Shown piece after piece: positions 1-64,000 of a DNA stretch of 64,000 nucleotides. The DNA is from Granulicella paludicola. Its GTDB lineage: Bacteria > Acidobacteriota > Terriglobia > Terriglobales > Acidobacteriaceae. Where the stretch lies: positions 124,001-188,000 of the forward strand of contig NZ_JAGSYC010000023.1 of the NCBI RefSeq assembly GCF_025685545.1, given 5' to 3'. The notes beneath the pieces were generated by a model. The model did no database searches, had not been told where the DNA came from, and was given only the letters and a program-made list of their open reading frames with translations. The position numbers and the translations under genes were made by a program. Numbering within the stretch: position 1 is the stretch's first letter; every line of letters begins with the position of its first letter.

Positions 1-3000
1 CAAACTTCTGCGTGGTGCCAGGCGCTGCACCCGTGATGCAGGGGTTGCCGGGCTCCCAGTTCGGATCGCCTGGGCAGACGAAGGAAGCTTTGTTGATCCA
101 GTTCGCGCGGCCCTGATTAGCAGGTTTGGCCGCCCCTACCCGGTCCACATGCTGAGCTCGGCCTGGGTAGGTTCCGCCCTGGAAGTTCGAGCTCAAGCCT
201 GAGCCGGTACCGGAGGGATCGCCTTGTCCACCGCTGAAGTAGGGCGTGAGGAACGGGCCCGTCTGCAGCAGGAAGATGCTACTGACCTGCCAGCCGCCGA
301 GCAGCGCGTCTTCAAAGCGGTTGATATTGTTGCCGAAATCCCGGCCCCGACCATATGGAAGTTGATAGACCACCGTTGTGTTCCAACGATGACGGCGTGT
401 GCCATAAACCTGTCCGAAGTCGATGGCTCGATTGGACGCCCAGGAGGCGCGAGCGCCGCCGGTCTCGCCGGAGAAACTACCGCTGTTCGGGCCCTGGTTA
501 TCGGCGAGATTCTTGGCCAGGGTGTAAGTGGAATCGAAGGTGAGACCGCGTGAGGCGTGATGACTCACATTGATCTGCACGGACTGATAGTTGGCATTTG
601 CACCAGTAGAGCGAGAGTTGACGATACCCCAGTTCGGGAAGGGGCGAGCGCTCAGCGGCTGGTTGTAGGCCGAGGTCGTCTTCGACTCACTGGTGAGGTC
701 GTTGTAGTTCGGAGCCCACTCCAGATCGTTCGACTCCATCCCGATGTACGAGATCCGAGTGCCGTAGCCGCCGGCAAACTCGTGGTCAATGGAGAGCGTG
801 GCCTGCTCCGAGTAAGGGTCCTTCCAGTGGATGTCGTTGGCTGTGCCGAAGTAGGCTGTGCCGAGTGTTGCGGTGTTGGAGCTGGTACCCGAACCGGCAA
901 AGATCTGTGGCCAGCTGTAGGCAGGACCCTTTGCTGTCTCGCTGTTTGCATAGATCGTTGTACCGGACTGGAGAGTGCCTGTCAGCGAGTAGAAGCTGCC
1001 ACCAAGGCTAGAGATGCTGTACATGGCGAAGCCGCCACGAATGGCTGTGCGCGCATCGTTGAACGGACGGTAAGCGAAACCGAATCGCGGCATGAAGCGC
1101 TTTGTCTCGGTTGTGCGCAGGCTGGAGGAGAGACCGGCCTGCGTATTATCGAGCACCGGCGTGCAAGGCGCGCCATTCGCCGAAGCGCCCGTGGTCGTGC
1201 CGATCGCGCAGGCGTTGAACGAGGCAAGATAGCCCGCGTTCAGGTTCTGCTCGCCGCCATCGGGGTAGATCACTTGGGCGGAAAGGGGCACCGCGGGATT
1301 GAAGTTGCCGATGTTGCGGCCGCTATCGTGGTAGCCGGGCTGCAAATCGTAGCGAAGTCCGAAGGTGAGTGTGAGGCGCTGTGAGGCCTTCCACTGATCC
1401 TGGGCATAGAAGGAATAGTGCATATCCACGCCGTCGTTGTCTGACGTGACGACGTCGTACGCGGTGGCCTGTGGAACACCGGCGAGAAAGTCGCCGAACT
1501 CCTGGCCGGTGAAGGTCTGTGCCTGTGCATAGTTGAAGGTGCCATAGTTGTCAGCGCCGTAGAAGCCGAGCGGCGTGAGCGCCTCAAGATGGCGGACATC
1601 GGCACCGAACTTCATGGTGTGGGCACCCTTCGCCCAGGTGAGAGAGTCGGCGTATTGAAAGAGGCGAGACTTCGTCGTCGAAGCAAGCCGGTCGGCATTC
1701 AAGCTGCTGAGTGTCTTGAAGTCGAGTTCGGAGATGCCGTTGAAGAACAGGTTCTGCAATCCTTGAAGACCTGTGCTGGCGGCAAAGGAAGAACCGTTGA
1801 AGCCGTTGGAGGTGCCGGTTGTGTCCAGCGTGAAGCCGAAGCGAAACTCGTTCACCAGATTCTGCGTGAAAGAGTAGTTCGCCGCCGCGACGAAGACGCG
1901 ATCCTGGCCAATGGACGAACCGGAGGGAACATTAAGCGGCTCGGGATTAATCTGATTGATGTTCTTCCAGGTATAGCGGGCGAAGACGAGCGCCTTCTGG
2001 CCAATGTACTGATCTCCGCGCACGTCGAACTGATTCGAGTTGTATGTGTTCGCTTTGCTGACGATGTAGTTGTAAGGCGTCGTCGCCGGGTTGTAGACGG
2101 TCGGGTCTCCGATGTTTGGGTCCGGGAAGAACTGCAGGAAAGGCTTTGCGGCGGCGTTGACGGGGATCGTGTCATTCGCATACGGAGCGCCAGTGAAGGG
2201 ATTGACTACCGTTGCAACATTGGTGAAGATTCCCTGCTTCATCAGCGTGCTGGGAACGAGCGCCTGCTGTGTGATGGTGCTGGGGAGACGAAAGCCTTCA
2301 TACGTGGCAAAGAAGAAGCTCTTGTCGTGGCCGTTGTAGAAGTGGGGGATCACGACGGGGCCACCGATCGTGCCGCCAAAATCATTGCCTCGAATGTGTG
2401 GCTTAATAGATCCGAACGGAGTGGCGTCCAAGGCAGAGTTCTGGTCGTAGAGGAAAGCGGACCCGTGGAGCTTGTTGGTGCCACTCTTGCTAATGAAGGT
2501 GACCTCACCCGGCTGACCGTACTCAGCGTTGTTGAGCACACCATCCACGCGAACCTGCGAGATCGATTCTCCCGACGGAAAGGCGTTTGCCAGGGGCGAG
2601 TTGCCGGTGGTGCTCTGTGCGCTCACGCCGTCCACCGTGGTATCCGACTGCGAAGGCAAACCACCCTGCACGGAGAACTGCACGCCTGTGCCATTGGACG
2701 ATCCGGTATCGGCCTGAACGCCCGGCAGCGTCTGGATGAGGTTTAGCGGACTTGTGCCGCTGATGGAAGCGCGATAGTTCGCAGGCAGGTTTTCGACATC
2801 GACAGCGGAAAGTGTCGCGTCGATGGAGGCTGTCTCCGTGTTGATCGCGCCAGCGGAAACTGCACTGACCTCTACCTGCTGTGCGACTGCGCCTACATGC
2901 AGTGTCGCGTTGGCGCGCAGCTGCTGACGCGCCGCAAGGGTAAGATTTTTCTCGTTCTCGCCGTCGAAACCAGCAGCAGCGATGCTCACCGAGTAATGGC

Positions 3001-3241
3001 CTTCAGAGAGGTTGAGTACCTCGTAATTTCCGGACTTGTCCGTCTTCACCGTACGCGATACACCCTCGTCCGCATTCGTGACCGTGACAATCGCGTTAGG
3101 AACCGCCGCGCCGCTCGCATCAAGCACTGTTCCCAGGATCGTCCCCTGGGTCGACTGCGCGAGGAGAGCTCCAGGCAGGCAGGAAAGTAGGACGACGGCT
3201 GTGAGACGCAGCAGGTGGCCTTTGCGGCCTTGAATGAACAT
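1..3241 (-). CDS. TonB-dependent receptor, Oar-like (C-terminus outside window)
   Basis: Outer-membrane receptor expected to import a large substrate with energy from TonB; the substrate is not readable from sequence. About 1080 codons are present with no stop before position 1, so the C-terminal end of the barrel is missing. The protein starts MFIQGRKGHLLRL, has a Sec signal ending ALLAQ, then a carboxypeptidase-regulatory-like domain (GTVLDASGAAVPNAIVTV, about residues 35-115), a plug region with the phrase NAEYGQPGEV, and a long beta-barrel rich in aromatic residues, Asn and Gly. The ATG at 3239-3241 is chosen because AGAAGG lies about 9 bases upstream and the signal peptide follows directly. 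It is divergent from the phosphatase-like gene at 3497. Family is secure, function generic. Confidence 0.9.
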   Translation of the reverse strand, partial: MFIQGRKGHLLRLTAVVLLSCLPGALLAQSTQGTILGTVLDASGAAVPNAIVTVTNADEGVSRTVKTDKSGNYEVLNLSEGHYSVSIAAAGFDGENEKNLTLAARQQLRANATLHVGAVAQQVEVSAVSAGAINTETASIDATLSAVDVENLPANYRASISGTSPLNLIQTLPGVQADTGSSNGTGVQFSVQGGLPSQSDTTVDGVSAQSTTGNSPLANAFPSGESISQVRVDGVLNNAEYGQPGEVTFISKSGTNKLHGSAFLYDQNSALDATPFGSIKPHIRGNDFGGTIGGPVVIPHFYNGHDKSFFFATYEGFRLPSTITQQALVPSTLMKQGIFTNVATVVNPFTGAPYANDTIPVNAAAKPFLQFFPDPNIGDPTVYNPATTPYNYIVSKANTYNSNQFDVRGDQYIGQKALVFARYTWKNINQINPEPLNVPSGSSIGQDRVFVAAANYSFTQNLVNEFRFGFTLDTTGTSNGFNGSSFAASTGLQGLQNLFFNGISELDFKTLSSLNADRLASTTKSRLFQYADSLTWAKGAHTMKFGADVRHLEALTPLGFYGADNYGTFNYAQAQTFTGQEFGDFLAGVPQATAYDVVTSDNDGVDMHYSFYAQDQWKASQRLTLTFGLRYDLQPGYHDSGRNIGNFNPAVPLSAQVIYPDGGEQNLNAGYLASFNACAIGTTTGASANGAPCTPVLDNTQAGLSSSLRTTETKRFMPRFGFAYRPFNDARTAIRGGFAMYSISSLGGSFYSLTGTLQSGTTIYANSETAKGPAYSWPQIFAGSGTSSNTATLGTAYFGTANDIHWKDPYSEQATLSIDHEFAGGYGTRISYIGMESNDLEWAPNYNDLTSESKTTSAYNQPLSARPFPNWGIVNSRSTGANANYQSVQINVSHHASRGLTFDSTYTLAKNLADNQGPNSGSFSGETGGARASWASNRAIDFGQVYGTRRHRWNTTVVYQLPYGRGRDFGNNINRFEDALLGGWQVSSIFLLQTGPFLTPYFSGGQGDPSGTGSGLSSNFQGGTYPGRAQHVDRVGAAKPANQGRANWINKASFVCPGDPNWEPGNPCITGAAPGTTQKF

Positions 3242-3496
3242 AGTTTGACCTTCTGAGCTTTGTTTTGATGTTGCCAGAACCTTCCGTAACCGAATGAGAA
3301 ACTCAACTGGAGACGAATGTTCGTAGCGATCTTGAGAAGAGTGTGCGGGGATGTCTTTGCTAGACAGTAAATTTCTGCCGGTCGCGTGACGACAATCGGA
3401 CAAAGCCATCGAAAATTAACAAAGCTGCGACATCATGGAACCATGCCAGATGCAAGCTCTTCGAGAATCAACAACGTGAAAAGAGGTTTAGCTGTA

Positions 3497-4630
3497 ATGA
3501 GGTGGATGTCCGCTGCGATCCTGTGCTGGAGTTGTGCTCTTTTGTCTCCTGCTTCTGCTCAAACCCGGCAGGAGGCGGCCGCTGCCGACCCTGCGAAGGA
3601 ACACGTGATCTGGGTCATGAGTGATGGCCTGCGCTGGCAGGAGGTTTTTCGCGGGGCAGACCCATCGCTCCTGATTCCAGCCAACAACGATGGTCAGCCC
3701 ATAGATTCCTATGCGAAGCGGTTTGTCCGCGCGACTCTGGACGAGAGCCGTAAGGCACTTATGCCGTTCCTCTGGAGCGTGATGGTGCCACAGGGCGAGA
3801 TCTACGGGAACCGCGATAAGGGTTCGGACGCGTATGTGACCAACGGGCTGAACTTTTCATATCCCGGCTATAACGAAACCTTGACCGGCCATGCGGATCC
3901 ACGTATCAGCAGTAACGACAACATTCCCAATCCAAATGTCACAGTGATGGAATGGCTCGATCGCGGATGGAAGAAGAATGAACCCGGGGCGCACAACCTG
4001 ACCGCGGGTTTCGGCGCATGGGAGGTGATAGGCGGTGCACTGAATGCGCAACGGTGCGGCTTCACGGTGAACGTCAGCTACGATCCTCTGACGTCGATTC
4101 CCATGACGCCGAAGCTGGACCTCCTGAATCGCTGGAAGCTCGAGAGCCCGCGCATCTGGCCGGATGAGGCATTCGACGCTCCCACGTTTTACACGGCGAT
4201 GGAGTATTTGAAGACCCAGAAGCCACGCCTGCTCTACATCTCATTGGGTGAGACCGATGACTGGGCACACGGGAACCGCTACGGCTTCTACCTGGAATCG
4301 GCAAACCGTGTCGATAGCTATCTCAAGCAGCTTTGGGATTTCGTTCAGTCCGATCCGGAGTATCGCGGGCATACGACGATTTTCTTCCTGCCGGACCATG
4401 GTCGCGGATCTGCACCTACCGGCTGGCAAAGTCACGGCAAGGACCTGCCGGAGTCGAAGTATATTTTTCTGGGAGCAATGGGAGCAGGCGTGCCTGCTCG
4501 CGGCGAACTGGGTGCAGGAACGCCGGCTATGCGGCAGAATCAGGTAGCCGCTACCGTTGCGAAGCTCTTTGGACGCGACTGGGTGAAGGAGACGCCGGAG
4601 GCTGGCAAGCCTCTGCCGGAGATACGTTGA
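3497..4630 (+). CDS. Exported alkaline-phosphatase-superfamily protein
   Basis: A secreted or periplasmic member of the alkaline phosphatase / type I phosphodiesterase fold, expected to hydrolyse a phosphate or sulfate ester with two bound metal ions. Visible motifs are the N-terminal metal site (HVIWVMSDGLRWQEV), a likely nucleophile region (NFSYPGYNETLTGH), the DDWAH motif and the C-terminal FFLPDHGRG metal site, in the order expected for this fold. The reading frame is open from 3386, but the ATG at 3497 is preferred: AGAGG sits 10 bases upstream and a Sec signal (MRWMSAAILCWSCALLSPASAQ region) follows at once. Its divergent neighbour is a TonB-dependent receptor. The exact substrate is unknown; a nucleotide pyrophosphatase role is possible but not shown. 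Confidence 0.85.
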   Translation: MRWMSAAILCWSCALLSPASAQTRQEAAAADPAKEHVIWVMSDGLRWQEVFRGADPSLLIPANNDGQPIDSYAKRFVRATLDESRKALMPFLWSVMVPQGEIYGNRDKGSDAYVTNGLNFSYPGYNETLTGHADPRISSNDNIPNPNVTVMEWLDRGWKKNEPGAHNLTAGFGAWEVIGGALNAQRCGFTVNVSYDPLTSIPMTPKLDLLNRWKLESPRIWPDEAFDAPTFYTAMEYLKTQKPRLLYISLGETDDWAHGNRYGFYLESANRVDSYLKQLWDFVQSDPEYRGHTTIFFLPDHGRGSAPTGWQSHGKDLPESKYIFLGAMGAGVPARGELGAGTPAMRQNQVAATVAKLFGRDWVKETPEAGKPLPEIR

Positions 4631-4823
4631 GTGCATTGACGATTTGTCACCACTTTAGGAACCCTGAGAGGAGCCGATGATCTCCGTCGTCGATGGATTT
4701 GCCCCACTCGTCTCCTCTTGCTTTGCCACATTGGTAGAGTCAGCCTCCAGCCTTCACACTCCTGGCGCCGCCTTGAAGAAGTTGGAATCATGACCAACGT
4801 CTCTTACTAGACACTTCGGCAAA

Positions 4824-7760
4824 TCAGGGCAGCGGAAGTTTTCCGAAGAACAGTTCGATCTGGCCTGTATAGTCCCCGTGGCCTTGGGCCGGTTGTCCCG
4901 ATGGGCCCATTGTCAGCGGTCCGACGAATTTGGTGCCGATGGCGGGAATGGCGTGCAGGAACGAGAGTCCGCTGGGCGGGAACGGTACGTAGGCCTGCCC
5001 GACCAGAGCTGGCGGTGGGGTCTTCGGAGTCAGGATCTGCACATAGATCGGAGAGTCCTGTCGCTGTTCGATCCGAGCCGTGATTGCGCCTTGGGTCGTA
5101 TCGAGCTGGAGCCAGCGGATACCGGCGTAAAACCCCTTGAAAGTGGGATAGTCGAAGTGCTCTCCCGGCTTGAGGTCGTCGGGATTTCCGACCATGGTGT
5201 TGTTATAACGCCGGTTCCAGACGTCGAGCGTGTCGCCCGCCAGTCGATCTTGATACACCGGCGAAGGACCCTGACCAAGGAAGCGCATGCCTGTCACCTC
5301 AGCCTCTGGATAGTCGAATCCAATGCCGAAATATTCCTGCGCACCGTGGATGACATAGGTGTACTGGATCGACAGCCAACCGTTGGGCTTCAACCGGTAG
5401 GTCAGCGACTCCATGGGGCCGTCGAAGGCCGCGTGGATCAACAGATCGTTTCCTTCAGTTTGATGGGTGAGTGACGTAAGTCTGGAAGCCGCAGTCATCA
5501 CGGGTGGTGGTGCTGGCGGCGGAGTCTGCGGAGCTTGGGGAGTAGGCCTCCGCACCGGAGCGGGCCTCGGCCCCATAGATAGAACACGAGGTCCATTGGC
5601 AAGAGGAAAGGACATCCCATGCCGAGAAGCAGAGAGCAACAGGCCGGTCGTCTTGCTAAACGCAAGAGACAGATCGCCCGCGCTTGCTGTAAGCGTATCG
5701 CCGCTCTCGGTCACGGTGGGTGTTACTCCGCCGGCCGCCTGATCCATGCGGTCGAGCCGCTTATCAAGGCCAGCGATTGGCCATACGTACGTCTGAATCA
5801 CCCGACCGGTCGAGTCCTTGATGATCAGCCGTGTAGCGTCGGGCATCCTCTTTCCGCTGCCGCTTGAGGTTAGTGTTGGCGGTCCCCAATCGTCCCAACT
5901 GGCCGATTCCCCCGGAGCCAGCGAACGGCCGTGGTCTGTCCGCGATGAAAGCACCACCGATCCCGAATCTGCGTCGCTGGGTTGGTAAAACGCGATTGTC
6001 TGCCACTCATAGGTGCAGCTATCGGCGTTGAGGAAGCTGTAACGGTTGCTGACGATGTAGGAATGCGAGCTGGCCGTCGGCGGCGTCACGATAATGGGCG
6101 ACCAGATCTGTTTCACAGTGTAGAAGCTGCCTTCCCGCTCACGATACGGGCCAACGACACCGTCAGGAGCGTTGTTGCCCGCTGAGTCGAGAATGCCGCC
6201 CTTGTCGACGCGCTTTACATCTTCATCCACAAACGACCAGATGATGCCGCCGGCACCCGCCTTGCTTTTGAGAATGGCGTCCCAGTAGTCCTGCAACCCG
6301 GCACCGACGCCGCCATCATAGAGGCCATGCAGCATCTCGGTAGGGAAAAAGACGGCCGGCTCGGAGAGCTTTTGCTGCAGCAATTCAAAAGTGGGATAGT
6401 GCTTGGTATCGGCGATGCCTGGAGGATAAGCCGCCCATGGATGCAGGACGGTCCGCTTCTCAGGGTCGTACTTTGCGTATTCGCCGTCCAGATCGAAGTT
6501 GAATCCACCTTCGTTGCCGTTGTCCCAGAACAAAATCGATGGGTGGTTGACGTCGTGCTCCACCATCTCTTTCACGAGTTTTTTGCCGACCTCGGTGTCG
6601 TAATGGGCCTGCCAGCCGGTGAGTTCGTCGAAGACATACAGTCCAAGCTCATCGCAGGCATCGAGGAAGTGCTGGTCCGGCGGATAGTGGCTGGAACGCA
6701 CTGCGTTCGCGTTCATCTCCTTCATCACATTGATATCGTCCCGCGAGAGCTGTGGAGACAGGGTTCGGCCGGAGTCTGGCCAGAACGAATGGCGCGCAAA
6801 CCCTTTCAGAAAGATGCGATTGCCATTCACAAAGAGACCTTCGCCAGGACGAAGTTCAATGCTTCGGAATCCGAATTTCTGGTGAACGGTGTGAACCACG
6901 GAGTCGCCTACCTTGAGCCGCACTTCGAGTACATATAGATTCGGCGTCTCTGCGGTCCAGAGTCGGGGATGCGCTATCTTGCCCGCCAGGTGGGCTTCCT
7001 GGTTGAGGTCAACGTCCTTGAGAGTGATTACCGGATATCCAGCAGGCTTACCGTTCGCTTCGAGCACGCGCATCTCGACGGAAGCACGCGGGCTGCTCCC
7101 GGCTGCCGCCATGTGCCGGTCAGCAAGCTTCACATCCACATCAAGCGCGCCGCTTGCAGTCGCGTCGATGGCTACATGATCGATAAAGGTTTGCGGCACC
7201 GCATCCAGATACACCGGACGAAAGATGCCGCCGTAGTTCCAGAAATCGCCTCGCCGCTCCGCATGATTGACGGATTCATTGCTGGATTCATCGTCCACAT
7301 CAACCTGAATTTCGTTGGGCTGACCGGCGGGCTTCAACATGGAAGTGATGTCGTATCGGAAGGCATAGTAACCGCCCTGATGTGCCGGTCCAGCCGACTG
7401 ACCATTGATGGTCACCTTGGTATCCGTCATCACACCTTCAAAGTGGATGAAGACAGTCTCGTCGCGCCACGTTGCAGGCGTCGTGAAGGAACGTTTGTAG
7501 GTGCAGTGGACGCGAGGCCATCCCTCCGGATGAGCTACCCTCCCGTAGGTGTAAACCCCGAACCCCTGAAGCTCCCAATTGGAGGGAACGCCGATCGTCG
7601 ACCACTTGTTGGCGTTCTGACCGTTGTCACACTTGATCTGCCATGAAACTGGATCATCCTTGCCAAGGCCTGAAAGATATTGGGTTTTGGTTTCAACAGC
7701 CTCTGCCGATGAAGCAAGAAGCAGGAGCAACCAGCAAGCACCGCAAGTCAACCGATTCAT
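4824..7760 (-). CDS. Exported glycoside hydrolase family 2 protein (beta-galactosidase-like)
   Basis: A large GH2 enzyme expected to cleave terminal beta-linked sugars outside the cytoplasm by a retaining mechanism. The 978-residue protein begins with a signal peptide (MNRLTCGACWLLLLLASSAEA), followed by the GH2 sugar-binding jelly-roll, immunoglobulin-like domain and TIM barrel (LFVNGNRIFLKGFARH; NANAVRSSHYPPD), and then further beta domains to the end. Catalytic acid/base is the Glu in FWDNGNEGG and the likely nucleophile the Glu in FFPTEMLHG. The frame is open to 7793, but ATG at 7758-7760 is chosen for its signal peptide and a GGGGA about 9 bases upstream. A Pro-rich stretch (RPAPVRRPTPQAPQTPPPA) links domains late in the protein. 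Galactosidase versus glucuronidase specificity cannot be told. Confidence 0.9.
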   Translation of the reverse strand: MNRLTCGACWLLLLLASSAEAVETKTQYLSGLGKDDPVSWQIKCDNGQNANKWSTIGVPSNWELQGFGVYTYGRVAHPEGWPRVHCTYKRSFTTPATWRDETVFIHFEGVMTDTKVTINGQSAGPAHQGGYYAFRYDITSMLKPAGQPNEIQVDVDDESSNESVNHAERRGDFWNYGGIFRPVYLDAVPQTFIDHVAIDATASGALDVDVKLADRHMAAAGSSPRASVEMRVLEANGKPAGYPVITLKDVDLNQEAHLAGKIAHPRLWTAETPNLYVLEVRLKVGDSVVHTVHQKFGFRSIELRPGEGLFVNGNRIFLKGFARHSFWPDSGRTLSPQLSRDDINVMKEMNANAVRSSHYPPDQHFLDACDELGLYVFDELTGWQAHYDTEVGKKLVKEMVEHDVNHPSILFWDNGNEGGFNFDLDGEYAKYDPEKRTVLHPWAAYPPGIADTKHYPTFELLQQKLSEPAVFFPTEMLHGLYDGGVGAGLQDYWDAILKSKAGAGGIIWSFVDEDVKRVDKGGILDSAGNNAPDGVVGPYREREGSFYTVKQIWSPIIVTPPTASSHSYIVSNRYSFLNADSCTYEWQTIAFYQPSDADSGSVVLSSRTDHGRSLAPGESASWDDWGPPTLTSSGSGKRMPDATRLIIKDSTGRVIQTYVWPIAGLDKRLDRMDQAAGGVTPTVTESGDTLTASAGDLSLAFSKTTGLLLSASRHGMSFPLANGPRVLSMGPRPAPVRRPTPQAPQTPPPAPPPVMTAASRLTSLTHQTEGNDLLIHAAFDGPMESLTYRLKPNGWLSIQYTYVIHGAQEYFGIGFDYPEAEVTGMRFLGQGPSPVYQDRLAGDTLDVWNRRYNNTMVGNPDDLKPGEHFDYPTFKGFYAGIRWLQLDTTQGAITARIEQRQDSPIYVQILTPKTPPPALVGQAYVPFPPSGLSFLHAIPAIGTKFVGPLTMGPSGQPAQGHGDYTGQIELFFGKLPLP

Positions 7761-7984
7761 CGCAACATCCCCAATAGCCGAAATCTCGGACACCGAATCA
7801 TGACATCTGCTGACTACGTTGCCAAGTAAGGCGCGATGGAGTGATGTGCCATCAGAAGTGCCTCAATGACTAGCACTACTTCACTTCGCGCCCTTCAAAA
7901 TATGGCAACGATATCGTCCCGGACTTGAGAGTATTCGGCATCGGGCTTGTTCTCTTTCCAATCTGACATTTACATCTTGGCCTG

Positions 7985-8014
7985 AAAAAGAGGCACCCTC
8001 CGCAGAAGGTACCT
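7985..8014 (-). terminator. Rho-independent terminator after M14 peptidase gene
   Basis: Read on the minus strand, an 8-bp stem (AGGTACCT pairing with GGGTGCCT, two G-T wobbles, 8-base loop) is followed directly by CTTTTTC. It lies about 30 bases past the stop of the peptidase gene at 8045. The rest of the gap 7761-8044 shows nothing recognisable. Confidence 0.6.
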
Positions 8015-8044
8015 TTTCTCCTTAACTCACCGGGAATCGAGCAA

Positions 8045-11026
8045 TCAATCAGCGGGCTGAGCTGCCTTGGGCTTCGCCTTGCCGGCATCCAGATGGTCCC
8101 AGTTGACGATGGTATTGAAGCCGAGAGCGAACGTTCCCTGCGTCTGCCAGCGCCAGAACGGACGAATCGCAAACATCACCACGTGCCCATTGCCGACAGG
8201 CTGATCCACAATCATCGCCTTGCCCGTTAGAGCCGAACCTCCGGCTAACTCACCGGAGAGCAGAATGTCCTCCGGCTTCGACGGAAACTCAAGCACCACT
8301 CTTGGCGTCTCCTCCGCCGTCGCCGCTCCTGCCTGCCCACCGCCAGTTCCACCTCCGCCGCCACGACCGCCGCGGCCAATCGCTGCCCGTGCCGCGGCGC
8401 CGTCAGCCTCAAGCGAGGGCAGGCCCTTGCTCTCCACCGCTGCATCCACATCCGGGTTATACGGAGACAGCGCAATCGGCGAAGCGTTCGGCGTAATGTC
8501 CACGCCCACTCCCGGCACCGACCGCGCGCCGCCGCCAAAACCGCCCACACCACCGCGACCGCTCGCAGCCGCCAGCACTGGTTCCTGGCTGAAGTACACC
8601 GGCAGCTGCTTACCTGTGTAGCCATACAGAATCGGGCTCTTGCCATCCGCGATGATGCCGCGCATCAGCGCACCCTTCGCATACAGATTCGACGGATGCT
8701 CCACCGTCACACTCGTCGTAATGCCATAGTCCGGCAGGATCGTCGACGTCGAGCCCTCCGTGATCAGCGTGCCACCCGCCTGCACAAACTTCACCAGCTC
8801 GGCGAGACCTTCGATGCCCATCCCACCGCGAATGTCCTCCGACGAATCCTCCGCTCCAAGATTCGGCGTCAGCTTCGTCTTCATATACGGCACCGCAGCC
8901 TCACCCGGCACCTTCGCAATGCCATTCACCTGCGACACCGATGTGCCGCCGGTCGAAGGCAGCAGGATCACATCGTACGTCTCGCGCAGATGCCCCTCGC
9001 GCAGCTTCTGATCCGCAAAGTACGTGTACGGAATCCCGTAATGATCGAGCGCCGCGCGCACCCAGCCCTCATCCTGCGTGCGTGCCCACGAGTGCACATA
9101 CCCGATGCGCGGCACCGTCAACGGATGCGTCTTCACCGCAGGTGCAGCCGTCGCATACGCCGTCAGCCCCAGCTCCTGGATCGACTTCCTCACCTCGGCA
9201 TTGCCTGCGTCGTGAATCACGAACGCACCCGCGCGCAGCTTGTGTCCGTCGATCTCAAAGTCCTCCTCCGCAGCTTCCATCTTCACCGTCGGATGCTTGA
9301 AGCGGAACGTCGCCAGCACATTGTCGGTCGTGTTCTCGACCACCAGCGTATCGCCAGTCCCATTCACCACGCCCGGCACAAAGATGTCCGCCTTTACTGG
9401 AGCGGACGGATCTGCCAGCACAGCTTTATCCATGATCGGACGCACCGTGATATTGCGCATCAGCGGCATCGTCCATCCGGTATCGTCATACGGAATCGGG
9501 TTCGTCACCGGGTAGTTCTGCAGGCTGAAATAAAGGTCCACCAGCGTGCGATACGGCTGGTCTGCGCGGATCACATAGTCCCCCGTCGTGACCTTCACGG
9601 CACCATACGTCGCATCCTTAGCCGCAACCTGCACCTCGACACCCTGATGTCGCAGATCGTTCACCATCTCTGCCGCGTTCACGCGATGCAGCTGAGCCGC
9701 AGGAATCACCCAGCCAAACGTCGGTCCATCGGTTCCCTTCTGCACCGTGCGCTTGGTCTTCATCCAGTAGTTTTCGAGATAGAGCTGATGGTCCGTCGCC
9801 ACCTTGTTCAGTGCGATCAGGATCGCCGACTCCTGGATGTCCGTATTCGCACGCGGTCCCCACTTCACCGTCGTCAGTGGAGGATTCGGGCGATACCACT
9901 CGCGGCTCGTCTGCGTTGCTCCAAGCTGCAGATGATCGTTGTTGTCCGGACCATACGACTGCACCTCGTAGAATCGACCGAACGAGTTGTGCGACTCCGC
10001 AATCCAGAACAGGTAGTTCGGCACCCAGCCATCGTAGTAGCCGTAGGTCCACACGCCCGGAACGCCGCGCTTGGTCATCTCCATGATCTCGGTCTCGGCG
10101 AGCATCCACCATTCGTCCACCGCAATCGGATCGATCGCAGGGTTATACGGCCCCGTGCCCGTCGACGTATACAGATACGACTGCGCCTCGTGCAGATCGT
10201 GCAGAATCGTCGGGTGCCACTCCAGCATGCCTGACGTGATGTTCTGCGTCAGGTGCAGTAACTGTCCCATGCCGTCGCGGTTGTTGTCGTGTGCCACGTA
10301 TTTGCCCCAGTACATCATCGGCGGCTTTGTCTTCTTCGTAGTCTTGCCGTAGTAGTACGTGTCCACCTGCTTGTCGCGACCATCCGGCTCGACCACCGGC
10401 GTGATAAACACGATCGCGTTGTTGCGGATGTTCTGGATGAACGGCGACTCCTCCACAATCAGCCGGTATGCCAGCTCCACCAGCATCTGCGGGCCGCCCG
10501 TCTCCGGTGAATGGATCCCCGAAGTAATCCAGTAGATCGGCTTCGACGTATGGATGATCTTCTGCGCCTGCTCCTCGGTCGTCTTGCGTGGGTCAGCCAG
10601 CGCAGCCAGGTCCGCCTTGTACTTATCGAGGTCCTTGATCGACTGCTCGCTGCCGATCGCGATCACGCCCATCTCGCGACCCTCTTCCGTCTTCAGCGGA
10701 AACTTCCAGAACTTCGCTCGCGGTGAAACCTTCGCCAGCTCCGCATAGTATCGATTGATGTCTTCGCTGTAGTACAGCTCCCCCGGCTGCCCCGGCATCG
10801 TCCCCAGGAACTTCAGCGGCGTCGGCACCTTCGTCGACGCGGGTAGATGATCCACCAGCTCTGTCGAGAACCGCGGATCGGTCAGGTACTCCTTGATCTT
10901 CGCGGTGTACTCCGGATCGTCAGCCTGTTTCGTCGTCGGCTTCTGAGCCATCACAACCGAGGAGAGCAGAAGGCAGAAGGCAAGCGCAGACCTGCCCCGA
11001 CTGGAGTGCAAAGAAAGTTTTCCCAT
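8045..11026 (-). CDS. Exported M14-family zinc carboxypeptidase-like protein
   Basis: A 993-residue secreted metallopeptidase of the M14 fold. After a signal peptide (ALAFCLLLSSVVMAQ) the M14 domain shows the zinc site HSPE (SGIHSPETGG), the substrate-binding PVVEPDGRD, the third zinc ligand in ILHDLHEAQ and a candidate catalytic Glu in GRFYEVQSYG. The C-terminal third resembles a class I glutamine amidotransferase-like fold (DVILLPSTGGTSVSQ) and ends in a beta-rich segment. Two low-complexity Gly-rich stretches interrupt this part (around GRGGVGGFGGGARS and GRGGRGGGGGTGGG). It is far longer than classical carboxypeptidases but matches the large M14 proteins common in Acidobacteriota and Bacteroidota. 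A paralogue lies at 21669. Start is the ATG at 11026; no strong ribosome binding site precedes it. Confidence 0.9.
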   Translation of the reverse strand: MGKLSLHSSRGRSALAFCLLLSSVVMAQKPTTKQADDPEYTAKIKEYLTDPRFSTELVDHLPASTKVPTPLKFLGTMPGQPGELYYSEDINRYYAELAKVSPRAKFWKFPLKTEEGREMGVIAIGSEQSIKDLDKYKADLAALADPRKTTEEQAQKIIHTSKPIYWITSGIHSPETGGPQMLVELAYRLIVEESPFIQNIRNNAIVFITPVVEPDGRDKQVDTYYYGKTTKKTKPPMMYWGKYVAHDNNRDGMGQLLHLTQNITSGMLEWHPTILHDLHEAQSYLYTSTGTGPYNPAIDPIAVDEWWMLAETEIMEMTKRGVPGVWTYGYYDGWVPNYLFWIAESHNSFGRFYEVQSYGPDNNDHLQLGATQTSREWYRPNPPLTTVKWGPRANTDIQESAILIALNKVATDHQLYLENYWMKTKRTVQKGTDGPTFGWVIPAAQLHRVNAAEMVNDLRHQGVEVQVAAKDATYGAVKVTTGDYVIRADQPYRTLVDLYFSLQNYPVTNPIPYDDTGWTMPLMRNITVRPIMDKAVLADPSAPVKADIFVPGVVNGTGDTLVVENTTDNVLATFRFKHPTVKMEAAEEDFEIDGHKLRAGAFVIHDAGNAEVRKSIQELGLTAYATAAPAVKTHPLTVPRIGYVHSWARTQDEGWVRAALDHYGIPYTYFADQKLREGHLRETYDVILLPSTGGTSVSQVNGIAKVPGEAAVPYMKTKLTPNLGAEDSSEDIRGGMGIEGLAELVKFVQAGGTLITEGSTSTILPDYGITTSVTVEHPSNLYAKGALMRGIIADGKSPILYGYTGKQLPVYFSQEPVLAAASGRGGVGGFGGGARSVPGVGVDITPNASPIALSPYNPDVDAAVESKGLPSLEADGAAARAAIGRGGRGGGGGTGGGQAGAATAEETPRVVLEFPSKPEDILLSGELAGGSALTGKAMIVDQPVGNGHVVMFAIRPFWRWQTQGTFALGFNTIVNWDHLDAGKAKPKAAQPAD

Positions 11027-11119
11027 GCCATAGAAACTATCGCAATCCAGAAAAAGTGCAACAAGGATTAGCGCATGCCTATAGAGCGGATGCGAAAACG
11101 GCCAACAGACCGATCCTCC

Positions 11120-11785
11120 TCACTGAATCGTCTCTGAAATCGCCGTGGATGTACTCGTGGCATACGTACTGTCGCCGCTATAGACCGCCGTCAGCGAGTC
11201 CGTCCCGCTCGGCAGCGCCGTCGTGGACAACGTTGCCGTTCCCACGGCCACCGTGGCCGTCCCCACCACGATCGTCCCGTTGTAAAACGTCACCATCCCC
11301 GTCGCAGCCGTCGGTGAGATCGTCGCCGTCAGCACCACCGCACTGCCCGCGTTCTGCGTCGTCGGCGAAGCCGTCAAAGTCGTCGTCGTTGCCGTCAGCG
11401 CGCTGCTGATCACCACCGACACCGCAGCCGAGTTACTGCCATCGTAGTTCGAATCCCCACCATAGTCCGCCGTCAGCGAATGCGTTCCCGCAGCCAGCGT
11501 TGTGTTCGTTAGCGTTGTCGAACCAGTGCTCAGCGTGCCAGTCCCCAGACTTGTCGTCCCGTCGTAAAACGTCACCGTCCCCGTCGCAGCCGTCGGCGTC
11601 ACCGCCGCTGTCAGCGTAATCGAGGTGCCCGCAATGGCGGTTGCCGCGGAACTCGTCAGCTTTGTGCTCGAATCCGTGCTGATAAAGAAGTTCCCGCACC
11701 CAGCTAAACAGTTCGCCGCTATAAGAGCCACCAGAGCCAGCCCTACGCCGCGTACACACCCCACCCGCCCTATGACTGAACTCAA
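11120..11785 (-). CDS. Lipoprotein with two Ig-like repeats
   Basis: A 221-residue lipoprotein expected on the outside of the inner or outer membrane. The signal ends in the lipobox LAGC (ANCLAGCGNFF), so Cys30 is the likely lipidated residue. Two tandem bacterial Ig-like (Big_3/Ig_5 type) domains follow, recognisable by TAATGTVTFYDGT and TAATGMVTFYNGT and by the repeated end LTADYGGDSNY / LTAVYSGDSTY. The duplication is visible in DNA too, with near-identical blocks around 11281-11333 and 11558-11618. Start is a TTG at 11783-11785 with GAGG about 8 bases upstream. Such domains usually mediate adhesion or act as spacers; here nothing else is attached, so the role is unknown. Confidence 0.8.
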   Translation of the reverse strand: MSSVIGRVGCVRGVGLALVALIAANCLAGCGNFFISTDSSTKLTSSAATAIAGTSITLTAAVTPTAATGTVTFYDGTTSLGTGTLSTGSTTLTNTTLAAGTHSLTADYGGDSNYDGSNSAAVSVVISSALTATTTTLTASPTTQNAGSAVVLTATISPTAATGMVTFYNGTIVVGTATVAVGTATLSTTALPSGTDSLTAVYSGDSTYATSTSTAISETIQ

Positions 11786-11919
11786 GCTGCAACCTCTTTC
11801 CTGTTCATCCTGCCGGAACTCTCGCTATAAGACGTGTCTACCAAGCGTTTTGTCTACACGCGCTCGCCATGGGCATAAGGCGAATCCGATAAAATGGGAA
11901 CTGACCGGAGAGACCAGGT

Positions 11920-12918
11920 TTGGCCACAGCTTTATCCCGTTTCCTTTGCCTGACCGCATGCCTCGCCGGCAGCCACCTGCTTGTGGCGCAGGGCACCAGC
12001 GCCTCTACCATCCAGGTCCCGCCCAGCCCCACCACCCCTGATCACTCCTACGAACTCAAAGACTTCGGCAGCTACTTCCACAGCTTCAATGCCGCCCTCA
12101 CAGCCTCCGGAGTCCATGACTCCGCCAATGGCTGGACCAACGTCCTCACCCCCGTCGTCAGCTACTCGTTCTCGCAGCATTATCTCTTCGACGCCAGCAT
12201 ATCGGTCTACCCGTACCACTACGCGACCGTCCAGGCCAACGCCACTCCTCCGTCTTACAGCAACAGCCTCGTCTTCGATGGCGGTGACGTTGGCGACGTT
12301 CTCTTGGAAGGCCACGCCGTCTTCTCGACGAAACACCTGCGCAATACCTCAACTTTGGCCGTTACCGCTCCCACCGGCGATCGCGCCGATGGCCTCGGCA
12401 CCGGTCGCGCCACCTTCAACATCAGCAACCTCACCGAGCGCTACTTCGGCCACACTGGCCTTCTCGTCAATATCGGCGGCGGCAACTCCTCTGGCCTCAT
12501 CAACCGCTTCGTCACGCAGGAAGACAACTCCCTCGGCCCTCTGGCTCAGTTCCAGGCTGGAGCGGAGACGTGGCTAACCCATGGCGTCTTCGCAGAAACC
12601 GTCGCCTACGAGCAGCTCCCCATTGGCGACCAGAAGACCTACGGCATCTACTATCTACAAGGTCGGCCCACAACCGTCGTCACCGGCCAGCGCGTCAGCG
12701 AAGATAACGGCTTCAACACCTCCGTCTTCATCCCGCTGAGCTCACACCTCACTCTGTCGAGCTCCTACAACCGAAGCCTGCGCTTCCATCTAGACACCGT
12801 CTCTACCGGCCTCACCTGGGTCTTGCGCGGCACCCGTCGTCAAAGCGACTCCCTCATCGACCGCGCCATGCGCGAAGCCGAACGCGAGACCACCACCACC
12901 CCCATGGTCAAGAAGTAG
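11920..12918 (+). CDS. Predicted outer-membrane beta-barrel protein, function unknown
   Basis: A 332-residue exported protein: signal peptide (RFLCLTACLAGSHLLVAQ), then alternating short beta-strand segments with turn motifs (VGDVLLEGHAVFS, NTSTLAVTAPTGDRADGLGTGR, LTLSSSYNRSLRF) typical of the phenol-degradation MetA-like / transporter-type outer-membrane barrels. It lacks a plug, TonB box or catalytic motif. The start is TTG at 11920 with GGAGAG about 8 bases upstream; no ATG near the signal peptide is available. It is convergent with the Spy-like gene, whose stop lies only 11 bases away, with no terminator hairpin between them. The barrel assignment rests on pattern and is moderate. Confidence 0.65.
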   Translation: MATALSRFLCLTACLAGSHLLVAQGTSASTIQVPPSPTTPDHSYELKDFGSYFHSFNAALTASGVHDSANGWTNVLTPVVSYSFSQHYLFDASISVYPYHYATVQANATPPSYSNSLVFDGGDVGDVLLEGHAVFSTKHLRNTSTLAVTAPTGDRADGLGTGRATFNISNLTERYFGHTGLLVNIGGGNSSGLINRFVTQEDNSLGPLAQFQAGAETWLTHGVFAETVAYEQLPIGDQKTYGIYYLQGRPTTVVTGQRVSEDNGFNTSVFIPLSSHLTLSSSYNRSLRFHLDTVSTGLTWVLRGTRRQSDSLIDRAMREAERETTTTPMVKK

Positions 12919-12929
12919 CAGCAGAAGCT

Positions 12930-13487
12930 CTAAGGCAGACTTTCCAGCTTCCCCACCTGCTCTTTTGTCAGCTGTTCGCGAATCTGCAGCAGCATCTGCG
13001 TATTCGCCTTCTGCAACGCCGCCCGGGCTTGGTTCACCGAGTCGATCGCCGCAAATAGCTGGCTCTTGTCCGCGTTCGGGTCCTTGCTGAGAGCCTCTAC
13101 CTTCGCCTGCTGCGCCTGCCAATCCTTGTAGGTCTCGATGATCGCGGGCTTGTTCGCGTTGAAGATCGAATCCATCCGTCGCTGCTGATCGCGGCTGATA
13201 TTCATCGTCTGCATCATCGACCGCTCGTCCCACCAGCGCCCCGTCGGCCCCAGCTTCACGCCGTTAGACGTTACGGTCGCAGGCCGGTTCGGTGCAGTCC
13301 CCGCAGTCGAACTACCCATGCCGCCGCCCGTCGGAGGAGGTCCACCCGGGCCACCACCCATGCCCGGCGGTCGGCCCGGCCCCTGTCCGCCGGGGCCATG
13401 ACCACCCGGTGCCTGCGCGCGTGAGCTTCCACCTGCCACCACCAGCAGGAGCGCAAACATCCAACCGTGCCACGTTCGCACCTTCAT
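12930..13487 (-). CDS. Spy/CpxP-like periplasmic protein
   Basis: A 185-residue exported protein, last gene of a sigma / anti-sigma / Spy-like operon. It has a signal peptide (MFALLLVVAGGSSRAQA), a Gly/Pro-rich linker (about residues 26-60) and an all-helical region with the Spy-like pattern RWWDERSMMQTMNISRDQQ, then long amphipathic helices ending LREQLTKEQVGKLE-like (QIREQLTKEQVGKLESLP). Spy and CpxP proteins are periplasmic chaperones or metal and envelope-stress sensors. Its ATG overlaps the stop of the anti-sigma gene by 4 bases (ATGA), so it is probably translated by coupling with the regulators. Either it is a stress effector made under the sigma factor, or it senses stress together with the anti-sigma factor; the sequence does not decide. 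Confidence 0.75.
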   Translation of the reverse strand: MKVRTWHGWMFALLLVVAGGSSRAQAPGGHGPGGQGPGRPPGMGGGPGGPPPTGGGMGSSTAGTAPNRPATVTSNGVKLGPTGRWWDERSMMQTMNISRDQQRRMDSIFNANKPAIIETYKDWQAQQAKVEALSKDPNADKSQLFAAIDSVNQARAALQKANTQMLLQIREQLTKEQVGKLESLP

Positions 13488-14011
13488 TGAACTCTCACTC
13501 CCCGATGATCTTTCATCCGCTTGCCCGTCAAATCTTCAATGCGATACTCGCTGAACGGCGAGGGATCGTCAGCCTGCAGAGCGACATCGACTGATTGCAT
13601 CAGGTCGTTATCCTGCAAAATCTGCTCCGCCGAATCCTCTTGCACGGCGAGCGGAGCCGGCTGACGCACAGCCACCGCCTGGTGCTCCCGGTGCCAGATC
13701 GCCGGTACGCTCACCGCCAGCACCAGCACCCCAGCCAGCACCCACCCCGCATGGGCCAAAATATGCCGTCGGCTGGTTACCACCTTTACCGGCCCAATCG
13801 TCAGAGATCGTGGGCTGAACGTCGGCTGAGCCTCACTCCACGCCATCGCGACCTCGCTGAAGCTATCCATCGACTGCGCAAAGCCGTTCAACTCCTGACG
13901 GCAGGCCTCGCACCCATCCAGATGCGCCTGCACCTCCGCAGGCACAACGCCGCCCAGAAACGAGTCTGCGAACTGCTCGTCAGTCAGATGGTGTTGGCCC
14001 TGCATCGTCAT
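13484..14011 (-). CDS. Zinc-finger anti-sigma factor (membrane-anchored)
   Basis: A 175-residue regulator. The N-terminus carries a zf-HC2-type anti-sigma zinc site (HHLTDEQFADSFLGG followed by HLDGCEACRQEL, with the HxxxCxxC arrangement), expected to bind and hold the ECF sigma factor. One transmembrane helix (HAGWVLAGVLVLAVSVPAIW, about residues 87-106) anchors it, leaving about 70 residues in the periplasm. It overlaps the sigma gene upstream and the Spy-like gene downstream by 4 bases each, a strong sign of one translational unit. Release of the sigma factor would follow an envelope signal sensed by the periplasmic part or by the Spy-like protein; this is inference. Confidence 0.85.
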   Translation of the reverse strand: MTMQGQHHLTDEQFADSFLGGVVPAEVQAHLDGCEACRQELNGFAQSMDSFSEVAMAWSEAQPTFSPRSLTIGPVKVVTSRRHILAHAGWVLAGVLVLAVSVPAIWHREHQAVAVRQPAPLAVQEDSAEQILQDNDLMQSVDVALQADDPSPFSEYRIEDLTGKRMKDHRGVRVQ

Positions 14012-14643
14012 CGCTTCGCTCCCTGCTTCCCTGCCGTCGACGCCTTCGTCTCTTTACCGCCCAGCGCCTTCGCTCCCAGCTTCGCCCGGATCGCCGTGAT
14101 CCCCCGGTGCATATGCGTCTTCACCGTGTTCGCTGGCATGCCCGTCGCCTCTGCAATCTCTTCTATATTCATTCCTTCGAAGAACCGCAGCAAGACCACC
14201 CGCCGCTGGTTCACCGAAAGTTCCTCCAAAGCTGCCTTCACACCCTCAACCTGCTCGGTCGCCAGCAGCTTCGTCTCCGCTGACCGCTCCGCGGATGGCA
14301 GAAATGATGCCATCTCCTGTACATCGACCGAAGTGCGGTGCGCCTTGCGCCAGAACTGAAACTTCTTCAGCCGTACCTGGTCCTGCACCAGGTTGTTCGC
14401 AATCGCAATCAGCCATGTACTCACCGCACAATCGCCGCGGAACGACGCCCGACCGTTATAAGCCTTCAAAAAACAGTCCTGCGTGATGGTCTGGGCCAGA
14501 TCGTCGTCATTAATTGAAAACGAGACATACCGCAGCACCCGTGGCCAGTACGTCGCCACCAGCGCGTCGATGTCCTCCAGTTCGCTACTGGTATCCACCC
14601 GGCATCCCGCATAAATCATAGCGGCATCGATTACGTTTTGCAT
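14008..14643 (-). CDS. ECF-type RNA polymerase sigma factor
   Basis: A 211-residue extracytoplasmic-function sigma factor. Region 2 (ATYWPRVLRYVSF; TITQDCFLKAYNG; VSTWLIAIANNLVQDQVR) binds core polymerase and the -10 element, and region 4 (LSVNQRRVVLLRFFEGMNIEEIAEATGMP with TVKTHMHRG) reads the -35 element. Regions 1.1 and 3 are absent, as usual for ECF factors. The C-terminal tail (KALGGKETKASTAGKQGAKR) is basic and probably disordered. First gene of the three-gene operon and divergent from ku. It probably activates its own operon; a candidate promoter is listed separately. No good ribosome binding site precedes the ATG. Confidence 0.9.
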   Translation of the reverse strand: MQNVIDAAMIYAGCRVDTSSELEDIDALVATYWPRVLRYVSFSINDDDLAQTITQDCFLKAYNGRASFRGDCAVSTWLIAIANNLVQDQVRLKKFQFWRKAHRTSVDVQEMASFLPSAERSAETKLLATEQVEGVKAALEELSVNQRRVVLLRFFEGMNIEEIAEATGMPANTVKTHMHRGITAIRAKLGAKALGGKETKASTAGKQGAKR

Positions 14644-14655
14644 ATCACTGCGTCG

Positions 14656-14684
14656 GACGATAGACCGACCTCTCGGTGGTTACA
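14656..14684 (-). promoter_or_regulatory. Candidate ECF-type promoter for the sigma operon
   Basis: Reading the minus strand upstream of the sigma gene, TGTAACC (14678-14684) resembles an ECF -35 element and CGTC (14656-14659) an ECF -10 element, with 18 bases between, slightly longer than usual. Its position, 13 bases before the start codon, would fit an autoregulated promoter with a short leader. This is a pattern match only. Confidence 0.3.
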
Positions 14685-14800
14685 ACTCAGCAAAATTCTT
14701 CCTCCCACGGCCCCTGGTCGCTGCTCCCTTTTGCCTATTCCCTGCCCCTAGGCATCCCCGCACCCCCGCCAATCCTCTATATCAATTGGAGATACCCCAC

Positions 14801-15730
14801 ATGCTGCGTCCCTTCTGGTCAGGCCACATGCAAATCTCGCTCGTTTCCTTCGGCGTCAAGCTCTTCCCTGCCACCGAAGCCAAGAGCGAGATCCACTTCC
14901 ATCAGCTCTCGCGCAAAACCGGCGAGCGCATCCGCCACCAGAAGGTCAGCAGCAGCGACGACGCCACCCCTGTCGAAAAGGACGAGATCGTGAAAGGCTA
15001 CGAGTATCGCAAGGGCGAATACGTCACCGTCGAGCCCAGCGATATCGAGCACATTCGCATCCCCTCACGCCATTCCCTCGAAGTCGCGCAGTTCGTCAAC
15101 GTCTCCGAACTCCGCCCTGAGCTCTTCGAGAAGCCATACTTCGTTGTGCCTGAAAACGACCAGCAGGCCGAAGCCTTCGCCGTCGTCCGCACGGCCATGC
15201 AGACCGAAGGCAAGGCCGCACTCGGCAAGATTGCCTTCGGTGGCCGCGAACACCTCGTCGCTATCACCGCACCCGACGACAAAGCAGAAGAACGCGGCAT
15301 GATGGCCTACACCCTGCGCTACGCCGAAGAACTTCGCGATCCTGCAGAATATTTCGGCGAGATCAAGAAAACTTCTGTCGACAACGACCAACTCTCGCTT
15401 GCCAAAGAGCTCATCAAGCGCAAGAGTTCACCCTTCAAGCCCGACGCGTTCAAAGACGAATACGAAGTCGCCCTGAAGCAGATGGTCGAAGCCAAGGTGA
15501 ACAACGCTCCTCTGCCCGCCGAGGAGCCCGCTCCCAAGTCCGGCAAAGTCATCAACCTTATGGACGCCCTGCGCAAAAGCATCGCCCCCGCGTCGGAGCC
15601 GAAGCCCTCTACGCCAGCAAAGAAGGTTGCAGAAAAGCCTGCAGAGAAAAAGGGCCCACGCCTCGTGAAACCCACACCGAAGGCTGCGGCCAAGGCCGCA
15701 AAGTCGAGCAGACAGCGCAAATCCGCCTGA
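14801..15730 (+). CDS. ku: Ku protein (non-homologous end joining)
   Basis: The bacterial Ku homodimer binds double-strand DNA ends and recruits LigD. The 309-residue protein shows the family start MLRPFWSGHMQISLVSFGVKL, the conserved EIHFHQLSRKTGERI and the core motif around GYEYRKGEYV and SLEVAQFV. A Lys/Ala/Pro-rich tail of about 45 residues ends the protein, as in other bacterial Ku proteins where it helps DNA binding. The open frame extends to a TTG at 14786, but ATG 14801 is preferred since GGAGA lies 8 bases upstream and the family starts here. ligD follows after 9 bases, so the two form an NHEJ operon. Confidence 0.97.
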   Translation: MLRPFWSGHMQISLVSFGVKLFPATEAKSEIHFHQLSRKTGERIRHQKVSSSDDATPVEKDEIVKGYEYRKGEYVTVEPSDIEHIRIPSRHSLEVAQFVNVSELRPELFEKPYFVVPENDQQAEAFAVVRTAMQTEGKAALGKIAFGGREHLVAITAPDDKAEERGMMAYTLRYAEELRDPAEYFGEIKKTSVDNDQLSLAKELIKRKSSPFKPDAFKDEYEVALKQMVEAKVNNAPLPAEEPAPKSGKVINLMDALRKSIAPASEPKPSTPAKKVAEKPAEKKGPRLVKPTPKAAAKAAKSSRQRKSA

Positions 15731-15739
15731 GGGTTACCC

Positions 15740-18649
15740 ATGACGACTGCCAGAAAATCTTCGGCGAAGAAGGCCGTCGTAAAAAAGACTGCGCCGAAGA
15801 AAACATCCGTGAAAACGAAAGCTGCGAAGAAGTCTGCTTCGCCGTCGGCTGAGATTGATCGCCAGCTGGCTCTCTACCAGTCCATGCGCGACTTCAGCAT
15901 CACCGCAGAACCAAGCGGCAAAGAGACGCCATTCACTGCGAAAGGCAAGCTTCCCTTCGTCATCCAGAAGCACGCCGCCTCGCACCTCCACTACGACTTC
16001 CGCCTCGGCTGGAACGGCGTCCTCAAGAGTTGGGCCTGCGCCAAAGGCCCCAGCTACTTCCCCGGCGATCGCCGCCTCGCCGTGCAAGTCGAAGATCACC
16101 CCATAGGCTACGGTGGCTTCGAAGGCATCATCCCGCAGGGCCAGTACGGCGGCGGCACCGTCATGCTCTGGGACCAGGGCACCTGGGAGCCGCAGCCCGG
16201 ACACACCGACGTCGACGCCGGTCTCCGCGATGGCTCGCTCAAGTTCACCCTCCGCGGGACCAAACTCAATGGCAACTGGACACTCGTCCGCATGGGCGGC
16301 AAGGCTGCGAACGAGAAGAAACCAAACTGGCTCCTCGTCAAGGAACACGACGGCCTCGAACACAGCGAAACCGACATACCCATCATCGACTCCCAGCCGA
16401 ACAGCGTCGTCACCGGTCGCTCCCTCGAGCAGATCGCCGCCCAGCAGGACCACACCTGGAACTCGAACGACCCTCGCGCGAAGCAGCAGAAAGAACCGCC
16501 GGGCCTCGTAGCCAAGCCCGCGGCGAGAGCCGCGAAGTCAGCCCCCAAACCCAGCCCCACCGAAGTCCCCAAGTCCCCCAAAGAGAAACTCCCAGCCTTC
16601 ATCCCGCCGCAGCTCGCCTCGCAGGCCACCACGCCACCCGACACCGGCGCATGGCTGCACGAACTCAAGCTCGATGGCTACCGCATCCAGGCACGCAAGT
16701 CAGGCGACAAGGTCGAACTCCTCACCCGCACCGGCCTCGACTGGACGCACCGCATGAAGGCCCTCGCCGCCGACGTCGCGAAGCTCCCCGCCCACGACTG
16801 CCTCCTCGATGGCGAGGTCGTCGTCCTCGCCGACAACGGCACCACCAGCTTCGCCGACTTGCAGGCCGCCTTCCAAAGCGGTGGCAAAGCCCAGCTCACC
16901 TACTTTGTCTTCGACCTCCTTCATCTCGACGACCACAACCTCCGCGACCTCCCGCTTCTCGAACGCAAGAAGACCCTGCAGCAGCTCCTCGCCAACGCTC
17001 CTGCCGAGATCCGCCTCAGCGAACACCTCGATACCGACGGTGCAGCCATGTTCCAGAAGGCGTGCGAACTCCATGCCGAAGGCATCATCTCCAAGCGCGC
17101 CGACAGCCGCTATATCTCTGGCCGTAGCTCGTCCTGGCTCAAGCTCAAGTGCATCCGCGAGCAGGAGTTCGTCATCGGCGGCTTCACCCTCCCGGCCAAA
17201 GGCCACGCCGGCATCCACGGCATCGGCGCTCTCCTGCTCGGCTACTACGACGACGCTGGCCACCTCATCTACGCGGGCCGCACCGGCACCGGCTTCACCC
17301 AGAAGCTCCACAACTCCCTCCGCACCCAGCTCGAAAAACTCAAGCAGACCACTACCCCCTTCACCGATCCCCCCGCCGAAGCCCGCCGCGGAGCCGCCTG
17401 GGTCAAGCCCACGCTCGTCGCCCAGGTCCGCTTCGCCACCTGGACCTCCGACAACCTCCTCCGCCAGGCCTCCTTCCAGGGTCTCCGCGAAGACAAGCCC
17501 GCCAAAGAAGTCGGCCGCGAAGAACCCGTCGCCAAAACACCGACGAAAACTCACCAGCAATCCTCTTCGAAGGGTAGGCCTTCCAAGGATGGGGCTTTGG
17601 AGGGTGCAGCTTTGAAGGGTACGGGCTTCAGCCCGTACATAAAAGTCCCCAAAAAGACTGGGGCTTCAGCCCCGGAGGGTACGGATCTTCGCACCCCGAA
17701 AAGACTCAATCCGAACGCCTCCAAAACATTTGCAACCCACAAGGAAGCCAAAGTCACAGCCAAGCCCACCACCCAACACGCCCCCATCCGCCTCACCCAC
17801 CCCGACAAAATCATCGACCCCGAATCCGGTACCACCAAGCAGCAGCTCGCCGATTACTACTGGGCCATCGCGCCCTACATGCTCCAGCAGATCGAAGGAC
17901 GCCCGCTCTCCATCGTCCGCTGCCCCGAAGGTTCTATCAAGCCCTGCTTCTTCCAGAAGCACACCAACACTACGCTGCCTCCCGGCGTCGAATCCATAGA
18001 CGTCCCCGACAAGAAGACCGGCAAGCCCGAAGCCTATATCACCGTCCGCACGCCCGAAGCCCTCGCCGGCCTCGCGCAGATCGGCGTCCTCGAAGTTCAC
18101 CCCTGGGGCTCGCAGAACGACGACCTCGAGCACCCGGACCGCATCATCATCGACCTCGACCCCGACGCCGCCATCTCCTGGCCCACCCTCGCCGCCGCAG
18201 CCGCCGAGGTCCGCGCCCGCCTCAAAAAACTCGGCCTCGAATCCTTCCTCAAATCCACCGGCGGCAAGGGCCTGCACATCGTCGTTCCCATCGCACCCGA
18301 CCACGACTGGCCCACCGTCAAAGCCTTCGCTCATAACTTCGTCCTGCAGCTCGAAAAAGATAACCCCCGCCTCTACCTCACCAAGATGTCGAAGGCCGCT
18401 CGCAAAGATCACATCTATCTCGACTACCTCCGCAACGAGCGCGGAGCCACCGCCGTCGCCGCCTTCTCCCCTCGCGCCCGCGCAGGCATGCCCGTCTCTC
18501 TGCCGCTCCCGTGGTCCGACCTCAAGCTCCCCGAGCGCCCGCTCTTCTACCTCTCCAACTTCGCCGACTGGAAGTCCCGCCTCCGCTCCAACCCCTGGAA
18601 GCAGCTCCCCACCCTTCACGATCAGACGATCCCTACACCGCAGGGCTAA
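15740..18649 (+). CDS. ligD: LigD: DNA repair phosphoesterase-ligase-polymerase
   Basis: Multifunctional NHEJ enzyme of 969 residues with the domain order phosphoesterase, ATP-dependent ligase, primase-like polymerase, as in the Pseudomonas type. The phosphoesterase domain is seen at about residues 50-215 (HAASHLHYDFRL, GGFEGIIPQGQYGGG). The ligase lysine is K310 in ELKLDGYRIQA, with further motifs (CLLDGEVVVL, SSWLKLKC). The polymerase domain occupies the last 300 residues (IIIDLDPD, KSTGGKGLHIVVP, DHIYLDYLRNERG). The N-terminus is a Lys/Ala-rich tail of about 33 residues. The ligase-polymerase linker holds a palindromic DNA repeat in frame (residues about 610-653), making the protein longer than usual. 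The ribosome binding site GAGGG overlaps the ku stop codon. Confidence 0.97.
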   Translation: MTTARKSSAKKAVVKKTAPKKTSVKTKAAKKSASPSAEIDRQLALYQSMRDFSITAEPSGKETPFTAKGKLPFVIQKHAASHLHYDFRLGWNGVLKSWACAKGPSYFPGDRRLAVQVEDHPIGYGGFEGIIPQGQYGGGTVMLWDQGTWEPQPGHTDVDAGLRDGSLKFTLRGTKLNGNWTLVRMGGKAANEKKPNWLLVKEHDGLEHSETDIPIIDSQPNSVVTGRSLEQIAAQQDHTWNSNDPRAKQQKEPPGLVAKPAARAAKSAPKPSPTEVPKSPKEKLPAFIPPQLASQATTPPDTGAWLHELKLDGYRIQARKSGDKVELLTRTGLDWTHRMKALAADVAKLPAHDCLLDGEVVVLADNGTTSFADLQAAFQSGGKAQLTYFVFDLLHLDDHNLRDLPLLERKKTLQQLLANAPAEIRLSEHLDTDGAAMFQKACELHAEGIISKRADSRYISGRSSSWLKLKCIREQEFVIGGFTLPAKGHAGIHGIGALLLGYYDDAGHLIYAGRTGTGFTQKLHNSLRTQLEKLKQTTTPFTDPPAEARRGAAWVKPTLVAQVRFATWTSDNLLRQASFQGLREDKPAKEVGREEPVAKTPTKTHQQSSSKGRPSKDGALEGAALKGTGFSPYIKVPKKTGASAPEGTDLRTPKRLNPNASKTFATHKEAKVTAKPTTQHAPIRLTHPDKIIDPESGTTKQQLADYYWAIAPYMLQQIEGRPLSIVRCPEGSIKPCFFQKHTNTTLPPGVESIDVPDKKTGKPEAYITVRTPEALAGLAQIGVLEVHPWGSQNDDLEHPDRIIIDLDPDAAISWPTLAAAAAEVRARLKKLGLESFLKSTGGKGLHIVVPIAPDHDWPTVKAFAHNFVLQLEKDNPRLYLTKMSKAARKDHIYLDYLRNERGATAVAAFSPRARAGMPVSLPLPWSDLKLPERPLFYLSNFADWKSRLRSNPWKQLPTLHDQTIPTPQG
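17569..17690. repeat. REP-like palindromic repeat inserted in ligD
   Basis: The block contains a perfect inverted repeat at 17619-17638 (GTACGGGCT, TC, AGCCCGTAC), a second at 17660-17673 (GGGGCT, TC, AGCCCC) and four copies of AGGGT(A/G) at about 17571, 17601, 17616 and 17676. The shared core GGGCTTCAGCCC and the spacing suggest a dispersed intergenic palindromic element. It lies in frame in the linker between the ligase and polymerase domains. No second copy of the core was seen in this window, so dispersal in the genome is inferred. Confidence 0.65.
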
Positions 18650-18710
18650 TCGCCAAAGACCTCATCGTGGCGACCTCCCTGCCTCTCTCTTCTCTCCAGA
18701 AACACCTCCC

Positions 18711-21200
18711 CTAAAAAGCAAACTGAAGCGAAGTCGAGATCGTCCGAGGCGCTCCCAGGTGCGCCGTGTTCGCACTTGCATTCGAACCCGTAATATCCCC
18801 CGCCGCAATCGTCGAGTAGTACCGCGTGTCCGTAATGTTGTTGCACGTGAACCGCAGCGTGGCCAGCTTCGTAAACAGCGCATGCTGGTATCGTGCGCCG
18901 AAGTCGAACGTGTTGTAGCCCGTCGTCGTGTGCAGGTTCTGATCATCCTGAGGACGCTTGCCCACAAACTGCCAGTCCCCCGTCAGGCTCAGGTTCGCCA
19001 CACCTGGCACGCGGTACTCGCTTAGCAGGTTCGACTTGTACGCCGGGATACCCACGAACCGCTTGCCGTTCGTCGAGGCCACGTTCGTATCGTTCAGCCG
19101 CGCATTCAGTGCAGTAAAGCCGCCATCGATCAGCAGCCGGTGAAACACCGTGCCCTGCGCCGAAATCTCCGCGCCATAGTTCACCTGCTGCCCGGCAATC
19201 GTATAGATCGTCTGCGTCGCGCTGCCGTTGTAGGCCAGCGTATCGGCAAACGGTCGCTGCAGCCGGAACAGCGCCGCCGTCACCGCCAGCGGACGGGCCT
19301 CGGTCTTTACGCCAATCTCCCACTCCTTGCTGCGGTACGGAGCCAGCGACTGGTTCGCGTTCACCAGTGTATTCACGCCATTCACGATCGTGCCGCCCGG
19401 CGCAATATCGCCCTGCTGCAAGCTGCTCGCATACGTGCCATACACCGTGGACCAGCTCGTAGGCTTGTACATCACGCTCGCCGAAGGACTGATGCCCTGC
19501 TTGTTCGATCCGCTCGTCCGCGCCGTCGCCGAGTTGTTGTCCACGCCGATCCAGTCCTGGCTCGCCGCCAGCCGCACCAGGAAACGGTTCTTCCAAGAAA
19601 GCAGATCGCCAAGGTTGAACCCCTGCTGATGCACGACAGCCGACTGGTACAGCCCATGGTTCTGTGGCAGCCCTGCCAGCGGAGCGTTGAAGATCTTCGG
19701 CGCATTCACGTTCGCCGAACCCAGCGCCAGCGTCGCCGCCGCAGGCGAGGTATACGCATACTGGTTGAACCGGTATCCCTCGCTCGCCAGAACCACATCC
19801 TGCTTGATGCCCCACCTCTGGATCACGCCCGTGATGTATCCCAGGTCGCTCTCCACGCCAAAGCGCGGCGCAAAGCCAGCCGCCAGCGACGAGTTGTAAT
19901 CGCCTGCGTTATCGCTGATCGTGTTCACCGGCGTATCGATAAAGCGGTCCAGCCGCTGCGCCAGTCCACCCGCCATCGCATGCCAGTTTGGCGTAAAGTC
20001 ATGCAGCAGCCGAACGCTCGTGCTCTGCGTCGTCAGGTTCACACCCGCGTACGCCTGCCCATAGCCACGGACCGTCGGGTCTGGCGCACTCGGCAGAAGG
20101 AAGTCCGGCGCAGCCGCGTTCGTCTTCGACGAAGGCCCGTAGCTGAACCAGCCCGGACAGCCGCGCTGCACAATGTCATACACGCTGTAGTGCGCATCGA
20201 TCGTCGTGTGATCGGTCGGTCGCAGGTCGAATGCGAACTCCGCCAGCCGACGACGCAACCGGCTCGCCTCTACAAACTGCGTGCCATCCCCGTACAGCAG
20301 ATTTGAGCGATAGCCCAGGATCTTATGCGGCCCCAGACGGCCACCGAAGTCGCCATAGATCGTGCCCACCGTGCTGCTGTCCTGCTCGAGATAGATGTTG
20401 TTAGTGCGCTCTTCCGTCGGCCGCTTCAACACGAAGTCGAACATGCCCGACGGGTTCGCGGGGCCATACATCGCAGCGCCCAGGCCGTTTTCCACCTGCA
20501 GCTCCTGGTACTGCTCCATCGCATTGCCACCGGTAATCGCGATCGCCATGCCATCCATGCGCGTGTTCTGCGCGATGCTGCCCTGCACGCCGCGCGTCGC
20601 GGGTCGCAGAATCTCCGGACCCTGCTGCTCCGTGTACGACACCAGCGGAAGGTACTTCATTGTGTCCTTGAAGCTTTTCACCTGCGTGTTCTGGATCTCG
20701 TCCGCCGGCATCACCGTAATCACATACGGCTGGTTCACGATCGGCGCATTGCCCATCACCCCGCGGTCCACCTGCGCCACGGAATACCCATTCGCAGCAG
20801 TACCCGAGATCCCCGCCGTCACCGTCACCGAAGCATTCGCACCCGAAACCTGCAACGCCACATCGCGCGTCACGCTCTGGCTCGCCACCACCACGCCGTC
20901 CACATCGACCACCGCGAACCCGTCCTTGCGGGCCTCCAACCGATACGTCCCAGCGGGCACGCCGCCAAACCGATAATGCCCCGCATCATCCGTCGTCGTT
21001 CGTAGACCGCTCGACCGCATCCCGCTCGACAACGTCACCACCGCATGGCTGACCGCTGACTGGTCGGGATCGCTCACCGTCCCACTCACACTCGCCTGCG
21101 CCCATGCCTTCGCCCCACCAAACGACAACAGGCAAACACCCCCCACCAGAGCCAACCGCCAACGACAGCCAGCTTTTGCAACCTCAGAAATCTGCTTCAT
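18711..21200 (-). CDS. TonB-dependent receptor, siderophore-type with carboxypeptidase-regulatory domain
   Basis: An outer-membrane receptor of 829 residues, shorter than the Oar-like ones and closer to siderophore receptors. Signal peptide (LALVGGVCLLSFGGAKAWAQ), a carboxypeptidase-regulatory domain (SGTVSDPDQSAVSHAVVTL to about residue 100), plug (PYVITVMPADEIQNTQ; MKYLPLVSYTEQQGPE; TRGVQGSIAQNTRMDG) and a 22-strand-type barrel with the typical C-terminus GAPRTISTSLQFAF ending in Phe. Start ATG at 21198-21200 is chosen over the upstream 21224 because GAGGAG lies 5-6 bases before it. It is convergent with ligD, separated by 61 bases without a hairpin. Iron-siderophore uptake is the usual role, but no Fur box was recognised upstream, so the substrate stays open. 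Confidence 0.9.
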   Translation of the reverse strand: MKQISEVAKAGCRWRLALVGGVCLLSFGGAKAWAQASVSGTVSDPDQSAVSHAVVTLSSGMRSSGLRTTTDDAGHYRFGGVPAGTYRLEARKDGFAVVDVDGVVVASQSVTRDVALQVSGANASVTVTAGISGTAANGYSVAQVDRGVMGNAPIVNQPYVITVMPADEIQNTQVKSFKDTMKYLPLVSYTEQQGPEILRPATRGVQGSIAQNTRMDGMAIAITGGNAMEQYQELQVENGLGAAMYGPANPSGMFDFVLKRPTEERTNNIYLEQDSSTVGTIYGDFGGRLGPHKILGYRSNLLYGDGTQFVEASRLRRRLAEFAFDLRPTDHTTIDAHYSVYDIVQRGCPGWFSYGPSSKTNAAAPDFLLPSAPDPTVRGYGQAYAGVNLTTQSTSVRLLHDFTPNWHAMAGGLAQRLDRFIDTPVNTISDNAGDYNSSLAAGFAPRFGVESDLGYITGVIQRWGIKQDVVLASEGYRFNQYAYTSPAAATLALGSANVNAPKIFNAPLAGLPQNHGLYQSAVVHQQGFNLGDLLSWKNRFLVRLAASQDWIGVDNNSATARTSGSNKQGISPSASVMYKPTSWSTVYGTYASSLQQGDIAPGGTIVNGVNTLVNANQSLAPYRSKEWEIGVKTEARPLAVTAALFRLQRPFADTLAYNGSATQTIYTIAGQQVNYGAEISAQGTVFHRLLIDGGFTALNARLNDTNVASTNGKRFVGIPAYKSNLLSEYRVPGVANLSLTGDWQFVGKRPQDDQNLHTTTGYNTFDFGARYQHALFTKLATLRFTCNNITDTRYYSTIAAGDITGSNASANTAHLGAPRTISTSLQFAF

Positions 21201-21668
21201 GCGCTCCTCAGAAAAACTACCCACTCGTCACGACCGTCGACAGGCCGGCAAACATCGCCCGCCGCGTCGTCGTTTCGAGCTTTTTTGCTTAGTTTCGGGT
21301 TCGAACAAAGAAGGGCACTCCCTTCATTCGCGTGTGTTCAAACCACAGGACAGGATTGACCTATGCAGATGTCGACATACGACCCAATACTCTATATAAC
21401 GTATCAAACCGTATAGAAACGTCAAAGCTTGGGCACGCGCTACTTCCCACCGGTGTCCCTCTTTCCCGCCAATTCTTGTCAAGCCCCCGCGACTGTAACC
21501 TGTTCATTGCAAAAGGAATAAAGTTGCATGTTTACCTTTTCCAATCTGCTATCATTAAGTTATAGAGGCAAGCGAAGAGGCCAGGGATCAGATCCCCGGC
21601 CTCTTCGCTTCTGGATGGACTTATCTGCACCAGTTTGGCTCTTATTTCCAGACCTAACCGGCTCCCTT
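21201..21668. other. Intergenic region between receptor and M14 peptidase genes
   Basis: About 470 bases holding the upstream region of the receptor (start 21200) and the end of the peptidase transcript. AT-rich around 21360-21420, with short arms CTATA/TATAG at about 21391-21415 that could be a regulator site but are too weak to call. The hairpin at 21570-21610 is listed separately. Short open frames here show no family features. Confidence 0.5.
21570..21610 (-). terminator. Long-stem hairpin terminator after M14 peptidase gene
   Basis: An extended inverted repeat: AAGCGAAGAGGCC and GGCCTCTTCGCTT enclose an inner GGGATC/GATCCC, giving a stem of about 19 bp with a small bulge. It lies 58 bases past the stop of the minus-strand peptidase gene. 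There is no clean U-tract on the exit side, so termination efficiency is uncertain. Confidence 0.5.
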
Positions 21669-21715
21669 TCAATACTTTGACCTCGAAAGTATGGGGGGAG
21701 AGGGGGGAGGGGGAG
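21669..21715. repeat. C-rich dispersed repeat, copy A
   Basis: On the minus strand this reads a run of C-rich triplets ending CCCCCCATACTT, then TCGAGG, TCAAAGTATTGAAA. The same C-run, CATACTT and TCAAA.TATT order occurs at 63948-64000 on the plus strand. Here it forms the last 15 or so codons and the stop of the M14 peptidase gene. Confidence 0.55.
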
Positions 21716-24455
21716 TATCAGCCTTTTCCGCCGACCCTTCTACTTGAGCCAGATTCCGGAAGTTCATCAGCGTGTTGAACATCATTCGGTACTCGCCAAG
21801 GTTCTGCCAGCGCCACACCGGATTCGTCGTAAACATCACAACCTCGCCCTTTCCGACAGGCGCAACGACCACCGCAGCGCGGCCCTTGATCTCATCCGCG
21901 CCGTTGAACAGACCGCTTAATACCGACTTCTCCCCGCCTGGAAACCGCATCAGCACATTCGTACGGTTCATCTCGGCAGGCATTCGCAACAAAGGCCCAT
22001 TCGCATAACGCACGGGAACCGTCTTCTCCGAGTAGCCATAAAAAATCGGATTCTCCGGATGCGTAATCTCCGCCTCCACAATCGGTCCCGGAGCATAGAA
22101 CTTGCCAGCCGGAGTTCCGCTGTCGATCGTCGGCGTCATCCCGAAGTCCACAGGAAACGCACTCGAAGTCCCCAGCGTCACCAGAAGTCCACCGCTCTCG
22201 GTAAACTTCTCCAGCTCCACAACGCCCGCAGCTCCCATTCCGCCGGAGATGTCCTCCGACGATCCGTAGTCGCCGAGAAACTTGAACTTCTCCGACTTCA
22301 CATAAGGCAACGGCTTATCGCCCTTGGGAATATCGACGACCATCGCCTTCGCATTCCGCACCTGGTTCGGAATCAGCACCACGTCATAGTCCTTCGCCAG
22401 ATCGCCCTTCAATACGCGTTCCTTGAAGATCAGGTCGTAAGGCACCTTGTACTGATCGAACGTATAACGGACCCAGCCAACATCCTGCGTTCCGCTCCAC
22501 GTGCTGAAGATCGCCAGCCGCGGCAGCGGAGCCTCATGCTTCTCTACCTTCGGCATCGCCGCAAGCGCAGTCACATTCAACCCGAGCTCCTTCGCCAGCG
22601 GCTTCAACGCACCGCCAGCGCTGGCTGGAACCAGGAACGTCCCCGCAGCAAACGTCGTGCCATCCACCGCAAACGGCTTCTCGGCGATCTGCACCGCTGC
22701 GTCCTTCAATCCGTATCTCAGAGTCACGAGGTTCGGCGAACCATGGTCCGCAACCGCGTAAACAGCAACTGAAGCCGCATCTTTCAGGGTTCCAACCGGC
22801 TTTGTCGCCTCCACCAGATCCACCGCGACCGCCTGTACCGCAATGTCCTTCGTCGGCTTGATGACCGTGTTCGTCATCAGGCTCATCGTCCACGCGCTGT
22901 CGTCGTAGGTCGTCAACTCAGGATCAGGATCGACCTGCTTGCCCAGCAGCGTCTTCGCGAGCGGTCCATAAGGCTGGTTCGACTTCACAATCAACGAACC
23001 AGCAGGATACTCACCATCGCTCAACTTGATCGCCGACTTCGCGCGACCCACCTCGATGCCCTGCATCCGAAGAATGTGCAACACGAACGCCACGCGCGTC
23101 GGGTCTTCCTGATCTGCCGGAATCACAAAGCCGTAAGGCGCATCTTTGGTACCGGCCGTAACCGCATTACGGCTTTTTACGTAGTAGTCCTCAAGCAGCA
23201 CCTGCGGAAACGCCGACGCGAACTGCAGCGACGTCAGCACGCCCGTCTCGGCATAGTTCGTGTTGTTCCGCATCGACCACAGCACTTCTTTGTATGGAGG
23301 ATTGGGCCGGAACCATTGCCGCTTCGTCGCGTCGCCGCCCGCTCCTCCGCCTCCACCAGTTACCGCGGGATTTGGGTTCGAGATGGTCCGCTGCATCGTC
23401 GTCGCTCCAGCGTTGCCCATAATCTCGTAGAAGCGCATCAACCCGTTGTGGTTCGTTGCCATGATCGCTACGTATCCCGGCGACCACGCATCGACATAGC
23501 CATGCGTCCACACGCCGGGCATTCCATACTTCGTCAGCTGCGACATGTCCCAGTTGGAAAGCATCGGAAGCTCGCCATAGACGATCGGATCCCACAGCGG
23601 GTTCTGCGGTGCCTGCCCGCTGTAGATATAAAGAAACGGAACAGATTCATGCAGATCGTGAATGATCGGCGGATGCCATTGCAGATACCAGTTCAGAAAG
23701 TTCTGGTTCGCCGCTCCCGCATAGTTGATGTCACGATTGTCGTCATGCTTTGTGTACTTGCCCCAATACGGAACGCTGGACATCTTTTCATAGTTCGTCA
23801 CATCCACGTTGTGCGCGAAGTACCAATCAATCGAGCGGTCACGGCCATCGGGATCAGCCACCGGCAGGATCGCCACGACGACCTCCGAACGTATCTTCTG
23901 GATCAGCGGCGAATCCTCTGTCACCAGTCGATACGCCAGTTCCATCAGCATCTCCGGAGGTCCTAACTCCGCGCTGTGCAGACCGCCCGATAGTGTGTAG
24001 ATCGGCTTCGTCTTCGCAATGAGCGCATGAGCCTCCGCATCGCTCAGCCCACGCGGATCTGCCAGCCGCGCCAGGTTTTTGCGGTTATCTTCCAGATGAG
24101 CTATCGAGTCCTCGGAACCTACGAAGACGATGACCGAGTCGCGACCTTCCTCGGTCTTGCCGATCCGCATCACCTTCACGCGACCCGTATGCGCTGCCAG
24201 TGAGTCGTAGAAGCGGAGCACGTCGGCATAGTAGGTCAATTGCTTGGGCGCGCCAATATGATGACCCAACACATCCTTCGGCGAAGGCACTTGGGAACTC
24301 GCAGGCAGATGGTCCACCAGCGGGCTCAGAAACTCCGGCTTTGTCGTCCAATCCTTCACGCTCGCGGCAAAGTCGGTGTCCATGGTCTGGGCCACGCAGG
24401 CTGCGGAAGAGGCGACAAGAAACACGGACAACACCGCTGATAGGCGCTTCGGCAT
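21669..24455 (-). CDS. Exported M14-family zinc carboxypeptidase-like protein (second paralogue)
   Basis: A 928-residue secreted peptidase with the same architecture as the gene at 8045: signal peptide (LSVFLVASSAACVAQ), M14 zinc site in GGLHSAELGPPE (HSAE), LPVADPDGRDR, third zinc ligand in IIHDLHESVP, candidate catalytic Glu in LMRFYEIMGNAG, then a glutamine-amidotransferase-like domain (DVVLIPNQVRNAKA). A Gly-rich loop (NPAVTGGGGGAGGDATK) interrupts the M14 domain. The start is ATG 24453-24455, preceded by GGAG at 9 bases; an in-frame GTG lies 15 bases further upstream. The tail DTPPPPSPPILSRSKY comes from a dispersed C-rich repeat and is probably not part of the fold. Upstream gene is ribokinase, 50 bases away, so co-transcription is possible. 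Confidence 0.9.
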   Translation of the reverse strand: MPKRLSAVLSVFLVASSAACVAQTMDTDFAASVKDWTTKPEFLSPLVDHLPASSQVPSPKDVLGHHIGAPKQLTYYADVLRFYDSLAAHTGRVKVMRIGKTEEGRDSVIVFVGSEDSIAHLEDNRKNLARLADPRGLSDAEAHALIAKTKPIYTLSGGLHSAELGPPEMLMELAYRLVTEDSPLIQKIRSEVVVAILPVADPDGRDRSIDWYFAHNVDVTNYEKMSSVPYWGKYTKHDDNRDINYAGAANQNFLNWYLQWHPPIIHDLHESVPFLYIYSGQAPQNPLWDPIVYGELPMLSNWDMSQLTKYGMPGVWTHGYVDAWSPGYVAIMATNHNGLMRFYEIMGNAGATTMQRTISNPNPAVTGGGGGAGGDATKRQWFRPNPPYKEVLWSMRNNTNYAETGVLTSLQFASAFPQVLLEDYYVKSRNAVTAGTKDAPYGFVIPADQEDPTRVAFVLHILRMQGIEVGRAKSAIKLSDGEYPAGSLIVKSNQPYGPLAKTLLGKQVDPDPELTTYDDSAWTMSLMTNTVIKPTKDIAVQAVAVDLVEATKPVGTLKDAASVAVYAVADHGSPNLVTLRYGLKDAAVQIAEKPFAVDGTTFAAGTFLVPASAGGALKPLAKELGLNVTALAAMPKVEKHEAPLPRLAIFSTWSGTQDVGWVRYTFDQYKVPYDLIFKERVLKGDLAKDYDVVLIPNQVRNAKAMVVDIPKGDKPLPYVKSEKFKFLGDYGSSEDISGGMGAAGVVELEKFTESGGLLVTLGTSSAFPVDFGMTPTIDSGTPAGKFYAPGPIVEAEITHPENPIFYGYSEKTVPVRYANGPLLRMPAEMNRTNVLMRFPGGEKSVLSGLFNGADEIKGRAAVVVAPVGKGEVVMFTTNPVWRWQNLGEYRMMFNTLMNFRNLAQVEGSAEKADTPPPPSPPILSRSKY

Positions 24456-24505
24456 AGGAACGTTCTCCACCTTTAGAGGATCTTCGCCCTATACTAACGC
24501 GCCGC

Positions 24506-25453
24506 TTACCTGGCGGACGACGCGGTGAGTAGCTTCGTCACTTCCTCCAGCGTTGGCATCGACGGCTGCGCTCCCGCACGTGTTACCGAGACCGCTGCAA
24601 CTGCGCACGCAAATCGGGCCGCCTCAGCGGGCACTTGTCCTTGCGTCAGGGCATAGGCAAAGCCACCATTGAAAGCGTCACCCGCAGCGGTCGTATCGAC
24701 GGCCTGCACCTGGAAAGGCTGTATACGCACACTCTCTACATCCAGGCCCTTCAGGTAAACGCCGCGGCTGCCCAACTTCAGAATGACGTTGCGAACACCT
24801 GTTTCCAGCAAGCGATCCGCAGCTGCTGCTGCAGACGCATCCTCCGCAATCTCGCTCTCGATAGGCTCTCCGAGGAAGCCTAGCAGCAACTTCGTTTCGC
24901 TCTCGTTTGGCGTCAGCCAGGTGACGTTCGTCAACAACTCAATGGGGAGTCTCTGCGCGGGTGCGGGATCGAGGATGAACGGAATGCCGTACTCTGTTGC
25001 CATCTCTCCGAGCCGAACGATAGTGTTCATTGGCACCTCAAGCTGCGCGAGAATGACTGCGGCATTTCGCAGCAGGTCGGCATGTTTCTCCAGCTCTGCC
25101 GGTGTGAGCGCATGGTTCGCACCCGGGATGACGACGATGGAGTTGCCACCTGTCTCGGTGACAAGAATCACCGCTGTGCCCGAAGGCTTCTCGACAGAAA
25201 GCACGGCGGTCGCGTCCACACTGTCCTTCTGCAACGCCTGTCGCAACTGATCGCCGAAGCCATCGCTGCCGAGGCGTCCTACCATCGCTACATTGGCACC
25301 AAGCCGAGCTGCGGCCACGGCCTGATTGGCTCCCTTGCCACCGGGAAAGGTCGCGAAATCATTCCCCGTAAGCGTTTCACCCTCAAGAGGCATGCGCGAA
25401 AGATAGGCGACAAGATCAAGGTTCAGACTACCGACGACTACGATGCTCTTCAT
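24506..25453 (-). CDS. rbsK: Ribokinase (PfkB family)
   Basis: Cytoplasmic sugar kinase that phosphorylates ribose at C5 with ATP. The 315-residue protein shows the PfkB/ribokinase signature: GSLNLDLVAYLSRMP at the start, the substrate motif FPGGKGANQAVAAARLGA, LTPNESET, and the anion-hole and catalytic-base motif DTTAAGDAFNGGFAYAL. Length and N-terminus match ribokinases well. The open frame continues upstream to 25762, but the family start MKSIVVVGSLNLD at 25453, with GGAG about 10 bases upstream, is clearly the real one. The GRP-type sugar porter gene ends 22 bases upstream, consistent with uptake followed by phosphorylation of ribose. Adenosine kinase or another PfkB specificity is less likely given the motifs. 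Confidence 0.92.
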   Translation of the reverse strand: MKSIVVVGSLNLDLVAYLSRMPLEGETLTGNDFATFPGGKGANQAVAAARLGANVAMVGRLGSDGFGDQLRQALQKDSVDATAVLSVEKPSGTAVILVTETGGNSIVVIPGANHALTPAELEKHADLLRNAAVILAQLEVPMNTIVRLGEMATEYGIPFILDPAPAQRLPIELLTNVTWLTPNESETKLLLGFLGEPIESEIAEDASAAAAADRLLETGVRNVILKLGSRGVYLKGLDVESVRIQPFQVQAVDTTAAGDAFNGGFAYALTQGQVPAEAARFACAVAAVSVTRAGAQPSMPTLEEVTKLLTASSAR

Positions 25454-25475
25454 GCTATTGATATCTCCGAGCAGG

Positions 25476-26468
25476 TTAGTGCGAGACGAGCGGAGCAGCC
25501 GCGATACAACCGAGGCCCGCGAGAAAAAAGAAAAACATCCAGGGAATGAGTCGTCGCGAGGCCTGCGGCGCTGTCGCGAACTCCTTCCACACGAAGACAC
25601 CCCAGATCGCTGAGACCATCGTTGCGCCTTGCCCAATGGCATAAGACACAGCAGGGCCCACGAGATTCGCCTTGGAGGCGACGAAGCTGGCGACGGCCCC
25701 GGTGCACCAGATCGCGCCTCCGACGGCTCCCCAGAAGTGCCACGAACCCTTTGCGCCGGCATATTGCGAGAACGTCGTTGAACGCTCGCCGGTTAAGGAA
25801 TATTTCATCAACACACTGTTCAGCGGGACCGTACAGATCGCTACGCCAAGCGCGAAGATGAATGCTACGACATACGGTCCAAGCGCGTGTTCTCCAAGTG
25901 TGGACTTGGCGACCAGCGGAAAGAACGTCCCCATGAGCACACCGCTGACGATGCTCAACATAACTCCCCGACGACTGACAGTGCCGCTCGCTTCGCGGCG
26001 CTTGTAAGCCATAGCGTCAAGCAGAATGGCGACGCCCACCAGCGCGACTCCACCGAAGATCAGCAGTGGATTGCCCGCAGGGTTAAGGATGTAGTTGAGT
26101 ACAACGCCAACTATGAGTGCCAAGCCAATGCCTACAGGAAATGCCACCGCCATACCGGCGACGTCAATGGCTGCAACCAGCAACAGGTTCGCAATGTTGA
26201 AGACAACACCACCGGCCAGAGCATAGAGCAGGTGATGTCTGTCGCTCTTGTGCAGGTTTGCGAGGAATGCTGTCGGGCCGCCGTTCAGGCTGCCGAGTGT
26301 GAAACCCCAGAGGAGACTGCCGAGGATTATGCCAATTACGTAGTCCCAATAGAAGAGCGAGAAGGAGTAACCGTGCGTCAGCTTGCGGGTATTGGCCCAT
26401 GATCCCCAGCACAACATGCTGGTGAGCATGACGACGAGAACGGTTCCGTACGCTTGCGGCTGAAACAA
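25476..26468 (-). CDS. GRP-family (glucose/ribose porter) sugar transporter
   Basis: An inner-membrane porter of about 330 residues with ten hydrophobic segments, of the drug/metabolite-transporter superfamily. The family signature is seen at the N-terminus: SMLCWGSWANTRKL, then FSLFYWDYVIGIILG and FNIANLLLVAAIDVAGMAVAFPVGIGLALI, and a mid-protein MGTFFPLV. Proton-coupled uptake of ribose or glucose is the known role of the family. The chosen start is TTG at 26466-26468 since GAGGTG lies 5-6 bases upstream and the family begins MF-P-Q-Y about here; an in-frame GTG at 26495 is the alternative. Ribokinase follows 22 bases downstream, which favours ribose or a related pentose. A terminator separates it from the phosphoesterase gene upstream. 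Confidence 0.88.
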   Translation of the reverse strand: MFQPQAYGTVLVVMLTSMLCWGSWANTRKLTHGYSFSLFYWDYVIGIILGSLLWGFTLGSLNGGPTAFLANLHKSDRHHLLYALAGGVVFNIANLLLVAAIDVAGMAVAFPVGIGLALIVGVVLNYILNPAGNPLLIFGGVALVGVAILLDAMAYKRREASGTVSRRGVMLSIVSGVLMGTFFPLVAKSTLGEHALGPYVVAFIFALGVAICTVPLNSVLMKYSLTGERSTTFSQYAGAKGSWHFWGAVGGAIWCTGAVASFVASKANLVGPAVSYAIGQGATMVSAIWGVFVWKEFATAPQASRRLIPWMFFFFLAGLGCIAAAPLVSH

Positions 26469-26530
26469 GAGACACCTCGAAGAGCAGTTGCACACGCTCG
26501 TTTGTGCGAACTGTCAGCATACCCCAGACA

Positions 26531-26568
26531 AAGCAAAACGAGACAGGAAAGGATTTTCCTGTCTCGTT
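26531..26568 (-). terminator. Rho-independent terminator after phosphoesterase gene
   Basis: Minus strand: a 14-bp perfect stem (AACGAGACAGGAAA / TTTCCTGTCTCGTT, 4-base loop) is followed by TTTTGCTT. It lies 22 bases beyond the stop of the phosphoesterase gene. Confidence 0.85.
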
Positions 26569-26589
26569 CGTCGGGTGCTGCGTTGAAGG

Positions 26590-27528
26590 CTAACCGATGT
26601 ATGGTTTGGCGTAGTGCGTGGACCACTCGACCAGATCCGCATTCATAAAGCGCCAGGTGCCGTGCTTCGTGTCGACCTCCATAAGCATGTACGCGTTGGG
26701 ATCGTAGCGAGTCGCTGCCATCACATAATGCTGAGGGCCATAGGTACGGCCGTTGTCGATCCACTTGTGCTTGTGGCCGGAGATGACGAGCTGGATCGTG
26801 TCCTTGTATTTCTGTAGCAGCGGATAGAGGCCATAGTCAGCGAACTCTGTCGGCTCATCGAGATCGAGCGGATAGTGAATAAAGACAAAGGTCGGTTTGT
26901 GCTGCTGCAGTTGCGCTTCGAACCAGTGCAGTTGCTCTTCACCAAGAGAACCGCGTCCGGGGTTGAAGTTGCTCGCCGTATTGTCCTGCGTGGAGCCGAG
27001 AAAGTTATTGAGGTGGATGAACTTGTAGCCCTTGTAGTCCAGCATCGAGTAGGGCTTGGCGTTGAACTTGGCCTCGAAGAGGCGATGGCTCAGCTCACGC
27101 GGCACACGCTTCACGTCGTAGTCGTGATTGCCAAAGCCCAGATGCACCGGCATCTTGAACTTGTCGGTGATGGCTTTGGCGTTATCGAGCCTTGTGGTGT
27201 TCTCGAAATAGAAGTCGTAGTCGATCGACGGATAGTTGTGAAAGTAGTCGCCGAGCAGAAAGACCTGCTCGATACCAGGGTTGAGCGAGTTGATGAGGTC
27301 GCGCGCAGAGATGAGACGAGGCGTGGTGAGTAGGATGCTCTCATTGTCCTCCACTCCGTTCTCGCTGCCCTTTACGTAGAAGTCGTCAATGATGTGCGTA
27401 TCGGCGACAAGCGCGAAGTAAAACTTGTTGGAGGTGTGGGCCGCGCGAACCTGCTCAGCCCAGAGTTGCCGGGTGAGCAGGTTGCCGAACGACGCAGCGC
27501 CAAGTGCAGAGAACTGGCGACGATTCAT
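26590..27528 (-). CDS. Exported calcineurin-like metallophosphoesterase
   Basis: A 312-residue exported phosphoesterase. The N-terminus MNRRQFSALGAASFGNLLTR looks like a Tat-type signal. The metal-binding motifs of the calcineurin-like fold are all present in order: ADTHI (D-x-H), LLGDYFHN (GD), FGNHDYD (GNH), FIHYPLD (H) and ISGHKHKW (GHxH). It should hydrolyse a phosphomonoester or phosphodiester in the periplasm. GGAG lies 8 bases before the ATG. The gene follows an Oar-like receptor by 27 bases and is closed by a terminator, so the two form an operon. Placed next to a ribose-type porter and ribokinase, a nucleotide or other phosphorylated pentose substrate is a reasonable inference, not shown. 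Confidence 0.88.
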   Translation of the reverse strand: MNRRQFSALGAASFGNLLTRQLWAEQVRAAHTSNKFYFALVADTHIIDDFYVKGSENGVEDNESILLTTPRLISARDLINSLNPGIEQVFLLGDYFHNYPSIDYDFYFENTTRLDNAKAITDKFKMPVHLGFGNHDYDVKRVPRELSHRLFEAKFNAKPYSMLDYKGYKFIHLNNFLGSTQDNTASNFNPGRGSLGEEQLHWFEAQLQQHKPTFVFIHYPLDLDEPTEFADYGLYPLLQKYKDTIQLVISGHKHKWIDNGRTYGPQHYVMAATRYDPNAYMLMEVDTKHGTWRFMNADLVEWSTHYAKPYIG

Positions 27529-27555
27529 GTTTGATCTCCAGATTCGAGACGAACG

Positions 27556-30500
27556 TTAGAAGACGATCTTACCGGCGAACTGCAGAACACGTGCCGGGAA
27601 GGCCGAAGTCACACCGGACGCGAGTCCGAAGCTGCTGGAACCAACCGTCTCCGAAGAAGGACCTTCGTAGTTGACTTTATTGAGAAGGTTGAAGGCCTCA
27701 GCGCGGAAGTCAAACTTCACGTTGCGAACCAGATCGAACTGCTTGTGCAGCGCAAAGTCCAGGTCGTAGTAAGGATCGAGACGCAAACTATTGCGGCCAG
27801 CATTGCCGTAGGGCTGGTTGGCCGTGGGCAGGCTGAACGAAGCCGAATTCAAAATCAGCTCCGTCGTGTTCGTCTTGACGCGCTGCGACTTCGGTAGAAC
27901 GCCGACGCCGGTCTGGTTCGGACGCTGGTTCAGAATCGTGCTTACCTGCTGGGCCGCGGTGGGCGAGTAGATCACGTTGAATGGCAAACCACTGTTGATG
28001 TTGTTGATGGCGTTGACCTGCCATCCGCCGAGAATCTCCTGCATCCAGATGGGAGAGTCGCCACCAAAGGTGCGGCCCTTTCCGTAAGGAAGGTCGTACA
28101 CGATGGAGAGCGTTTCATTCAGCGGCTGATTGTAGCCGGAAGGTCCACGCTCGCCGCGCGGGTTCGCCAGATTGATGCGCGAGTTATCGCCATCGTTGGT
28201 GTCGAGATGACCACCGGCGTTATCAATGGCACGCGACCACGTGAAGGAGTTCAGCAGGTACAAGCCGTGGCTGGTACGGTGCTCGAACTTGGTCTGCAGA
28301 GCGCTGTAGAGCAGGTAGCCGGCAGGCAGCGTCTCTTCGATCGTGTTGAACGTCTGAATGGGACGACGCGCCGCGAGCGAGAGGCAGCCTGTGGTAACGG
28401 TAGCATTGCAGGTCGCTGTTACAGGATTCGGCGAGGCCTGGTTCAGATCGGCCAACGTCTCAAGCTTCACGCCATGTTCGCCAACATAGGCAACCTCGAG
28501 GGTGTCGTGGCTGCCAAGCTGACGTTGCACAGTGAGATGGTAACTCTGTACGTAGCCTGTCGGAAGATTCTTTGGCAAGTAGCGGACCTGGGTGTTAAGG
28601 GTGCTAGCTGCAGTGACATTGGCAGGGTTGGCGAAGTTGGTGGGGTAGCCCTGGTAGCTTGCGCGGAAGCAGGGGTTTGGGTTGGCGGGATTGTAAGCAA
28701 CAGCAGCCTGGGCCGTGGTGCAGAGCCCAAGCGAAGGGGTCTGCGTGATGGAGGTATTTACGACGTACGGAATGTTGTAAACGAGCAGGTTCTCGCCGCC
28801 TTCGCGGTTGAACTGCGCGTAGCCGATGCCATAGCCCGCACGAATTACGGTCTTGTTATCGATCTGGTAAGCAGCACCGACACGAGGAGCAAAGTCCAGC
28901 TTCGGCATGTTTACGAGTGCACGGTTGTAGATGGAACCGTTCGAAGCCGTAATCATGGTTTGAGTGGAAGGATCGTAGTTGGCGAGATGGTTCGCAGACT
29001 CCCACTGCGGCGTCACGAGTTCATAGCGGAGACCAGCGTTGACCGTGAGCTTCGGTGTCAGACGAACATCATCCTGTACGTAGAAGAAGTGCATCCGCTG
29101 ATTGAGGTTAGCCACCGTAAAGTTGTTGAGCTGGTAGGTATTGCGAGCACCGAAAAGGAAGTCGGCAAGTGCAACAGCTTCTTTGGTGCCGTTATCGGCT
29201 GCGGCCGTAGTGGTGGCACCGTTCGTCGAGCTGTAGTAGCCGGCGTAGGTATCAGCACCATAGGACGGGTTGAAGTCGTCGATGGTGGTAAAGATCGCTT
29301 GATACTCATAGCCGAACTTGTACGTGCTGCGACCCTTGGTCCACGTGTAGTTGATCTTCGGGTTGTAGACGTAGGGGTTCTGGAACTGGGGATTGCTGGT
29401 GAGCGAGCCAAATTGCGAAAAATTATTTACATTCTGCGCGTTGAGGCTGGTGACTTCAGGGCCCGTGGTGGGAAGACCGACGATGCCGCCTTCGAGGCTG
29501 GGGAGGCTGTGACCGTAGGGGGTCTTGCCGCCATCCGTGCGCGTAAAGGCAAAGCGCGCGTCGATGAGGTGATTGGCATTGAAGCTGTGCGTTACGCCGC
29601 CAGCAATCTGCTGGTTGAAGATGAGCACGTAGCCATTGCTGTTACCGCCGGCCGAACCCTGAATGGCCGGTGGCGAGAAGATATTGCTGAGGTGGTGGCT
29701 GTAGCGAACGAACGCCGTGGTCTTCGGGTTGGCTGTGTAGTCCACACGCACATCACCCTTGTCATCCTTGATGGTGTCGGACGGCAGAGAAACGTAGTTA
29801 TTGGAAACGATACCCGCGAGGTTCGGGTTCGGAAGAGCAGTGATAACGCCCTTCGCGAAGCTGGAGATGCTGGGATCGGTGAACGGAATGAACGTGGGGT
29901 CCGTTGTGTTGCTGGTGCCCTGGTAGACGGTTCCATTGTACGGATTCGTCAGCTTAATCGCAGCGGGATTGGGAATCGCTGCTGTCGGCACAGCGTAGAA
30001 CACGTAGCCACCCTTGGCAACGGCAATCGCGCTGGTGCCGTTCTGATCGGTGTCAGGTACGGTCGCCGTATTGATCTGGTGCGTGACCTGGCGCATGCCT
30101 TCATAGTCCGCGAAGAAGAAGAGCTTGTCCTTGATGATGGGACCGCCGAAGGTGGCACCGAACTGGTTGCGGTTCAGGGTGGGCTTCTGGGCTTTGCCGG
30201 TGACGGTGTTGGTCGGCGGCAGGAAAGGACCAATCGCGTTTAGCGATGTGTTGCGGATGTATTCGTACACGTTGCCATGAAACTGGTTGGTGCCGCTCTT
30301 GATCGATACGTTGATGACGGCACCGGCGGAACGACCGTACTCGGCGCTGTAGTTGTCGGTCTGCACCTTGAACTCGTCGATCGCATCAGGCGAGGGCTGG
30401 ATGGCCTGGTTTGAGAAGTCCTGATTCGAAGTTCCGTACGAGTTGTTATCGACACCGTCGAGGAGGAAGTTATTGAACTCGCTGCGCATGCCGTTCACGT

Positions 30501-31044
30501 TGAAGCTGGCATCGCGGCTGGAATCGGATGTGGTGCTTTCGAGGATGTTGCGGCGAACGCCGGGAACGAGCGCGGCGAGATCGGCGTACTCACGACCGTT
30601 GAGGGGGATGTTCTGGACCTCGCGGGCGCCGATGACCTGGCCGCGATCACTCGCATCCGTCTCAAGGATTGCGGCGGCGGCGCTGACGGTGACGGTATCG
30701 CTCTGCGAACCGATCTGCATGGTGAGATCCACGCGCTGGTGAGCGGCGACCTGTACGGAGAAGTTCTCGGTCTTGCTCAGGGTAAAGCCGTTCGCCTCAG
30801 ACGAGACACTGTACTGGCCGACTTTGACATCGGTGAACTGGTAGGCACCCTGGTCATTGGTCTTCACGGTGACCTTAGATTTGGTGCCCTGATTGGTGAG
30901 GGTAACGGTCGCGTTTGGAACGAAGGCGCCGGAACTGTCTCGAACGTACCCGAGCACAGAGGCGGTCTCAAACTGCGCCATCGCCAGAAACGGGCAGACG
31001 ACGAGCAGGAGCAGCGAGATTGATAGACGTAGCAGATTGCGCAT
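27556..31044 (-). CDS. TonB-dependent receptor, Oar-like
   Basis: An outer-membrane receptor of 1162 residues. Signal peptide (LSISLLLLVVCPFLAMAQ), carboxypeptidase-regulatory domain (GYVRDSSGAFVPNATVTL, to about residue 110), plug with LNGREYADLAALVPGVRR, VNGMRSEFNNFLLDGVDNNSYG and NYSAEYGRSAGAVIN, then a barrel of about 900 residues with KDKLFFFADYEGMR and the TonB-receptor-type end GVTSAFPARVLQFAGKIVF finishing in Phe. This is the standard set for Acidobacteriota Oar-like receptors. GGAG lies 4 bases upstream of the ATG. It is the first gene of an operon with the exported phosphoesterase. Its substrate is not readable; the neighbouring genes suggest a phosphorylated or ribose-containing compound. 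Confidence 0.92.
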   Translation of the reverse strand: MRNLLRLSISLLLLVVCPFLAMAQFETASVLGYVRDSSGAFVPNATVTLTNQGTKSKVTVKTNDQGAYQFTDVKVGQYSVSSEANGFTLSKTENFSVQVAAHQRVDLTMQIGSQSDTVTVSAAAAILETDASDRGQVIGAREVQNIPLNGREYADLAALVPGVRRNILESTTSDSSRDASFNVNGMRSEFNNFLLDGVDNNSYGTSNQDFSNQAIQPSPDAIDEFKVQTDNYSAEYGRSAGAVINVSIKSGTNQFHGNVYEYIRNTSLNAIGPFLPPTNTVTGKAQKPTLNRNQFGATFGGPIIKDKLFFFADYEGMRQVTHQINTATVPDTDQNGTSAIAVAKGGYVFYAVPTAAIPNPAAIKLTNPYNGTVYQGTSNTTDPTFIPFTDPSISSFAKGVITALPNPNLAGIVSNNYVSLPSDTIKDDKGDVRVDYTANPKTTAFVRYSHHLSNIFSPPAIQGSAGGNSNGYVLIFNQQIAGGVTHSFNANHLIDARFAFTRTDGGKTPYGHSLPSLEGGIVGLPTTGPEVTSLNAQNVNNFSQFGSLTSNPQFQNPYVYNPKINYTWTKGRSTYKFGYEYQAIFTTIDDFNPSYGADTYAGYYSSTNGATTTAAADNGTKEAVALADFLFGARNTYQLNNFTVANLNQRMHFFYVQDDVRLTPKLTVNAGLRYELVTPQWESANHLANYDPSTQTMITASNGSIYNRALVNMPKLDFAPRVGAAYQIDNKTVIRAGYGIGYAQFNREGGENLLVYNIPYVVNTSITQTPSLGLCTTAQAAVAYNPANPNPCFRASYQGYPTNFANPANVTAASTLNTQVRYLPKNLPTGYVQSYHLTVQRQLGSHDTLEVAYVGEHGVKLETLADLNQASPNPVTATCNATVTTGCLSLAARRPIQTFNTIEETLPAGYLLYSALQTKFEHRTSHGLYLLNSFTWSRAIDNAGGHLDTNDGDNSRINLANPRGERGPSGYNQPLNETLSIVYDLPYGKGRTFGGDSPIWMQEILGGWQVNAINNINSGLPFNVIYSPTAAQQVSTILNQRPNQTGVGVLPKSQRVKTNTTELILNSASFSLPTANQPYGNAGRNSLRLDPYYDLDFALHKQFDLVRNVKFDFRAEAFNLLNKVNYEGPSSETVGSSSFGLASGVTSAFPARVLQFAGKIVF

Positions 31045-31259
31045 GGTTCTCCAGAAAAGTCTTGCAGGGGTTAGCTGACGAACTCTAGAACTCTATGGGG
31101 AGTGAGGTCAGGATGTCCATGCGTGACACTATCTGGAGATTGTTGCTAGACGATAAAAGTCCCGTTACAGTTCGCCGGTAGCTAGCCAATTTGCTGATCA
31201 ACTATGGCGTTTTAGCCTCAAATGAATATTCAGGCGGAACCCTCAGGCTTGCGAGCTGT

Positions 31260-32603
31260 TTAGGGTAGCTGGAAGTCCATGACGACGGTAGCATTCATAC
31301 CAATCGGTTTGTCGTTGTAGAGGTAGGGACGATAGCGCCAACGCTGCAAGGCATCGGCGGCGGCGGCCTGCAAGAGTGGAGGTCCGCTGATGATACGGGT
31401 GGAGATGACAGAGCCCGTCGGGTCCACCTCGGCTTCGAGCTTGACCTCTCCCTGAACATGCAGCGCGGAGGCCGCGGAAGGGTATGCGGGAGCCGGGCTG
31501 TAAGTGACATTGGCCGCCATGGAACCAAGCGAGGTAGCGCGGACGGTGGCCTTATGCACGACCCCGCCTATGGGGCTATTGTTACCTGGGCCAGCCAGCG
31601 GCGCGACATAGACAGGCGCAGGAGTCAGGTTCGGGCTGGAGGATAGAGCACTGGATGAGGGCGTGGGCGAATGGCGGAGAAGACGAGGGGAGCTCGAAGC
31701 TTCAGTCGGCGCAGACCTCGCCACAGCTGTGAGCTGTGTGGATGGCGAAGGTTTACCGTTCGGCCCGCTTGGAACGGCAGGTGGTGAGGCGATGCCGGAT
31801 AACCTAGAAGCGGTGGGCCTTGAACGCGGCGTGAAACCGCTTGGCTGCGATACAGGCGGAGTGGAGATTGTGTGGCTAGGCCTTTTGTCCTTTGCAGGAG
31901 TGATCCCTTCTTGATTCTGAGAAGAACTGGCCATGCTTTTGCTGGCTTCTGCTGCCGAAGGAGCTTCGAAGGGTGTTGGCGAAACAGTTGTCGCGCTGGT
32001 GCCCGGGTTGTTTGGCGGAGAAGGACGGAAGAGCCAGAATCCGCCAAACAGCGCCAGTAGCAGGCAGGCAGCGACAGCGAACCAGAGCAACGGACGATGA
32101 GCATCTTCGTCCTGCGGCATCTCAAAGATGAGTGGAGTGTCTTCCCGCTCATCATTGGCGACGTGTGCAACAGCCGCTGTCGGAACGATGGCTGGAGCTT
32201 CTACCAGAGGGGCGGCGACCGGCGCCACGACAAGAGGCACGAAAGCGGTACGCGGAGCAACCGGGGTATCGAAGGCGTTCCGGGCATCCATTAGGAAACG
32301 CAGCAAAAAGTGGGCGTCGGCCTCGCTTGCCGAGGCGGCAAAGGCCGGGCCGGCAGAGGCGATCGCCAGCATCCCAAGCAGATCAGAGTAGCTGATCTGC
32401 TTATCGCTGGCATTAAGAAAGACCCATACATGCGAGGTGAGGTCGCGAGAGAAGGCACGGTCAGTACGGACACGCGTGGCAACAGAGCTAAAGCTCGCGG
32501 AGGTGTTAAGAGCCACACCGGCTTTGTTGAAGAAATCGCACAACTCCGCAATCTCGCTTGCGCAGCGGACGGACACCTCTTCGAGCTGGAGCGGTTGCAA
32601 CAT
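31260..32603 (-). CDS. TonB family energy transducer with large cytoplasmic domain
   Basis: A 447-residue protein ending in a TonB C-terminal domain (YPSAASALHVQGEVKLEAEV; DALQRWRYRPYLYNDKPIG) that contacts TonB boxes of outer-membrane receptors. Its membrane helix is not at the N-terminus: it lies at about residues 175-195 (PLLWFAVAACLLLALFGGFW). Before it are about 170 cytoplasmic residues without a family I recognise (start MLQPLQLEEVSVRCASE), ending in an Ala/Pro/Val-rich stretch. After the helix comes a Ser/Pro-rich periplasmic spacer of about 170 residues. Usual TonB proteins have only a short cytoplasmic start, so this is an unusual build. AAGGT lies about 8 bases upstream of the ATG. 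It is divergent from the response-regulator gene. Confidence 0.85.
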   Translation of the reverse strand: MLQPLQLEEVSVRCASEIAELCDFFNKAGVALNTSASFSSVATRVRTDRAFSRDLTSHVWVFLNASDKQISYSDLLGMLAIASAGPAFAASASEADAHFLLRFLMDARNAFDTPVAPRTAFVPLVVAPVAAPLVEAPAIVPTAAVAHVANDEREDTPLIFEMPQDEDAHRPLLWFAVAACLLLALFGGFWLFRPSPPNNPGTSATTVSPTPFEAPSAAEASKSMASSSQNQEGITPAKDKRPSHTISTPPVSQPSGFTPRSRPTASRLSGIASPPAVPSGPNGKPSPSTQLTAVARSAPTEASSSPRLLRHSPTPSSSALSSSPNLTPAPVYVAPLAGPGNNSPIGGVVHKATVRATSLGSMAANVTYSPAPAYPSAASALHVQGEVKLEAEVDPTGSVISTRIISGPPLLQAAAADALQRWRYRPYLYNDKPIGMNATVVMDFQLP

Positions 32604-32757
32604 GTCTGCTTACCTTTCGTGCCGGTGAAACGCGGTCCTATTCTAGGTTAGACACAACGCCGGGCAAGATGTTGCCTTCTGTGTGAATTGGGCCGGTATT
32701 GGGAGGCCCGCAGTCGCTTTCAGGAAAAGTTAAGCCTGATGCGCGAGAATGGCGTGT

Positions 32758-33438
32758 ATGAGAGTTCTCGTTGTCGAAGATGAGCTTAGGCTCGCGACAA
32801 ATATTGTGGCAGGCCTGCGTGAGGCAGGGTTTGCCGTCGATCATGCGATCGACGGCATCGAAGGGCTGGCCTATGCAGAGCAAGGTCTATTCGATGTGAT
32901 CCTGCTGGACCTGATGCTGCCGAGGCGCGATGGAAAGAGCGTGCTGCAGGCGATTCGCAATAAGGGTGTGCACAGCCCTGTGCTTATCCTCACGGCACAG
33001 GAGGGCAAAACCTCAGTCATCGACTTGCTGAACCTGGGTGCTGACGACTACCTGGCAAAGCCGTTCGATCTGGGCGAGCTGATCGCGCGGGTAAAGGCGC
33101 TGATCCGCCGCTCCAAAGGAACATCCTCTCCGCTACTGCGCGTGGTGGATCTCAGTATCGACACCGTACGACAGACGGTGACCCGGGGCAAGAAATCAAT
33201 CGATCTCTCCCCGACGGAGTATCGGATACTTGAATATCTGGCTCACCGGCCGCGGGCTGTGGTTTCAAAAAAAGAGCTGCTCGAGCATCTGTACGACTAT
33301 GACTGGGAACACCACTCGAATGTGATCGAAGCGCACATCTCCAATCTGCGACGGAAGCTGACGCTACCGGGTGCCGAGCCCATCATCGAGACATTGCGGC
33401 ATCGAGGTTACCGTCTATACGCAGAGGGAGAGCTATGA
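32758..33438 (+). CDS. OmpR-family response regulator
   Basis: A 226-residue DNA-binding response regulator. The receiver domain has the acidic pair in VVEDE, the phospho-acceptor Asp in DVILLDLMLP, the Thr in LILTAQ and the Lys in LAKPFD. A winged-helix effector domain follows (DLSPTEYRILEYLAHRPRAVVSKKELLEHLYDYDWE; VIEAHISNLRRKL; IETLRHRGYRL). The histidine kinase gene overlaps its stop by 4 bases. ATG 32758 is chosen since response regulators begin MRVLVVEDE; an in-frame ATG 9 bases earlier is possible. The pair is divergent from the TonB gene and is followed by a YncE-like gene and, convergently, an efflux operon; its regulon is not visible. Confidence 0.93.
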   Translation: MRVLVVEDELRLATNIVAGLREAGFAVDHAIDGIEGLAYAEQGLFDVILLDLMLPRRDGKSVLQAIRNKGVHSPVLILTAQEGKTSVIDLLNLGADDYLAKPFDLGELIARVKALIRRSKGTSSPLLRVVDLSIDTVRQTVTRGKKSIDLSPTEYRILEYLAHRPRAVVSKKELLEHLYDYDWEHHSNVIEAHISNLRRKLTLPGAEPIIETLRHRGYRLYAEGEL

Positions 33439-34838
33439 AGACCAGCGCGTCGATCACGCGACGACTTATGCTGGCTGTACTCCTCATGCAGTGCGTGGCG
33501 GCTCTGGTGCTTATTGCAACGGTCGCAAATCATGAGCGTCACGTGCAGTTTACGGTATTCAAGACAAATCTCCGCGCTAGTGCAAACACATTGTTCGGAG
33601 CTTTGCAGGAAGCCGACGCGCGGGATGGAAGCATTGTGTTGGACCTGAACGGTCTGCCGCAACCATCCAAGGCGGTGTACAGCGCGATCGAAGCGGATGG
33701 CCGCGTGCTGGGTGCACAAGGCGAAGCTCCAAGACTTTCGACGGCCTCGGGAACGTTTACGGACGCGTACATAGGTAATGAGCACTATATCTTCTACGTG
33801 CTGACTGGCGAGCGTGCGATCGATCCAGGAAAGCCGTTTGCGGTCTATCACCATATTCGGATCACGTATGGACTGCCGATGGGCCGAGTTTGGCACGAGA
33901 TCCTCGAGGCCATTCGCTTCTTCGCTCTTGCAACGCTGCTTTTGCTTGGCCTTACAGCAATCTTTCTTACATGGTTGATTCGGCGATTCTTGTTTCCCAT
34001 ACGAGAGCTCGCTACGGAGGCCGACCGGATCGACTCCGATAGCTGGGTCTTCGATGCCCCGCCGAGCAGCAAACACTTTATCGAACTGCGCCCTTTAGCC
34101 TCTGCTATGGAAAAGTCTGTGCTTCGCCTTCAGTCTTCGTTTGAACAGCAGCGAAGATTCACCAGCGACGCTGCACACGAACTGAAGACGGATCTCGCCA
34201 TCGTCAAATCATCGCTGCAAGTGTTGAACATGAGGCGACGCTCTGTAGAGGAGTATGAGCAAGGACTTTTGCTGGGGCTAGATGACATCGGCCGTCTGGA
34301 GACGACCGTGCAGAAAATGCTGACTCTGGCACGTCTCGAACAAGCGCCGAGAAATTACAACCAGAGCTGCAACTTTGCAGAAGCTGTGCTGGAGGCAATA
34401 GCGCAAAGCCAGCCATTTGCAGAGCTGAAACAGGTCCAGGTGGAGGAACGCATTACTAAAGAGAATTTGTTCGTCGTGGCTAGCAAAGATGACGCGCTAC
34501 TGCTGTGTTCAAACGTGCTAATGAACGCTCTGCAACATTCGTCCGCAAAGGAATCGGTAGAGATCTCGCTGACGTGTGAGAACGGCGTCGTCAGCTTGGC
34601 GGTTCGCGACCACGGCGCTGGCGTTGAACCCGAGGACCTGCCGTTCGTTTTTGGCGCTTTCTATCGCAGCGATGCATCGCGCAGCCGGAGGACAGGTGGT
34701 ACTGGACTGGGTCTGTCCATCTGTAAAGCAATCTGCGAACGAGCGGGGGGCTCTATCTCCATTGCAAATCATGCCGACGGCGGAGCCATTGTGGAGATGA
34801 AGCTACCGATCATTGCGCCCGATCATGCTGGTTCTTAA
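33435..34838 (+). CDS. Sensor histidine kinase
   Basis: A 467-residue inner-membrane kinase, partner of the overlapping response regulator. First membrane helix at about residues 11-29 (LMLAVLLMQCVAALVLIAT), a periplasmic sensor of about 125 residues, second helix at about 160-185 (FFALATLLLLGLTAIFLTWL), HAMP-like linker, HisKA box FTSDAAHELKTDLAIVKSSL and an ATPase domain with NVLMNALQHSS (N box), RDHGAGV (G1) and GGTGLGLSICKAI (G2). The residue after HELKT is Asp where nearly all kinases of this class have Pro (HELKTP). The Pro helps set phosphatase and kinase balance, so this change may matter. The signal it senses is unknown. Confidence 0.93.
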   Translation: MKTSASITRRLMLAVLLMQCVAALVLIATVANHERHVQFTVFKTNLRASANTLFGALQEADARDGSIVLDLNGLPQPSKAVYSAIEADGRVLGAQGEAPRLSTASGTFTDAYIGNEHYIFYVLTGERAIDPGKPFAVYHHIRITYGLPMGRVWHEILEAIRFFALATLLLLGLTAIFLTWLIRRFLFPIRELATEADRIDSDSWVFDAPPSSKHFIELRPLASAMEKSVLRLQSSFEQQRRFTSDAAHELKTDLAIVKSSLQVLNMRRRSVEEYEQGLLLGLDDIGRLETTVQKMLTLARLEQAPRNYNQSCNFAEAVLEAIAQSQPFAELKQVQVEERITKENLFVVASKDDALLLCSNVLMNALQHSSAKESVEISLTCENGVVSLAVRDHGAGVEPEDLPFVFGAFYRSDASRSRRTGGTGLGLSICKAICERAGGSISIANHADGGAIVEMKLPIIAPDHAGS

Positions 34839-34910
34839 GCGTCGTTTAATCCGTGAAGACAACACTGAAAATGGCCGGTTTGCGATGGGCCCCCAAGGAG
34901 GAGTGTTGCG

Positions 34911-35936
34911 ATGCGATCGATCAAGGTAGGAATCGTGGCTAGTCTTATGGCTTGTCTTCAAACAGTGGCGGTGGCCGCTATGGGACAAAGTTACCGTGTC
35001 AGCGATCATTGGACGATCGGCGGCGAAGGCGGATGGGACTATTTATTGAGCGACGACGCAGCCCATCGGTTGTATGTAACGCACGGACCGCGCGTTGAGG
35101 TGCTCGATACGACAACCGGCAAGCCACTGGGTGCGATCACCGGGCTCAAGGGGACGCACGGCTTCGCCCTGAATCCCGATGGCAGGACGGGTTACATTAG
35201 CGATGGCGGTGCGAATCAGATCGTCGTGTTCGATCGAAGTTCGCTAAGCATCAAGCAGTCGGTAACGGCAGGAACCAATCCTGATGGGATCACATTCGAA
35301 CCTGTAACGGGGACAGTCTGGGCCTTCAATGGCCGTAGTAAGAGTGTCTCCGTGATGAATGCAGCCAGCAACACGGTCGTCGCAACCATCGTGCTACCGG
35401 GTAAGCCCGAGTTTCCACAGGCTGACGGCAAGGGCAAGGTCTTCGTGAATATAGAGGACAAGAGTGAAATCGTCGAGCTCGATGCGAAGGCAAGGACCAT
35501 CGTACGAAGCTGGCCACTGAATGGGTGCGAATCTCCGTCAGGAATGGCGATTGATCGCGAACTGCACCGATTGTTCTCGGTCTGCGATGGGGGCAAGATG
35601 GGCATATCCGACTATGCGGCGGGCAAACTCATCGCGTTGGCTGCTATCGGCGATTCACCGGATGCTGCGGCGTTCGATCCAAAGAGCAAGCTGGCGTTCT
35701 CCTCAAACGGTGAGGGCTCGCTGACGATCGTCGATACCAAGAAAGCTGGGTTTCCGGTGCTGCAGACAGTAGCGACCGTGAAGGGCGCTCGCACTATGGC
35801 GTACGACGCAACGACGGGACGCGCCTATCTCTCCGCCGCAAAGTATGGTCCGGTGCCAGCGGCGACGGCAGCTATCCCGCATCCTCGACCGGTAGTGCTG
35901 CCGGGCAGCTTCGAGATCGTGGTCGTATCACGTTAG
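34911..35936 (+). CDS. Exported YncE-like beta-propeller protein
   Basis: A 341-residue exported protein of the YncE / lactonase-like propeller type. The signal peptide (VASLMACLQTVAVAAMGQ) is followed by repeated blade motifs: RLYVTHGPRVEVLDTTTGKPLG, GYISDGGANQIVVFDRS, GTVWAFNGRSKSVSVMNA, KVFVNIEDKSEIVELD, HRLFSVCDGGKMGIS and LAFSSNGEGSLTIVD. Such propellers bind ligands or proteins; enzymatic activity is not evident. GGAGGAG lies about 8 bases upstream of the ATG, an almost ideal ribosome binding site. It sits 72 bases after the kinase gene, so it may be part of the same transcript, and it is closed by a bidirectional hairpin shared with the efflux operon. Confidence 0.85.
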   Translation: MRSIKVGIVASLMACLQTVAVAAMGQSYRVSDHWTIGGEGGWDYLLSDDAAHRLYVTHGPRVEVLDTTTGKPLGAITGLKGTHGFALNPDGRTGYISDGGANQIVVFDRSSLSIKQSVTAGTNPDGITFEPVTGTVWAFNGRSKSVSVMNAASNTVVATIVLPGKPEFPQADGKGKVFVNIEDKSEIVELDAKARTIVRSWPLNGCESPSGMAIDRELHRLFSVCDGGKMGISDYAAGKLIALAAIGDSPDAAAFDPKSKLAFSSNGEGSLTIVDTKKAGFPVLQTVATVKGARTMAYDATTGRAYLSAAKYGPVPAATAAIPHPRPVVLPGSFEIVVVSR

Positions 35937-35948
35937 GGGAAAGGTAAT

Positions 35949-35983
35949 GCAGAAGAGGCCCGCATTCTGCGGGCCTCTTCTGC
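35949..35983. terminator. Bidirectional hairpin between YncE-like gene and efflux operon
   Basis: A perfect 16-bp stem (GCAGAAGAGGCCCGCA and its complement) with loop TTC lies between two convergent genes, 13 bases past one stop and 1 base from the other. No U-tract is seen on either side, so it is probably a shared terminator acting by its very stable stem. Confidence 0.7.
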
Positions 35984-35984
35984 G

Positions 35985-38900
35985 TTAGGAGTAAACCTTG
36001 TCTTCCGTTTGAAGCTGATGCGTTCGCGAGGTCAGCAGGTAGTAGATGACAGGCGTGACAATCAGACTCAGCACCATCGAGATCACGAGGCCGCCGATAA
36101 CTGCGATTGCCAACGGCTGAAGCATCTGTGACCCGGCCCCGAGAGCAAACGCCAGTGGCAACATGCCGCTTATGGCCGCAGCCGCAGTCATAAGGATAGG
36201 GCGAAGACGGCGCTGGGCAGCGTGCAGCATCGCTTCTCGTGCCGAAGTGCCTTCGCTGCGATAGCGCTCATCGGCATCAAGCAAAAGAATGCCGTTTTTG
36301 GCAACGATACCGATGACCATGATGACGCCCATGAACGATGCCACGTTGAATGTTGTCCCCGTAATGAGCAGCGCGAAGACGACGCCACCGACCGATAAGA
36401 CAGAGGAAGTAAGGATCGCAATCGGCGCGGAGAAATTGCGGAACTCGATAAGCAGCACTCCGAAGACGAGCGCGAGCGATATCAGCAGTACCTGCAAGAG
36501 CTCGCGGAAGGATTTCTGTTGTTCCTGATAGGTGCCTCCGTAGACGACGCGGACTGAGGAAGGCAGGTGCATATTGCTAACCGCCTGCTGCACCTTCGTG
36601 ATGGCTGTTCCGAGATCGGAACCCTGCAGCTGCGCTGTCACTACAATCATGCGTTGCAGGTTCTCTCGGCGGATCTCATTCCGCGGCGGCAGTTGCGTTA
36701 CCTGGGCTAACGAGCCGAGCGTGGCTAGCTTACCGCTAGAGCTGTTGAAGACCACATTCTCGATGGAGTCCAGCGACTGTCGTGTCTCATCACCCAGGCG
36801 AATGCGAACCGTGTAGGGACGCCCGTTCGAGATAAGCGGTTCGGACGTGGTCACACCGTCGAGGATGGAGGTGGCATCTTCTGCGACCTCCTGCGGAGTG
36901 AACCCCATGCGCCCGGCGACGGTGGGGTTTACCTGGAAGTTAGTCGCAGGGCCGCTGATGGTATTTTCTATGCCATCTTCGACACTGACAACACCGGGTA
37001 TCTTGCCGATGGTACCGCCGACGCGAGGTGCGACATCCGAGAGCAGCGCCGGATCGTTGGCGAACAGCTTAATCTGGATCGGCTCTGGAGCATTCGATAG
37101 GTCGTTGATGTTGTCCTGCAAAACCTGCGTAAATTCGACGTCCAGCTCGGGCTCTGTTTTCTTGAGCTCGGCGCGCGCGTCCGCGATCACGTCGTCGATC
37201 GCGCGACTGCGTTTGCTCTTGAGCTTGACGGTCATATCTCCATAGTTCGCTTCCGTGACAGCTGCGAGGCCCATCTGTAGACCGGTGCGGCGTGAGGTGC
37301 TATCGACCTCGGGGATCGAATGGAGGATATGTTCGACATGCTCCATCACACGATTCGTCTCCGTGAGCGAGCTGCCTGCGGGCATGATGTAGTCGAGGAT
37401 GAAGCCGCCTTCGTCCATCTCTGGCAAGAGATCAGAGCCGAGCGACTGATAGCCGACGTAGGTGCCGACGACGAGGAGGCCGCAGAGTCCAAGCAGAAGG
37501 AACGGACGGGAGAGTGCCCAGGTGAGACCTTTCTCATGCCAATGAAGGACCTTCTTCATCATGCGTCCGTGCTCTTCCTGGGCAGGCTGCGTGGTCTTAC
37601 GCTGCTTTAGAAGGATGAGGCTAAGAGCCGGCGTCCATGTAACGGCAAGCAACAGAGAGGTGAGCAGCGCGACGGTCATCGTAATGGCCAACGCCCGGAA
37701 AAAGCTGCCAGTCACGCCCGTAACCGAGATCAGCGGAAGAAAGACCACAACCGGTGTGATCGTCGACCCCACCAGCGGCACCGCGATCTCTTTCAAAGCA
37801 AGGCGTGCAGCATCTGCACGCGACTCTCCTGCATCACGATGGAGGACAATATTTTCGACGACGACGATGGCATCGTCGATTACTAGACCGATGGCAGCCG
37901 CGAGACCGCCAAGCGTCATGAGATTGAAGCTTTGTCCCATGCCCCACAGGACCAACACCGTGATAGCGACGGTGACAGGGATCACAAGACCTGCAACGAG
38001 GGACGAGCTCCAGTCGCCAAGGAACAGGAAAAGAATGACGCACGCGAGCGCGAGGCCGATGAGGATAGCATCGCGAACGCTGCTGATGCTTTCCCGCACC
38101 AACTCGGACTGATCGTAATACGGCTTCAGTTCGACACCAGCTGGAAGACTTTTCTTCAACTGTTCAACCTGTGCAGCGACTGCATCGGCAACCGCAACAG
38201 TGTTACTCGAAGGCTGTCGCGTGATGTTGAGCAGCACCGCAGGCTTACCGCCAGAGGTGACAGCCGTATAGACAGGCAGGACTCCGGGTTGCACCGTAGC
38301 TACGTCGGAGACGCGAATGGCGGTTCCGCTGGCAGTCGTCTTGACGACGAGCTGACCAAGCTCCGCAGCGTCGTGTGCCTGCGCGCCTACAAGGCCAAGC
38401 ACCAACTGATGGTTCGCCTCATACAGACCGGGTGAATCGATGATGTTCGATGCCTGCACGGAGCTCATCAGGTCGAGGATGGTGACGCCTGCGGTCTGCA
38501 TACGCGCCATATTAGGCACAATGTGAAACTCCGGCACCTTGCCGCCCTGGATTGTGACGGTGCTGACGCCATCGACACGGTTGATGGGTGGCTTTAGCTG
38601 GTAGGTCGCGAGTTCCCACAACTGCGTCTGCGACAGGTGATCTGAGGTGAGACTGTAGCCGAGGATGGGGAACGTCGCAAAGGTGAGGCGATTGGTGGTG
38701 ATCGCCGCAGTTGCAGGCAGAGTCTGCCTCGCCTTACTGATGGCCGCATCGACGAGCTGCAGGGTCTGGAACATGTTCACGTTCCAATCGAAGAAGAGGC
38801 TCACCTCGGCAGAGCCCCGGCTCGTGGTCGAACGTACGGTCGTCAAACCTGGCACAGAATTCACTGCATCTTCGATGGGCTTGGTGACCGTGACCTGCAT

Positions 38901-39095
38901 CTGGTCGACGGGCATTACACCGTTGTCGACGCCGATCACGACGCGGGGAAAGTTCGTCTCTGGGAAGACCGAGATCGGTACCTTCTGTGCGGCGAAGATG
39001 CCCGCGATCGACAGAACAATAAGGAAGAAAAAGATGGGGCCTCGGAACCGCACCAGCCAGTAGGAGTCGTCGCGCACTGCGAGTGGCTGCTTCAT
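35985..39095 (-). CDS. RND efflux permease (AcrB/MdtB-type)
   Basis: A 1036-residue proton-driven inner-membrane pump of the RND superfamily that exports compounds through the adaptor and TolC-like partners encoded just upstream. Visible features: first helix FFFLIVLSIAGIFAAQ, porter-domain start VPISVFPETNFPRVVIG, TM4 motif GLAAAIGLVIDDAIVVVEN with the proton-relay Asp pair, and TM11-12 near GPSL-like ends (GGLVISMVLSLIVTPVIYYLL). The DDAIVVVEN form points to the HAE (drug) group rather than the heavy-metal group. Its ATG overlaps the adaptor stop by 4 bases. The operon order is TolC, adaptor, pump, all minus strand. Which compounds it exports cannot be told. Confidence 0.95.
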   Translation of the reverse strand: MKQPLAVRDDSYWLVRFRGPIFFFLIVLSIAGIFAAQKVPISVFPETNFPRVVIGVDNGVMPVDQMQVTVTKPIEDAVNSVPGLTTVRSTTSRGSAEVSLFFDWNVNMFQTLQLVDAAISKARQTLPATAAITTNRLTFATFPILGYSLTSDHLSQTQLWELATYQLKPPINRVDGVSTVTIQGGKVPEFHIVPNMARMQTAGVTILDLMSSVQASNIIDSPGLYEANHQLVLGLVGAQAHDAAELGQLVVKTTASGTAIRVSDVATVQPGVLPVYTAVTSGGKPAVLLNITRQPSSNTVAVADAVAAQVEQLKKSLPAGVELKPYYDQSELVRESISSVRDAILIGLALACVILFLFLGDWSSSLVAGLVIPVTVAITVLVLWGMGQSFNLMTLGGLAAAIGLVIDDAIVVVENIVLHRDAGESRADAARLALKEIAVPLVGSTITPVVVFLPLISVTGVTGSFFRALAITMTVALLTSLLLAVTWTPALSLILLKQRKTTQPAQEEHGRMMKKVLHWHEKGLTWALSRPFLLLGLCGLLVVGTYVGYQSLGSDLLPEMDEGGFILDYIMPAGSSLTETNRVMEHVEHILHSIPEVDSTSRRTGLQMGLAAVTEANYGDMTVKLKSKRSRAIDDVIADARAELKKTEPELDVEFTQVLQDNINDLSNAPEPIQIKLFANDPALLSDVAPRVGGTIGKIPGVVSVEDGIENTISGPATNFQVNPTVAGRMGFTPQEVAEDATSILDGVTTSEPLISNGRPYTVRIRLGDETRQSLDSIENVVFNSSSGKLATLGSLAQVTQLPPRNEIRRENLQRMIVVTAQLQGSDLGTAITKVQQAVSNMHLPSSVRVVYGGTYQEQQKSFRELLQVLLISLALVFGVLLIEFRNFSAPIAILTSSVLSVGGVVFALLITGTTFNVASFMGVIMVIGIVAKNGILLLDADERYRSEGTSAREAMLHAAQRRLRPILMTAAAAISGMLPLAFALGAGSQMLQPLAIAVIGGLVISMVLSLIVTPVIYYLLTSRTHQLQTEDKVYS

Positions 39096-40375
39096 TCCTT
39101 CTCGTCTCCTTCGGCGCCTGGCTTGCTAATCTTTACCTTGCTTCCACCGCTCAGCCCGTAGGCTCCTTGCGTGATGACTGTCTCGGAACCGTTCAATCCT
39201 TTCGTTATCTGCACATCATCGCCATCGTTGATGCCGAGTTCCACGCTGACCTTATGCGCCGTGCCATCATTGCTCACCTTCATTACCGACTTCGACCCGT
39301 CCTCGGCGGTGAGGATTGCGGTCAGCGGGACTTTCACGGCGCGAGGAACTGACCGGCCAGCAATCGAGACCCGAACCGGCGTGCCCGCCTTATAGGCGCC
39401 TGCAGTGTTGTTGATCTTTAGCCAGACTTCGACCGTGGTACTCCCAGGATCGAGAGCAGGGCTAATAAGAGAGACCTTACCTGCTACGGGTTGATCTATG
39501 CCGGGAATATTGACCGATGCGTCGTCACCGAGACTGAGCCGCTGTGCCACCGTCTGCGAGAGATGCACCTTCGCGAGCAGCGAGGAGGTATCCATGACCG
39601 TAAGGAGCGGCGAGCCAACGGTGGCGGTCTCACCAGGGAACAAGGATCTGTCCGTGACGACACCGGCGATCGGACTACGAATCTGCGAGTACGAAACCTC
39701 TGCTTCGGAGGCCTCGTACTTACCCTTCGCGGAAGAAAGTTGGCCTTGCGCGAGTTGCTTTGAGGCTTCGTTGCTGACGTTGCTGAGCGCCTGAAGATGG
39801 TTTCGTGCGTTATCGTAAGCCGATTGCGCCTGGGCTAGAGCAGCAACAGCAGTATCGTAGTCCCGACCAGCGATTGCCCCTTGCTGGAAAAGCTTTTCGC
39901 GCGAAGCCGCAATCTCTTGCTGCAGATGAAGCTGGGCCTTAGCCTGGTCGACATCAAGTTGAGCCTTGGCAAATTCCTCAGGCACCTGAGCCTTTGTCTG
40001 CATCTCGAAGGTGGCCTGAGCTGCCGTGTACTGTCCCTTGCTGTCGAGAGCTTGCGCGGAGAGATCGCGGTTCTCAAGCACCGCCAGCAATTGTCCCTCC
40101 TTCACTTTTGCCCCACGCTGGACGTAGAACGTACGTACCGGTGCGCTGATCTTCGGCGATATCGCTGCCTGCGCGAGCGGCGAGAGCGTGGCATCCGCCA
40201 TGATGCGTTCGGAAATCTCGCCAAGCTCTGGATGCTCAGCTGCAACCGTGACGACCGGCTGAGGCGTCTCGTCAGCGGCCTTCTTGCAGCCGTCCATGCC
40301 CGCTGTGCCAACCAATACGAATAAGAGAGCGAGATTGCGGCGAAGTTTCGGTGTGCGGTTGTAGCAAAAGGTCAT
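39092..40375 (-). CDS. RND efflux periplasmic adaptor (membrane fusion protein)
   Basis: A 427-residue adaptor bridging the pump and the outer-membrane channel. It starts with a lipoprotein-like signal (LALLFVLVGTAGMDGCKK), so it is likely lipid-anchored at the Cys. Then come the beta-barrel and lipoyl halves (ISAPVRTFYVQRGAKVKEGQLLAVLENRD; YSQIRSPIAGVVTDRSLFPGETA) around a long alpha-helical hairpin (residues about 110-210, Gln- and Ala-rich). The open frame extends to 40519 inside the TolC gene, but ATG 40373-40375, 4 bases after the TolC stop, gives the signal peptide and is chosen. It overlaps the pump gene by 4 bases. Confidence 0.93.
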   Translation of the reverse strand: MTFCYNRTPKLRRNLALLFVLVGTAGMDGCKKAADETPQPVVTVAAEHPELGEISERIMADATLSPLAQAAISPKISAPVRTFYVQRGAKVKEGQLLAVLENRDLSAQALDSKGQYTAAQATFEMQTKAQVPEEFAKAQLDVDQAKAQLHLQQEIAASREKLFQQGAIAGRDYDTAVAALAQAQSAYDNARNHLQALSNVSNEASKQLAQGQLSSAKGKYEASEAEVSYSQIRSPIAGVVTDRSLFPGETATVGSPLLTVMDTSSLLAKVHLSQTVAQRLSLGDDASVNIPGIDQPVAGKVSLISPALDPGSTTVEVWLKINNTAGAYKAGTPVRVSIAGRSVPRAVKVPLTAILTAEDGSKSVMKVSNDGTAHKVSVELGINDGDDVQITKGLNGSETVITQGAYGLSGGSKVKISKPGAEGDEKE

Positions 40376-40379
40376 GGGA

Positions 40380-41726
40380 TTAGAGGCTTCCTGTAAGAAC
40401 TTGAAGGGCGGCGCGCGCCGTCTCGAAGCGGACCAGACCGTCAGCGCGTGCAGTGCGAGTAGCAAGATCGGAGTTTTGAGCATCCACAACTTCGAGTGCC
40501 GTGGACTCACCCGCCTCATAGCGAAGTTTTGTCAGCTTCAGGCTTTCGTCTGCCGTCCGCACACTCTCCTCCAGCAGATCGAGTTGATCCCGCGCCGCGA
40601 CGGCTTCGGCGTAACCCTCTTCCAGGTTGGCGATAAGGCGACGTTGGGCGGCGGTCAGGCTTACCTTGACAGCGTCCCGCTGGATCTCGCTCTGCTTGAT
40701 CTTTTTCTGCGTCGCGAACCAGTCCCACACGGGGATATCAAGCGTGGCGCCGATGGAATAGCCAAGATTGCGCACATCGTCCGGACCGTGCTTCGCGAAC
40801 TGCGGCGCGTCGATACCGTAGGCGAAATTCATGCCAAGGTCTGGCAGATAGGCGGCCTTTGCGGATTTCACACTGGCGTTGGCAGCAACAACATCCGCAA
40901 GCGCACTGCGAATCTCGGGGTTGTTCTTCGCGGCAAGTTGATTCACCTCTTCCCGCGTTGGGAGCACCACTGAAGAGGAGGGAGGTTCTGTTGTGTACGA
41001 AGTGCGCGGGTCTGGAAAGAGCAGAACGGCGAGTTCCAATCGTGCCTTCTCCGCTGCAACCGAGGCATCGCTGCTGTCACGCTGCCTTTGCTGCATCTGC
41101 AGTTGGGCCTTGATGGCGTCTGCATGGGCGACCTCACGTGCGGCCTCACGCTGTTGAGTGACTCGTGCAAACGCAGAAGCCTCTGCCAGCGCGTCGGCCT
41201 GCAGTTGCGCCTTTACCTGTGCAGTGGAGACCGAGTAATACAACGTAACAACCGCCGACACGAGGCCGCGCCGTGCAACCTCAAGTTCAGCTGTAGCACG
41301 TGCTGCATTCGCTGCTGCGACCTTGGCCTCGGCGAATTGTTTTACGCCGATGGTCTCGCTGACGACGCCCTGGCTAGTGTACTCGCGCACTGCATTATTG
41401 GCGATGAAGACAGGCGAGGCCTGCGCACCAACCTGCCCCCCTTGATTGGTCTGACCATTCGGCTGGGTGTAGAGCATCTGGTTGTGATACGTCACCGATG
41501 GAAGCAGCGCAGCCTTGGCGAGATAGCTATCGATGTGCGCAGACTTCTGGGCAGCCACGGCTGCAGCGAAGGCGGGCTCGTTGGCCTGAGCTCGCTTAAT
41601 GGCCTCATCCAGAGTCAAAGGCCGAGACACGTCCAACACCTGCTGGGCGAGTCCGCTCGCGCCCAAACTGGACAAGAGAGCAAAGGCAAGAAAGTCTTTG
41701 GAGATAAAACTGAGCCGACGAGCCAT
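40380..41726 (-). CDS. TolC-family outer-membrane efflux channel
   Basis: A 448-residue exported channel subunit: signal peptide (FLAFALLSSLGASGLAQ), the start of the mature protein LTLDEAIKRAQANEPAFAAA as usual for TolC relatives, and two similar halves of long Ala/Gln/Glu-rich helices, with a second repeat beginning VNQLAAKNNPEIRSALADV and a strand region GMNFAYGIDAPQF. It forms the outer-membrane exit duct of the RND pump encoded downstream. First gene of the operon and divergent from the Gfo/Idh gene, with a 204-base region between that holds a LacI-type palindrome. Confidence 0.93.
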   Translation of the reverse strand: MARRLSFISKDFLAFALLSSLGASGLAQQVLDVSRPLTLDEAIKRAQANEPAFAAAVAAQKSAHIDSYLAKAALLPSVTYHNQMLYTQPNGQTNQGGQVGAQASPVFIANNAVREYTSQGVVSETIGVKQFAEAKVAAANAARATAELEVARRGLVSAVVTLYYSVSTAQVKAQLQADALAEASAFARVTQQREAAREVAHADAIKAQLQMQQRQRDSSDASVAAEKARLELAVLLFPDPRTSYTTEPPSSSVVLPTREEVNQLAAKNNPEIRSALADVVAANASVKSAKAAYLPDLGMNFAYGIDAPQFAKHGPDDVRNLGYSIGATLDIPVWDWFATQKKIKQSEIQRDAVKVSLTAAQRRLIANLEEGYAEAVAARDQLDLLEESVRTADESLKLTKLRYEAGESTALEVVDAQNSDLATRTARADGLVRFETARAALQVLTGSL

Positions 41727-41843
41727 GACATAAGGGTAGTAGCAACGACCTTAAACTTTCCTGAACTAACAAGAGAATCGGTAGGTATTGTTACTTCAAA
41801 CATTTGAGGCACTTGGGTACGGGATTTCCCAGCGTACGAATCT

Positions 41844-41863
41844 TAACGGTAACGTTTCCATTA
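41844..41863. promoter_or_regulatory. Candidate LacI-family operator
   Basis: A 20-base near-palindrome centred on CG: TAACGGTAAC followed by GTTTCCATTA, with 8 of 10 base pairs symmetric and the core GGTAACGTTTCC. AACGTT-centred palindromes of this kind are typical targets of LacI-family repressors of carbohydrate genes. It lies 68 bases before the Gfo/Idh start and 118 bases from the TolC start. No LacI-type gene is in the window. Confidence 0.5.
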
Positions 41864-41930
41864 ATGCACCGACTGCTCTATAGTTAGCGGGATCGAAAAG
41901 CTTTCCACCTCAGGAGATTGTGACCAGACG

Positions 41931-43271
41931 ATGCGCACCTTCGACCGCAGAACCTTCCTCCAATCGGCTGCAAAAACAGCAGCTCTCGCCGGAACCGTAT
42001 CCCGCCTGGATACCCTGTTCGCCCAGGCTGCGAAACGTTCCCCGAACGACAATATCCAACTTGCCTTGATCGGAGCAGGCATCCAGGGACAGGGGGACAC
42101 AAAGTTTGCCCTTCAGGTCCCGGGCGTCAAGCTGGTCGCAGTAGCTGACTGCTATGACGGTCGTCTGACTCACGCAAAGGAGCTCTGGGGAGCTGATATC
42201 TTTACCACCCGCGATTACCGCGAGATCCTCTCCCGCAAAGACGTAGATGCCGTCCTGATCGCGACACCCGACCACTGGCATAAGCAGGCAGCCGTCGACG
42301 CCATGCACGCGGGCAAAGATGTCTACCTCGAAAAGCCAATGATTCATCTCTACTCCGATGGCCCGCAGATCATCGAAGCGGCGCAGTCGACGAACCGTAT
42401 TCTCCAGGTAGGCAGTCAGCGCGTGAGCAACATCCTCTACGCCAAGGCGAAGGAACTACTCGCCTCGGGAGCCATCGGTAAGCTGAACATGATCACGGCT
42501 CGCTGGGACCGGAACTCTTCCACGGGCGCGTGGAACTACTCCATTCCTCTCGATGCTTCAACCGAGACTTGCGACTGGCCGCGCTTTCTCGGATCGGCCC
42601 CAAAGATTCCATGGAACGCCGAGCGCTTCTTCCAATGGCGCAAATGGAAGGACTACGGCTCTGGCGTTGCTGGCGATCTCTTCGTACATCTCTTCAGTGG
42701 CACGCACTTCATCACTGGTTCACACGGCCCCACGCGTGCCATCGCTACCGGTGGCCTGCGCTACTGGAAAGATGGTCGCGACGTAGACGACGTGCTGCTC
42801 GGTCTACTCGACTACCCCGAAGGCTTCAACCTCAGCCTGCGCGTGAACTTCGTGGATGGGGGCGAAGAGAGCGAAGGCTTCCTCTTTACTGGCTCCGAAG
42901 GTCAGATGGAGATCACCACGAGGGCCGTTACCGTCACGCGTAGCCCTATGTCGAAGGAGCCCGGCTACACCGTCTCCACCTTCGCCGACGCTATGCAGCG
43001 TCAATACATCGAAGAGTATCGCAAGAAGTATCCGCTGCCGCACCCTGACGGACCTCCGCCCCGCAACGTCGAAAGCTATGTCATACCTGACGGCTACGTA
43101 GACAGCTACGATCACTTCCAGAACTTCTTCGACTCTGTCCGCACACGCAAACAGCCGGTGGAAGACGCCACCTTTGGCTTCCGTGCCGCAGGCGCTGCCC
43201 TGCTTTGCAATCTAAGCGTCGATCGCGACAGCGTCGTGCACTGGAATCCTGAAACGATGAAGGTCGTCTAG
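41931..43271 (+). CDS. Exported Gfo/Idh/MocA-family oxidoreductase
   Basis: A 446-residue NAD(P)-dependent dehydrogenase-like protein with a Tat-type signal (RTFDRRTFLQSAAKTAALAG). The Rossmann domain shows LALIGAGIQGQGD, VKLVAVADCYDGR, DAVLIATPDHWHKQAAVDAMHAGK and the substrate-site EKPM; the C-terminal domain resembles sugar oxidoreductases of this family (SEGFLFTGSEGQMEI). These enzymes act on sugars, sugar acids or inositols. Tat export would move the folded protein with its cofactor bound. The ribosome binding site AGGAG lies rather far (14 bases) upstream of the ATG. A VCBS-repeat protein gene follows after 24 bases, likely in the same operon. Confidence 0.9.
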   Translation: MRTFDRRTFLQSAAKTAALAGTVSRLDTLFAQAAKRSPNDNIQLALIGAGIQGQGDTKFALQVPGVKLVAVADCYDGRLTHAKELWGADIFTTRDYREILSRKDVDAVLIATPDHWHKQAAVDAMHAGKDVYLEKPMIHLYSDGPQIIEAAQSTNRILQVGSQRVSNILYAKAKELLASGAIGKLNMITARWDRNSSTGAWNYSIPLDASTETCDWPRFLGSAPKIPWNAERFFQWRKWKDYGSGVAGDLFVHLFSGTHFITGSHGPTRAIATGGLRYWKDGRDVDDVLLGLLDYPEGFNLSLRVNFVDGGEESEGFLFTGSEGQMEITTRAVTVTRSPMSKEPGYTVSTFADAMQRQYIEEYRKKYPLPHPDGPPPRNVESYVIPDGYVDSYDHFQNFFDSVRTRKQPVEDATFGFRAAGAALLCNLSVDRDSVVHWNPETMKVV

Positions 43272-43295
43272 CTTTTCAAATTTGATGGAGACTTT

Positions 43296-44711
43296 ATGAA
43301 GCTACCTCTCAAGCCTCTCGCCCTGCTTCTTCCGCTGCTTGCGGTTCCCTTTGCACAGGCGCAAGATCCAGAACATGCCACGCAGTTTCGTATGCAGCAT
43401 CCGGGCAATGGCCCCGGTGGTGAACCTCGCATCTCGTTCCTCGCTCATCGGCTCGGTACCGATCATGCAGAGGGTATCTCCGTGCTCGACATGAACGGTG
43501 ATGGCTTCGCTGACCTGCTCAGTGGTGCCTATTGGTACGAAAACCCCGGCGCAAACGGCGGCGAATGGAAGCAGCACCAGTTCCGAACCGTTGGCACGCA
43601 CAACGAGTTTGTCAGCGACTGTGGAGAGTGGATCGTTGATGTGGACCACGATGGGTTACCCGATCTCGTCACGACAGGCTGGATCTCGAATGGCCTTTGG
43701 TGGTATCGCAATCCTGGTCCAAAGGCCACTGCCGCAGGTGAACAGTGGAAGGCCGAGAAGATCACGGACAGCTTCGACACGGAAGGTGGCGCTTTTGCCG
43801 ACATCAACGGCGATGGCAAGCCCGATGTCGCTTTGGCGCACTACAACCGGTCCGGCATCCTCTGGGTCGACTTCAGCGGAGCGAAGCCTCGCACGCATCA
43901 CCTCGGCGATCGCGAACAGGACGGCCACGGCATCGGCGTCGCGGACATCAATGGCGATGGCAAGATCGATGTCCTCACCACTCATGGCTGGTTCGAGCAA
44001 ATCGACGCGAACAATGACAAATGGACATGGCATCCGGACTGGAACCTCGACGACACCGGCTTTCCTATCCTTGGTTACGACGTAAACCATGACGGCAAGC
44101 TCGACCTGATCTATGGACAGGGGCATGGCTATGGACTTTACTGGCTCGAACAAGCAGGCACACCGACGCATCGCCTCTGGATTCGCCATACTATCGACGA
44201 ATCTTTCTCGCAGTCCCATGCTCTAGCGCTGGTAGATGTTGATGGAGACGGTGTACCGGAGCTAATCACGGGCAAGCGTTATCGTGGTCACTCCGGAAAT
44301 GATCCCGGCTCCTACGATCCAGTTGTCGTCTATGCGTACAAGCTGCCGAATGCTGCAGCCTTCGCCGCTATCAAAACCAAGCGCACGCAAGGCTCGGGTG
44401 TGTCCGCAGAGAAGCCCGCTATGAACACGATGCGGATTGCAAACAGCGCAGATGATCCACTCTTCACCCGCTATACGCTTTCCATCAACGGCACAGCAAG
44501 CGCCGGAACGCAGTTTGTCGCAGCCGACTTCGATCATGATGGAGATATCGATCTCGCCAGTGCCGGCAAGCTCGGCGTGCACTTCCTTGAGAACTTGAAG
44601 ATCAACAAAGTGCCTAAGGATGTCCGTGAGGAGATGCAGCCTCTCAATCGCAAATGGCCCTTCCCTGGAGAAGGCAAAGAAGTCGAACAGGAAGACGGCC
44701 CCAAGCAGTAG
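43296..44711 (+). CDS. Exported VCBS/FG-GAP repeat protein
   Basis: A 471-residue secreted protein with a signal peptide (LALLLPLLAVPFAQA) and seven calcium-binding propeller-type repeats with the D-x-[ND]-x-D-G loop: DMNGDGFADLL, DVDHDGLPDLV, DINGDGKPDVA, DINGDGKIDVL, DVNHDGKLDLI, DVDGDGVPELI and DFDHDGDIDLA. Such beta-propellers bind glycans or proteins or act as lyase-like scaffolds; no catalytic residues stand out. The C-terminus is acidic (EGKEVEQEDGPKQ). GGAG lies 5 bases upstream of the ATG. It follows the Gfo/Idh gene by 24 bases and is closed by a long hairpin shared with the convergent sulfatase. Confidence 0.85.
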   Translation: MKLPLKPLALLLPLLAVPFAQAQDPEHATQFRMQHPGNGPGGEPRISFLAHRLGTDHAEGISVLDMNGDGFADLLSGAYWYENPGANGGEWKQHQFRTVGTHNEFVSDCGEWIVDVDHDGLPDLVTTGWISNGLWWYRNPGPKATAAGEQWKAEKITDSFDTEGGAFADINGDGKPDVALAHYNRSGILWVDFSGAKPRTHHLGDREQDGHGIGVADINGDGKIDVLTTHGWFEQIDANNDKWTWHPDWNLDDTGFPILGYDVNHDGKLDLIYGQGHGYGLYWLEQAGTPTHRLWIRHTIDESFSQSHALALVDVDGDGVPELITGKRYRGHSGNDPGSYDPVVVYAYKLPNAAAFAAIKTKRTQGSGVSAEKPAMNTMRIANSADDPLFTRYTLSINGTASAGTQFVAADFDHDGDIDLASAGKLGVHFLENLKINKVPKDVREEMQPLNRKWPFPGEGKEVEQEDGPKQ

Positions 44712-44733
44712 CGAGACCGAGAATCATTCTTCT

Positions 44734-44775
44734 GAAATGAGCAACCGCCCGCTTTCGCGGGCGGTTGCTCATTTC
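44734..44775. terminator. Bidirectional long-stem terminator
   Basis: A perfect 19-bp stem (GAAATGAGCAACCGCCCGC and complement) with loop TTTC separates the VCBS-repeat gene from the convergent sulfatase gene. The stem starts 22 bases after one stop and ends 41 bases from the other. Only a short ACTTTA follows on the plus strand. Confidence 0.75.
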
Positions 44776-44816
44776 ACTTTACTCGGAGACGGAAGTTCCA
44801 GCATTCCCCGGTGGCC

Positions 44817-46361
44817 CTATGAGGCGTTATACCTGGCAATCTTTGCTGAAAGAGCACGTCGCGTTTCAGCGTGATCAGGATGCTCAGCGAGATTAACGAG
44901 TTCCAGCGGATCAGCTCGTTCATCGAAGAGCATGGCACCATGCTTCGCGCCTTCACCCGCCGCGCCAAACTCGACATAGCGGTACCGCTCAGTACGTACA
45001 GCAGTACCATGGATGGTCTTTCCGTCCTCACTCCAAATACTGAAAGCAGGTCGGTCCCAGGTAGAGTCGGGCTGCTTCAGCAAAGGAGCGAGGCTTTCGC
45101 CCTCCAAGCCATCAGGACGAGCGAAGCCCGCGAGTTCTACGAGCGTTGGGTAAAGATCCAGCGACTCTACTGTTCGATAACTAGCGCGACCGTTGCCCGC
45201 AGCACCCGGGGCTCGGATCAACAGGGGTACTCGCGTTCCCAGCTCAAAGAGCGAGCCCGCCTTCGACCATTTGCCACGTTCGCCGAGCTGATACCCGTGA
45301 TCTGCGACGAATACAACGATCGTATTTTCGCGCAGCTCGGAATGATCGAGCTCTTCGAGAACCCGTCCGATGTTCCAATCCGCCCAGGTGATAGAAGCAA
45401 GATAGGCCCGCGTCACCTCCTTCGCCTCGCGCTCGCTGGCGCCACGACGGATGAAGAGGTCGGCGTTCTGTTTGCGTATAGCCGCAGCAGGAATATCCGG
45501 AGTTACGGTAGGCCAAGGTGCGAAGTTTACGGGCAGTTCGATCTTGTCCAGGTCGTAGAGGTCGATGAACTTCTGTGGCGCGGTGGGAGGGCTATGCGGA
45601 CGCGAGAAGCCCACGGCGAGAAAGAACGGCTTCTGTCCGTGACGATGTTTGCGCAGGTAGTCGATGGCAAGATCGGCCGAGTGGTTTTCAGGGTGACCGG
45701 TACCGTCGTTTTCGACCACTACTATCCTATCGGAGCTCGCGGAATGGTCTGGATCCGCAGAGGGAGCTGGTGGGGTTGTCGGGGGACCCGGAATGCCAGG
45801 CGGTGGAGGGGGCACCGGCTCCGCCGGGATATGCATCGTGTGCTCCGCTGTGAATGGCGGCACGAAAGGCTGCTGCTCGTTGAAGCCGACTTCATTCCAT
45901 GCTTTGGGATCGTCGATGCCACCATGAAAGATCTTGCCCGTACGATAGGTGTCGTACCCATGCTCTCGAAAGAACTGAGGCAGGCTCACCCAGTCAGGAT
46001 GTGCTGTGCGGAAGTCGGTGCGATTGCCGAGGACGCCAGTCGTCGTTGGCTTGCGCCCATTGAAGAGCGAGGCGCGTGACGGATTGCAAAGGGGAAACTG
46101 GCAATAGTTACGGTCGAAGCGGACGCCTTCGCTGGCAAGGCGATCAAGGTTTGGTGTCTTTGCACGTGCGAGCGAGCCATAGCAGCTTAGCTCCGCGGCC
46201 ATGTCATCCGACATAATCCACAGGATATTCGGTTGCTTCTGCTTCGGTACTGGCTTTGAAGCGGAGCCAACGGATGGCAAAGTGGTGGCTGCAGCAACCC
46301 CGGCCATCCCGGTAAGGAACTGGCGGCGCGAGGCCTGCGGTTTTGGATTCGATTTCTTCAT
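44817..46361 (-). CDS. Exported sulfatase (formylglycine type)
   Basis: A 514-residue arylsulfatase-family enzyme that removes sulfate from a sulfated glycan or other ester. The signal is Tat-like (SRRQFLTGMAGVAAATTLP). Metal and active-site motifs are complete: PNILWIMSDDM, the formylglycine motif CNPSR in QFPLCNPSRASLFNGRKP (Cys about residue 92), TGKIFHGG, SRPHSPP and FVADHGYQLGERGKWSK, most like iduronate-2-sulfatase relatives. A Pro-rich insert (PVPPPPPGIPGPPTTPPAP, about residues 182-200) is unusual. ATG 46361 is preferred to the adjacent TTG at 46364, with AAGGA 9 bases upstream. It follows the receptor gene by 18 bases, forming an uptake-plus-desulfation pair. A maturase for formylglycine is not in the window. 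Confidence 0.93.
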   Translation of the reverse strand: MKKSNPKPQASRRQFLTGMAGVAAATTLPSVGSASKPVPKQKQPNILWIMSDDMAAELSCYGSLARAKTPNLDRLASEGVRFDRNYCQFPLCNPSRASLFNGRKPTTTGVLGNRTDFRTAHPDWVSLPQFFREHGYDTYRTGKIFHGGIDDPKAWNEVGFNEQQPFVPPFTAEHTMHIPAEPVPPPPPGIPGPPTTPPAPSADPDHSASSDRIVVVENDGTGHPENHSADLAIDYLRKHRHGQKPFFLAVGFSRPHSPPTAPQKFIDLYDLDKIELPVNFAPWPTVTPDIPAAAIRKQNADLFIRRGASEREAKEVTRAYLASITWADWNIGRVLEELDHSELRENTIVVFVADHGYQLGERGKWSKAGSLFELGTRVPLLIRAPGAAGNGRASYRTVESLDLYPTLVELAGFARPDGLEGESLAPLLKQPDSTWDRPAFSIWSEDGKTIHGTAVRTERYRYVEFGAAGEGAKHGAMLFDERADPLELVNLAEHPDHAETRRALSAKIARYNAS

Positions 46362-46379
46362 CAAAGAGTGTCCTTGCTT

Positions 46380-49300
46380 TTAGAAGCGGATGCGTCCCGA
46401 AAACTGGAAGTCGCGACTACCGGAGTTGCTGGTGGCCGTGGTGACATCGCCAAAGGTGGTGCTGTTCACCGCCGTATTGATGCCGCCGAAGGTGACCTTG
46501 TTCGTCACATTCTGGCAATCGACCGCGAAGATGAACTTGAACCGTTCCGTGATGTCAAAGGAACGGCGTACGCCCATGTTTAAGTTATAGACGCTGGGGG
46601 CACGCAGTCCGTACGCAGCAGTACGCGGTGAATCGCCGATCATGAGAGAACCAGAGTTGCAGAATGGACCGGCAGTACTGGAGCATGCGATTCCTCCTAC
46701 ACCCGCACCGGGAGTTGTCCCACTCACCGCGCCCTTGATGTAGGAGAGCTTTCCAAGGTTCGCGGCCGTAGCACCTGTACCCCAACTGCCGTTCTGACGA
46801 ACGTTGCCGCTGAAGTTTGGATTGACGTCAGGCATGCACTGCCCCTGTCCCGGCTCGGACGACGTGGTGCATGCTGTCGATGTAACTGCCAGAGGTGCGC
46901 CCGAGATATAGGTGAAGATCCCGGAGACATTCCAGCCACTCAGCAACACACGAGTCACCAAGTGTTCGCCACCAAAGTGACCTCTGCCTGCTGGGACTTT
47001 GTAGACACCATAGATGGAAAGGTTTTGCGGGAGGTCGGTGACACTCGGAGAGCGATCGATGCGATTCGCTTTCCAGGAGTTGCCGTTGAGCGTGGCGCTT
47101 CCTGGAATTGCGTATCCCGTGCGGATCGTGCCGGTGTCGTCGAGCTGCTTTTCGTAGGTGTAGTTCACGTTGAAGGTGAGACCGTTTGAGAGGCGCTTCG
47201 AAAGCGACACCTGCAGCGAGTGATACGAGGCGTTCGCCGTCTGGCTTCCCCACGTATCAGTAACGCCCGAGTACTGGGGCATCCAGGTCAACATCTGAGC
47301 GATGGTCGCATGTCCCGCGCCAGCAGTCGTCCCAGCCGCAGTCACGTATCCGGCATAAGGCGCCTGGATGCCGGGGATGATTGCAGCAGCCTTGGCGATG
47401 TTCGCCTGTGTTGCCGGAGACGTCAGGATCGACTGCCCCAGCACGAAGTACTTCGGATCGAGCTCACCCGATTGCAGGCCACGAATGTTGCTGGCACCTG
47501 CAAGGAAGTGGCTTTGCGAACCTGCGTAGTTCACCATGAGAGTGAGGTTTGGAAGAATCTCTCGCTGCACGCCGAAGTTCCAGAAGTCGAACTCGGGTGA
47601 ACGACCGGATACATACGGATCAAGGTAGCTGATCGCGCCCGGTGTGACATACGTGCCAGCACTGTTGACGTAGTTGCCGGTATTCAGGATCTGGCTGGCC
47701 GCGCTTGGCGTCGTTATGGCAGGAACGGTGTAACCCGGACCTCCGAAGTTTGTGTTGGATAGACCGAGAGCCTGAAAGCCTGTGCTGTTGTTGAGATAGA
47801 AGGCCGGACCAGCACCTGTGCCTGCGCCCCCGTCAATGAAGGTCGGCGAAGACGTGAGGCCAAGCGAACCCGTTCCCTGATACGCACCGCCTGCGCCGCC
47901 TGTACCTCCGCCGTGTGAATACACAAGCGCATACGAGCCGCGAACAACAGTCTTGCTGTCCAAGGCATATGCGAAGCCAACACGCGGGCCCCAGTTCTTC
48001 AGGTAGTTCTTTGCCGGTGAGTTGCACTCGCAGCTTACGCCGGGCCCTCCACGGTTGCCTGCAAACTGCAGCGCCCCAAGGTTGCCGGTCGCGGCATTTG
48101 TAAGATTCGGATTGAGGAACGAGAAGCGATCCAGCACCTCGTTGTACGTGGGTAGGTAGTCCCAGCGCAGACCGATGTTGAGCGTGAGCTTTGAGTTGAC
48201 CTTCCAATTGTCCTGAAAATATGGCGAGAAGGGACGGAAACGGCCGCCCAGCACCGAGAACGGGAGGACACTGACACCGGAGTTCGCAACTGCGCCAAGC
48301 AGGAAGCTCGCGTAGGAGTAGCCCGTACCGCTGGAGTAAGTCGTTCCGTTTACCGCAGCTGTCTCATTGATGCCCCATCCGAGCGTAATGCCGGAGGTCG
48401 GGCCGTCCTGTGCCGACTGGTTCAGTTCCAGCCATTGATACTGGAATCCAAACACCATCGAATGATTGCCCTTGACCCAGTTCAGGTTATCGAGCACGGT
48501 GTAGCTTTCATCGACCGTTGTCTTGCCTGTGCCGGGTGTGCCGTCTCCCCAGCCAGCTACCGGATTGCTGCCGCCGAAGGTCGAGGTTGGGAACTGGTTT
48601 GTCGCCTGTGAGTTCGCAGTCGTGGGAACACCGCTGAAGGTGATGCTCAGCGTGGTCGCCTCGTACTGCTGAACACCTTGCGTCGCGTTCCTTGACGGAG
48701 GGCCGCCGAAGTTGCTGAAACCATACTTGAGCTGGTTCACAAGGTTCGGGCGAATGGTAAAAACATCCTGAGCATCGGCCCAGTGACCACCCGTTTCGGT
48801 GTAATTCGACGCCGCATACGGAAGAGGCAGCAGAGCGCTTGCTGTAAACGGAATCGGATGCGTGTCACCGCCAGTGACGACGAAGGAAAGTCGATGGCGT
48901 GGCGAGATGTTGTAGTCGATACGGCCCGAGTAGAGCCAGTTATCAACACCTTCCGCATTCCCGCCAAGGTAGTTGCCTTGGATACCGCTCGTGGTGGGTG
49001 CTGGCAGAAACGCCTGCATGGCCTGGGAGATCGGTGAGATAAGGTTCGCAGGGATCACGTTCGCCGTAGGTACGCCGTTCTTCAAACCCTTGAAGGCTGC
49101 ACGTGTGCAGTTACCAGCGGCAGTGCAGGTGAGCGTCGTGGGGTCATACAGCGTATAGCCAGGACCACCGTTCGCAGAGAGCAGCTCCGTGAAGTCGCCA
49201 GTACGCATCAACGTCGTCGGAATCGTTGTGGTCGCATACGCAGGTCCCGTACTCCCGTGCGTCCGATCGTAAGCTGAAAAAAAGAACAATTTGTCATGAC

Positions 49301-50261
49301 CGCTGAAGAGATGAGGAATACTGATCGGTCCGCTGATGGTAGCCGTGAACTCATTCTGATGATCTCCTGGCTTGCCTGCAGGAACGGCGACCAGCTTTCC
49401 GCCCACGAGCTTTTGTACGGTGGCGGCAGGCGCGGTAAATCCCCATGTGTCGAAGATCGTATTGCGTACGAAGTCCGCGATCGTTCCGTGAATCTGATTA
49501 GCGCCCGAGGCCATGGTATAGTTCACCGAACCTGCACCCTGTGCATCTGCCGACTGTCCACTCGTCGTTGCGCCAATCTGGTCGATGGCTTCAGACGGAA
49601 CGATGTTGAAGATGGGACGGTTGTCGCCTATCTGGCTGATCGTCGTGATGGGGATACCGTCGAGGTACACCTCTTCTACGCGGCTGGCTGTACCTGAAAC
49701 TAGCGATGACCGAGCACCCGGTTGTGCGCCTGGTAGCAGGTTTGAAAATTGCGTAATGTCTCGCTGCTGGTTGCCCGCAAGCAACAGCGGCAGGTCCATG
49801 TATTCCTTATTTGAGATCGTTCCGCCGAGCGTAGCGTTCGTGGTGTCGAGCGCTGGCGGAGCATCACTGACGGTGACAATCTGGCTCTCCGTCCCATTCG
49901 GCAGCGAGAGATTGAGACCGAAGCTTTGAGACGCATTGATCACAATTCCCTCTTGCTTGATGCTCGAAAATCCGCTTGCAGTCGCCGTCACCGTGTACGT
50001 TCCAACCGGTACAGGGCTGATTCGATAGAGACCACTCGCCGAGCTTGGTCGCGTGAAGGCAACACCTGTCGCAGGGTTTGTTGCTGTCACCTGCGCATTG
50101 GGTATGAGCGCACCGCTGACATCCGTGATCGTTCCGGTGATCGCGCCTTCGCCGCCCGTCTGCGCCGTAAGGCGACGTCCTGATAGAGATGTGAGGAAGA
50201 GCATGATAAAGCTGAAAGCAACAGTGCTTCGCTTGCGGCGATGTGAATTCAAAACGTTCAA
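46380..50261 (-). CDS. TonB-dependent receptor, Oar-like
   Basis: The largest receptor here, 1293 residues. Signal (VAFSFIMLFLTSLSGRRLTAQ), carboxypeptidase-regulatory domain (GTITDVSGALIPNAQVTATNPATG, to about residue 115), plug region (GGTISNKEYMDLPLLLAGNQQRD; RVEEVYLDGIPITTISQ; QSADAQGAGSVNYTM) and a long barrel with the usual C-terminal end (GSRDFQFSGRIRF). The start is TTG at 50259-50261: GGAG lies 7 bases upstream and a basic N-terminus (NSHRRKRS) precedes the hydrophobic core. Downstream, 18 bases away, is the sulfatase gene, so the pair probably handles a sulfated substrate. No TonB box was positively identified. Confidence 0.9.
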   Translation of the reverse strand: MNVLNSHRRKRSTVAFSFIMLFLTSLSGRRLTAQTGGEGAITGTITDVSGALIPNAQVTATNPATGVAFTRPSSASGLYRISPVPVGTYTVTATASGFSSIKQEGIVINASQSFGLNLSLPNGTESQIVTVSDAPPALDTTNATLGGTISNKEYMDLPLLLAGNQQRDITQFSNLLPGAQPGARSSLVSGTASRVEEVYLDGIPITTISQIGDNRPIFNIVPSEAIDQIGATTSGQSADAQGAGSVNYTMASGANQIHGTIADFVRNTIFDTWGFTAPAATVQKLVGGKLVAVPAGKPGDHQNEFTATISGPISIPHLFSGHDKLFFFSAYDRTHGSTGPAYATTTIPTTLMRTGDFTELLSANGGPGYTLYDPTTLTCTAAGNCTRAAFKGLKNGVPTANVIPANLISPISQAMQAFLPAPTTSGIQGNYLGGNAEGVDNWLYSGRIDYNISPRHRLSFVVTGGDTHPIPFTASALLPLPYAASNYTETGGHWADAQDVFTIRPNLVNQLKYGFSNFGGPPSRNATQGVQQYEATTLSITFSGVPTTANSQATNQFPTSTFGGSNPVAGWGDGTPGTGKTTVDESYTVLDNLNWVKGNHSMVFGFQYQWLELNQSAQDGPTSGITLGWGINETAAVNGTTYSSGTGYSYASFLLGAVANSGVSVLPFSVLGGRFRPFSPYFQDNWKVNSKLTLNIGLRWDYLPTYNEVLDRFSFLNPNLTNAATGNLGALQFAGNRGGPGVSCECNSPAKNYLKNWGPRVGFAYALDSKTVVRGSYALVYSHGGGTGGAGGAYQGTGSLGLTSSPTFIDGGAGTGAGPAFYLNNSTGFQALGLSNTNFGGPGYTVPAITTPSAASQILNTGNYVNSAGTYVTPGAISYLDPYVSGRSPEFDFWNFGVQREILPNLTLMVNYAGSQSHFLAGASNIRGLQSGELDPKYFVLGQSILTSPATQANIAKAAAIIPGIQAPYAGYVTAAGTTAGAGHATIAQMLTWMPQYSGVTDTWGSQTANASYHSLQVSLSKRLSNGLTFNVNYTYEKQLDDTGTIRTGYAIPGSATLNGNSWKANRIDRSPSVTDLPQNLSIYGVYKVPAGRGHFGGEHLVTRVLLSGWNVSGIFTYISGAPLAVTSTACTTSSEPGQGQCMPDVNPNFSGNVRQNGSWGTGATAANLGKLSYIKGAVSGTTPGAGVGGIACSSTAGPFCNSGSLMIGDSPRTAAYGLRAPSVYNLNMGVRRSFDITERFKFIFAVDCQNVTNKVTFGGINTAVNSTTFGDVTTATSNSGSRDFQFSGRIRF

Positions 50262-50670
50262 GTCTGGGCTCCGAAATATCTATGATTGCGTCATCTGTTC
50301 TAGGCCGCCCGACCGTCCAGTTTGCAGACATCTGAAGTCACATCCTCGCAACCAGCGCAGAAGTCCCTCAAGTCGTCTCTGCCTTTACGCGGAGGACCTT
50401 AAAAGTTGTCAGGGGAAATGGGGTGCAAAAAAAGCTCACCAAAAGGTGAGCGGCGTTCTTGCTTGTAGGACCAAACTAGGTCAGGCTACAACAGGCAAAT
50501 TTGCGCGCACCACCATGTCGCTCGAAAGAGCAACAACAGTTCGCGTTAACAGACTTGCGGGTTAGGGTCATAACTCACCCCATCGTTGCATAAGTGAAAA
50601 TGTTTCGTCAACAACATGATCTTCATGACAGGGCTTATAACCTGCCTGATTCCACACGAGATGTGCGGTT
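50262..50670. other. Intergenic region upstream of receptor and downstream of DUF779 gene
   Basis: About 410 bases. Contains the terminator at 50427-50451 and, to the left, the presumed promoter region of the receptor. A short palindrome (GACC, 6 bases, GGTC) lies at about 50468-50481. No conserved open frame or RNA structure was recognised. Confidence 0.5.
50427..50451 (-). terminator. Rho-independent terminator of the aldehyde dehydrogenase operon
   Basis: Minus strand: a 7-bp perfect stem GCTCACC / GGTGAGC with loop TTTT, followed by seven T. It lies 220 bases beyond the stop of the DUF779 gene, so the transcript would have a long 3' leader-free tail; no other minus-strand gene lies between. 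Confidence 0.8.
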
Positions 50671-51045
50671 CTAAAGGCGCCCTGCAAAGCGCAAGGCTGC
50701 GACTTCTTCCGGAGTGAATACGTGCGAGCGCGTCAGGAACTGCAGCCCGCCGGGACCTTCTAGTGAGAAGGCTGCACCAAAACCAGGGACCACATCGATG
50801 ATGAGCTGCGTATGTTTCCAGTATTCGAACTGCGGTGCAGAGATGTAAAACGGTGCACCGCCAATGTCGCCGAGTTGCACATCCCGGCTGCCGATGCGGA
50901 ACTCTCCGAGCGGAAAACACATGGGCGCACTTCCCTCACAGCAGCCGCCAGACTGATAAAACATCAGCGGACCATGGGCGGCCTTGAGCTCTTGTATGAG
51001 CCGCAAAGCCGCCTCGGTTGCAATGACCTGCAAGGGCGTCTCCAT
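50671..51045 (-). CDS. DUF779 family protein, partner of aldehyde dehydrogenase
   Basis: A 124-residue cytoplasmic protein of the uncharacterised DUF779 family, often encoded beside aldehyde or alcohol dehydrogenases. The family hallmark is a Cys-rich motif, here FYQSGGCCEGSAPMCF, which could bind metal or act in redox, followed by DVQLGDIGGAPFYISAPQFEYWKHTQLIIDVVPG. The frame is open to 51093 within the upstream gene, but METPLQVIATEAALRLI at 51045, 2 bases after the dehydrogenase stop, is the natural start; the ribosome binding site is weak, suggesting translational coupling. The biochemical role is not known; I do not assign one. Confidence 0.88.
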   Translation of the reverse strand: METPLQVIATEAALRLIQELKAAHGPLMFYQSGGCCEGSAPMCFPLGEFRIGSRDVQLGDIGGAPFYISAPQFEYWKHTQLIIDVVPGFGAAFSLEGPGGLQFLTRSHVFTPEEVAALRFAGRL

Positions 51046-51047
51046 GT

Positions 51048-52580
51048 CTAGAAAAGACCCAGCTTCGTGGTGCTGTAGCTGATCAGCTGACACTTTGTCT
51101 GCTGATAGTGGTCCAACATCATCAGATGGTTCTCTCGGCCAATACCGCTCTGCTTATACCCACCGAATGCTGCATGAGCCGGATAGTGGTGATAGCAGTT
51201 TGTCCACACGCGGCCGGCTTCGATGCCGCGACCAAACCGATAGGCGCGGTTCATATCGCGTGTCCACACGCCCGCACCCAGGCCATAGAGCGTATCGTTC
51301 GCGATCTCCAGCGCCTCATCGTCATTCTTGAAGGTAGTGACGGAGAGCACCGGTCCAAAGATCTCCTCCTGAAAGATCCGCATTTTATTGTTGCCCTTGA
51401 AGATAGTCGGCTCGATGTAAAACCCTCCGCTGAGATCGCCTTCCAGGCTGGTCGCCTTTCCACCAATCAATAGCTCGGCGCCCTCTTTCTGACCAAGGTC
51501 GAGATAAGACATGATCTTCTCAAATTGCTGCTTCGAAGCCTGCGCGCCGATCATCGTGGACATATCCAGCGGGTTACCCTGGCGGATGGTCTTTACTCTC
51601 TCTAGTGCGCGCTCCATGAACCGATCGTAAATAGACTCATGAATCAAGGCGCGGGATGGACAGGTGCAGACCTCGCCCTGGTTGAAAGCAAAGAGAGCCA
51701 GCCCCTCGAGCGCCTTATCGATGTAATCCTCTCCCTGCTGCATTACATCTTCGAAGAAGATGTTCGGCGATTTGCCGCCCAGCTCAAGCGTGACGGGGAT
51801 GATGTTCTCCGAGGCATACTGCATGATCATGCGGCCCGTTACAGTCGAGCCAGTGAACGCAACCTTATTGATGCGAGGATTCGTCGCCAGCGAATGACCC
51901 ACTTCACGGCCAAATCCGTTGACGATGTTGAGCACGCCGTCTGGCAGCAGATCCGCGATGAGTTCCATCAGGATGAGGATAGAAACTGGAGTCTGTTCCG
52001 CAGGCTTCAACACGACGCAGTTACCGGCAGCTAGAGCGGGCGCCACCTTCCAGGCAGCCATCAGCAGCGGAAAGTTCCAGGGAATGATCTGCCCGATCAC
52101 ACCCAGCGGTTCATGAAAGTGATAGGCGACTGTGTCGTGATCGATCTCGGAAATACCGCCCTGCTGTGCACGAATCGCGCCAGCGAAGTAACGAAAATGA
52201 TCGGCGGAGAGCGGTACGTCCGCTGCTGTCGTCTCGCGCAGAGGCTTGCCGTTATCCCACGTCTCAGCAGCGGCCAGAAGTGCAGTATTTTCATCGATTC
52301 GCTGCGCGATCTGCAGCAGCAGATTGGATCGCTCCGTGACCGACGTCTTCGCCCACGCCACCTTCGCTTTATGCGCGGCGTCGAGAGCCTTCTCCACATC
52401 CTTATCGTTGGAGCGCGGCACCTGGCAGAGCACCTTTCCAGTCACCGGTGTAATGTTGTCGAAGTACTGGCCATCCACAGGCTCTACCCAGTGGCCACCG
52501 ATAAAGTTACCGTAGCGTTTACGAAACGGCACCTCAAACCCAAAGTGCATCGGATCGATATGAACTGTTGCTGTCGCCAT
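51048..52580 (-). CDS. NAD-dependent aldehyde dehydrogenase (ExaC/AldB-type)
   Basis: A 510-residue cytoplasmic enzyme oxidising an aldehyde, probably acetaldehyde, to the acid. Family features: the cofactor site [31 protein letters not shown], the glycine motif [12 protein letters not shown], the general-base Glu in [12 protein letters not shown] and the catalytic Cys in [17 protein letters not shown]. The length and sequence resemble the acetaldehyde dehydrogenases of the ExaC/AcoD group. GGAG lies 5 bases before the ATG. DUF779 follows directly, and a divergent GAF/Fis regulator with palindromic sites lies upstream, a common arrangement for alcohol or acetoin-type utilisation genes. Confidence 0.96.
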
Positions 52581-52687
52581 TTTGTCTCCCCAAAACGCTC
52601 GGCGTTCTTTCTTGATTCGTCCGAGCTATCTCGCGGATACATCCTGCGCCTGCCGGGAGACAGTTGCCAAGCGGAGCACAGCCGAGC

Positions 52688-52711
52688 GTCGCAATTTGCG
52701 ACAATGTCGAC
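52688..52711. promoter_or_regulatory. Overlapping palindromes, likely regulator binding site
   Basis: A 15-base perfect palindrome GTCGCAATTTGCGAC (52688-52702) overlaps an 11-base one, CGACAATGTCG (52699-52709), and TGTCGACA follows at 52705-52712. They lie in the divergent space between the dehydrogenase start (52580) and the GAF/Fis regulator start, the expected place for its operator. Confidence 0.55.
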
Positions 52712-52777
52712 AACCGCAACTCACCTGGCGTAGGCTCTCTTCGACGAGACGGAGAGGGAGGGAGCGACAGCCCGTTG

Positions 52778-53797
52778 ATGCGAGTCACGAACCATGCTCT
52801 GCAGCCTCGTACGGCTGCCTCCGAATTGATCGCAGCTTCCTGGCTTCGATGCCGACAGCAAGGGCTCTCCTCGCATCTGCATGTTCAGCAGCTGCTGCTG
52901 GAGCGGCGCCCGCTTGAGCTGCAGCAGGAACGCAGCCGACAGCTTCGTTTATTCGCTCTTCGTGAAATGCATCTCCTCGCACCGATGCTCTTCGGCAGCG
53001 GCAGAGTCATGCTACTGGCAGACGCGGAAGGCGTTGTGCTCGACGCGCAAGGCGATGATACCTTCCTCGGGAAGGCCCGCCAGGTCTCACTCACGCCCGG
53101 CGCATCGTGGCGCGAGCCCGTGGCTGGGACCAATGCCATAGGCGCCGCCATCGTCGAAGATCACTTCGTTCAAGTCGTCGGTGGCCAGCACTTCTTCGAT
53201 GAAAATCGCTTTCTCGCCTGCAGTGCAATGCCCATTCACACCCCGGGCGGAGCCCTTGCTGGCATTCTCGATATATCCGGCTATGCTCATGAGGCCGTAG
53301 CCCCCGCGGCACGGCTGGTTCGTCATGCTGTGGCGCATATTGAGCATTGCTGGGTCACTGAGTCGGCCCGAGACCTGCTGGTGCACCTGCATCAGCACCC
53401 CTCATGGCTGGGGACCCCCGATGAAGGTGTGCTGAGCTTTGAGGATGGGCTGCTGATAGGCGCCAACGGCCGAGCTCTGACCTTCCTCGGCCTTGCTCGC
53501 GCGGCGATCCGTAAGACAACATGGCGTGAGCTCTTCCAGCAAGAGCCACATCTGGGCCTACAGGAATTACACCCCATCTCAACCACTGGCCTACTGTACG
53601 CGAACATTGCACGCGCCTGCCGGGCGACTGCAAGAATCGCGGCATCTGAACCGCTGCACGCGCGGCCAAAGCATTTGGAGGATGTCAAGGACGAGGCCCT
53701 TCGGCAGGCGGTCACGTCTGAGCGCGGCAATATCGCAGCCGCAGCTCGCAAGCTCGGTATCCACCGCAGCACAGTCTACCGACGTCTCAATCGTTAA
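52778..53797 (+). CDS. GAF/Fis-type transcriptional regulator lacking an AAA+ domain
   Basis: A 339-residue regulator resembling the ends of AcoR-type activators. The N-terminal part (ASELIAASWLRCRQQGL) and GAF sensor (VMLLADAEGVVLDAQGDD; WREPVAGTNAIGAAIVEDHFVQVVGGQHFFDE) match; the C-terminus is a Fis-type helix-turn-helix (VTSERGNIAAAARKLGIHRSTVYRRLN). The central sigma-54 AAA+ ATPase domain (GAFTGA and Walker motifs) is absent, replaced by about 90 residues of PAS-like sequence (DEGVLSFEDGLLIGANGRALTFLG). It therefore cannot be a normal sigma-54 activator. The start may be ATG 52778 or TTG 52775, with GGAG at 52761-52764; an open frame reaches back to 52664. Divergent from the aldehyde dehydrogenase, which it probably controls. 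Confidence 0.85.
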   Translation: MRVTNHALQPRTAASELIAASWLRCRQQGLSSHLHVQQLLLERRPLELQQERSRQLRLFALREMHLLAPMLFGSGRVMLLADAEGVVLDAQGDDTFLGKARQVSLTPGASWREPVAGTNAIGAAIVEDHFVQVVGGQHFFDENRFLACSAMPIHTPGGALAGILDISGYAHEAVAPAARLVRHAVAHIEHCWVTESARDLLVHLHQHPSWLGTPDEGVLSFEDGLLIGANGRALTFLGLARAAIRKTTWRELFQQEPHLGLQELHPISTTGLLYANIARACRATARIAASEPLHARPKHLEDVKDEALRQAVTSERGNIAAAARKLGIHRSTVYRRLNR

Positions 53798-54369
53798 CTG
53801 ACACAAACCAGGCGCTCAGCGACAAGGCCTGCGGAGATGAGAGCCGTGCACGATCTTCGCTCTCTTCTCACCTAGAACGAGGTTGTATTCTTTGGGAATC
53901 ACAATGCGAATGGCGTTGAGACTCAATCGCGTTCTTAGTCATCTTTATGCAAAAAATATTCCCTCGCTTTCGAAGTCAAAAGGCAAAAAAGCGATGAGGC
54001 GCACCTTTCATTCCGATTGGTGATACATCATCGTCTCTTGTGAGCTACGCTTATCGGCCGTTACCGATTTGCGTAAGTGCCCAGAGTCATGACCGGCGAC
54101 GAGTGCCGTAAAAATCCTGCGTTGCTTTCACCGATGCCTCAACATAGTGAAGCCATCAGGGAGAAAGTGCATGAACGTAATTGCACACCCTATCCGGCTC
54201 GTTCTTTGACAGTTTCCGAAGAACGCTCGCGATCTCGCAATCGAGCGCAGAAATTGCACTCAGACGTTAGCTCAAATCTGCCAAATACCACTTCGACTAA
54301 GCGACTTCCGCGCGACGAGGTTCTCAAGGGATTGCTGCAATACTAAGCCTCTTCTACGCAGCGATGAAT
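53798..54369. other. Gene-poor region between regulator and GH2 gene
   Basis: About 570 bases between convergent genes. One open frame with a GTG start (54077-54346, 89 codons, Ser/Arg-rich) has no recognisable family, signal or membrane segment, and no convincing ribosome binding site; I leave it uncalled. The base composition is more AT-rich around 53930-54000 than in the neighbouring genes, which may mean degraded or regulatory sequence. No terminator hairpin was found. Confidence 0.4.
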
Positions 54370-57300
54370 TTACTGCGTCTTCGCGTAAATATCCGCTTCG
54401 ACAATGCCAAGAATCGGTTTCGCCGGGTTACCCTTCGGCTCCGCCTGATCAACCCTGCCATTCACCTCGACGAGCGGGTGCGTCTCATGCAGATCGAGCG
54501 GCAGACCGGTTAGCTCGATGCGCAGCTTTGTCCCGGCACGCTTCGCCGCAAGAGGCAGGTTGATGTAGCCGAGGCTGGTGGGAGTGAGCCCTTCGTAAAC
54601 AAGTTCGCCATCCAGCGTGACGCGCAAAGGGTAGCGGCGAAGCCGGAAGGAGGTGAGCTTCAAATCCATCTCCATGGGCTCCGTCGGCTGGGCGAGCGTG
54701 TACTCGATCCACGCAGTCTGCAACGATGCCTCGACAGGACGCGTGTCAGCGGCAGCGTGCTTGATGGGCAGGCCGTCGGTGTCCATGTCCTTCAACGTAG
54801 TGGAAGCGTTAGTCCAGGCCGTGGTCTCGTTGTCATCATAGGACCTCGCAGCTTCGGAAGCATTCGCGCCAGCCGTCGCTGATGCGATCTCAACCGATCG
54901 CCGGATAACCTTGTACGACGGGCCCGCAGGAGTCGGACCCCGCTCCAGACGCAGCGGCAGCGCGGCCGCCGCATCGAAGTTACTCAAGCCGTCGTGTTCG
55001 ACAACAGCGCTGCTCTTGACCGTGATGCTCGCTGGCGAAAGGCCCTCGGCGTGAGCAGTAAGCTCAATAGTGCCGGGCGTCGTCGTAGAGCGCACCGAGA
55101 CCCTGTTGATGCCTCCTTCCACCGGAAGGTCCTGAGAGAGGATGTAATTATCCTCATGAAGGTACGGTGCGGCCTCCGTAGCAGCCATGCCGTCTGCCGC
55201 AACGGTCTGTGTATTTGCAGGCGCAGGCTTCGCCGATCCCTGCGCGATCCCGCCGCGCCACTCTGCCGGCCCCTTGAGTTGAAAATGCACCATGTTCAAC
55301 GCTGTTGGTACGCGACGTCCCAGCACATCCACGACTTCTACATCCACCAGGGCGAGGTCCGATCCATCCGCATGCATACCGCCGGGAGCTAGATGCGGGG
55401 TCAGCTTCAAACGCGCGGGCTTGCCTGCCGTCTCAAGTTCCGCATGAGCAGCCACCTTGCCGCTTGTGTCGTAAGCAATCGCCTGCAACACGCCGGGCTC
55501 ATACGCAACATCCGGGAACGTAAATAGGAAGTTGTTCGTAGCGTGCTTGCGACCCAATGACTGGCCGTTGAGCTTCAGCTCAACCTCCGGCGTATTCGCA
55601 ATCACGTACATCGTGCGAACCGTACCCTTCGCATAGTTCCAGTGCCCGGTGATGAACACACGCGGCTTCTCAGGAAGCACCCATCCATCCCACATTACCT
55701 GATGCGCGAAGAAGGCGTCCTTCGGAATGCGCATGGCATCGACCTCACCAGAACGGCGATAGTTGTTGTCTCCGCGGAAGTGCGAGTTCTCGTCGATCCA
55801 GCTGATATTCACGCCGCCAGCAGAGACGCGCTTCCCTGTGCCAGGGCGTGCACGATAGTAATCATCCCAGCGATAGACATCCTCGAGCGTGAAGCTGTCC
55901 TGATTGCGGTTGTAGAGCGGCGAATCCACATGGAAGGGCTCGGTCTGTTCGTTCCAGAACTTGCGAGCTCCTTCATCGCGGTTGTACTCGTGCGCCCACA
56001 GCGGCTTTGTGGAGGACTTATCGATATAGAGCATCTCGCCGCCATACATCGCCTTCTGCGAGGCGAGCATCTCTCGCGATCCGCTCGCGCGACCTCCATG
56101 CGGATCGAACTGCTCGCGCACAGCGAGCATGTCCTTCATATGCTCTTCGCTAATTCCTTTATTGCCGGACTCGTAGAAGAAGATCGAAGGATTGTTGCGG
56201 TTGTAGACCATGCTGTCGCGCATCAACTCCACGCGCGCCTGCCACTGCCGCCCCTTGGGATCGCCCTCGGCATCGCCCGCAGGCATCGACATCGGCAGCC
56301 CGACACGGTCCAATGATTCGATGTCCTGCTTGGAAGGAGTTACATGCATCCAGCGAACAAGGTCGGCGTTATCTTCGACCATCAAACCGTTTGAAAAGTC
56401 CGAAACCCACGGTGGCACATCGGTACCGAGCCCCGGCCACTCATTGGTACTGCGTGCGGCGTATCCATGCACCTGCAGCACACGGCCATTCAAAAAGACC
56501 ATGCCGTCGCGAAATTCCGTCTGCCTGAACCCTGTGCGGGTATTGACATCGTCCACGACATGGCCATCGATTAAAACACTCGTTACGACGCGATAAAGAT
56601 AACCATATCCCCAGCTCCAGAAGTGCAGCCCCTTCCCTGCCATCTGCGTAGTAAATACCTGCGTCTGCCCCGGCGGCAAAGCGCTTTCCGGCGAGGTGGC
56701 CGTAGCGACCACTTTAGCCTGAGCATCAAGCACTTTCACTAGTAGCTTCACCTTGGCTGCGGAGCTTCCATCGTTGCGGACTTGCGACTCCACGTGAATG
56801 TCGGCGCGATGCCCAGGGAGATCAAAGTGATCAGCCCAGACGTAGACGCCGGTGGTGCCTAACGAAGAGTAGAGCGGCAGCGTCTGATAGACAGGCGTCG
56901 TAATGTGCAGCCAAACTCGCTTGTTGATTCCACCGAAGTTCGAATAGAAGTTGTTGTTGTTCCATTGGATAGTGGCGTTGGTAGCCTTCTCGCGATAATC
57001 CCAGCGATTGTCCGTGCGCACCGCGAGCACGTTTTCTCCATTTGTAAGATACGGTGTGAGGTCGAAGCCAAAAGCCGCAACGCCATTCTCGCTGAGCCCC
57101 AGCCGATGCCCGTTCAGATACACCTTGGCGGCCTGGCGCACGCCTTCGAACTCCACAAAGACCTTTCGCTCCCCATGAGCTGGGGGCAGACGAAAGTGCT
57201 TGCGGTACCAGGCGATTCCGGTCGGCTGATCGTGGATGGAGACGCGATAGGCAGAGTCCTCGTTCCATGCATGAGGAAGCGTTACATGCTTCCACGCAGC

Positions 57301-57444
57301 ATCATCGAAGCCAGGTTCGGCTGCCCCCGCGGGGTCACCCGTCGCAAGCAGCCAACCCATATCGAAGTTACTGTGTGTGCGCTGCGCATGCAGGGTAGCA
57401 GTGAAGTACGCGAGAAGTAGAAGGCCAAAAATTGAGTGTCGAAT
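54370..57444 (-). CDS. Exported GH2 glycosidase with probable ATT start
   Basis: A large GH2 enzyme (1024 residues if the ATT start is right) with sugar-binding, Ig-like, TIM-barrel and further C-terminal beta domains. The N-terminal domain begins FDMGWLLATGDPAGAAEPGFDD and continues VTLPHAWNEDSAY. The barrel has a probable nucleophile in AHEYNRDEG. At the acid/base position the usual GNE is replaced: IFFYESGNKGI, so the Glu three residues earlier may serve. The first ATG (57360) lies inside the mature domain and leaves no signal peptide. In frame upstream, a full signal (RHSIFGLLLLAYFTATLHAQ) begins at an ATT at 57442-57444 with AAAGGA 9 bases before it; no ATG, GTG or TTG is available. The start is inferred. 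Confidence 0.85.
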   Translation of the reverse strand: MRHSIFGLLLLAYFTATLHAQRTHSNFDMGWLLATGDPAGAAEPGFDDAAWKHVTLPHAWNEDSAYRVSIHDQPTGIAWYRKHFRLPPAHGERKVFVEFEGVRQAAKVYLNGHRLGLSENGVAAFGFDLTPYLTNGENVLAVRTDNRWDYREKATNATIQWNNNNFYSNFGGINKRVWLHITTPVYQTLPLYSSLGTTGVYVWADHFDLPGHRADIHVESQVRNDGSSAAKVKLLVKVLDAQAKVVATATSPESALPPGQTQVFTTQMAGKGLHFWSWGYGYLYRVVTSVLIDGHVVDDVNTRTGFRQTEFRDGMVFLNGRVLQVHGYAARSTNEWPGLGTDVPPWVSDFSNGLMVEDNADLVRWMHVTPSKQDIESLDRVGLPMSMPAGDAEGDPKGRQWQARVELMRDSMVYNRNNPSIFFYESGNKGISEEHMKDMLAVREQFDPHGGRASGSREMLASQKAMYGGEMLYIDKSSTKPLWAHEYNRDEGARKFWNEQTEPFHVDSPLYNRNQDSFTLEDVYRWDDYYRARPGTGKRVSAGGVNISWIDENSHFRGDNNYRRSGEVDAMRIPKDAFFAHQVMWDGWVLPEKPRVFITGHWNYAKGTVRTMYVIANTPEVELKLNGQSLGRKHATNNFLFTFPDVAYEPGVLQAIAYDTSGKVAAHAELETAGKPARLKLTPHLAPGGMHADGSDLALVDVEVVDVLGRRVPTALNMVHFQLKGPAEWRGGIAQGSAKPAPANTQTVAADGMAATEAAPYLHEDNYILSQDLPVEGGINRVSVRSTTTPGTIELTAHAEGLSPASITVKSSAVVEHDGLSNFDAAAALPLRLERGPTPAGPSYKVIRRSVEIASATAGANASEAARSYDDNETTAWTNASTTLKDMDTDGLPIKHAAADTRPVEASLQTAWIEYTLAQPTEPMEMDLKLTSFRLRRYPLRVTLDGELVYEGLTPTSLGYINLPLAAKRAGTKLRIELTGLPLDLHETHPLVEVNGRVDQAEPKGNPAKPILGIVEADIYAKTQ

Positions 57445-57453
57445 GTCTCGAAT

Positions 57454-57459
57454 TCCTTT
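57454..57459 (-). promoter_or_regulatory. Ribosome binding site placing the GH2 start at ATT
   Basis: AAAGGA on the minus strand, 9 bases before the ATT at 57442-57444. No in-frame ATG, GTG or TTG lies between it and the signal-peptide core, so it argues for initiation at ATT, provided the base at that position is not a sequence error for ATG. Confidence 0.5.
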
Positions 57460-57504
57460 GGATAAGGACCATTAAAATCAAGATGTTGTCCGCAGAAAAT
57501 ATTT

Positions 57505-57660
57505 ATGGACTACCTGTTGCTTCCGGTTGTCGTCTTTTCTGTGGTGGTTTCGTCCCACGCTGCAAGGGTCGCAGCGCCAGCAGTTTCTTCCGCCGTTCAC
57601 AGCCCGGTAACGCTGGTCGACGATGGTTGCTTATGTACGAACGCGGTGGAGCGGAATAGT
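57505..57660 (+). pseudogene. Possible remnant of an exported polysaccharide-lyase-like gene start
   Basis: An open stretch reading like a signal peptide (MDYLLLPVVVFSVVVSSHAA) and a short Ala/Val-rich linker followed by HSPVTLVDDG, which resembles the start of mature rhamnogalacturonan-lyase-type proteins. After this the frame loses any such likeness and no domain follows before the MFS gene. It may be a truncated gene end left by deletion, or chance. The rest of 57661-57939 shows nothing I recognise except the MFS upstream region. Confidence 0.25.
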
Positions 57661-57939
57661 CGACGTAGTTGCGTGTCTCCATGGCCAGCAGCGTTCGTAT
57701 TGGAATTCAGATTCATGGGTTTCTCGCCCGTGTCGCCTTCAAATGTCTATCGAGGCGCGACATGAACGGTAGGGTACTCGACGCAGCACTGTCAATAGAA
57801 AATTTATTTCCATTCAGAACGTGTAGCCTTCTGGCGGATTCAGAGTGCTGTCGATGTTACGCACGTTTTCGCGTCAATGTCTCAGTGTGGTTTTATTGGA
57901 GAGCGAAAAACTCCCGCGGCATCAAGCGGCAAGGCCACC

Positions 57940-59247
57940 ATGCAAAATACATCCCACCCTGAAACACGCCCGCCTCGGACTCGTCGCCGTTGGCGCATCG
58001 CATGGTTGCTTGGCTTCGGCGTCTTGGTGAATTATTTCGATCGAGTGAACCTGTCGGTTTCGCACGCAGCGCTGTACGCGACCTTTGGCATCTCCAACAT
58101 CACCTTTGGCTATCTGTCCGGCGCTTACAACTGGACCTATGCCATGTGCCAGCTGCCTGTGGGCGTGCTGCTCGATCGTCTTGGGGTACGCAAAGTAGGA
58201 AGGCTTAGCACATTCCTATGGAGCATCGCTTCGTTTGCTGCAGCAATCACACCGAACATCGGCGGGTTCTTCGGGGCGCGGTTTCTTCTGGGGGTCGGCG
58301 AGGCTCCAACGTTTCCAGGGAATGCGAAGGCCATTGGCCTTTGGTTCCCGTCGCAGGAAAGGAGCTTTGCCACTTCGATTTTCGATGCCGCCGCTAAGCT
58401 GGCCTCCGCGATCGGTGTCCCGCTCATCGGTATCCTTTTGCTGAAGATTGGCTGGCGGATGAGCTTCGCCGCGACCGGAGTTTTAAGTCTTCTATATTTT
58501 GGACTTTTTACGAAGATCTACCGCGACCCCCAGGATGATCCGGACCTTAGCCAGGAGGAGCGCCTCTATATTGCGGACGCAGCAGATCCGACTGACGGGG
58601 CCAGCGAAGAACGGGGTTCGCTCGGATACTTGATCCGGCAGAAAAAAGTGCTTGGCTTGGCCATCGGCTTCGGAGCCTATAACTACGTCTTCTATCTACT
58701 GCTGACATGGCTGCCAAGCTACCTCTCCTCTGCCCTCCACATCGATCTTTTACACTCGTTTCTCTACACAGGCGTTCCCTGGATCTTCGCGACCTTCACG
58801 GACCTCGGCGCGGGTCTCGCATCCGACGCCCTGATTCAGCGAGGTTGGGACGCAAGCAAAGTCCGCAGAACGTTCCTGATTTGCGGCACGGCATTTGGGC
58901 TTGGCATTGTTGGAGCAGCCGAAGCGCACACCGCTCTGAGGGCACTCTTCTGGATCAGCATGTCGATCGGCGGACTCGCGGCGGCCTCCCCGATCGGATG
59001 GACTTTGCCTTCAATGATTGCTCCGCGCGGTCGAGCGGGCACAGTGGGAGGAATCATCAACCTCTCGAATCAGCTTTCGGGTATCGCTGCGCCGATCGTT
59101 ACCGGCTATGTGGTGACGATCACCAAGTCGTACACGTGGGCATTCGGGATCTCTGCGATCTATCTTCTGATCGGCATTGCGAGTTACATCTTCCTGCTCG
59201 GCAAGATTGAACCTGTGCCGCCTGAGCCAATCAGCGAGTCCTTGTAG
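57940..59247 (+). CDS. MFS transporter, anion:cation symporter (ACS) type
   Basis: A 435-residue inner-membrane symporter with twelve predicted helices. Family features: first helix IAWLLGFGVLVNYFDRVNLSVS with the ACS-typical NYFDRVNLS, the motif-A loop LLDRLGVRKVGR, RFLLGVGEAPTFPGNAKAIGLWFP, and a central cytoplasmic loop (KIYRDPQDDPDLSQEE). Members move hexuronates, glucarate, galactarate or related organic anions with protons. ATG 57940 is preferred over 57877 because AAGG lies 5 bases upstream and upstream residues show no sense. Its 3' end overlaps the stop of the convergent MBL gene by 17 bases. Neighbouring dehydrogenases fit uptake of a sugar acid, not proven. Confidence 0.92.
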   Translation: MQNTSHPETRPPRTRRRWRIAWLLGFGVLVNYFDRVNLSVSHAALYATFGISNITFGYLSGAYNWTYAMCQLPVGVLLDRLGVRKVGRLSTFLWSIASFAAAITPNIGGFFGARFLLGVGEAPTFPGNAKAIGLWFPSQERSFATSIFDAAAKLASAIGVPLIGILLLKIGWRMSFAATGVLSLLYFGLFTKIYRDPQDDPDLSQEERLYIADAADPTDGASEERGSLGYLIRQKKVLGLAIGFGAYNYVFYLLLTWLPSYLSSALHIDLLHSFLYTGVPWIFATFTDLGAGLASDALIQRGWDASKVRRTFLICGTAFGLGIVGAAEAHTALRALFWISMSIGGLAAASPIGWTLPSMIAPRGRAGTVGGIINLSNQLSGIAAPIVTGYVVTITKSYTWAFGISAIYLLIGIASYIFLLGKIEPVPPEPISESL

Positions 59248-60277
59248 CCGCCGCATAATGCTTCACGGCGTGGGTGCGAGTGTTCAGTACCTCAAAACTG
59301 CCATCTGATTTTGCCGTTAGCTCCAGGGAATAACCCGCGTCAGTCCCTGGCAGATTGGCTATATATGCCAGCGCACTATTCTTATTCCCTGATTCGGTCG
59401 AGTAGTGAAGTTGCCATAGCGTTTCGAGGCTTGCAGAATGTGCATAAGTTTCGAACGTTGCAGGAGATCCGCCCTTGGCTTCGCCGTTATCCATGATCGC
59501 GATGCGCGGATGAATCGCGTAGACGAGCGCGGGGCTGGAACTCTGATACCAGCCGTGATGCGAGACGATATCGATGTCTACATCTCCCAGCCTATTCGTA
59601 GGACACATAAGCTGCACCTCTTTGTCCCAGGTCAGGTCGCCAAGATCAAGCACTCTCAGCCGACCGAAGGTAATCTCGACTCCAAGCGATCGAGAGTTCT
59701 CCGTCTGATCTGCGGGGCGCTGCTGTGTTGTCTTGCAGATCTCATTTGGCCGACCAGCGTCGTCGAGTGGCCGTTTCAGGAGTTCCCCATCAGCGCTGAC
59801 GACTGTGACCTTCATTCCCTGAATCGGGAGGACATCGCCAGGATGAACGGTCAACCGCTTGAATGACCCTTGCGAGATGGCCTTTTGATACTCGGCAAAG
59901 CCATGCTCCGTGATGCCCTGATCGAACTCACGATTTGGACCGTGATCAATGAATGTGCCTACCGGAATTCTTGAGACCAGCTGGGGAACCCCACCCACAT
60001 GATCGTCATGGTAGTGCGTCAGCAAAACGTAGTCGATCTTTGCTATACCCTCATGCTTCGCCGCTGCGACGATCCGATCAGCATCCCGACCTTTGTTTCC
60101 CGGCCAGCCCGTATCGATCAGCAGGGATTGACCCGCAGGAGTGATGAAGAGCGTCGCCTGACCGCCTTCAACATCTACGAAGACGATCTTCAAATCACGG
60201 GCGACCTGCGCGGACATAGGGACAAATGAGAAAGTGGCAAGCAGGACGAACGGCAACACCTTACGGAACAAAGTCAT
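59231..60277 (-). CDS. Exported MBL-fold metallohydrolase
   Basis: A 348-residue secreted metallo-beta-lactamase-fold hydrolase of the ComEC/Rec2-like group. Signal peptide (VLPFVLLATFSFVPMSAQ), then the zinc motif LLTHYHDDHVGG (HxHxDH), an early IDTGWPG, LDLGDLTWDKE and DIVSHHGWYQSSSP. Function in this family ranges over lactonases, phosphodiesterases and nucleases; the substrate here is unknown. The open frame reaches 60319, but ATG 60275-60277 with the signal peptide is chosen. It ends the alcohol dehydrogenase / SDR / MBL run, 4 bases after the SDR stop, and overlaps the convergent MFS gene by 17 bases. Confidence 0.88.
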   Translation of the reverse strand: MTLFRKVLPFVLLATFSFVPMSAQVARDLKIVFVDVEGGQATLFITPAGQSLLIDTGWPGNKGRDADRIVAAAKHEGIAKIDYVLLTHYHDDHVGGVPQLVSRIPVGTFIDHGPNREFDQGITEHGFAEYQKAISQGSFKRLTVHPGDVLPIQGMKVTVVSADGELLKRPLDDAGRPNEICKTTQQRPADQTENSRSLGVEITFGRLRVLDLGDLTWDKEVQLMCPTNRLGDVDIDIVSHHGWYQSSSPALVYAIHPRIAIMDNGEAKGGSPATFETYAHSASLETLWQLHYSTESGNKNSALAYIANLPGTDAGYSLELTAKSDGSFEVLNTRTHAVKHYAAATRTR

Positions 60278-60281
60278 ACCT

Positions 60282-61076
60282 TCACCTCTGAGGATTGGAA
60301 ACGCTTGCACGAGTCGCACCTGTTGAGATGCCCCCGTCTACCAGCAGCGTCTGCCCAGTGATATAGCGGCTCGCTTCACCTGCAAGGAAGACGATCGCTC
60401 CATCAAGATCATGCGGCTCTCCAGGCCGCTTCAAGGGGATGCGATCGATGAGGTAATCGACCCACTCCTGATTTTGATAAAGAACTGTGTTCTGTGACGT
60501 GTGAAACCATCCGGGAGCGAGACAGTTAACCGTAATGCCATGTCGCCCCCACTCATCCGCGAGGCTCATCGTGAGTTGACGGATGCCTCCACGGCTCGCG
60601 GTATACGGAGCGAGACCAGCATAACCAAACACACTCGTGACGGAACCTATATTAACGATGCGTCCGTAGTGATGCTCGACCATCTGCTTTGCGATTTGCT
60701 GAGCAACGAAGAAACTGCCGCGAAGGTTCGTGTCAAGCACAAGGTTCCAGTCGTCCCATGAGACGTCACTGGCTGGCTTACGTACATTGCAGCCAGCATT
60801 GTTTACCAGGATATGGATCTGCCCTATCTTCGCGGCAGCCAGCGCCATGGCCTCGATGCTGGCGTGATCTCTCACATCGAGTGAAAGCGGATAGGCTTTC
60901 CTTCCCAGCGCTTCGATCTCTTTGATAAAGGGCTGCAGGTCCGCTGCGTTGCGGCTTGTGACGATAAGGTCGGCACCCGCACCAGCGAGCGCACGACCGA
61001 AGTACTGACCGAGACCTTTGCTTGCGCCCGTTACCAACGCGAGCTGTCCAGTCAGGTCGAAGAGCTTAGAGGACAT
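60282..61076 (-). CDS. SDR-family oxidoreductase (gluconate 5-dehydrogenase/KduD-like)
   Basis: A 264-residue cytoplasmic short-chain dehydrogenase. The cofactor site TGASKGLGQYFGRAL, the NNAG motif (ILVNNAGCNVRKP), the Ser of GSVTSVFG and the Tyr of the active site are present. The catalytic tetrad Tyr-x-x-x-Lys is altered: the protein reads PYTASRGGIRQL, with Arg where Lys is expected (codon CGT). The other sequence likens it to gluconate-5-dehydrogenase and 2-dehydro-3-deoxygluconate dehydrogenases. It overlaps the alcohol dehydrogenase gene by 11 bases, so both are probably co-translated for sequential oxidation of a sugar acid. Whether Arg supports catalysis is unclear. Confidence 0.9.
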   Translation of the reverse strand: MSSKLFDLTGQLALVTGASKGLGQYFGRALAGAGADLIVTSRNAADLQPFIKEIEALGRKAYPLSLDVRDHASIEAMALAAAKIGQIHILVNNAGCNVRKPASDVSWDDWNLVLDTNLRGSFFVAQQIAKQMVEHHYGRIVNIGSVTSVFGYAGLAPYTASRGGIRQLTMSLADEWGRHGITVNCLAPGWFHTSQNTVLYQNQEWVDYLIDRIPLKRPGEPHDLDGAIVFLAGEASRYITGQTLLVDGGISTGATRASVSNPQR

Positions 61077-62142
61077 GGGATTGCACCTCGGTTGGATGAT
61101 CCATACGCGGGTCCAGAACGACCTTCATTATGTTCGGTTCGCGTGCATGCAGCCGCGCAAACCAGGAAGGCCCTTCGCTGAGCGGCGCAACGGCGGTTAT
61201 CAGACGAGTGACATTCATTGATCCATCAGCGATGAGCCGCATGGCCTCGGGATATTCGCCCGCAGAGGCGCAGGATCCCTGCAGCCGAATCTGCCGCGAA
61301 ACGACCTTCTGGAGAGGTAGGTTTACCTGCGGCGTGATATTACCGACAAGGGTCACGGTGCCGCCCTTGCGGACGCAGTCAATCGCCGTAGCAATCGTTT
61401 CGTCCCGTCCGACAGCCTCAAGCACTACATCGACGCCGCGGCCGTTTGTCTGACGAAGAATCTCATCCGTTAAAACTGCACCGGATGCGAGGAAGGTCTC
61501 GTTGGCGCCAAGCTCTGCCGCCAGTTTCAACCTTGTGGCGTCGACGTCAGAGACGAAGACGCGACTCACACCGCTGCTCGACGCGCGAGCCGCCTGCAAT
61601 AGCAGGAGGCCGATCATGCCGGCCCCTATAACCAGAACGGTCTCTCCCCCTGCGAGGTGTGAGACAGCAATGCCATGCAGCGCCACGGAGACAGCTTCAA
61701 GCATGGCCGCCTCAGAGAAGGACAAATTCTCAGGCAGGGGAAAGACGACTCGAACGGGGATCGTGAGGAATTGAGCGAAGGCGCCGTTGCGCCGATACTC
61801 CCCGCAGGAGACGCCAATGACCTGACGATCATCGCAAAGGTTCACATCGCCAGCGCGACAGAAATCACACGCTCCGCAGAAAACGGTCGAGTCGAAGGTG
61901 ACGCGGTCGCCGGGAGCGAAATCGGTGACTCCTTCGCCAACCGCGGCCACGATTCCAGCTGCCTCGTGTCCCATAACGATGGGCGGAATACGTCGACCGC
62001 TGGAACCGTCATACCCATGAACATCGCTGCCGCAGATACCGCACGCAGCCACCTCAATGAGAAGCTCCCCGTGGTTCGGGGCGGGAGTTGGAACGTCTTC
62101 CACTTGCAGATTTAGATACTCGGACAGCAACAGAGCTTTCAT
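61066..62142 (-). CDS. Zinc-dependent medium-chain alcohol dehydrogenase
   Basis: A 358-residue MDR-type enzyme oxidising a sugar alcohol or sugar. The catalytic zinc site (CGICGSDVHGYDG; GHEAAGIVAAVGEGV), the structural zinc Cys set (CGACDFCRAGDVNLC) and the Rossmann motif ETVLVIGAGMIGLLL are complete, similar to sorbitol, threonine and galactitol dehydrogenases. The family start MKALLLSEYLNLQV at ATG 62140-62142 is chosen over the open frame reaching 62205; no ribosome binding site is evident. The SDR gene overlaps its end by 11 bases, and the MBL gene follows, forming a three-gene operon. Confidence 0.93.
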   Translation of the reverse strand: MKALLLSEYLNLQVEDVPTPAPNHGELLIEVAACGICGSDVHGYDGSSGRRIPPIVMGHEAAGIVAAVGEGVTDFAPGDRVTFDSTVFCGACDFCRAGDVNLCDDRQVIGVSCGEYRRNGAFAQFLTIPVRVVFPLPENLSFSEAAMLEAVSVALHGIAVSHLAGGETVLVIGAGMIGLLLLQAARASSSGVSRVFVSDVDATRLKLAAELGANETFLASGAVLTDEILRQTNGRGVDVVLEAVGRDETIATAIDCVRKGGTVTLVGNITPQVNLPLQKVVSRQIRLQGSCASAGEYPEAMRLIADGSMNVTRLITAVAPLSEGPSWFARLHAREPNIMKVVLDPRMDHPTEVQSHVL

Positions 62143-62368
62143 GCAGAGAAGGAGAACAGTTCGAGCAGATGTTCGGCAACTCCTCGCCGAGGCATTACAT
62201 CGCACCGGAAATTTGGAGACGTAAGTTGCTCATAAAAGAACGGGGCTAGAGATAGATCTATTGGGCACATTCCCTGTTTCGGAAAGCCAACTTAGAAAGC
62301 CGCGGAAACGCCGGTGCTTCGGCATCTCTCACGGCTTCTTCGAATACTAAACTATTGATTCTAAATAG

Positions 62369-62461
62369 TGGCGGAGAGTGGGGGATTCGAACCCCCGATA
62401 GAACTTTTGGTCCTATAACGGTTTAGCAAACCGCCGCCTTCAGCCACTCGGCCAACTCTCC
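62369..62461 (-). tRNA. tRNA-Ser (anticodon GCU)
   Basis: A 93-base tRNA on the minus strand. Acceptor GGAGAGT pairs with ACTCTCC, with a G discriminator and an encoded CCA end. The anticodon arm reads GCGGTTTGCTAAACCGT, with loop TTGCTAA and anticodon GCU, which reads serine codons AGC and AGU. A long variable arm (about 17 bases, TATAGGACCAAAAGTTCTA region) is typical of tRNA-Ser, and the T arm GGGGGTTCGAATCCCCC is perfect. D-arm GGCCGAGTGGCTGAAGGC is also typical. Confidence 0.97.
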
Positions 62462-62504
62462 TTCGGGTGTGGTCTGAATCGACAAACCATTCCGGGCTAC
62501 GTGA

Positions 62505-62532
62505 ATTATAGCCTGAGCGCGCGACCCGTCAC
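62505..62532 (-). promoter_or_regulatory. Sigma-70-type promoter of tRNA-Ser
   Basis: Minus strand: -35 GTGACG (62527-62532; 4 of 6 match TTGACA), 16-base spacer, -10 TATAAT (62505-62510; perfect). It ends 44 bases before the tRNA 5' end, so a short leader is expected. Confidence 0.75.
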
Positions 62533-62614
62533 CATTGCGTTGTGCAGATGCTGTCCGCAGGCGGGATAATCCGCGTTATATTGCGTAGGAACACGTCATG
62601 CGTATTCCCGATCC

Positions 62615-62620
62615 GGAGGA
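62615..62620 (+). promoter_or_regulatory. Strong ribosome-binding-like GGAGGA upstream of permease
   Basis: GGAGGA lies 53 bases before the chosen ATG but 11 bases before an in-frame ATC at 62632. An open frame continues through it, so translation may start earlier (about 14 codons) at a non-standard codon, as also suspected for the GH2 gene. Confidence 0.35.
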
Positions 62621-62673
62621 ACCTTCAAGCCATCGCACGTTTTGCCGATAGCTCCATCAGCCGAAAAAATAAG

Positions 62674-64000
62674 ATGCGTCTTCTGCCGCTCATTGGAGCG
62701 ACCTACTTTATGGTTGCCGGTGGACCCTATGGACTTGAGGACATCATCGGCAAGGCCGGGTATCTGCGGGCGCTGGTGCTGCTGGCGGTTATTCCGATCG
62801 TGTGGAGCCTGCCAACGTCGCTGATGGTGGGCGAGCTTGCGAGTGCGATCCCGGTTGAGGGCGGCTATTACGTCTGGGTGCGGCGAGCGCTGGGACCGAT
62901 GTGGGGCTTTCAAGAGGCGTGGCTTTCGCTTGGAGCCAGCGTCTTCGATATGGCGATCTATCCGGTGATCTTTGTGGACTACCTGAGCCGCTTTGCGCCC
63001 GCGTGGACAGCGGGACATCGTGGAGTGATCTGGGCGGTTGCGGTGGTGGTCAGCTGCACGCTGTGGAACCTGCGTGGGGCAAAGGTGGTTGGCATCAGTT
63101 CGGAGGTGCTGTTCTGCGTGCTGCTTTCGCCGTTCGTGGTGCTGATTGGCTATGCGCTAACGCGTTGGCATGGACATGGAGCGGGTGCGCTGATGCGGTC
63201 GAGTGCAGCGCCTGATCTGGCGGGTGCGATCTCGGTGGCGCTTTGGAACTACATGGGCTGGGACAATGCGAGCACGATTGCGCAGGAGGTGGAAGAACCG
63301 CAGCGCAACTATCCGCGAGCGATGGTCGGAGCCGCCGCGCTGGTAGCTGTGACGTATATTCTGCCGCTGGCTGCGGTTGGTCTCGCGGGGTTGAGTGCGG
63401 ACACGTTCTCAACGGGAGCCTGGACGGATGCGGCGAAGACGCTCGCTGGACCTGCGCTGGCGATGGCAGTTGTTCTTGGAGGCCTGATCAATGGTTCCGG
63501 GATGTTCAATGCGCTGATGCTGAGCTATACGCGTGTGCCGTTTGCGATGGCCGAAGATGGGCTAATGCCGAAGGTGATGCTGCGGCGGAACTCGAAGGGA
63601 GTTCCCTGGGTGAGCGTTATTTTCTGCGCTTGCATCTGGGGGCTCGCGCTGAACTTCAGCTTCGAGCGGCTGATCTCGATTGATCTCGTGCTGTATGGCG
63701 CGGCGTTGATGCTGGAGTTCGTGGCGCTGGTGGTGCTGCGACGGAAAGAGCCTGAACTGGAGCGGCCGTTCCGCGTTCCGGGAGGCATGTTCGGAGCGGT
63801 TGCGGCTGGAATTGGACCTGGCTTGCTGATTCTGTTTGCTGTTTATGCGGCGAGGCAGGAAAAAGTGGCTGGCGTGAATGCGCTGCTCTTTGCTGCCGGC
63901 GTCGGAGTTCTGGGAATGGCGGTGTATGGTCTGGTGCGGAGGATGTCACCCCCCCTCCCCCCCATACTTATGGCTCAAAATATTCAAAATTGGTCAGTTA
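62674..64000 (+). CDS. APC-family amino acid/polyamine permease (C-terminus outside window)
   Basis: An inner-membrane amino-acid or polyamine permease: 442 codons are present with no stop before the window ends. Start segment RLLPLIGATYFMVAGGPYGLED carries the APC helix-1 break motif (GGPYG), followed by ELASAIPVEGGYYVWVRRALG (helix 3), GAISVALWNYMGWDN and NYPRAMVGAAALVAVTY (helix 6-7 type). About 11 hydrophobic segments are visible. ATG 62674 has only a weak binding site; a strong GGAGGA lies further upstream in the same open frame, so the true start may be about 14 codons earlier at a non-standard codon. The visible C-terminal end passes into the C-rich dispersed repeat (SPPLPPILMAQNIQNW). 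Substrate is unknown. Confidence 0.9.
   Translation, partial: MRLLPLIGATYFMVAGGPYGLEDIIGKAGYLRALVLLAVIPIVWSLPTSLMVGELASAIPVEGGYYVWVRRALGPMWGFQEAWLSLGASVFDMAIYPVIFVDYLSRFAPAWTAGHRGVIWAVAVVVSCTLWNLRGAKVVGISSEVLFCVLLSPFVVLIGYALTRWHGHGAGALMRSSAAPDLAGAISVALWNYMGWDNASTIAQEVEEPQRNYPRAMVGAAALVAVTYILPLAAVGLAGLSADTFSTGAWTDAAKTLAGPALAMAVVLGGLINGSGMFNALMLSYTRVPFAMAEDGLMPKVMLRRNSKGVPWVSVIFCACIWGLALNFSFERLISIDLVLYGAALMLEFVALVVLRRKEPELERPFRVPGGMFGAVAAGIGPGLLILFAVYAARQEKVAGVNALLFAAGVGVLGMAVYGLVRRMSPPLPPILMAQNIQNWSV
63948..64000. repeat. C-rich dispersed repeat, copy B
   Basis: Plus strand: two runs of seven C separated by T, then ATACTT, ATGGC, TCAAAATATTCAAAA. It matches copy A (21669-21715, minus strand) in the C-runs, the CCCCCCATACTT block and TCAAA.TATT. 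It lies in the permease reading frame near its likely end and is cut by the window edge. Confidence 0.55.

Follow-up and report, generated by a model that had tools for sequence, protein, structure and literature searches.

Two short palindromes lie within the coding sequence of ligD in the window analyzed here (the whole 64-kb stretch of DNA), and they raise the question of whether a mobile repeat has been adopted as protein sequence. The gene is a single intact frame of 969 aa, with Pfam domains at residues 76-184, 302-470, 494-586, and 699-944 and coverage by PDB relatives over residues 289-594 and 680-960. The features of the locus, in window positions, are as follows.

14786..15730, + strand: gene immediately 5' of ligD, an open reading frame (ORF) that we take to be Ku-like from sequence features of Ku
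15740..18649, + strand: ligD (3'-phosphoesterase, ATP-dependent ligase, and primase-polymerase), from Pfam and PDB relatives
17528..17773, + strand: LigD interdomain linker, residues 597-678, AlphaFold2 pLDDT <50
17564..17608, + strand: decayed extra left-head copies (GCTTTGAAGGG-like units, ~15 nt apart), in frame
17609..17692, + strand: putatively RAYT-associated two-hairpin element (core, 17609-17679), from BLAST, nhmmer, covariance model, alignment, and hairpin 1 covariation
17619..17638, + strand: hairpin 1, perfect 9-bp stem, GTACGGGCT/AGCCCGTAC (17619-17627 pairs with 17630-17638)
17660..17673, + strand: hairpin 2, GGGGCTTCAGCCCC, then a GGAGGG foot

The first-pass annotation had described palindromic repeats with a shared core, AGGGT-type short repeats, and an unbroken frame in the ligase-polymerase linker, and all of these were recovered: exact copies of GGGCTTCAGCCC lie at 17623-17634 and 17661-17672, one in each hairpin, AGGGT-like units precede the element at steps of ~15 nt, and ligD stays open throughout. 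The stretch that it delimited, 17569-17690 (residues 610-651), does contain the element; the unit itself runs from 17609 to 17692, and the rest of that stretch consists of decayed left heads. Nearly all copies share 17609-17679 (71 nt), and extension of the ligD unit to ~17692 gives 84 nt, or residues 624-651, with ALKGTGFSPYIKVPKKTGASAPEGTDLR as the predicted translation of 17609..17692 in frame +1. Head copies within 60 nt upstream were found at 6 of 66 copies in the source genome versus 3 of 260 control windows (Fisher P = 0.003). No third match to GGGCTTCAGCCC with at most 1 mismatch was present in the 64-kb window (0.63 expected), and 2 such matches were reached in 14 of 100 shuffles, so the window alone is no proof; that was supplied by the genome. 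Folded as single-stranded DNA, the ligD stretch had a z score of −2.26 relative to shuffles, 4 of 200 of which folded equally well. A search of Rfam matched nothing in 17000-18200 up to an E value of 1.

We searched the source genome (Acidobacteriaceae; 4.96 Mb in 26 contigs) with a 146-nt query around the ligD element and obtained 42 BLAST matches including the query itself, some of them partial or adjoining and most covering the same 71 nt. The best copies elsewhere were 84% identical to the ligD unit (E = 7e-19). A covariance model built on 30 copies gave 94 matches at E ≤ 0.1 and 88 at E ≤ 0.01, the ligD copy included, among 150 candidates scored, with a few matches overlapping on opposite strands. 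The ligD unit itself matched the family at an E value of 2e-22 with nhmmer and 2.4e-22 with the covariance model, both models containing the ligD copy. A genome search had been proposed as a check on the element, and with 41 other BLAST matches and 88 covariance-model matches it is clearly multicopy. Its consensus reads GCTTTGAAGGGTACGGGCTTCAGCCCGTAC, then a variable spacer, then GGGGCTTTAGCCCCGGAGGG. Within the genus, the covariance model found the element at E ≤ 0.01 in 24 of 28 genomes, and of 150 genomes sampled from the family, 126 had the element or a relative of it at E ≤ 1e-6.

Over the 12 base pairs tested in the 30 copies, 97.5% of cells were paired, versus 92.2% in shuffles. In hairpin 1 (8 pairs), 98.8% of cells were paired and 4 pairs showed compensatory changes, a number of both-side changes equalled by none of 500 shuffles. 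Hairpin 2 (4 pairs) was 95% paired, with no compensatory change over the 30 copies; because it is nearly invariant, it provides no evidence from covariation. The loop CTTNAG points the same way in both hairpins, and the feet of the element (GAAGGG on the left, GGAGGG on the right) are not reverse complements of each other.

The source genome encodes three Y1_Tnp genes, two RAYT-like and one IS200-type, listed here by contig (C17 or C19).

C17:3698-4078: RAYT gene, 126.7 bits to NF047646, above the NCBIfam cutoff of 80
C17:377129-377479: RAYT-like gene, 71.9 bits to NF047646, below the cutoff of 80
C19:45241-45576: IS200-type Y1_Tnp gene

Both RAYT genes of the genome (2/2) lie between two inverted copies of the element, at C17:3610 (+) and 4105 (−) for the first and at C17:377031 (+) and 377526 (−) for the second. 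At the first, nhmmer sees the copy on one side, and only the covariance model recovers the second copy (40.8 bits). The gene at C17:377129 has an open frame that continues through the downstream copy, and this gene is likely the cognate RAYT of the element. None of the covariance-model matches in the genome adjoins the IS200-type gene. A match to NF047646 was found in 22 of the 28 genomes of the genus, and in three of the genomes examined (G159, G160, and G172) no more than 100 nt separates a strong copy from a RAYT match. At 31 RAYT loci of the genus searched with nhmmer, the element occurred within 300 nt at 9, on both sides at 5, and in inverted arrangement at 4; several of the remaining loci have nearby palindromes of other sequence, and at the rest none was found. 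We infer that the element is moved by a RAYT.

Two points of background bear on the systems with which we compared the element: Koribacter is an acidobacterium, and we know of no transposase linked to the RPEs of Rickettsia. As far as its available text goes, PMC3733652 reports REP palindromes inside genes in several phyla, with dimers or groups of REPs that encode 20 to 30 residues, carriers that include a DNA ligase (Opitutus terrae), UvrA, tRNA synthetases, and pseudouridine synthases, and transposase association of the GTAG types; Koribacter is named there for transposases with terminal inverted repeats. The GTAG/CGTC intragenic REPs of that study (BMC Genomics 2013) are like the element described here in residing in repair, tRNA-modification, and tRNA-synthetase genes. 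They come from other species, have another sequence, and carry a GTAG or CGTC head, whereas the element has GAAG and GGAG feet; more than half of those inserts consist of one REP repeated as a dimer or group, whereas here two different hairpins form a fixed pair; and neither a frame preference nor a spacing rule, both found here, is mentioned in the portion of the text available. Rickettsia RPEs (Ogata et al. 2000, 2002, through the accessible parts of PMC10969869 and PMC3733652) are likewise selfish palindromes that lie in frame and encode a conserved peptide, and our element behaves in the same way, in frame in unrelated genes with one preferred peptide (frame +1 in 22 of 32); RPEs measure ~150 nt (PMC10969869) versus 84 nt here, and the likeness is one of description rather than of compared sequence. 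In RAYT/REP units, according to the available sections of PMC2817692, a transposase gene sits between two inverted abundant palindromes, as here, and the stems described there and in PMC3116915 are kept by complementary changes, as in hairpin 1. The H. influenzae REP GTAGGGTGGGCTTcAGCCCACC, as given in the source text at hand, closely resembles hairpin 1.

The element is a many-copy short palindromic repeat associated with RAYTs and thus a REP in the wide sense. The REPs of PMC2817692 and PMC3116915, and the GTAG REPs of PMC3733652, bear a GT(A/G)G head in the passages available, whereas the consensus head here is GAAG. REPINs, in the corresponding passages of PMC3116915, are inverted doublets of one REP and mostly extragenic, whereas here the loops have the same orientation, the feet are not reverse complements, and approximately a tenth of the copies examined in the source genome lie in genes. 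Because it has neither the GT(A/G)G head nor the inverted doublet, we filed it as a REP-type RAYT-associated element, neither a GTAG REP nor a REPIN. RepRanger, in the part available, includes Granulicella aggregans among genomes with REPs, and in the open-access full-text literature we found no nearer precedent from Acidobacteria or Granulicella for such a combination. In-frame intragenic palindromes are thus known; what is new is the RAYT-linked, frame-biased variant in core enzymes.

To place the insert among relatives, we cut ligase-polymerase linkers from 130 loci (109 distinct, including that of the window and some from non-acidobacteria, with one genome per species). The element was absent in 107 of the 109, and by this sequence comparison the insert is lineage-specific. 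The two linkers that carry it are that of the window (297 nt) and that of Granulicella sp. bog_210 (G155; loci L075/L112; 240 nt), whose element is another variant with hairpin 1 in another frame and with three more good matches in its own genome. The simplest reading is that the two are probably independent insertions, although they may share common descent. Two further candidates (L079, 2397-2447, 8.4 bits; L098, 3709-3744, E = 0.004) were weak, lying outside the cut linkers or in a duplicate locus. The linkers are hypervariable in length (75 to 330 nt). A change in tether length had been expected from the insert; the window's linker is indeed long, but it falls within the range of the element-free linkers, and since two of these (312 and 330 nt) are longer, a functional change is possible without being indicated. 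In an AlphaFold2 model from 35 aligned LigDs, the linker, part-filled by the element, is predicted to be disordered, and the insert is most likely close to neutral there.

We consider it highly probable that the ligD insert is a REP-type mobile element that was spread by a RAYT of its own genome and has been tolerated and translated. This origin is supported by the multicopy state of the element, its two same-strand hairpins, the compensatory changes in hairpin 1, the flanking of RAYT genes, the element-free relatives, the biased loop spacing of in-gene copies, and the predicted disorder of the site in LigD. Against a RAYT origin stand the GAAG head, the score of the likely cognate RAYT below the cutoff, and the presence of the element at only 9 of the 31 RAYT loci in the genus. 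The RAYT, a HuH/Y1 single-strand transposase that the genome itself encodes, would cut and join single-stranded DNA at the hairpin feet (GAAG on the left, GGAG on the right), and copies would then spread over the chromosome. Selection would remove copies that break needed genes; the survivors would be those whose length and frame leave the ORF open at a site in a flexible linker or loop, and these would then be translated. In LigD, the copy and its older head fragments would sit wholly within the disordered ligase-polymerase tether. The suggestion that a mobile palindrome was adopted as protein sequence was therefore sustained by the many copies in the genome and by the relatives' LigDs, most of which lack it, with the translation predicted.

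The idea that this was a single uncommon event did not hold, because in-frame copies sit in six further genes of this genome, with a borderline case as a possible eighth. Coding potential was scored for 83 matches in the genome at E < 5e-4, reduced to 81 by dropping two that overlapped on opposite strands, and a copy was called in-gene when the coding score exceeded 12 on both sides. Seven of the 81 are in frame within a coding sequence, namely those in LigD, MetG, ValS, AlaS, HemC, a MoeA-like gene, and MnmG. The MnmG copy is on the opposite strand, while the other six share strand and frame and have the predicted peptide ALKG(T/R)GFSP...GA(S/L)APE; across the genome and its relatives, in-gene copies mostly encode the same peptide (ALKGTGFSPSV-n-GALAPEG). 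The borderline eighth case, an endonuclease VIII-like gene (L005), scored 9 upstream and 13 in the nhmmer set. In that set of 73 elements, seven were in genes including L005; the MnmG copy was added separately, the merged copy there having been scored in a locus whose end is 72 nt distant. No insert was found in the AlaS loops or in the ValS loops of genus neighbors (0/23 others listed in each case), and nhmmer detected no element inside these neighbors' AlaS or ValS genes, its single match (L314) lying behind the gene.

Relatives carry the element in further genes. The loci of one of them (G158) gave 12 in-frame entries in 10 genes among 38 elements, three of the entries being in QueA and partly forming one compound insert, and 12 of the 26 best copies of other genomes were in frame; both sets were chosen by covariance-model score, nonrandomly, and so these fractions are not genome-wide rates. 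Carriers in relatives include LeuS, GlmS, MiaB, RimO (twice in one gene), QueA, MurD, UvrA, HemC, NagA, and IspE, with LysS, HemD, an Lhr-type helicase, and a beta-aspartyl-peptidase less sure. Names were taken from NCBIfam for 30 proteins. Those above the curated cutoffs were MetG (2 loci), HemC (2), ValS, AlaS, MnmG (2), IspE, MiaB, QueA, MurD, UvrA, NagA, RimO, LeuS, GlmS, and MnmE. Below them were MoeA, LysS (truncated by the end of its locus), HemD, the Lhr-type helicase (2), beta-aspartyl-peptidase (2), ArnT-like, KdtA-like, the L202 helicase match, and the L005 endonuclease VIII match, and these are therefore only "-like"; the in-gene locus L346:155-2395 had no family match in NCBIfam. 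Eight of the 25 distinct carriers in the own, G158, and best-copy sets serve tRNA charging or modification (MetG, ValS, AlaS, LeuS, LysS, MnmG, MiaB, and QueA). Such genes make up ~1 to 2% of a genome, and their share among the carriers looks far above that.

In-gene copies differ from the others in frame, spacing, and stem, which may point to selection. Frame +1 was used by 22 of 32 in-gene copies, versus an expectation of 29% based on which frames are open in other copies (P = 4e-6), and by 19 of 27 after same-place inserts in orthologues were merged (P = 1e-5); the distance between loops was 2 modulo 3 in 19 of 23 in-gene versus 26 of 74 other copies (Fisher P = 8e-5), and all of these P values are optimistic because of the open-frame requirement of the calls and possible residual shared descent. 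The spacing bias persisted after two orthologue pairs were merged (18/21). From the spacing test, 28 of 128 elements were dropped because their second loop was unclear or their loop distance fell outside the accepted range, and the test leaves out four elements of loci L373-L381, some of which were picked by peptide match. Outside genes, among 84 copies, frame +1 was open in 46, +3 in 27, and two reverse frames in 43 each. The GGAC stem variant occurred in 20 of 29 in-gene versus 24 of 99 other copies (in the source genome, 4 of 7 versus 6 of 59), as counted on the set before the L373-L381 elements were taken out. In-gene calls used a codon-usage score, for which 33 ORFs of the window served as the training set; shadow ORFs reach 0.31 bits per codon on it, and two training ORFs fall below zero. 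The calls also need a frame open through the element, so that frame-breaking copies within genes are invisible. With the TTTA loop, one of the three spacings yields an in-frame TAG. These two properties push toward the frame and spacing rules, yet fall short of 19 of 23. Given the frame bias, the spacing rule, and the over-representation of GGAC in genes, the element may be adapted to coding, that is, a RAYT-spread element that reads as a Gly/Pro/Ser-rich peptide in one frame and enters core tRNA-charging, tRNA-modification, and repair enzymes repeatedly across the genus; we put this forward tentatively, as possible rather than probable.

It is unlikely that the insert has been kept for a benefit, through a longer or differently composed tether that alters cooperation between polymerase and ligase or an mRNA hairpin that tunes expression. 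The other variant in the same linker of bog_210 would fit a benefit, as would the change on both arms that distinguishes the hairpins of two Lhr-type helicase orthologues, and many of the carriers are repair or tRNA genes, as also in the available text of PMC3733652. Yet LigD linkers vary widely in length and element-free ones are equally long, and a benefit specific to LigD is at odds with the identical peptide in unrelated enzymes. More improbable still is excision of the insert from the mRNA, or its bypassing by ribosomes, so that the protein lacks it. Ribosome bypassing at hairpins is known elsewhere, and the element is a pair of hairpins, but in-gene copies keep the frame and are free of stops, which would then be unneeded, an argument weakened by the open-frame requirement of the search. 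Although A, K, P, and S abound in the LigD linkers of relatives, an ordinary low-complexity or repeat-rich linker that merely resembles a mobile element is almost certainly not the explanation, because the unit, whose absence elsewhere in the genome was tested for, is present there at 84% identity, matches the genome-wide family at E = 2e-22, and covaries in hairpin 1.

Under the mobile-element origin that we prefer, selfish DNA has apparently turned into protein sequence many times, with the likely mobilizing enzyme still flanked by the element. Such inserts raise the question of whether they are merely tolerated or shaped for readability, and the genus is suited to comparative and proteomic study of it, with dozens of matches per genome, many species, inserts shared between sisters, and insert-free relatives. 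They are also a warning for annotation, since conserved enzymes in the genus contain repeat-encoded segments. An AlphaFold2 model of ValS was poor (mean pLDDT, 53.9) and was left unused. Solved homologues place two of the other inserts: that in MetG starts approximately ten residues past KMSKS, where the best homologue continues without a gap, and that in the GlmS of a relative (G151) is flanked by positions corresponding to chain residues 137 and 141 of the best homologue.

The in-gene element of the Lhr-type helicase is common to two genus neighbors of Granulicella paludicola (genomes G157 and G152; loci L217 and L219, respectively). Between the two copies, each arm of hairpin 1 shows a base change and one encoded residue is switched between T and R; the stem has thus been kept despite the change of residue.

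Elements were found in one and the same protein loop in MetG of G. paludicola and of the neighbor G166 and, likewise, in HemC of G. paludicola and of the neighbor G158. This may reflect either shared descent or a preferred loop. The LigD linker of Granulicella sp. bog_210 (G155) also holds an in-frame element, of a different variant than the copy in the window:

L075 (locus from G155; also L112), 2557-2630, in frame, variant element in the LigD linker, GGSRGLQPPENVTLEKGASAPG

Some single genes carried several elements: two, both in frame, in the RimO gene of the neighbor G172 (L196, 274-2331, - strand), and at least two in the QueA gene of G158 (L368, 439-2451, + strand).

The element also supplies protein ends. 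For the gene at 711-1583 (+ strand) of locus L024, presumably LutA-like, the final residues and the stop codon come from the element (GIEGYGLQPVHS...). The open frame of a G. paludicola gene for the REP-associated tyrosine transposase (L063, 1432-2007, + strand) continues through the downstream element copy, and thus the predicted C-terminal end of the transposase consists of element-encoded residues.

A further repeat family, GTCATCCTGAGCGNAGCGAAGGACCTGC, was observed in the G. paludicola genome, with 58 matches (≤3 mismatches allowed) and none for its reversed control in the same search. This repeat is read in frame in three element-carrying genes, those for ValS (L026), HemC (L020), and MnmG (L226), giving the peptides CHPERSEG/CHPERSAA, ILSEG, or QVLRSAQDD.
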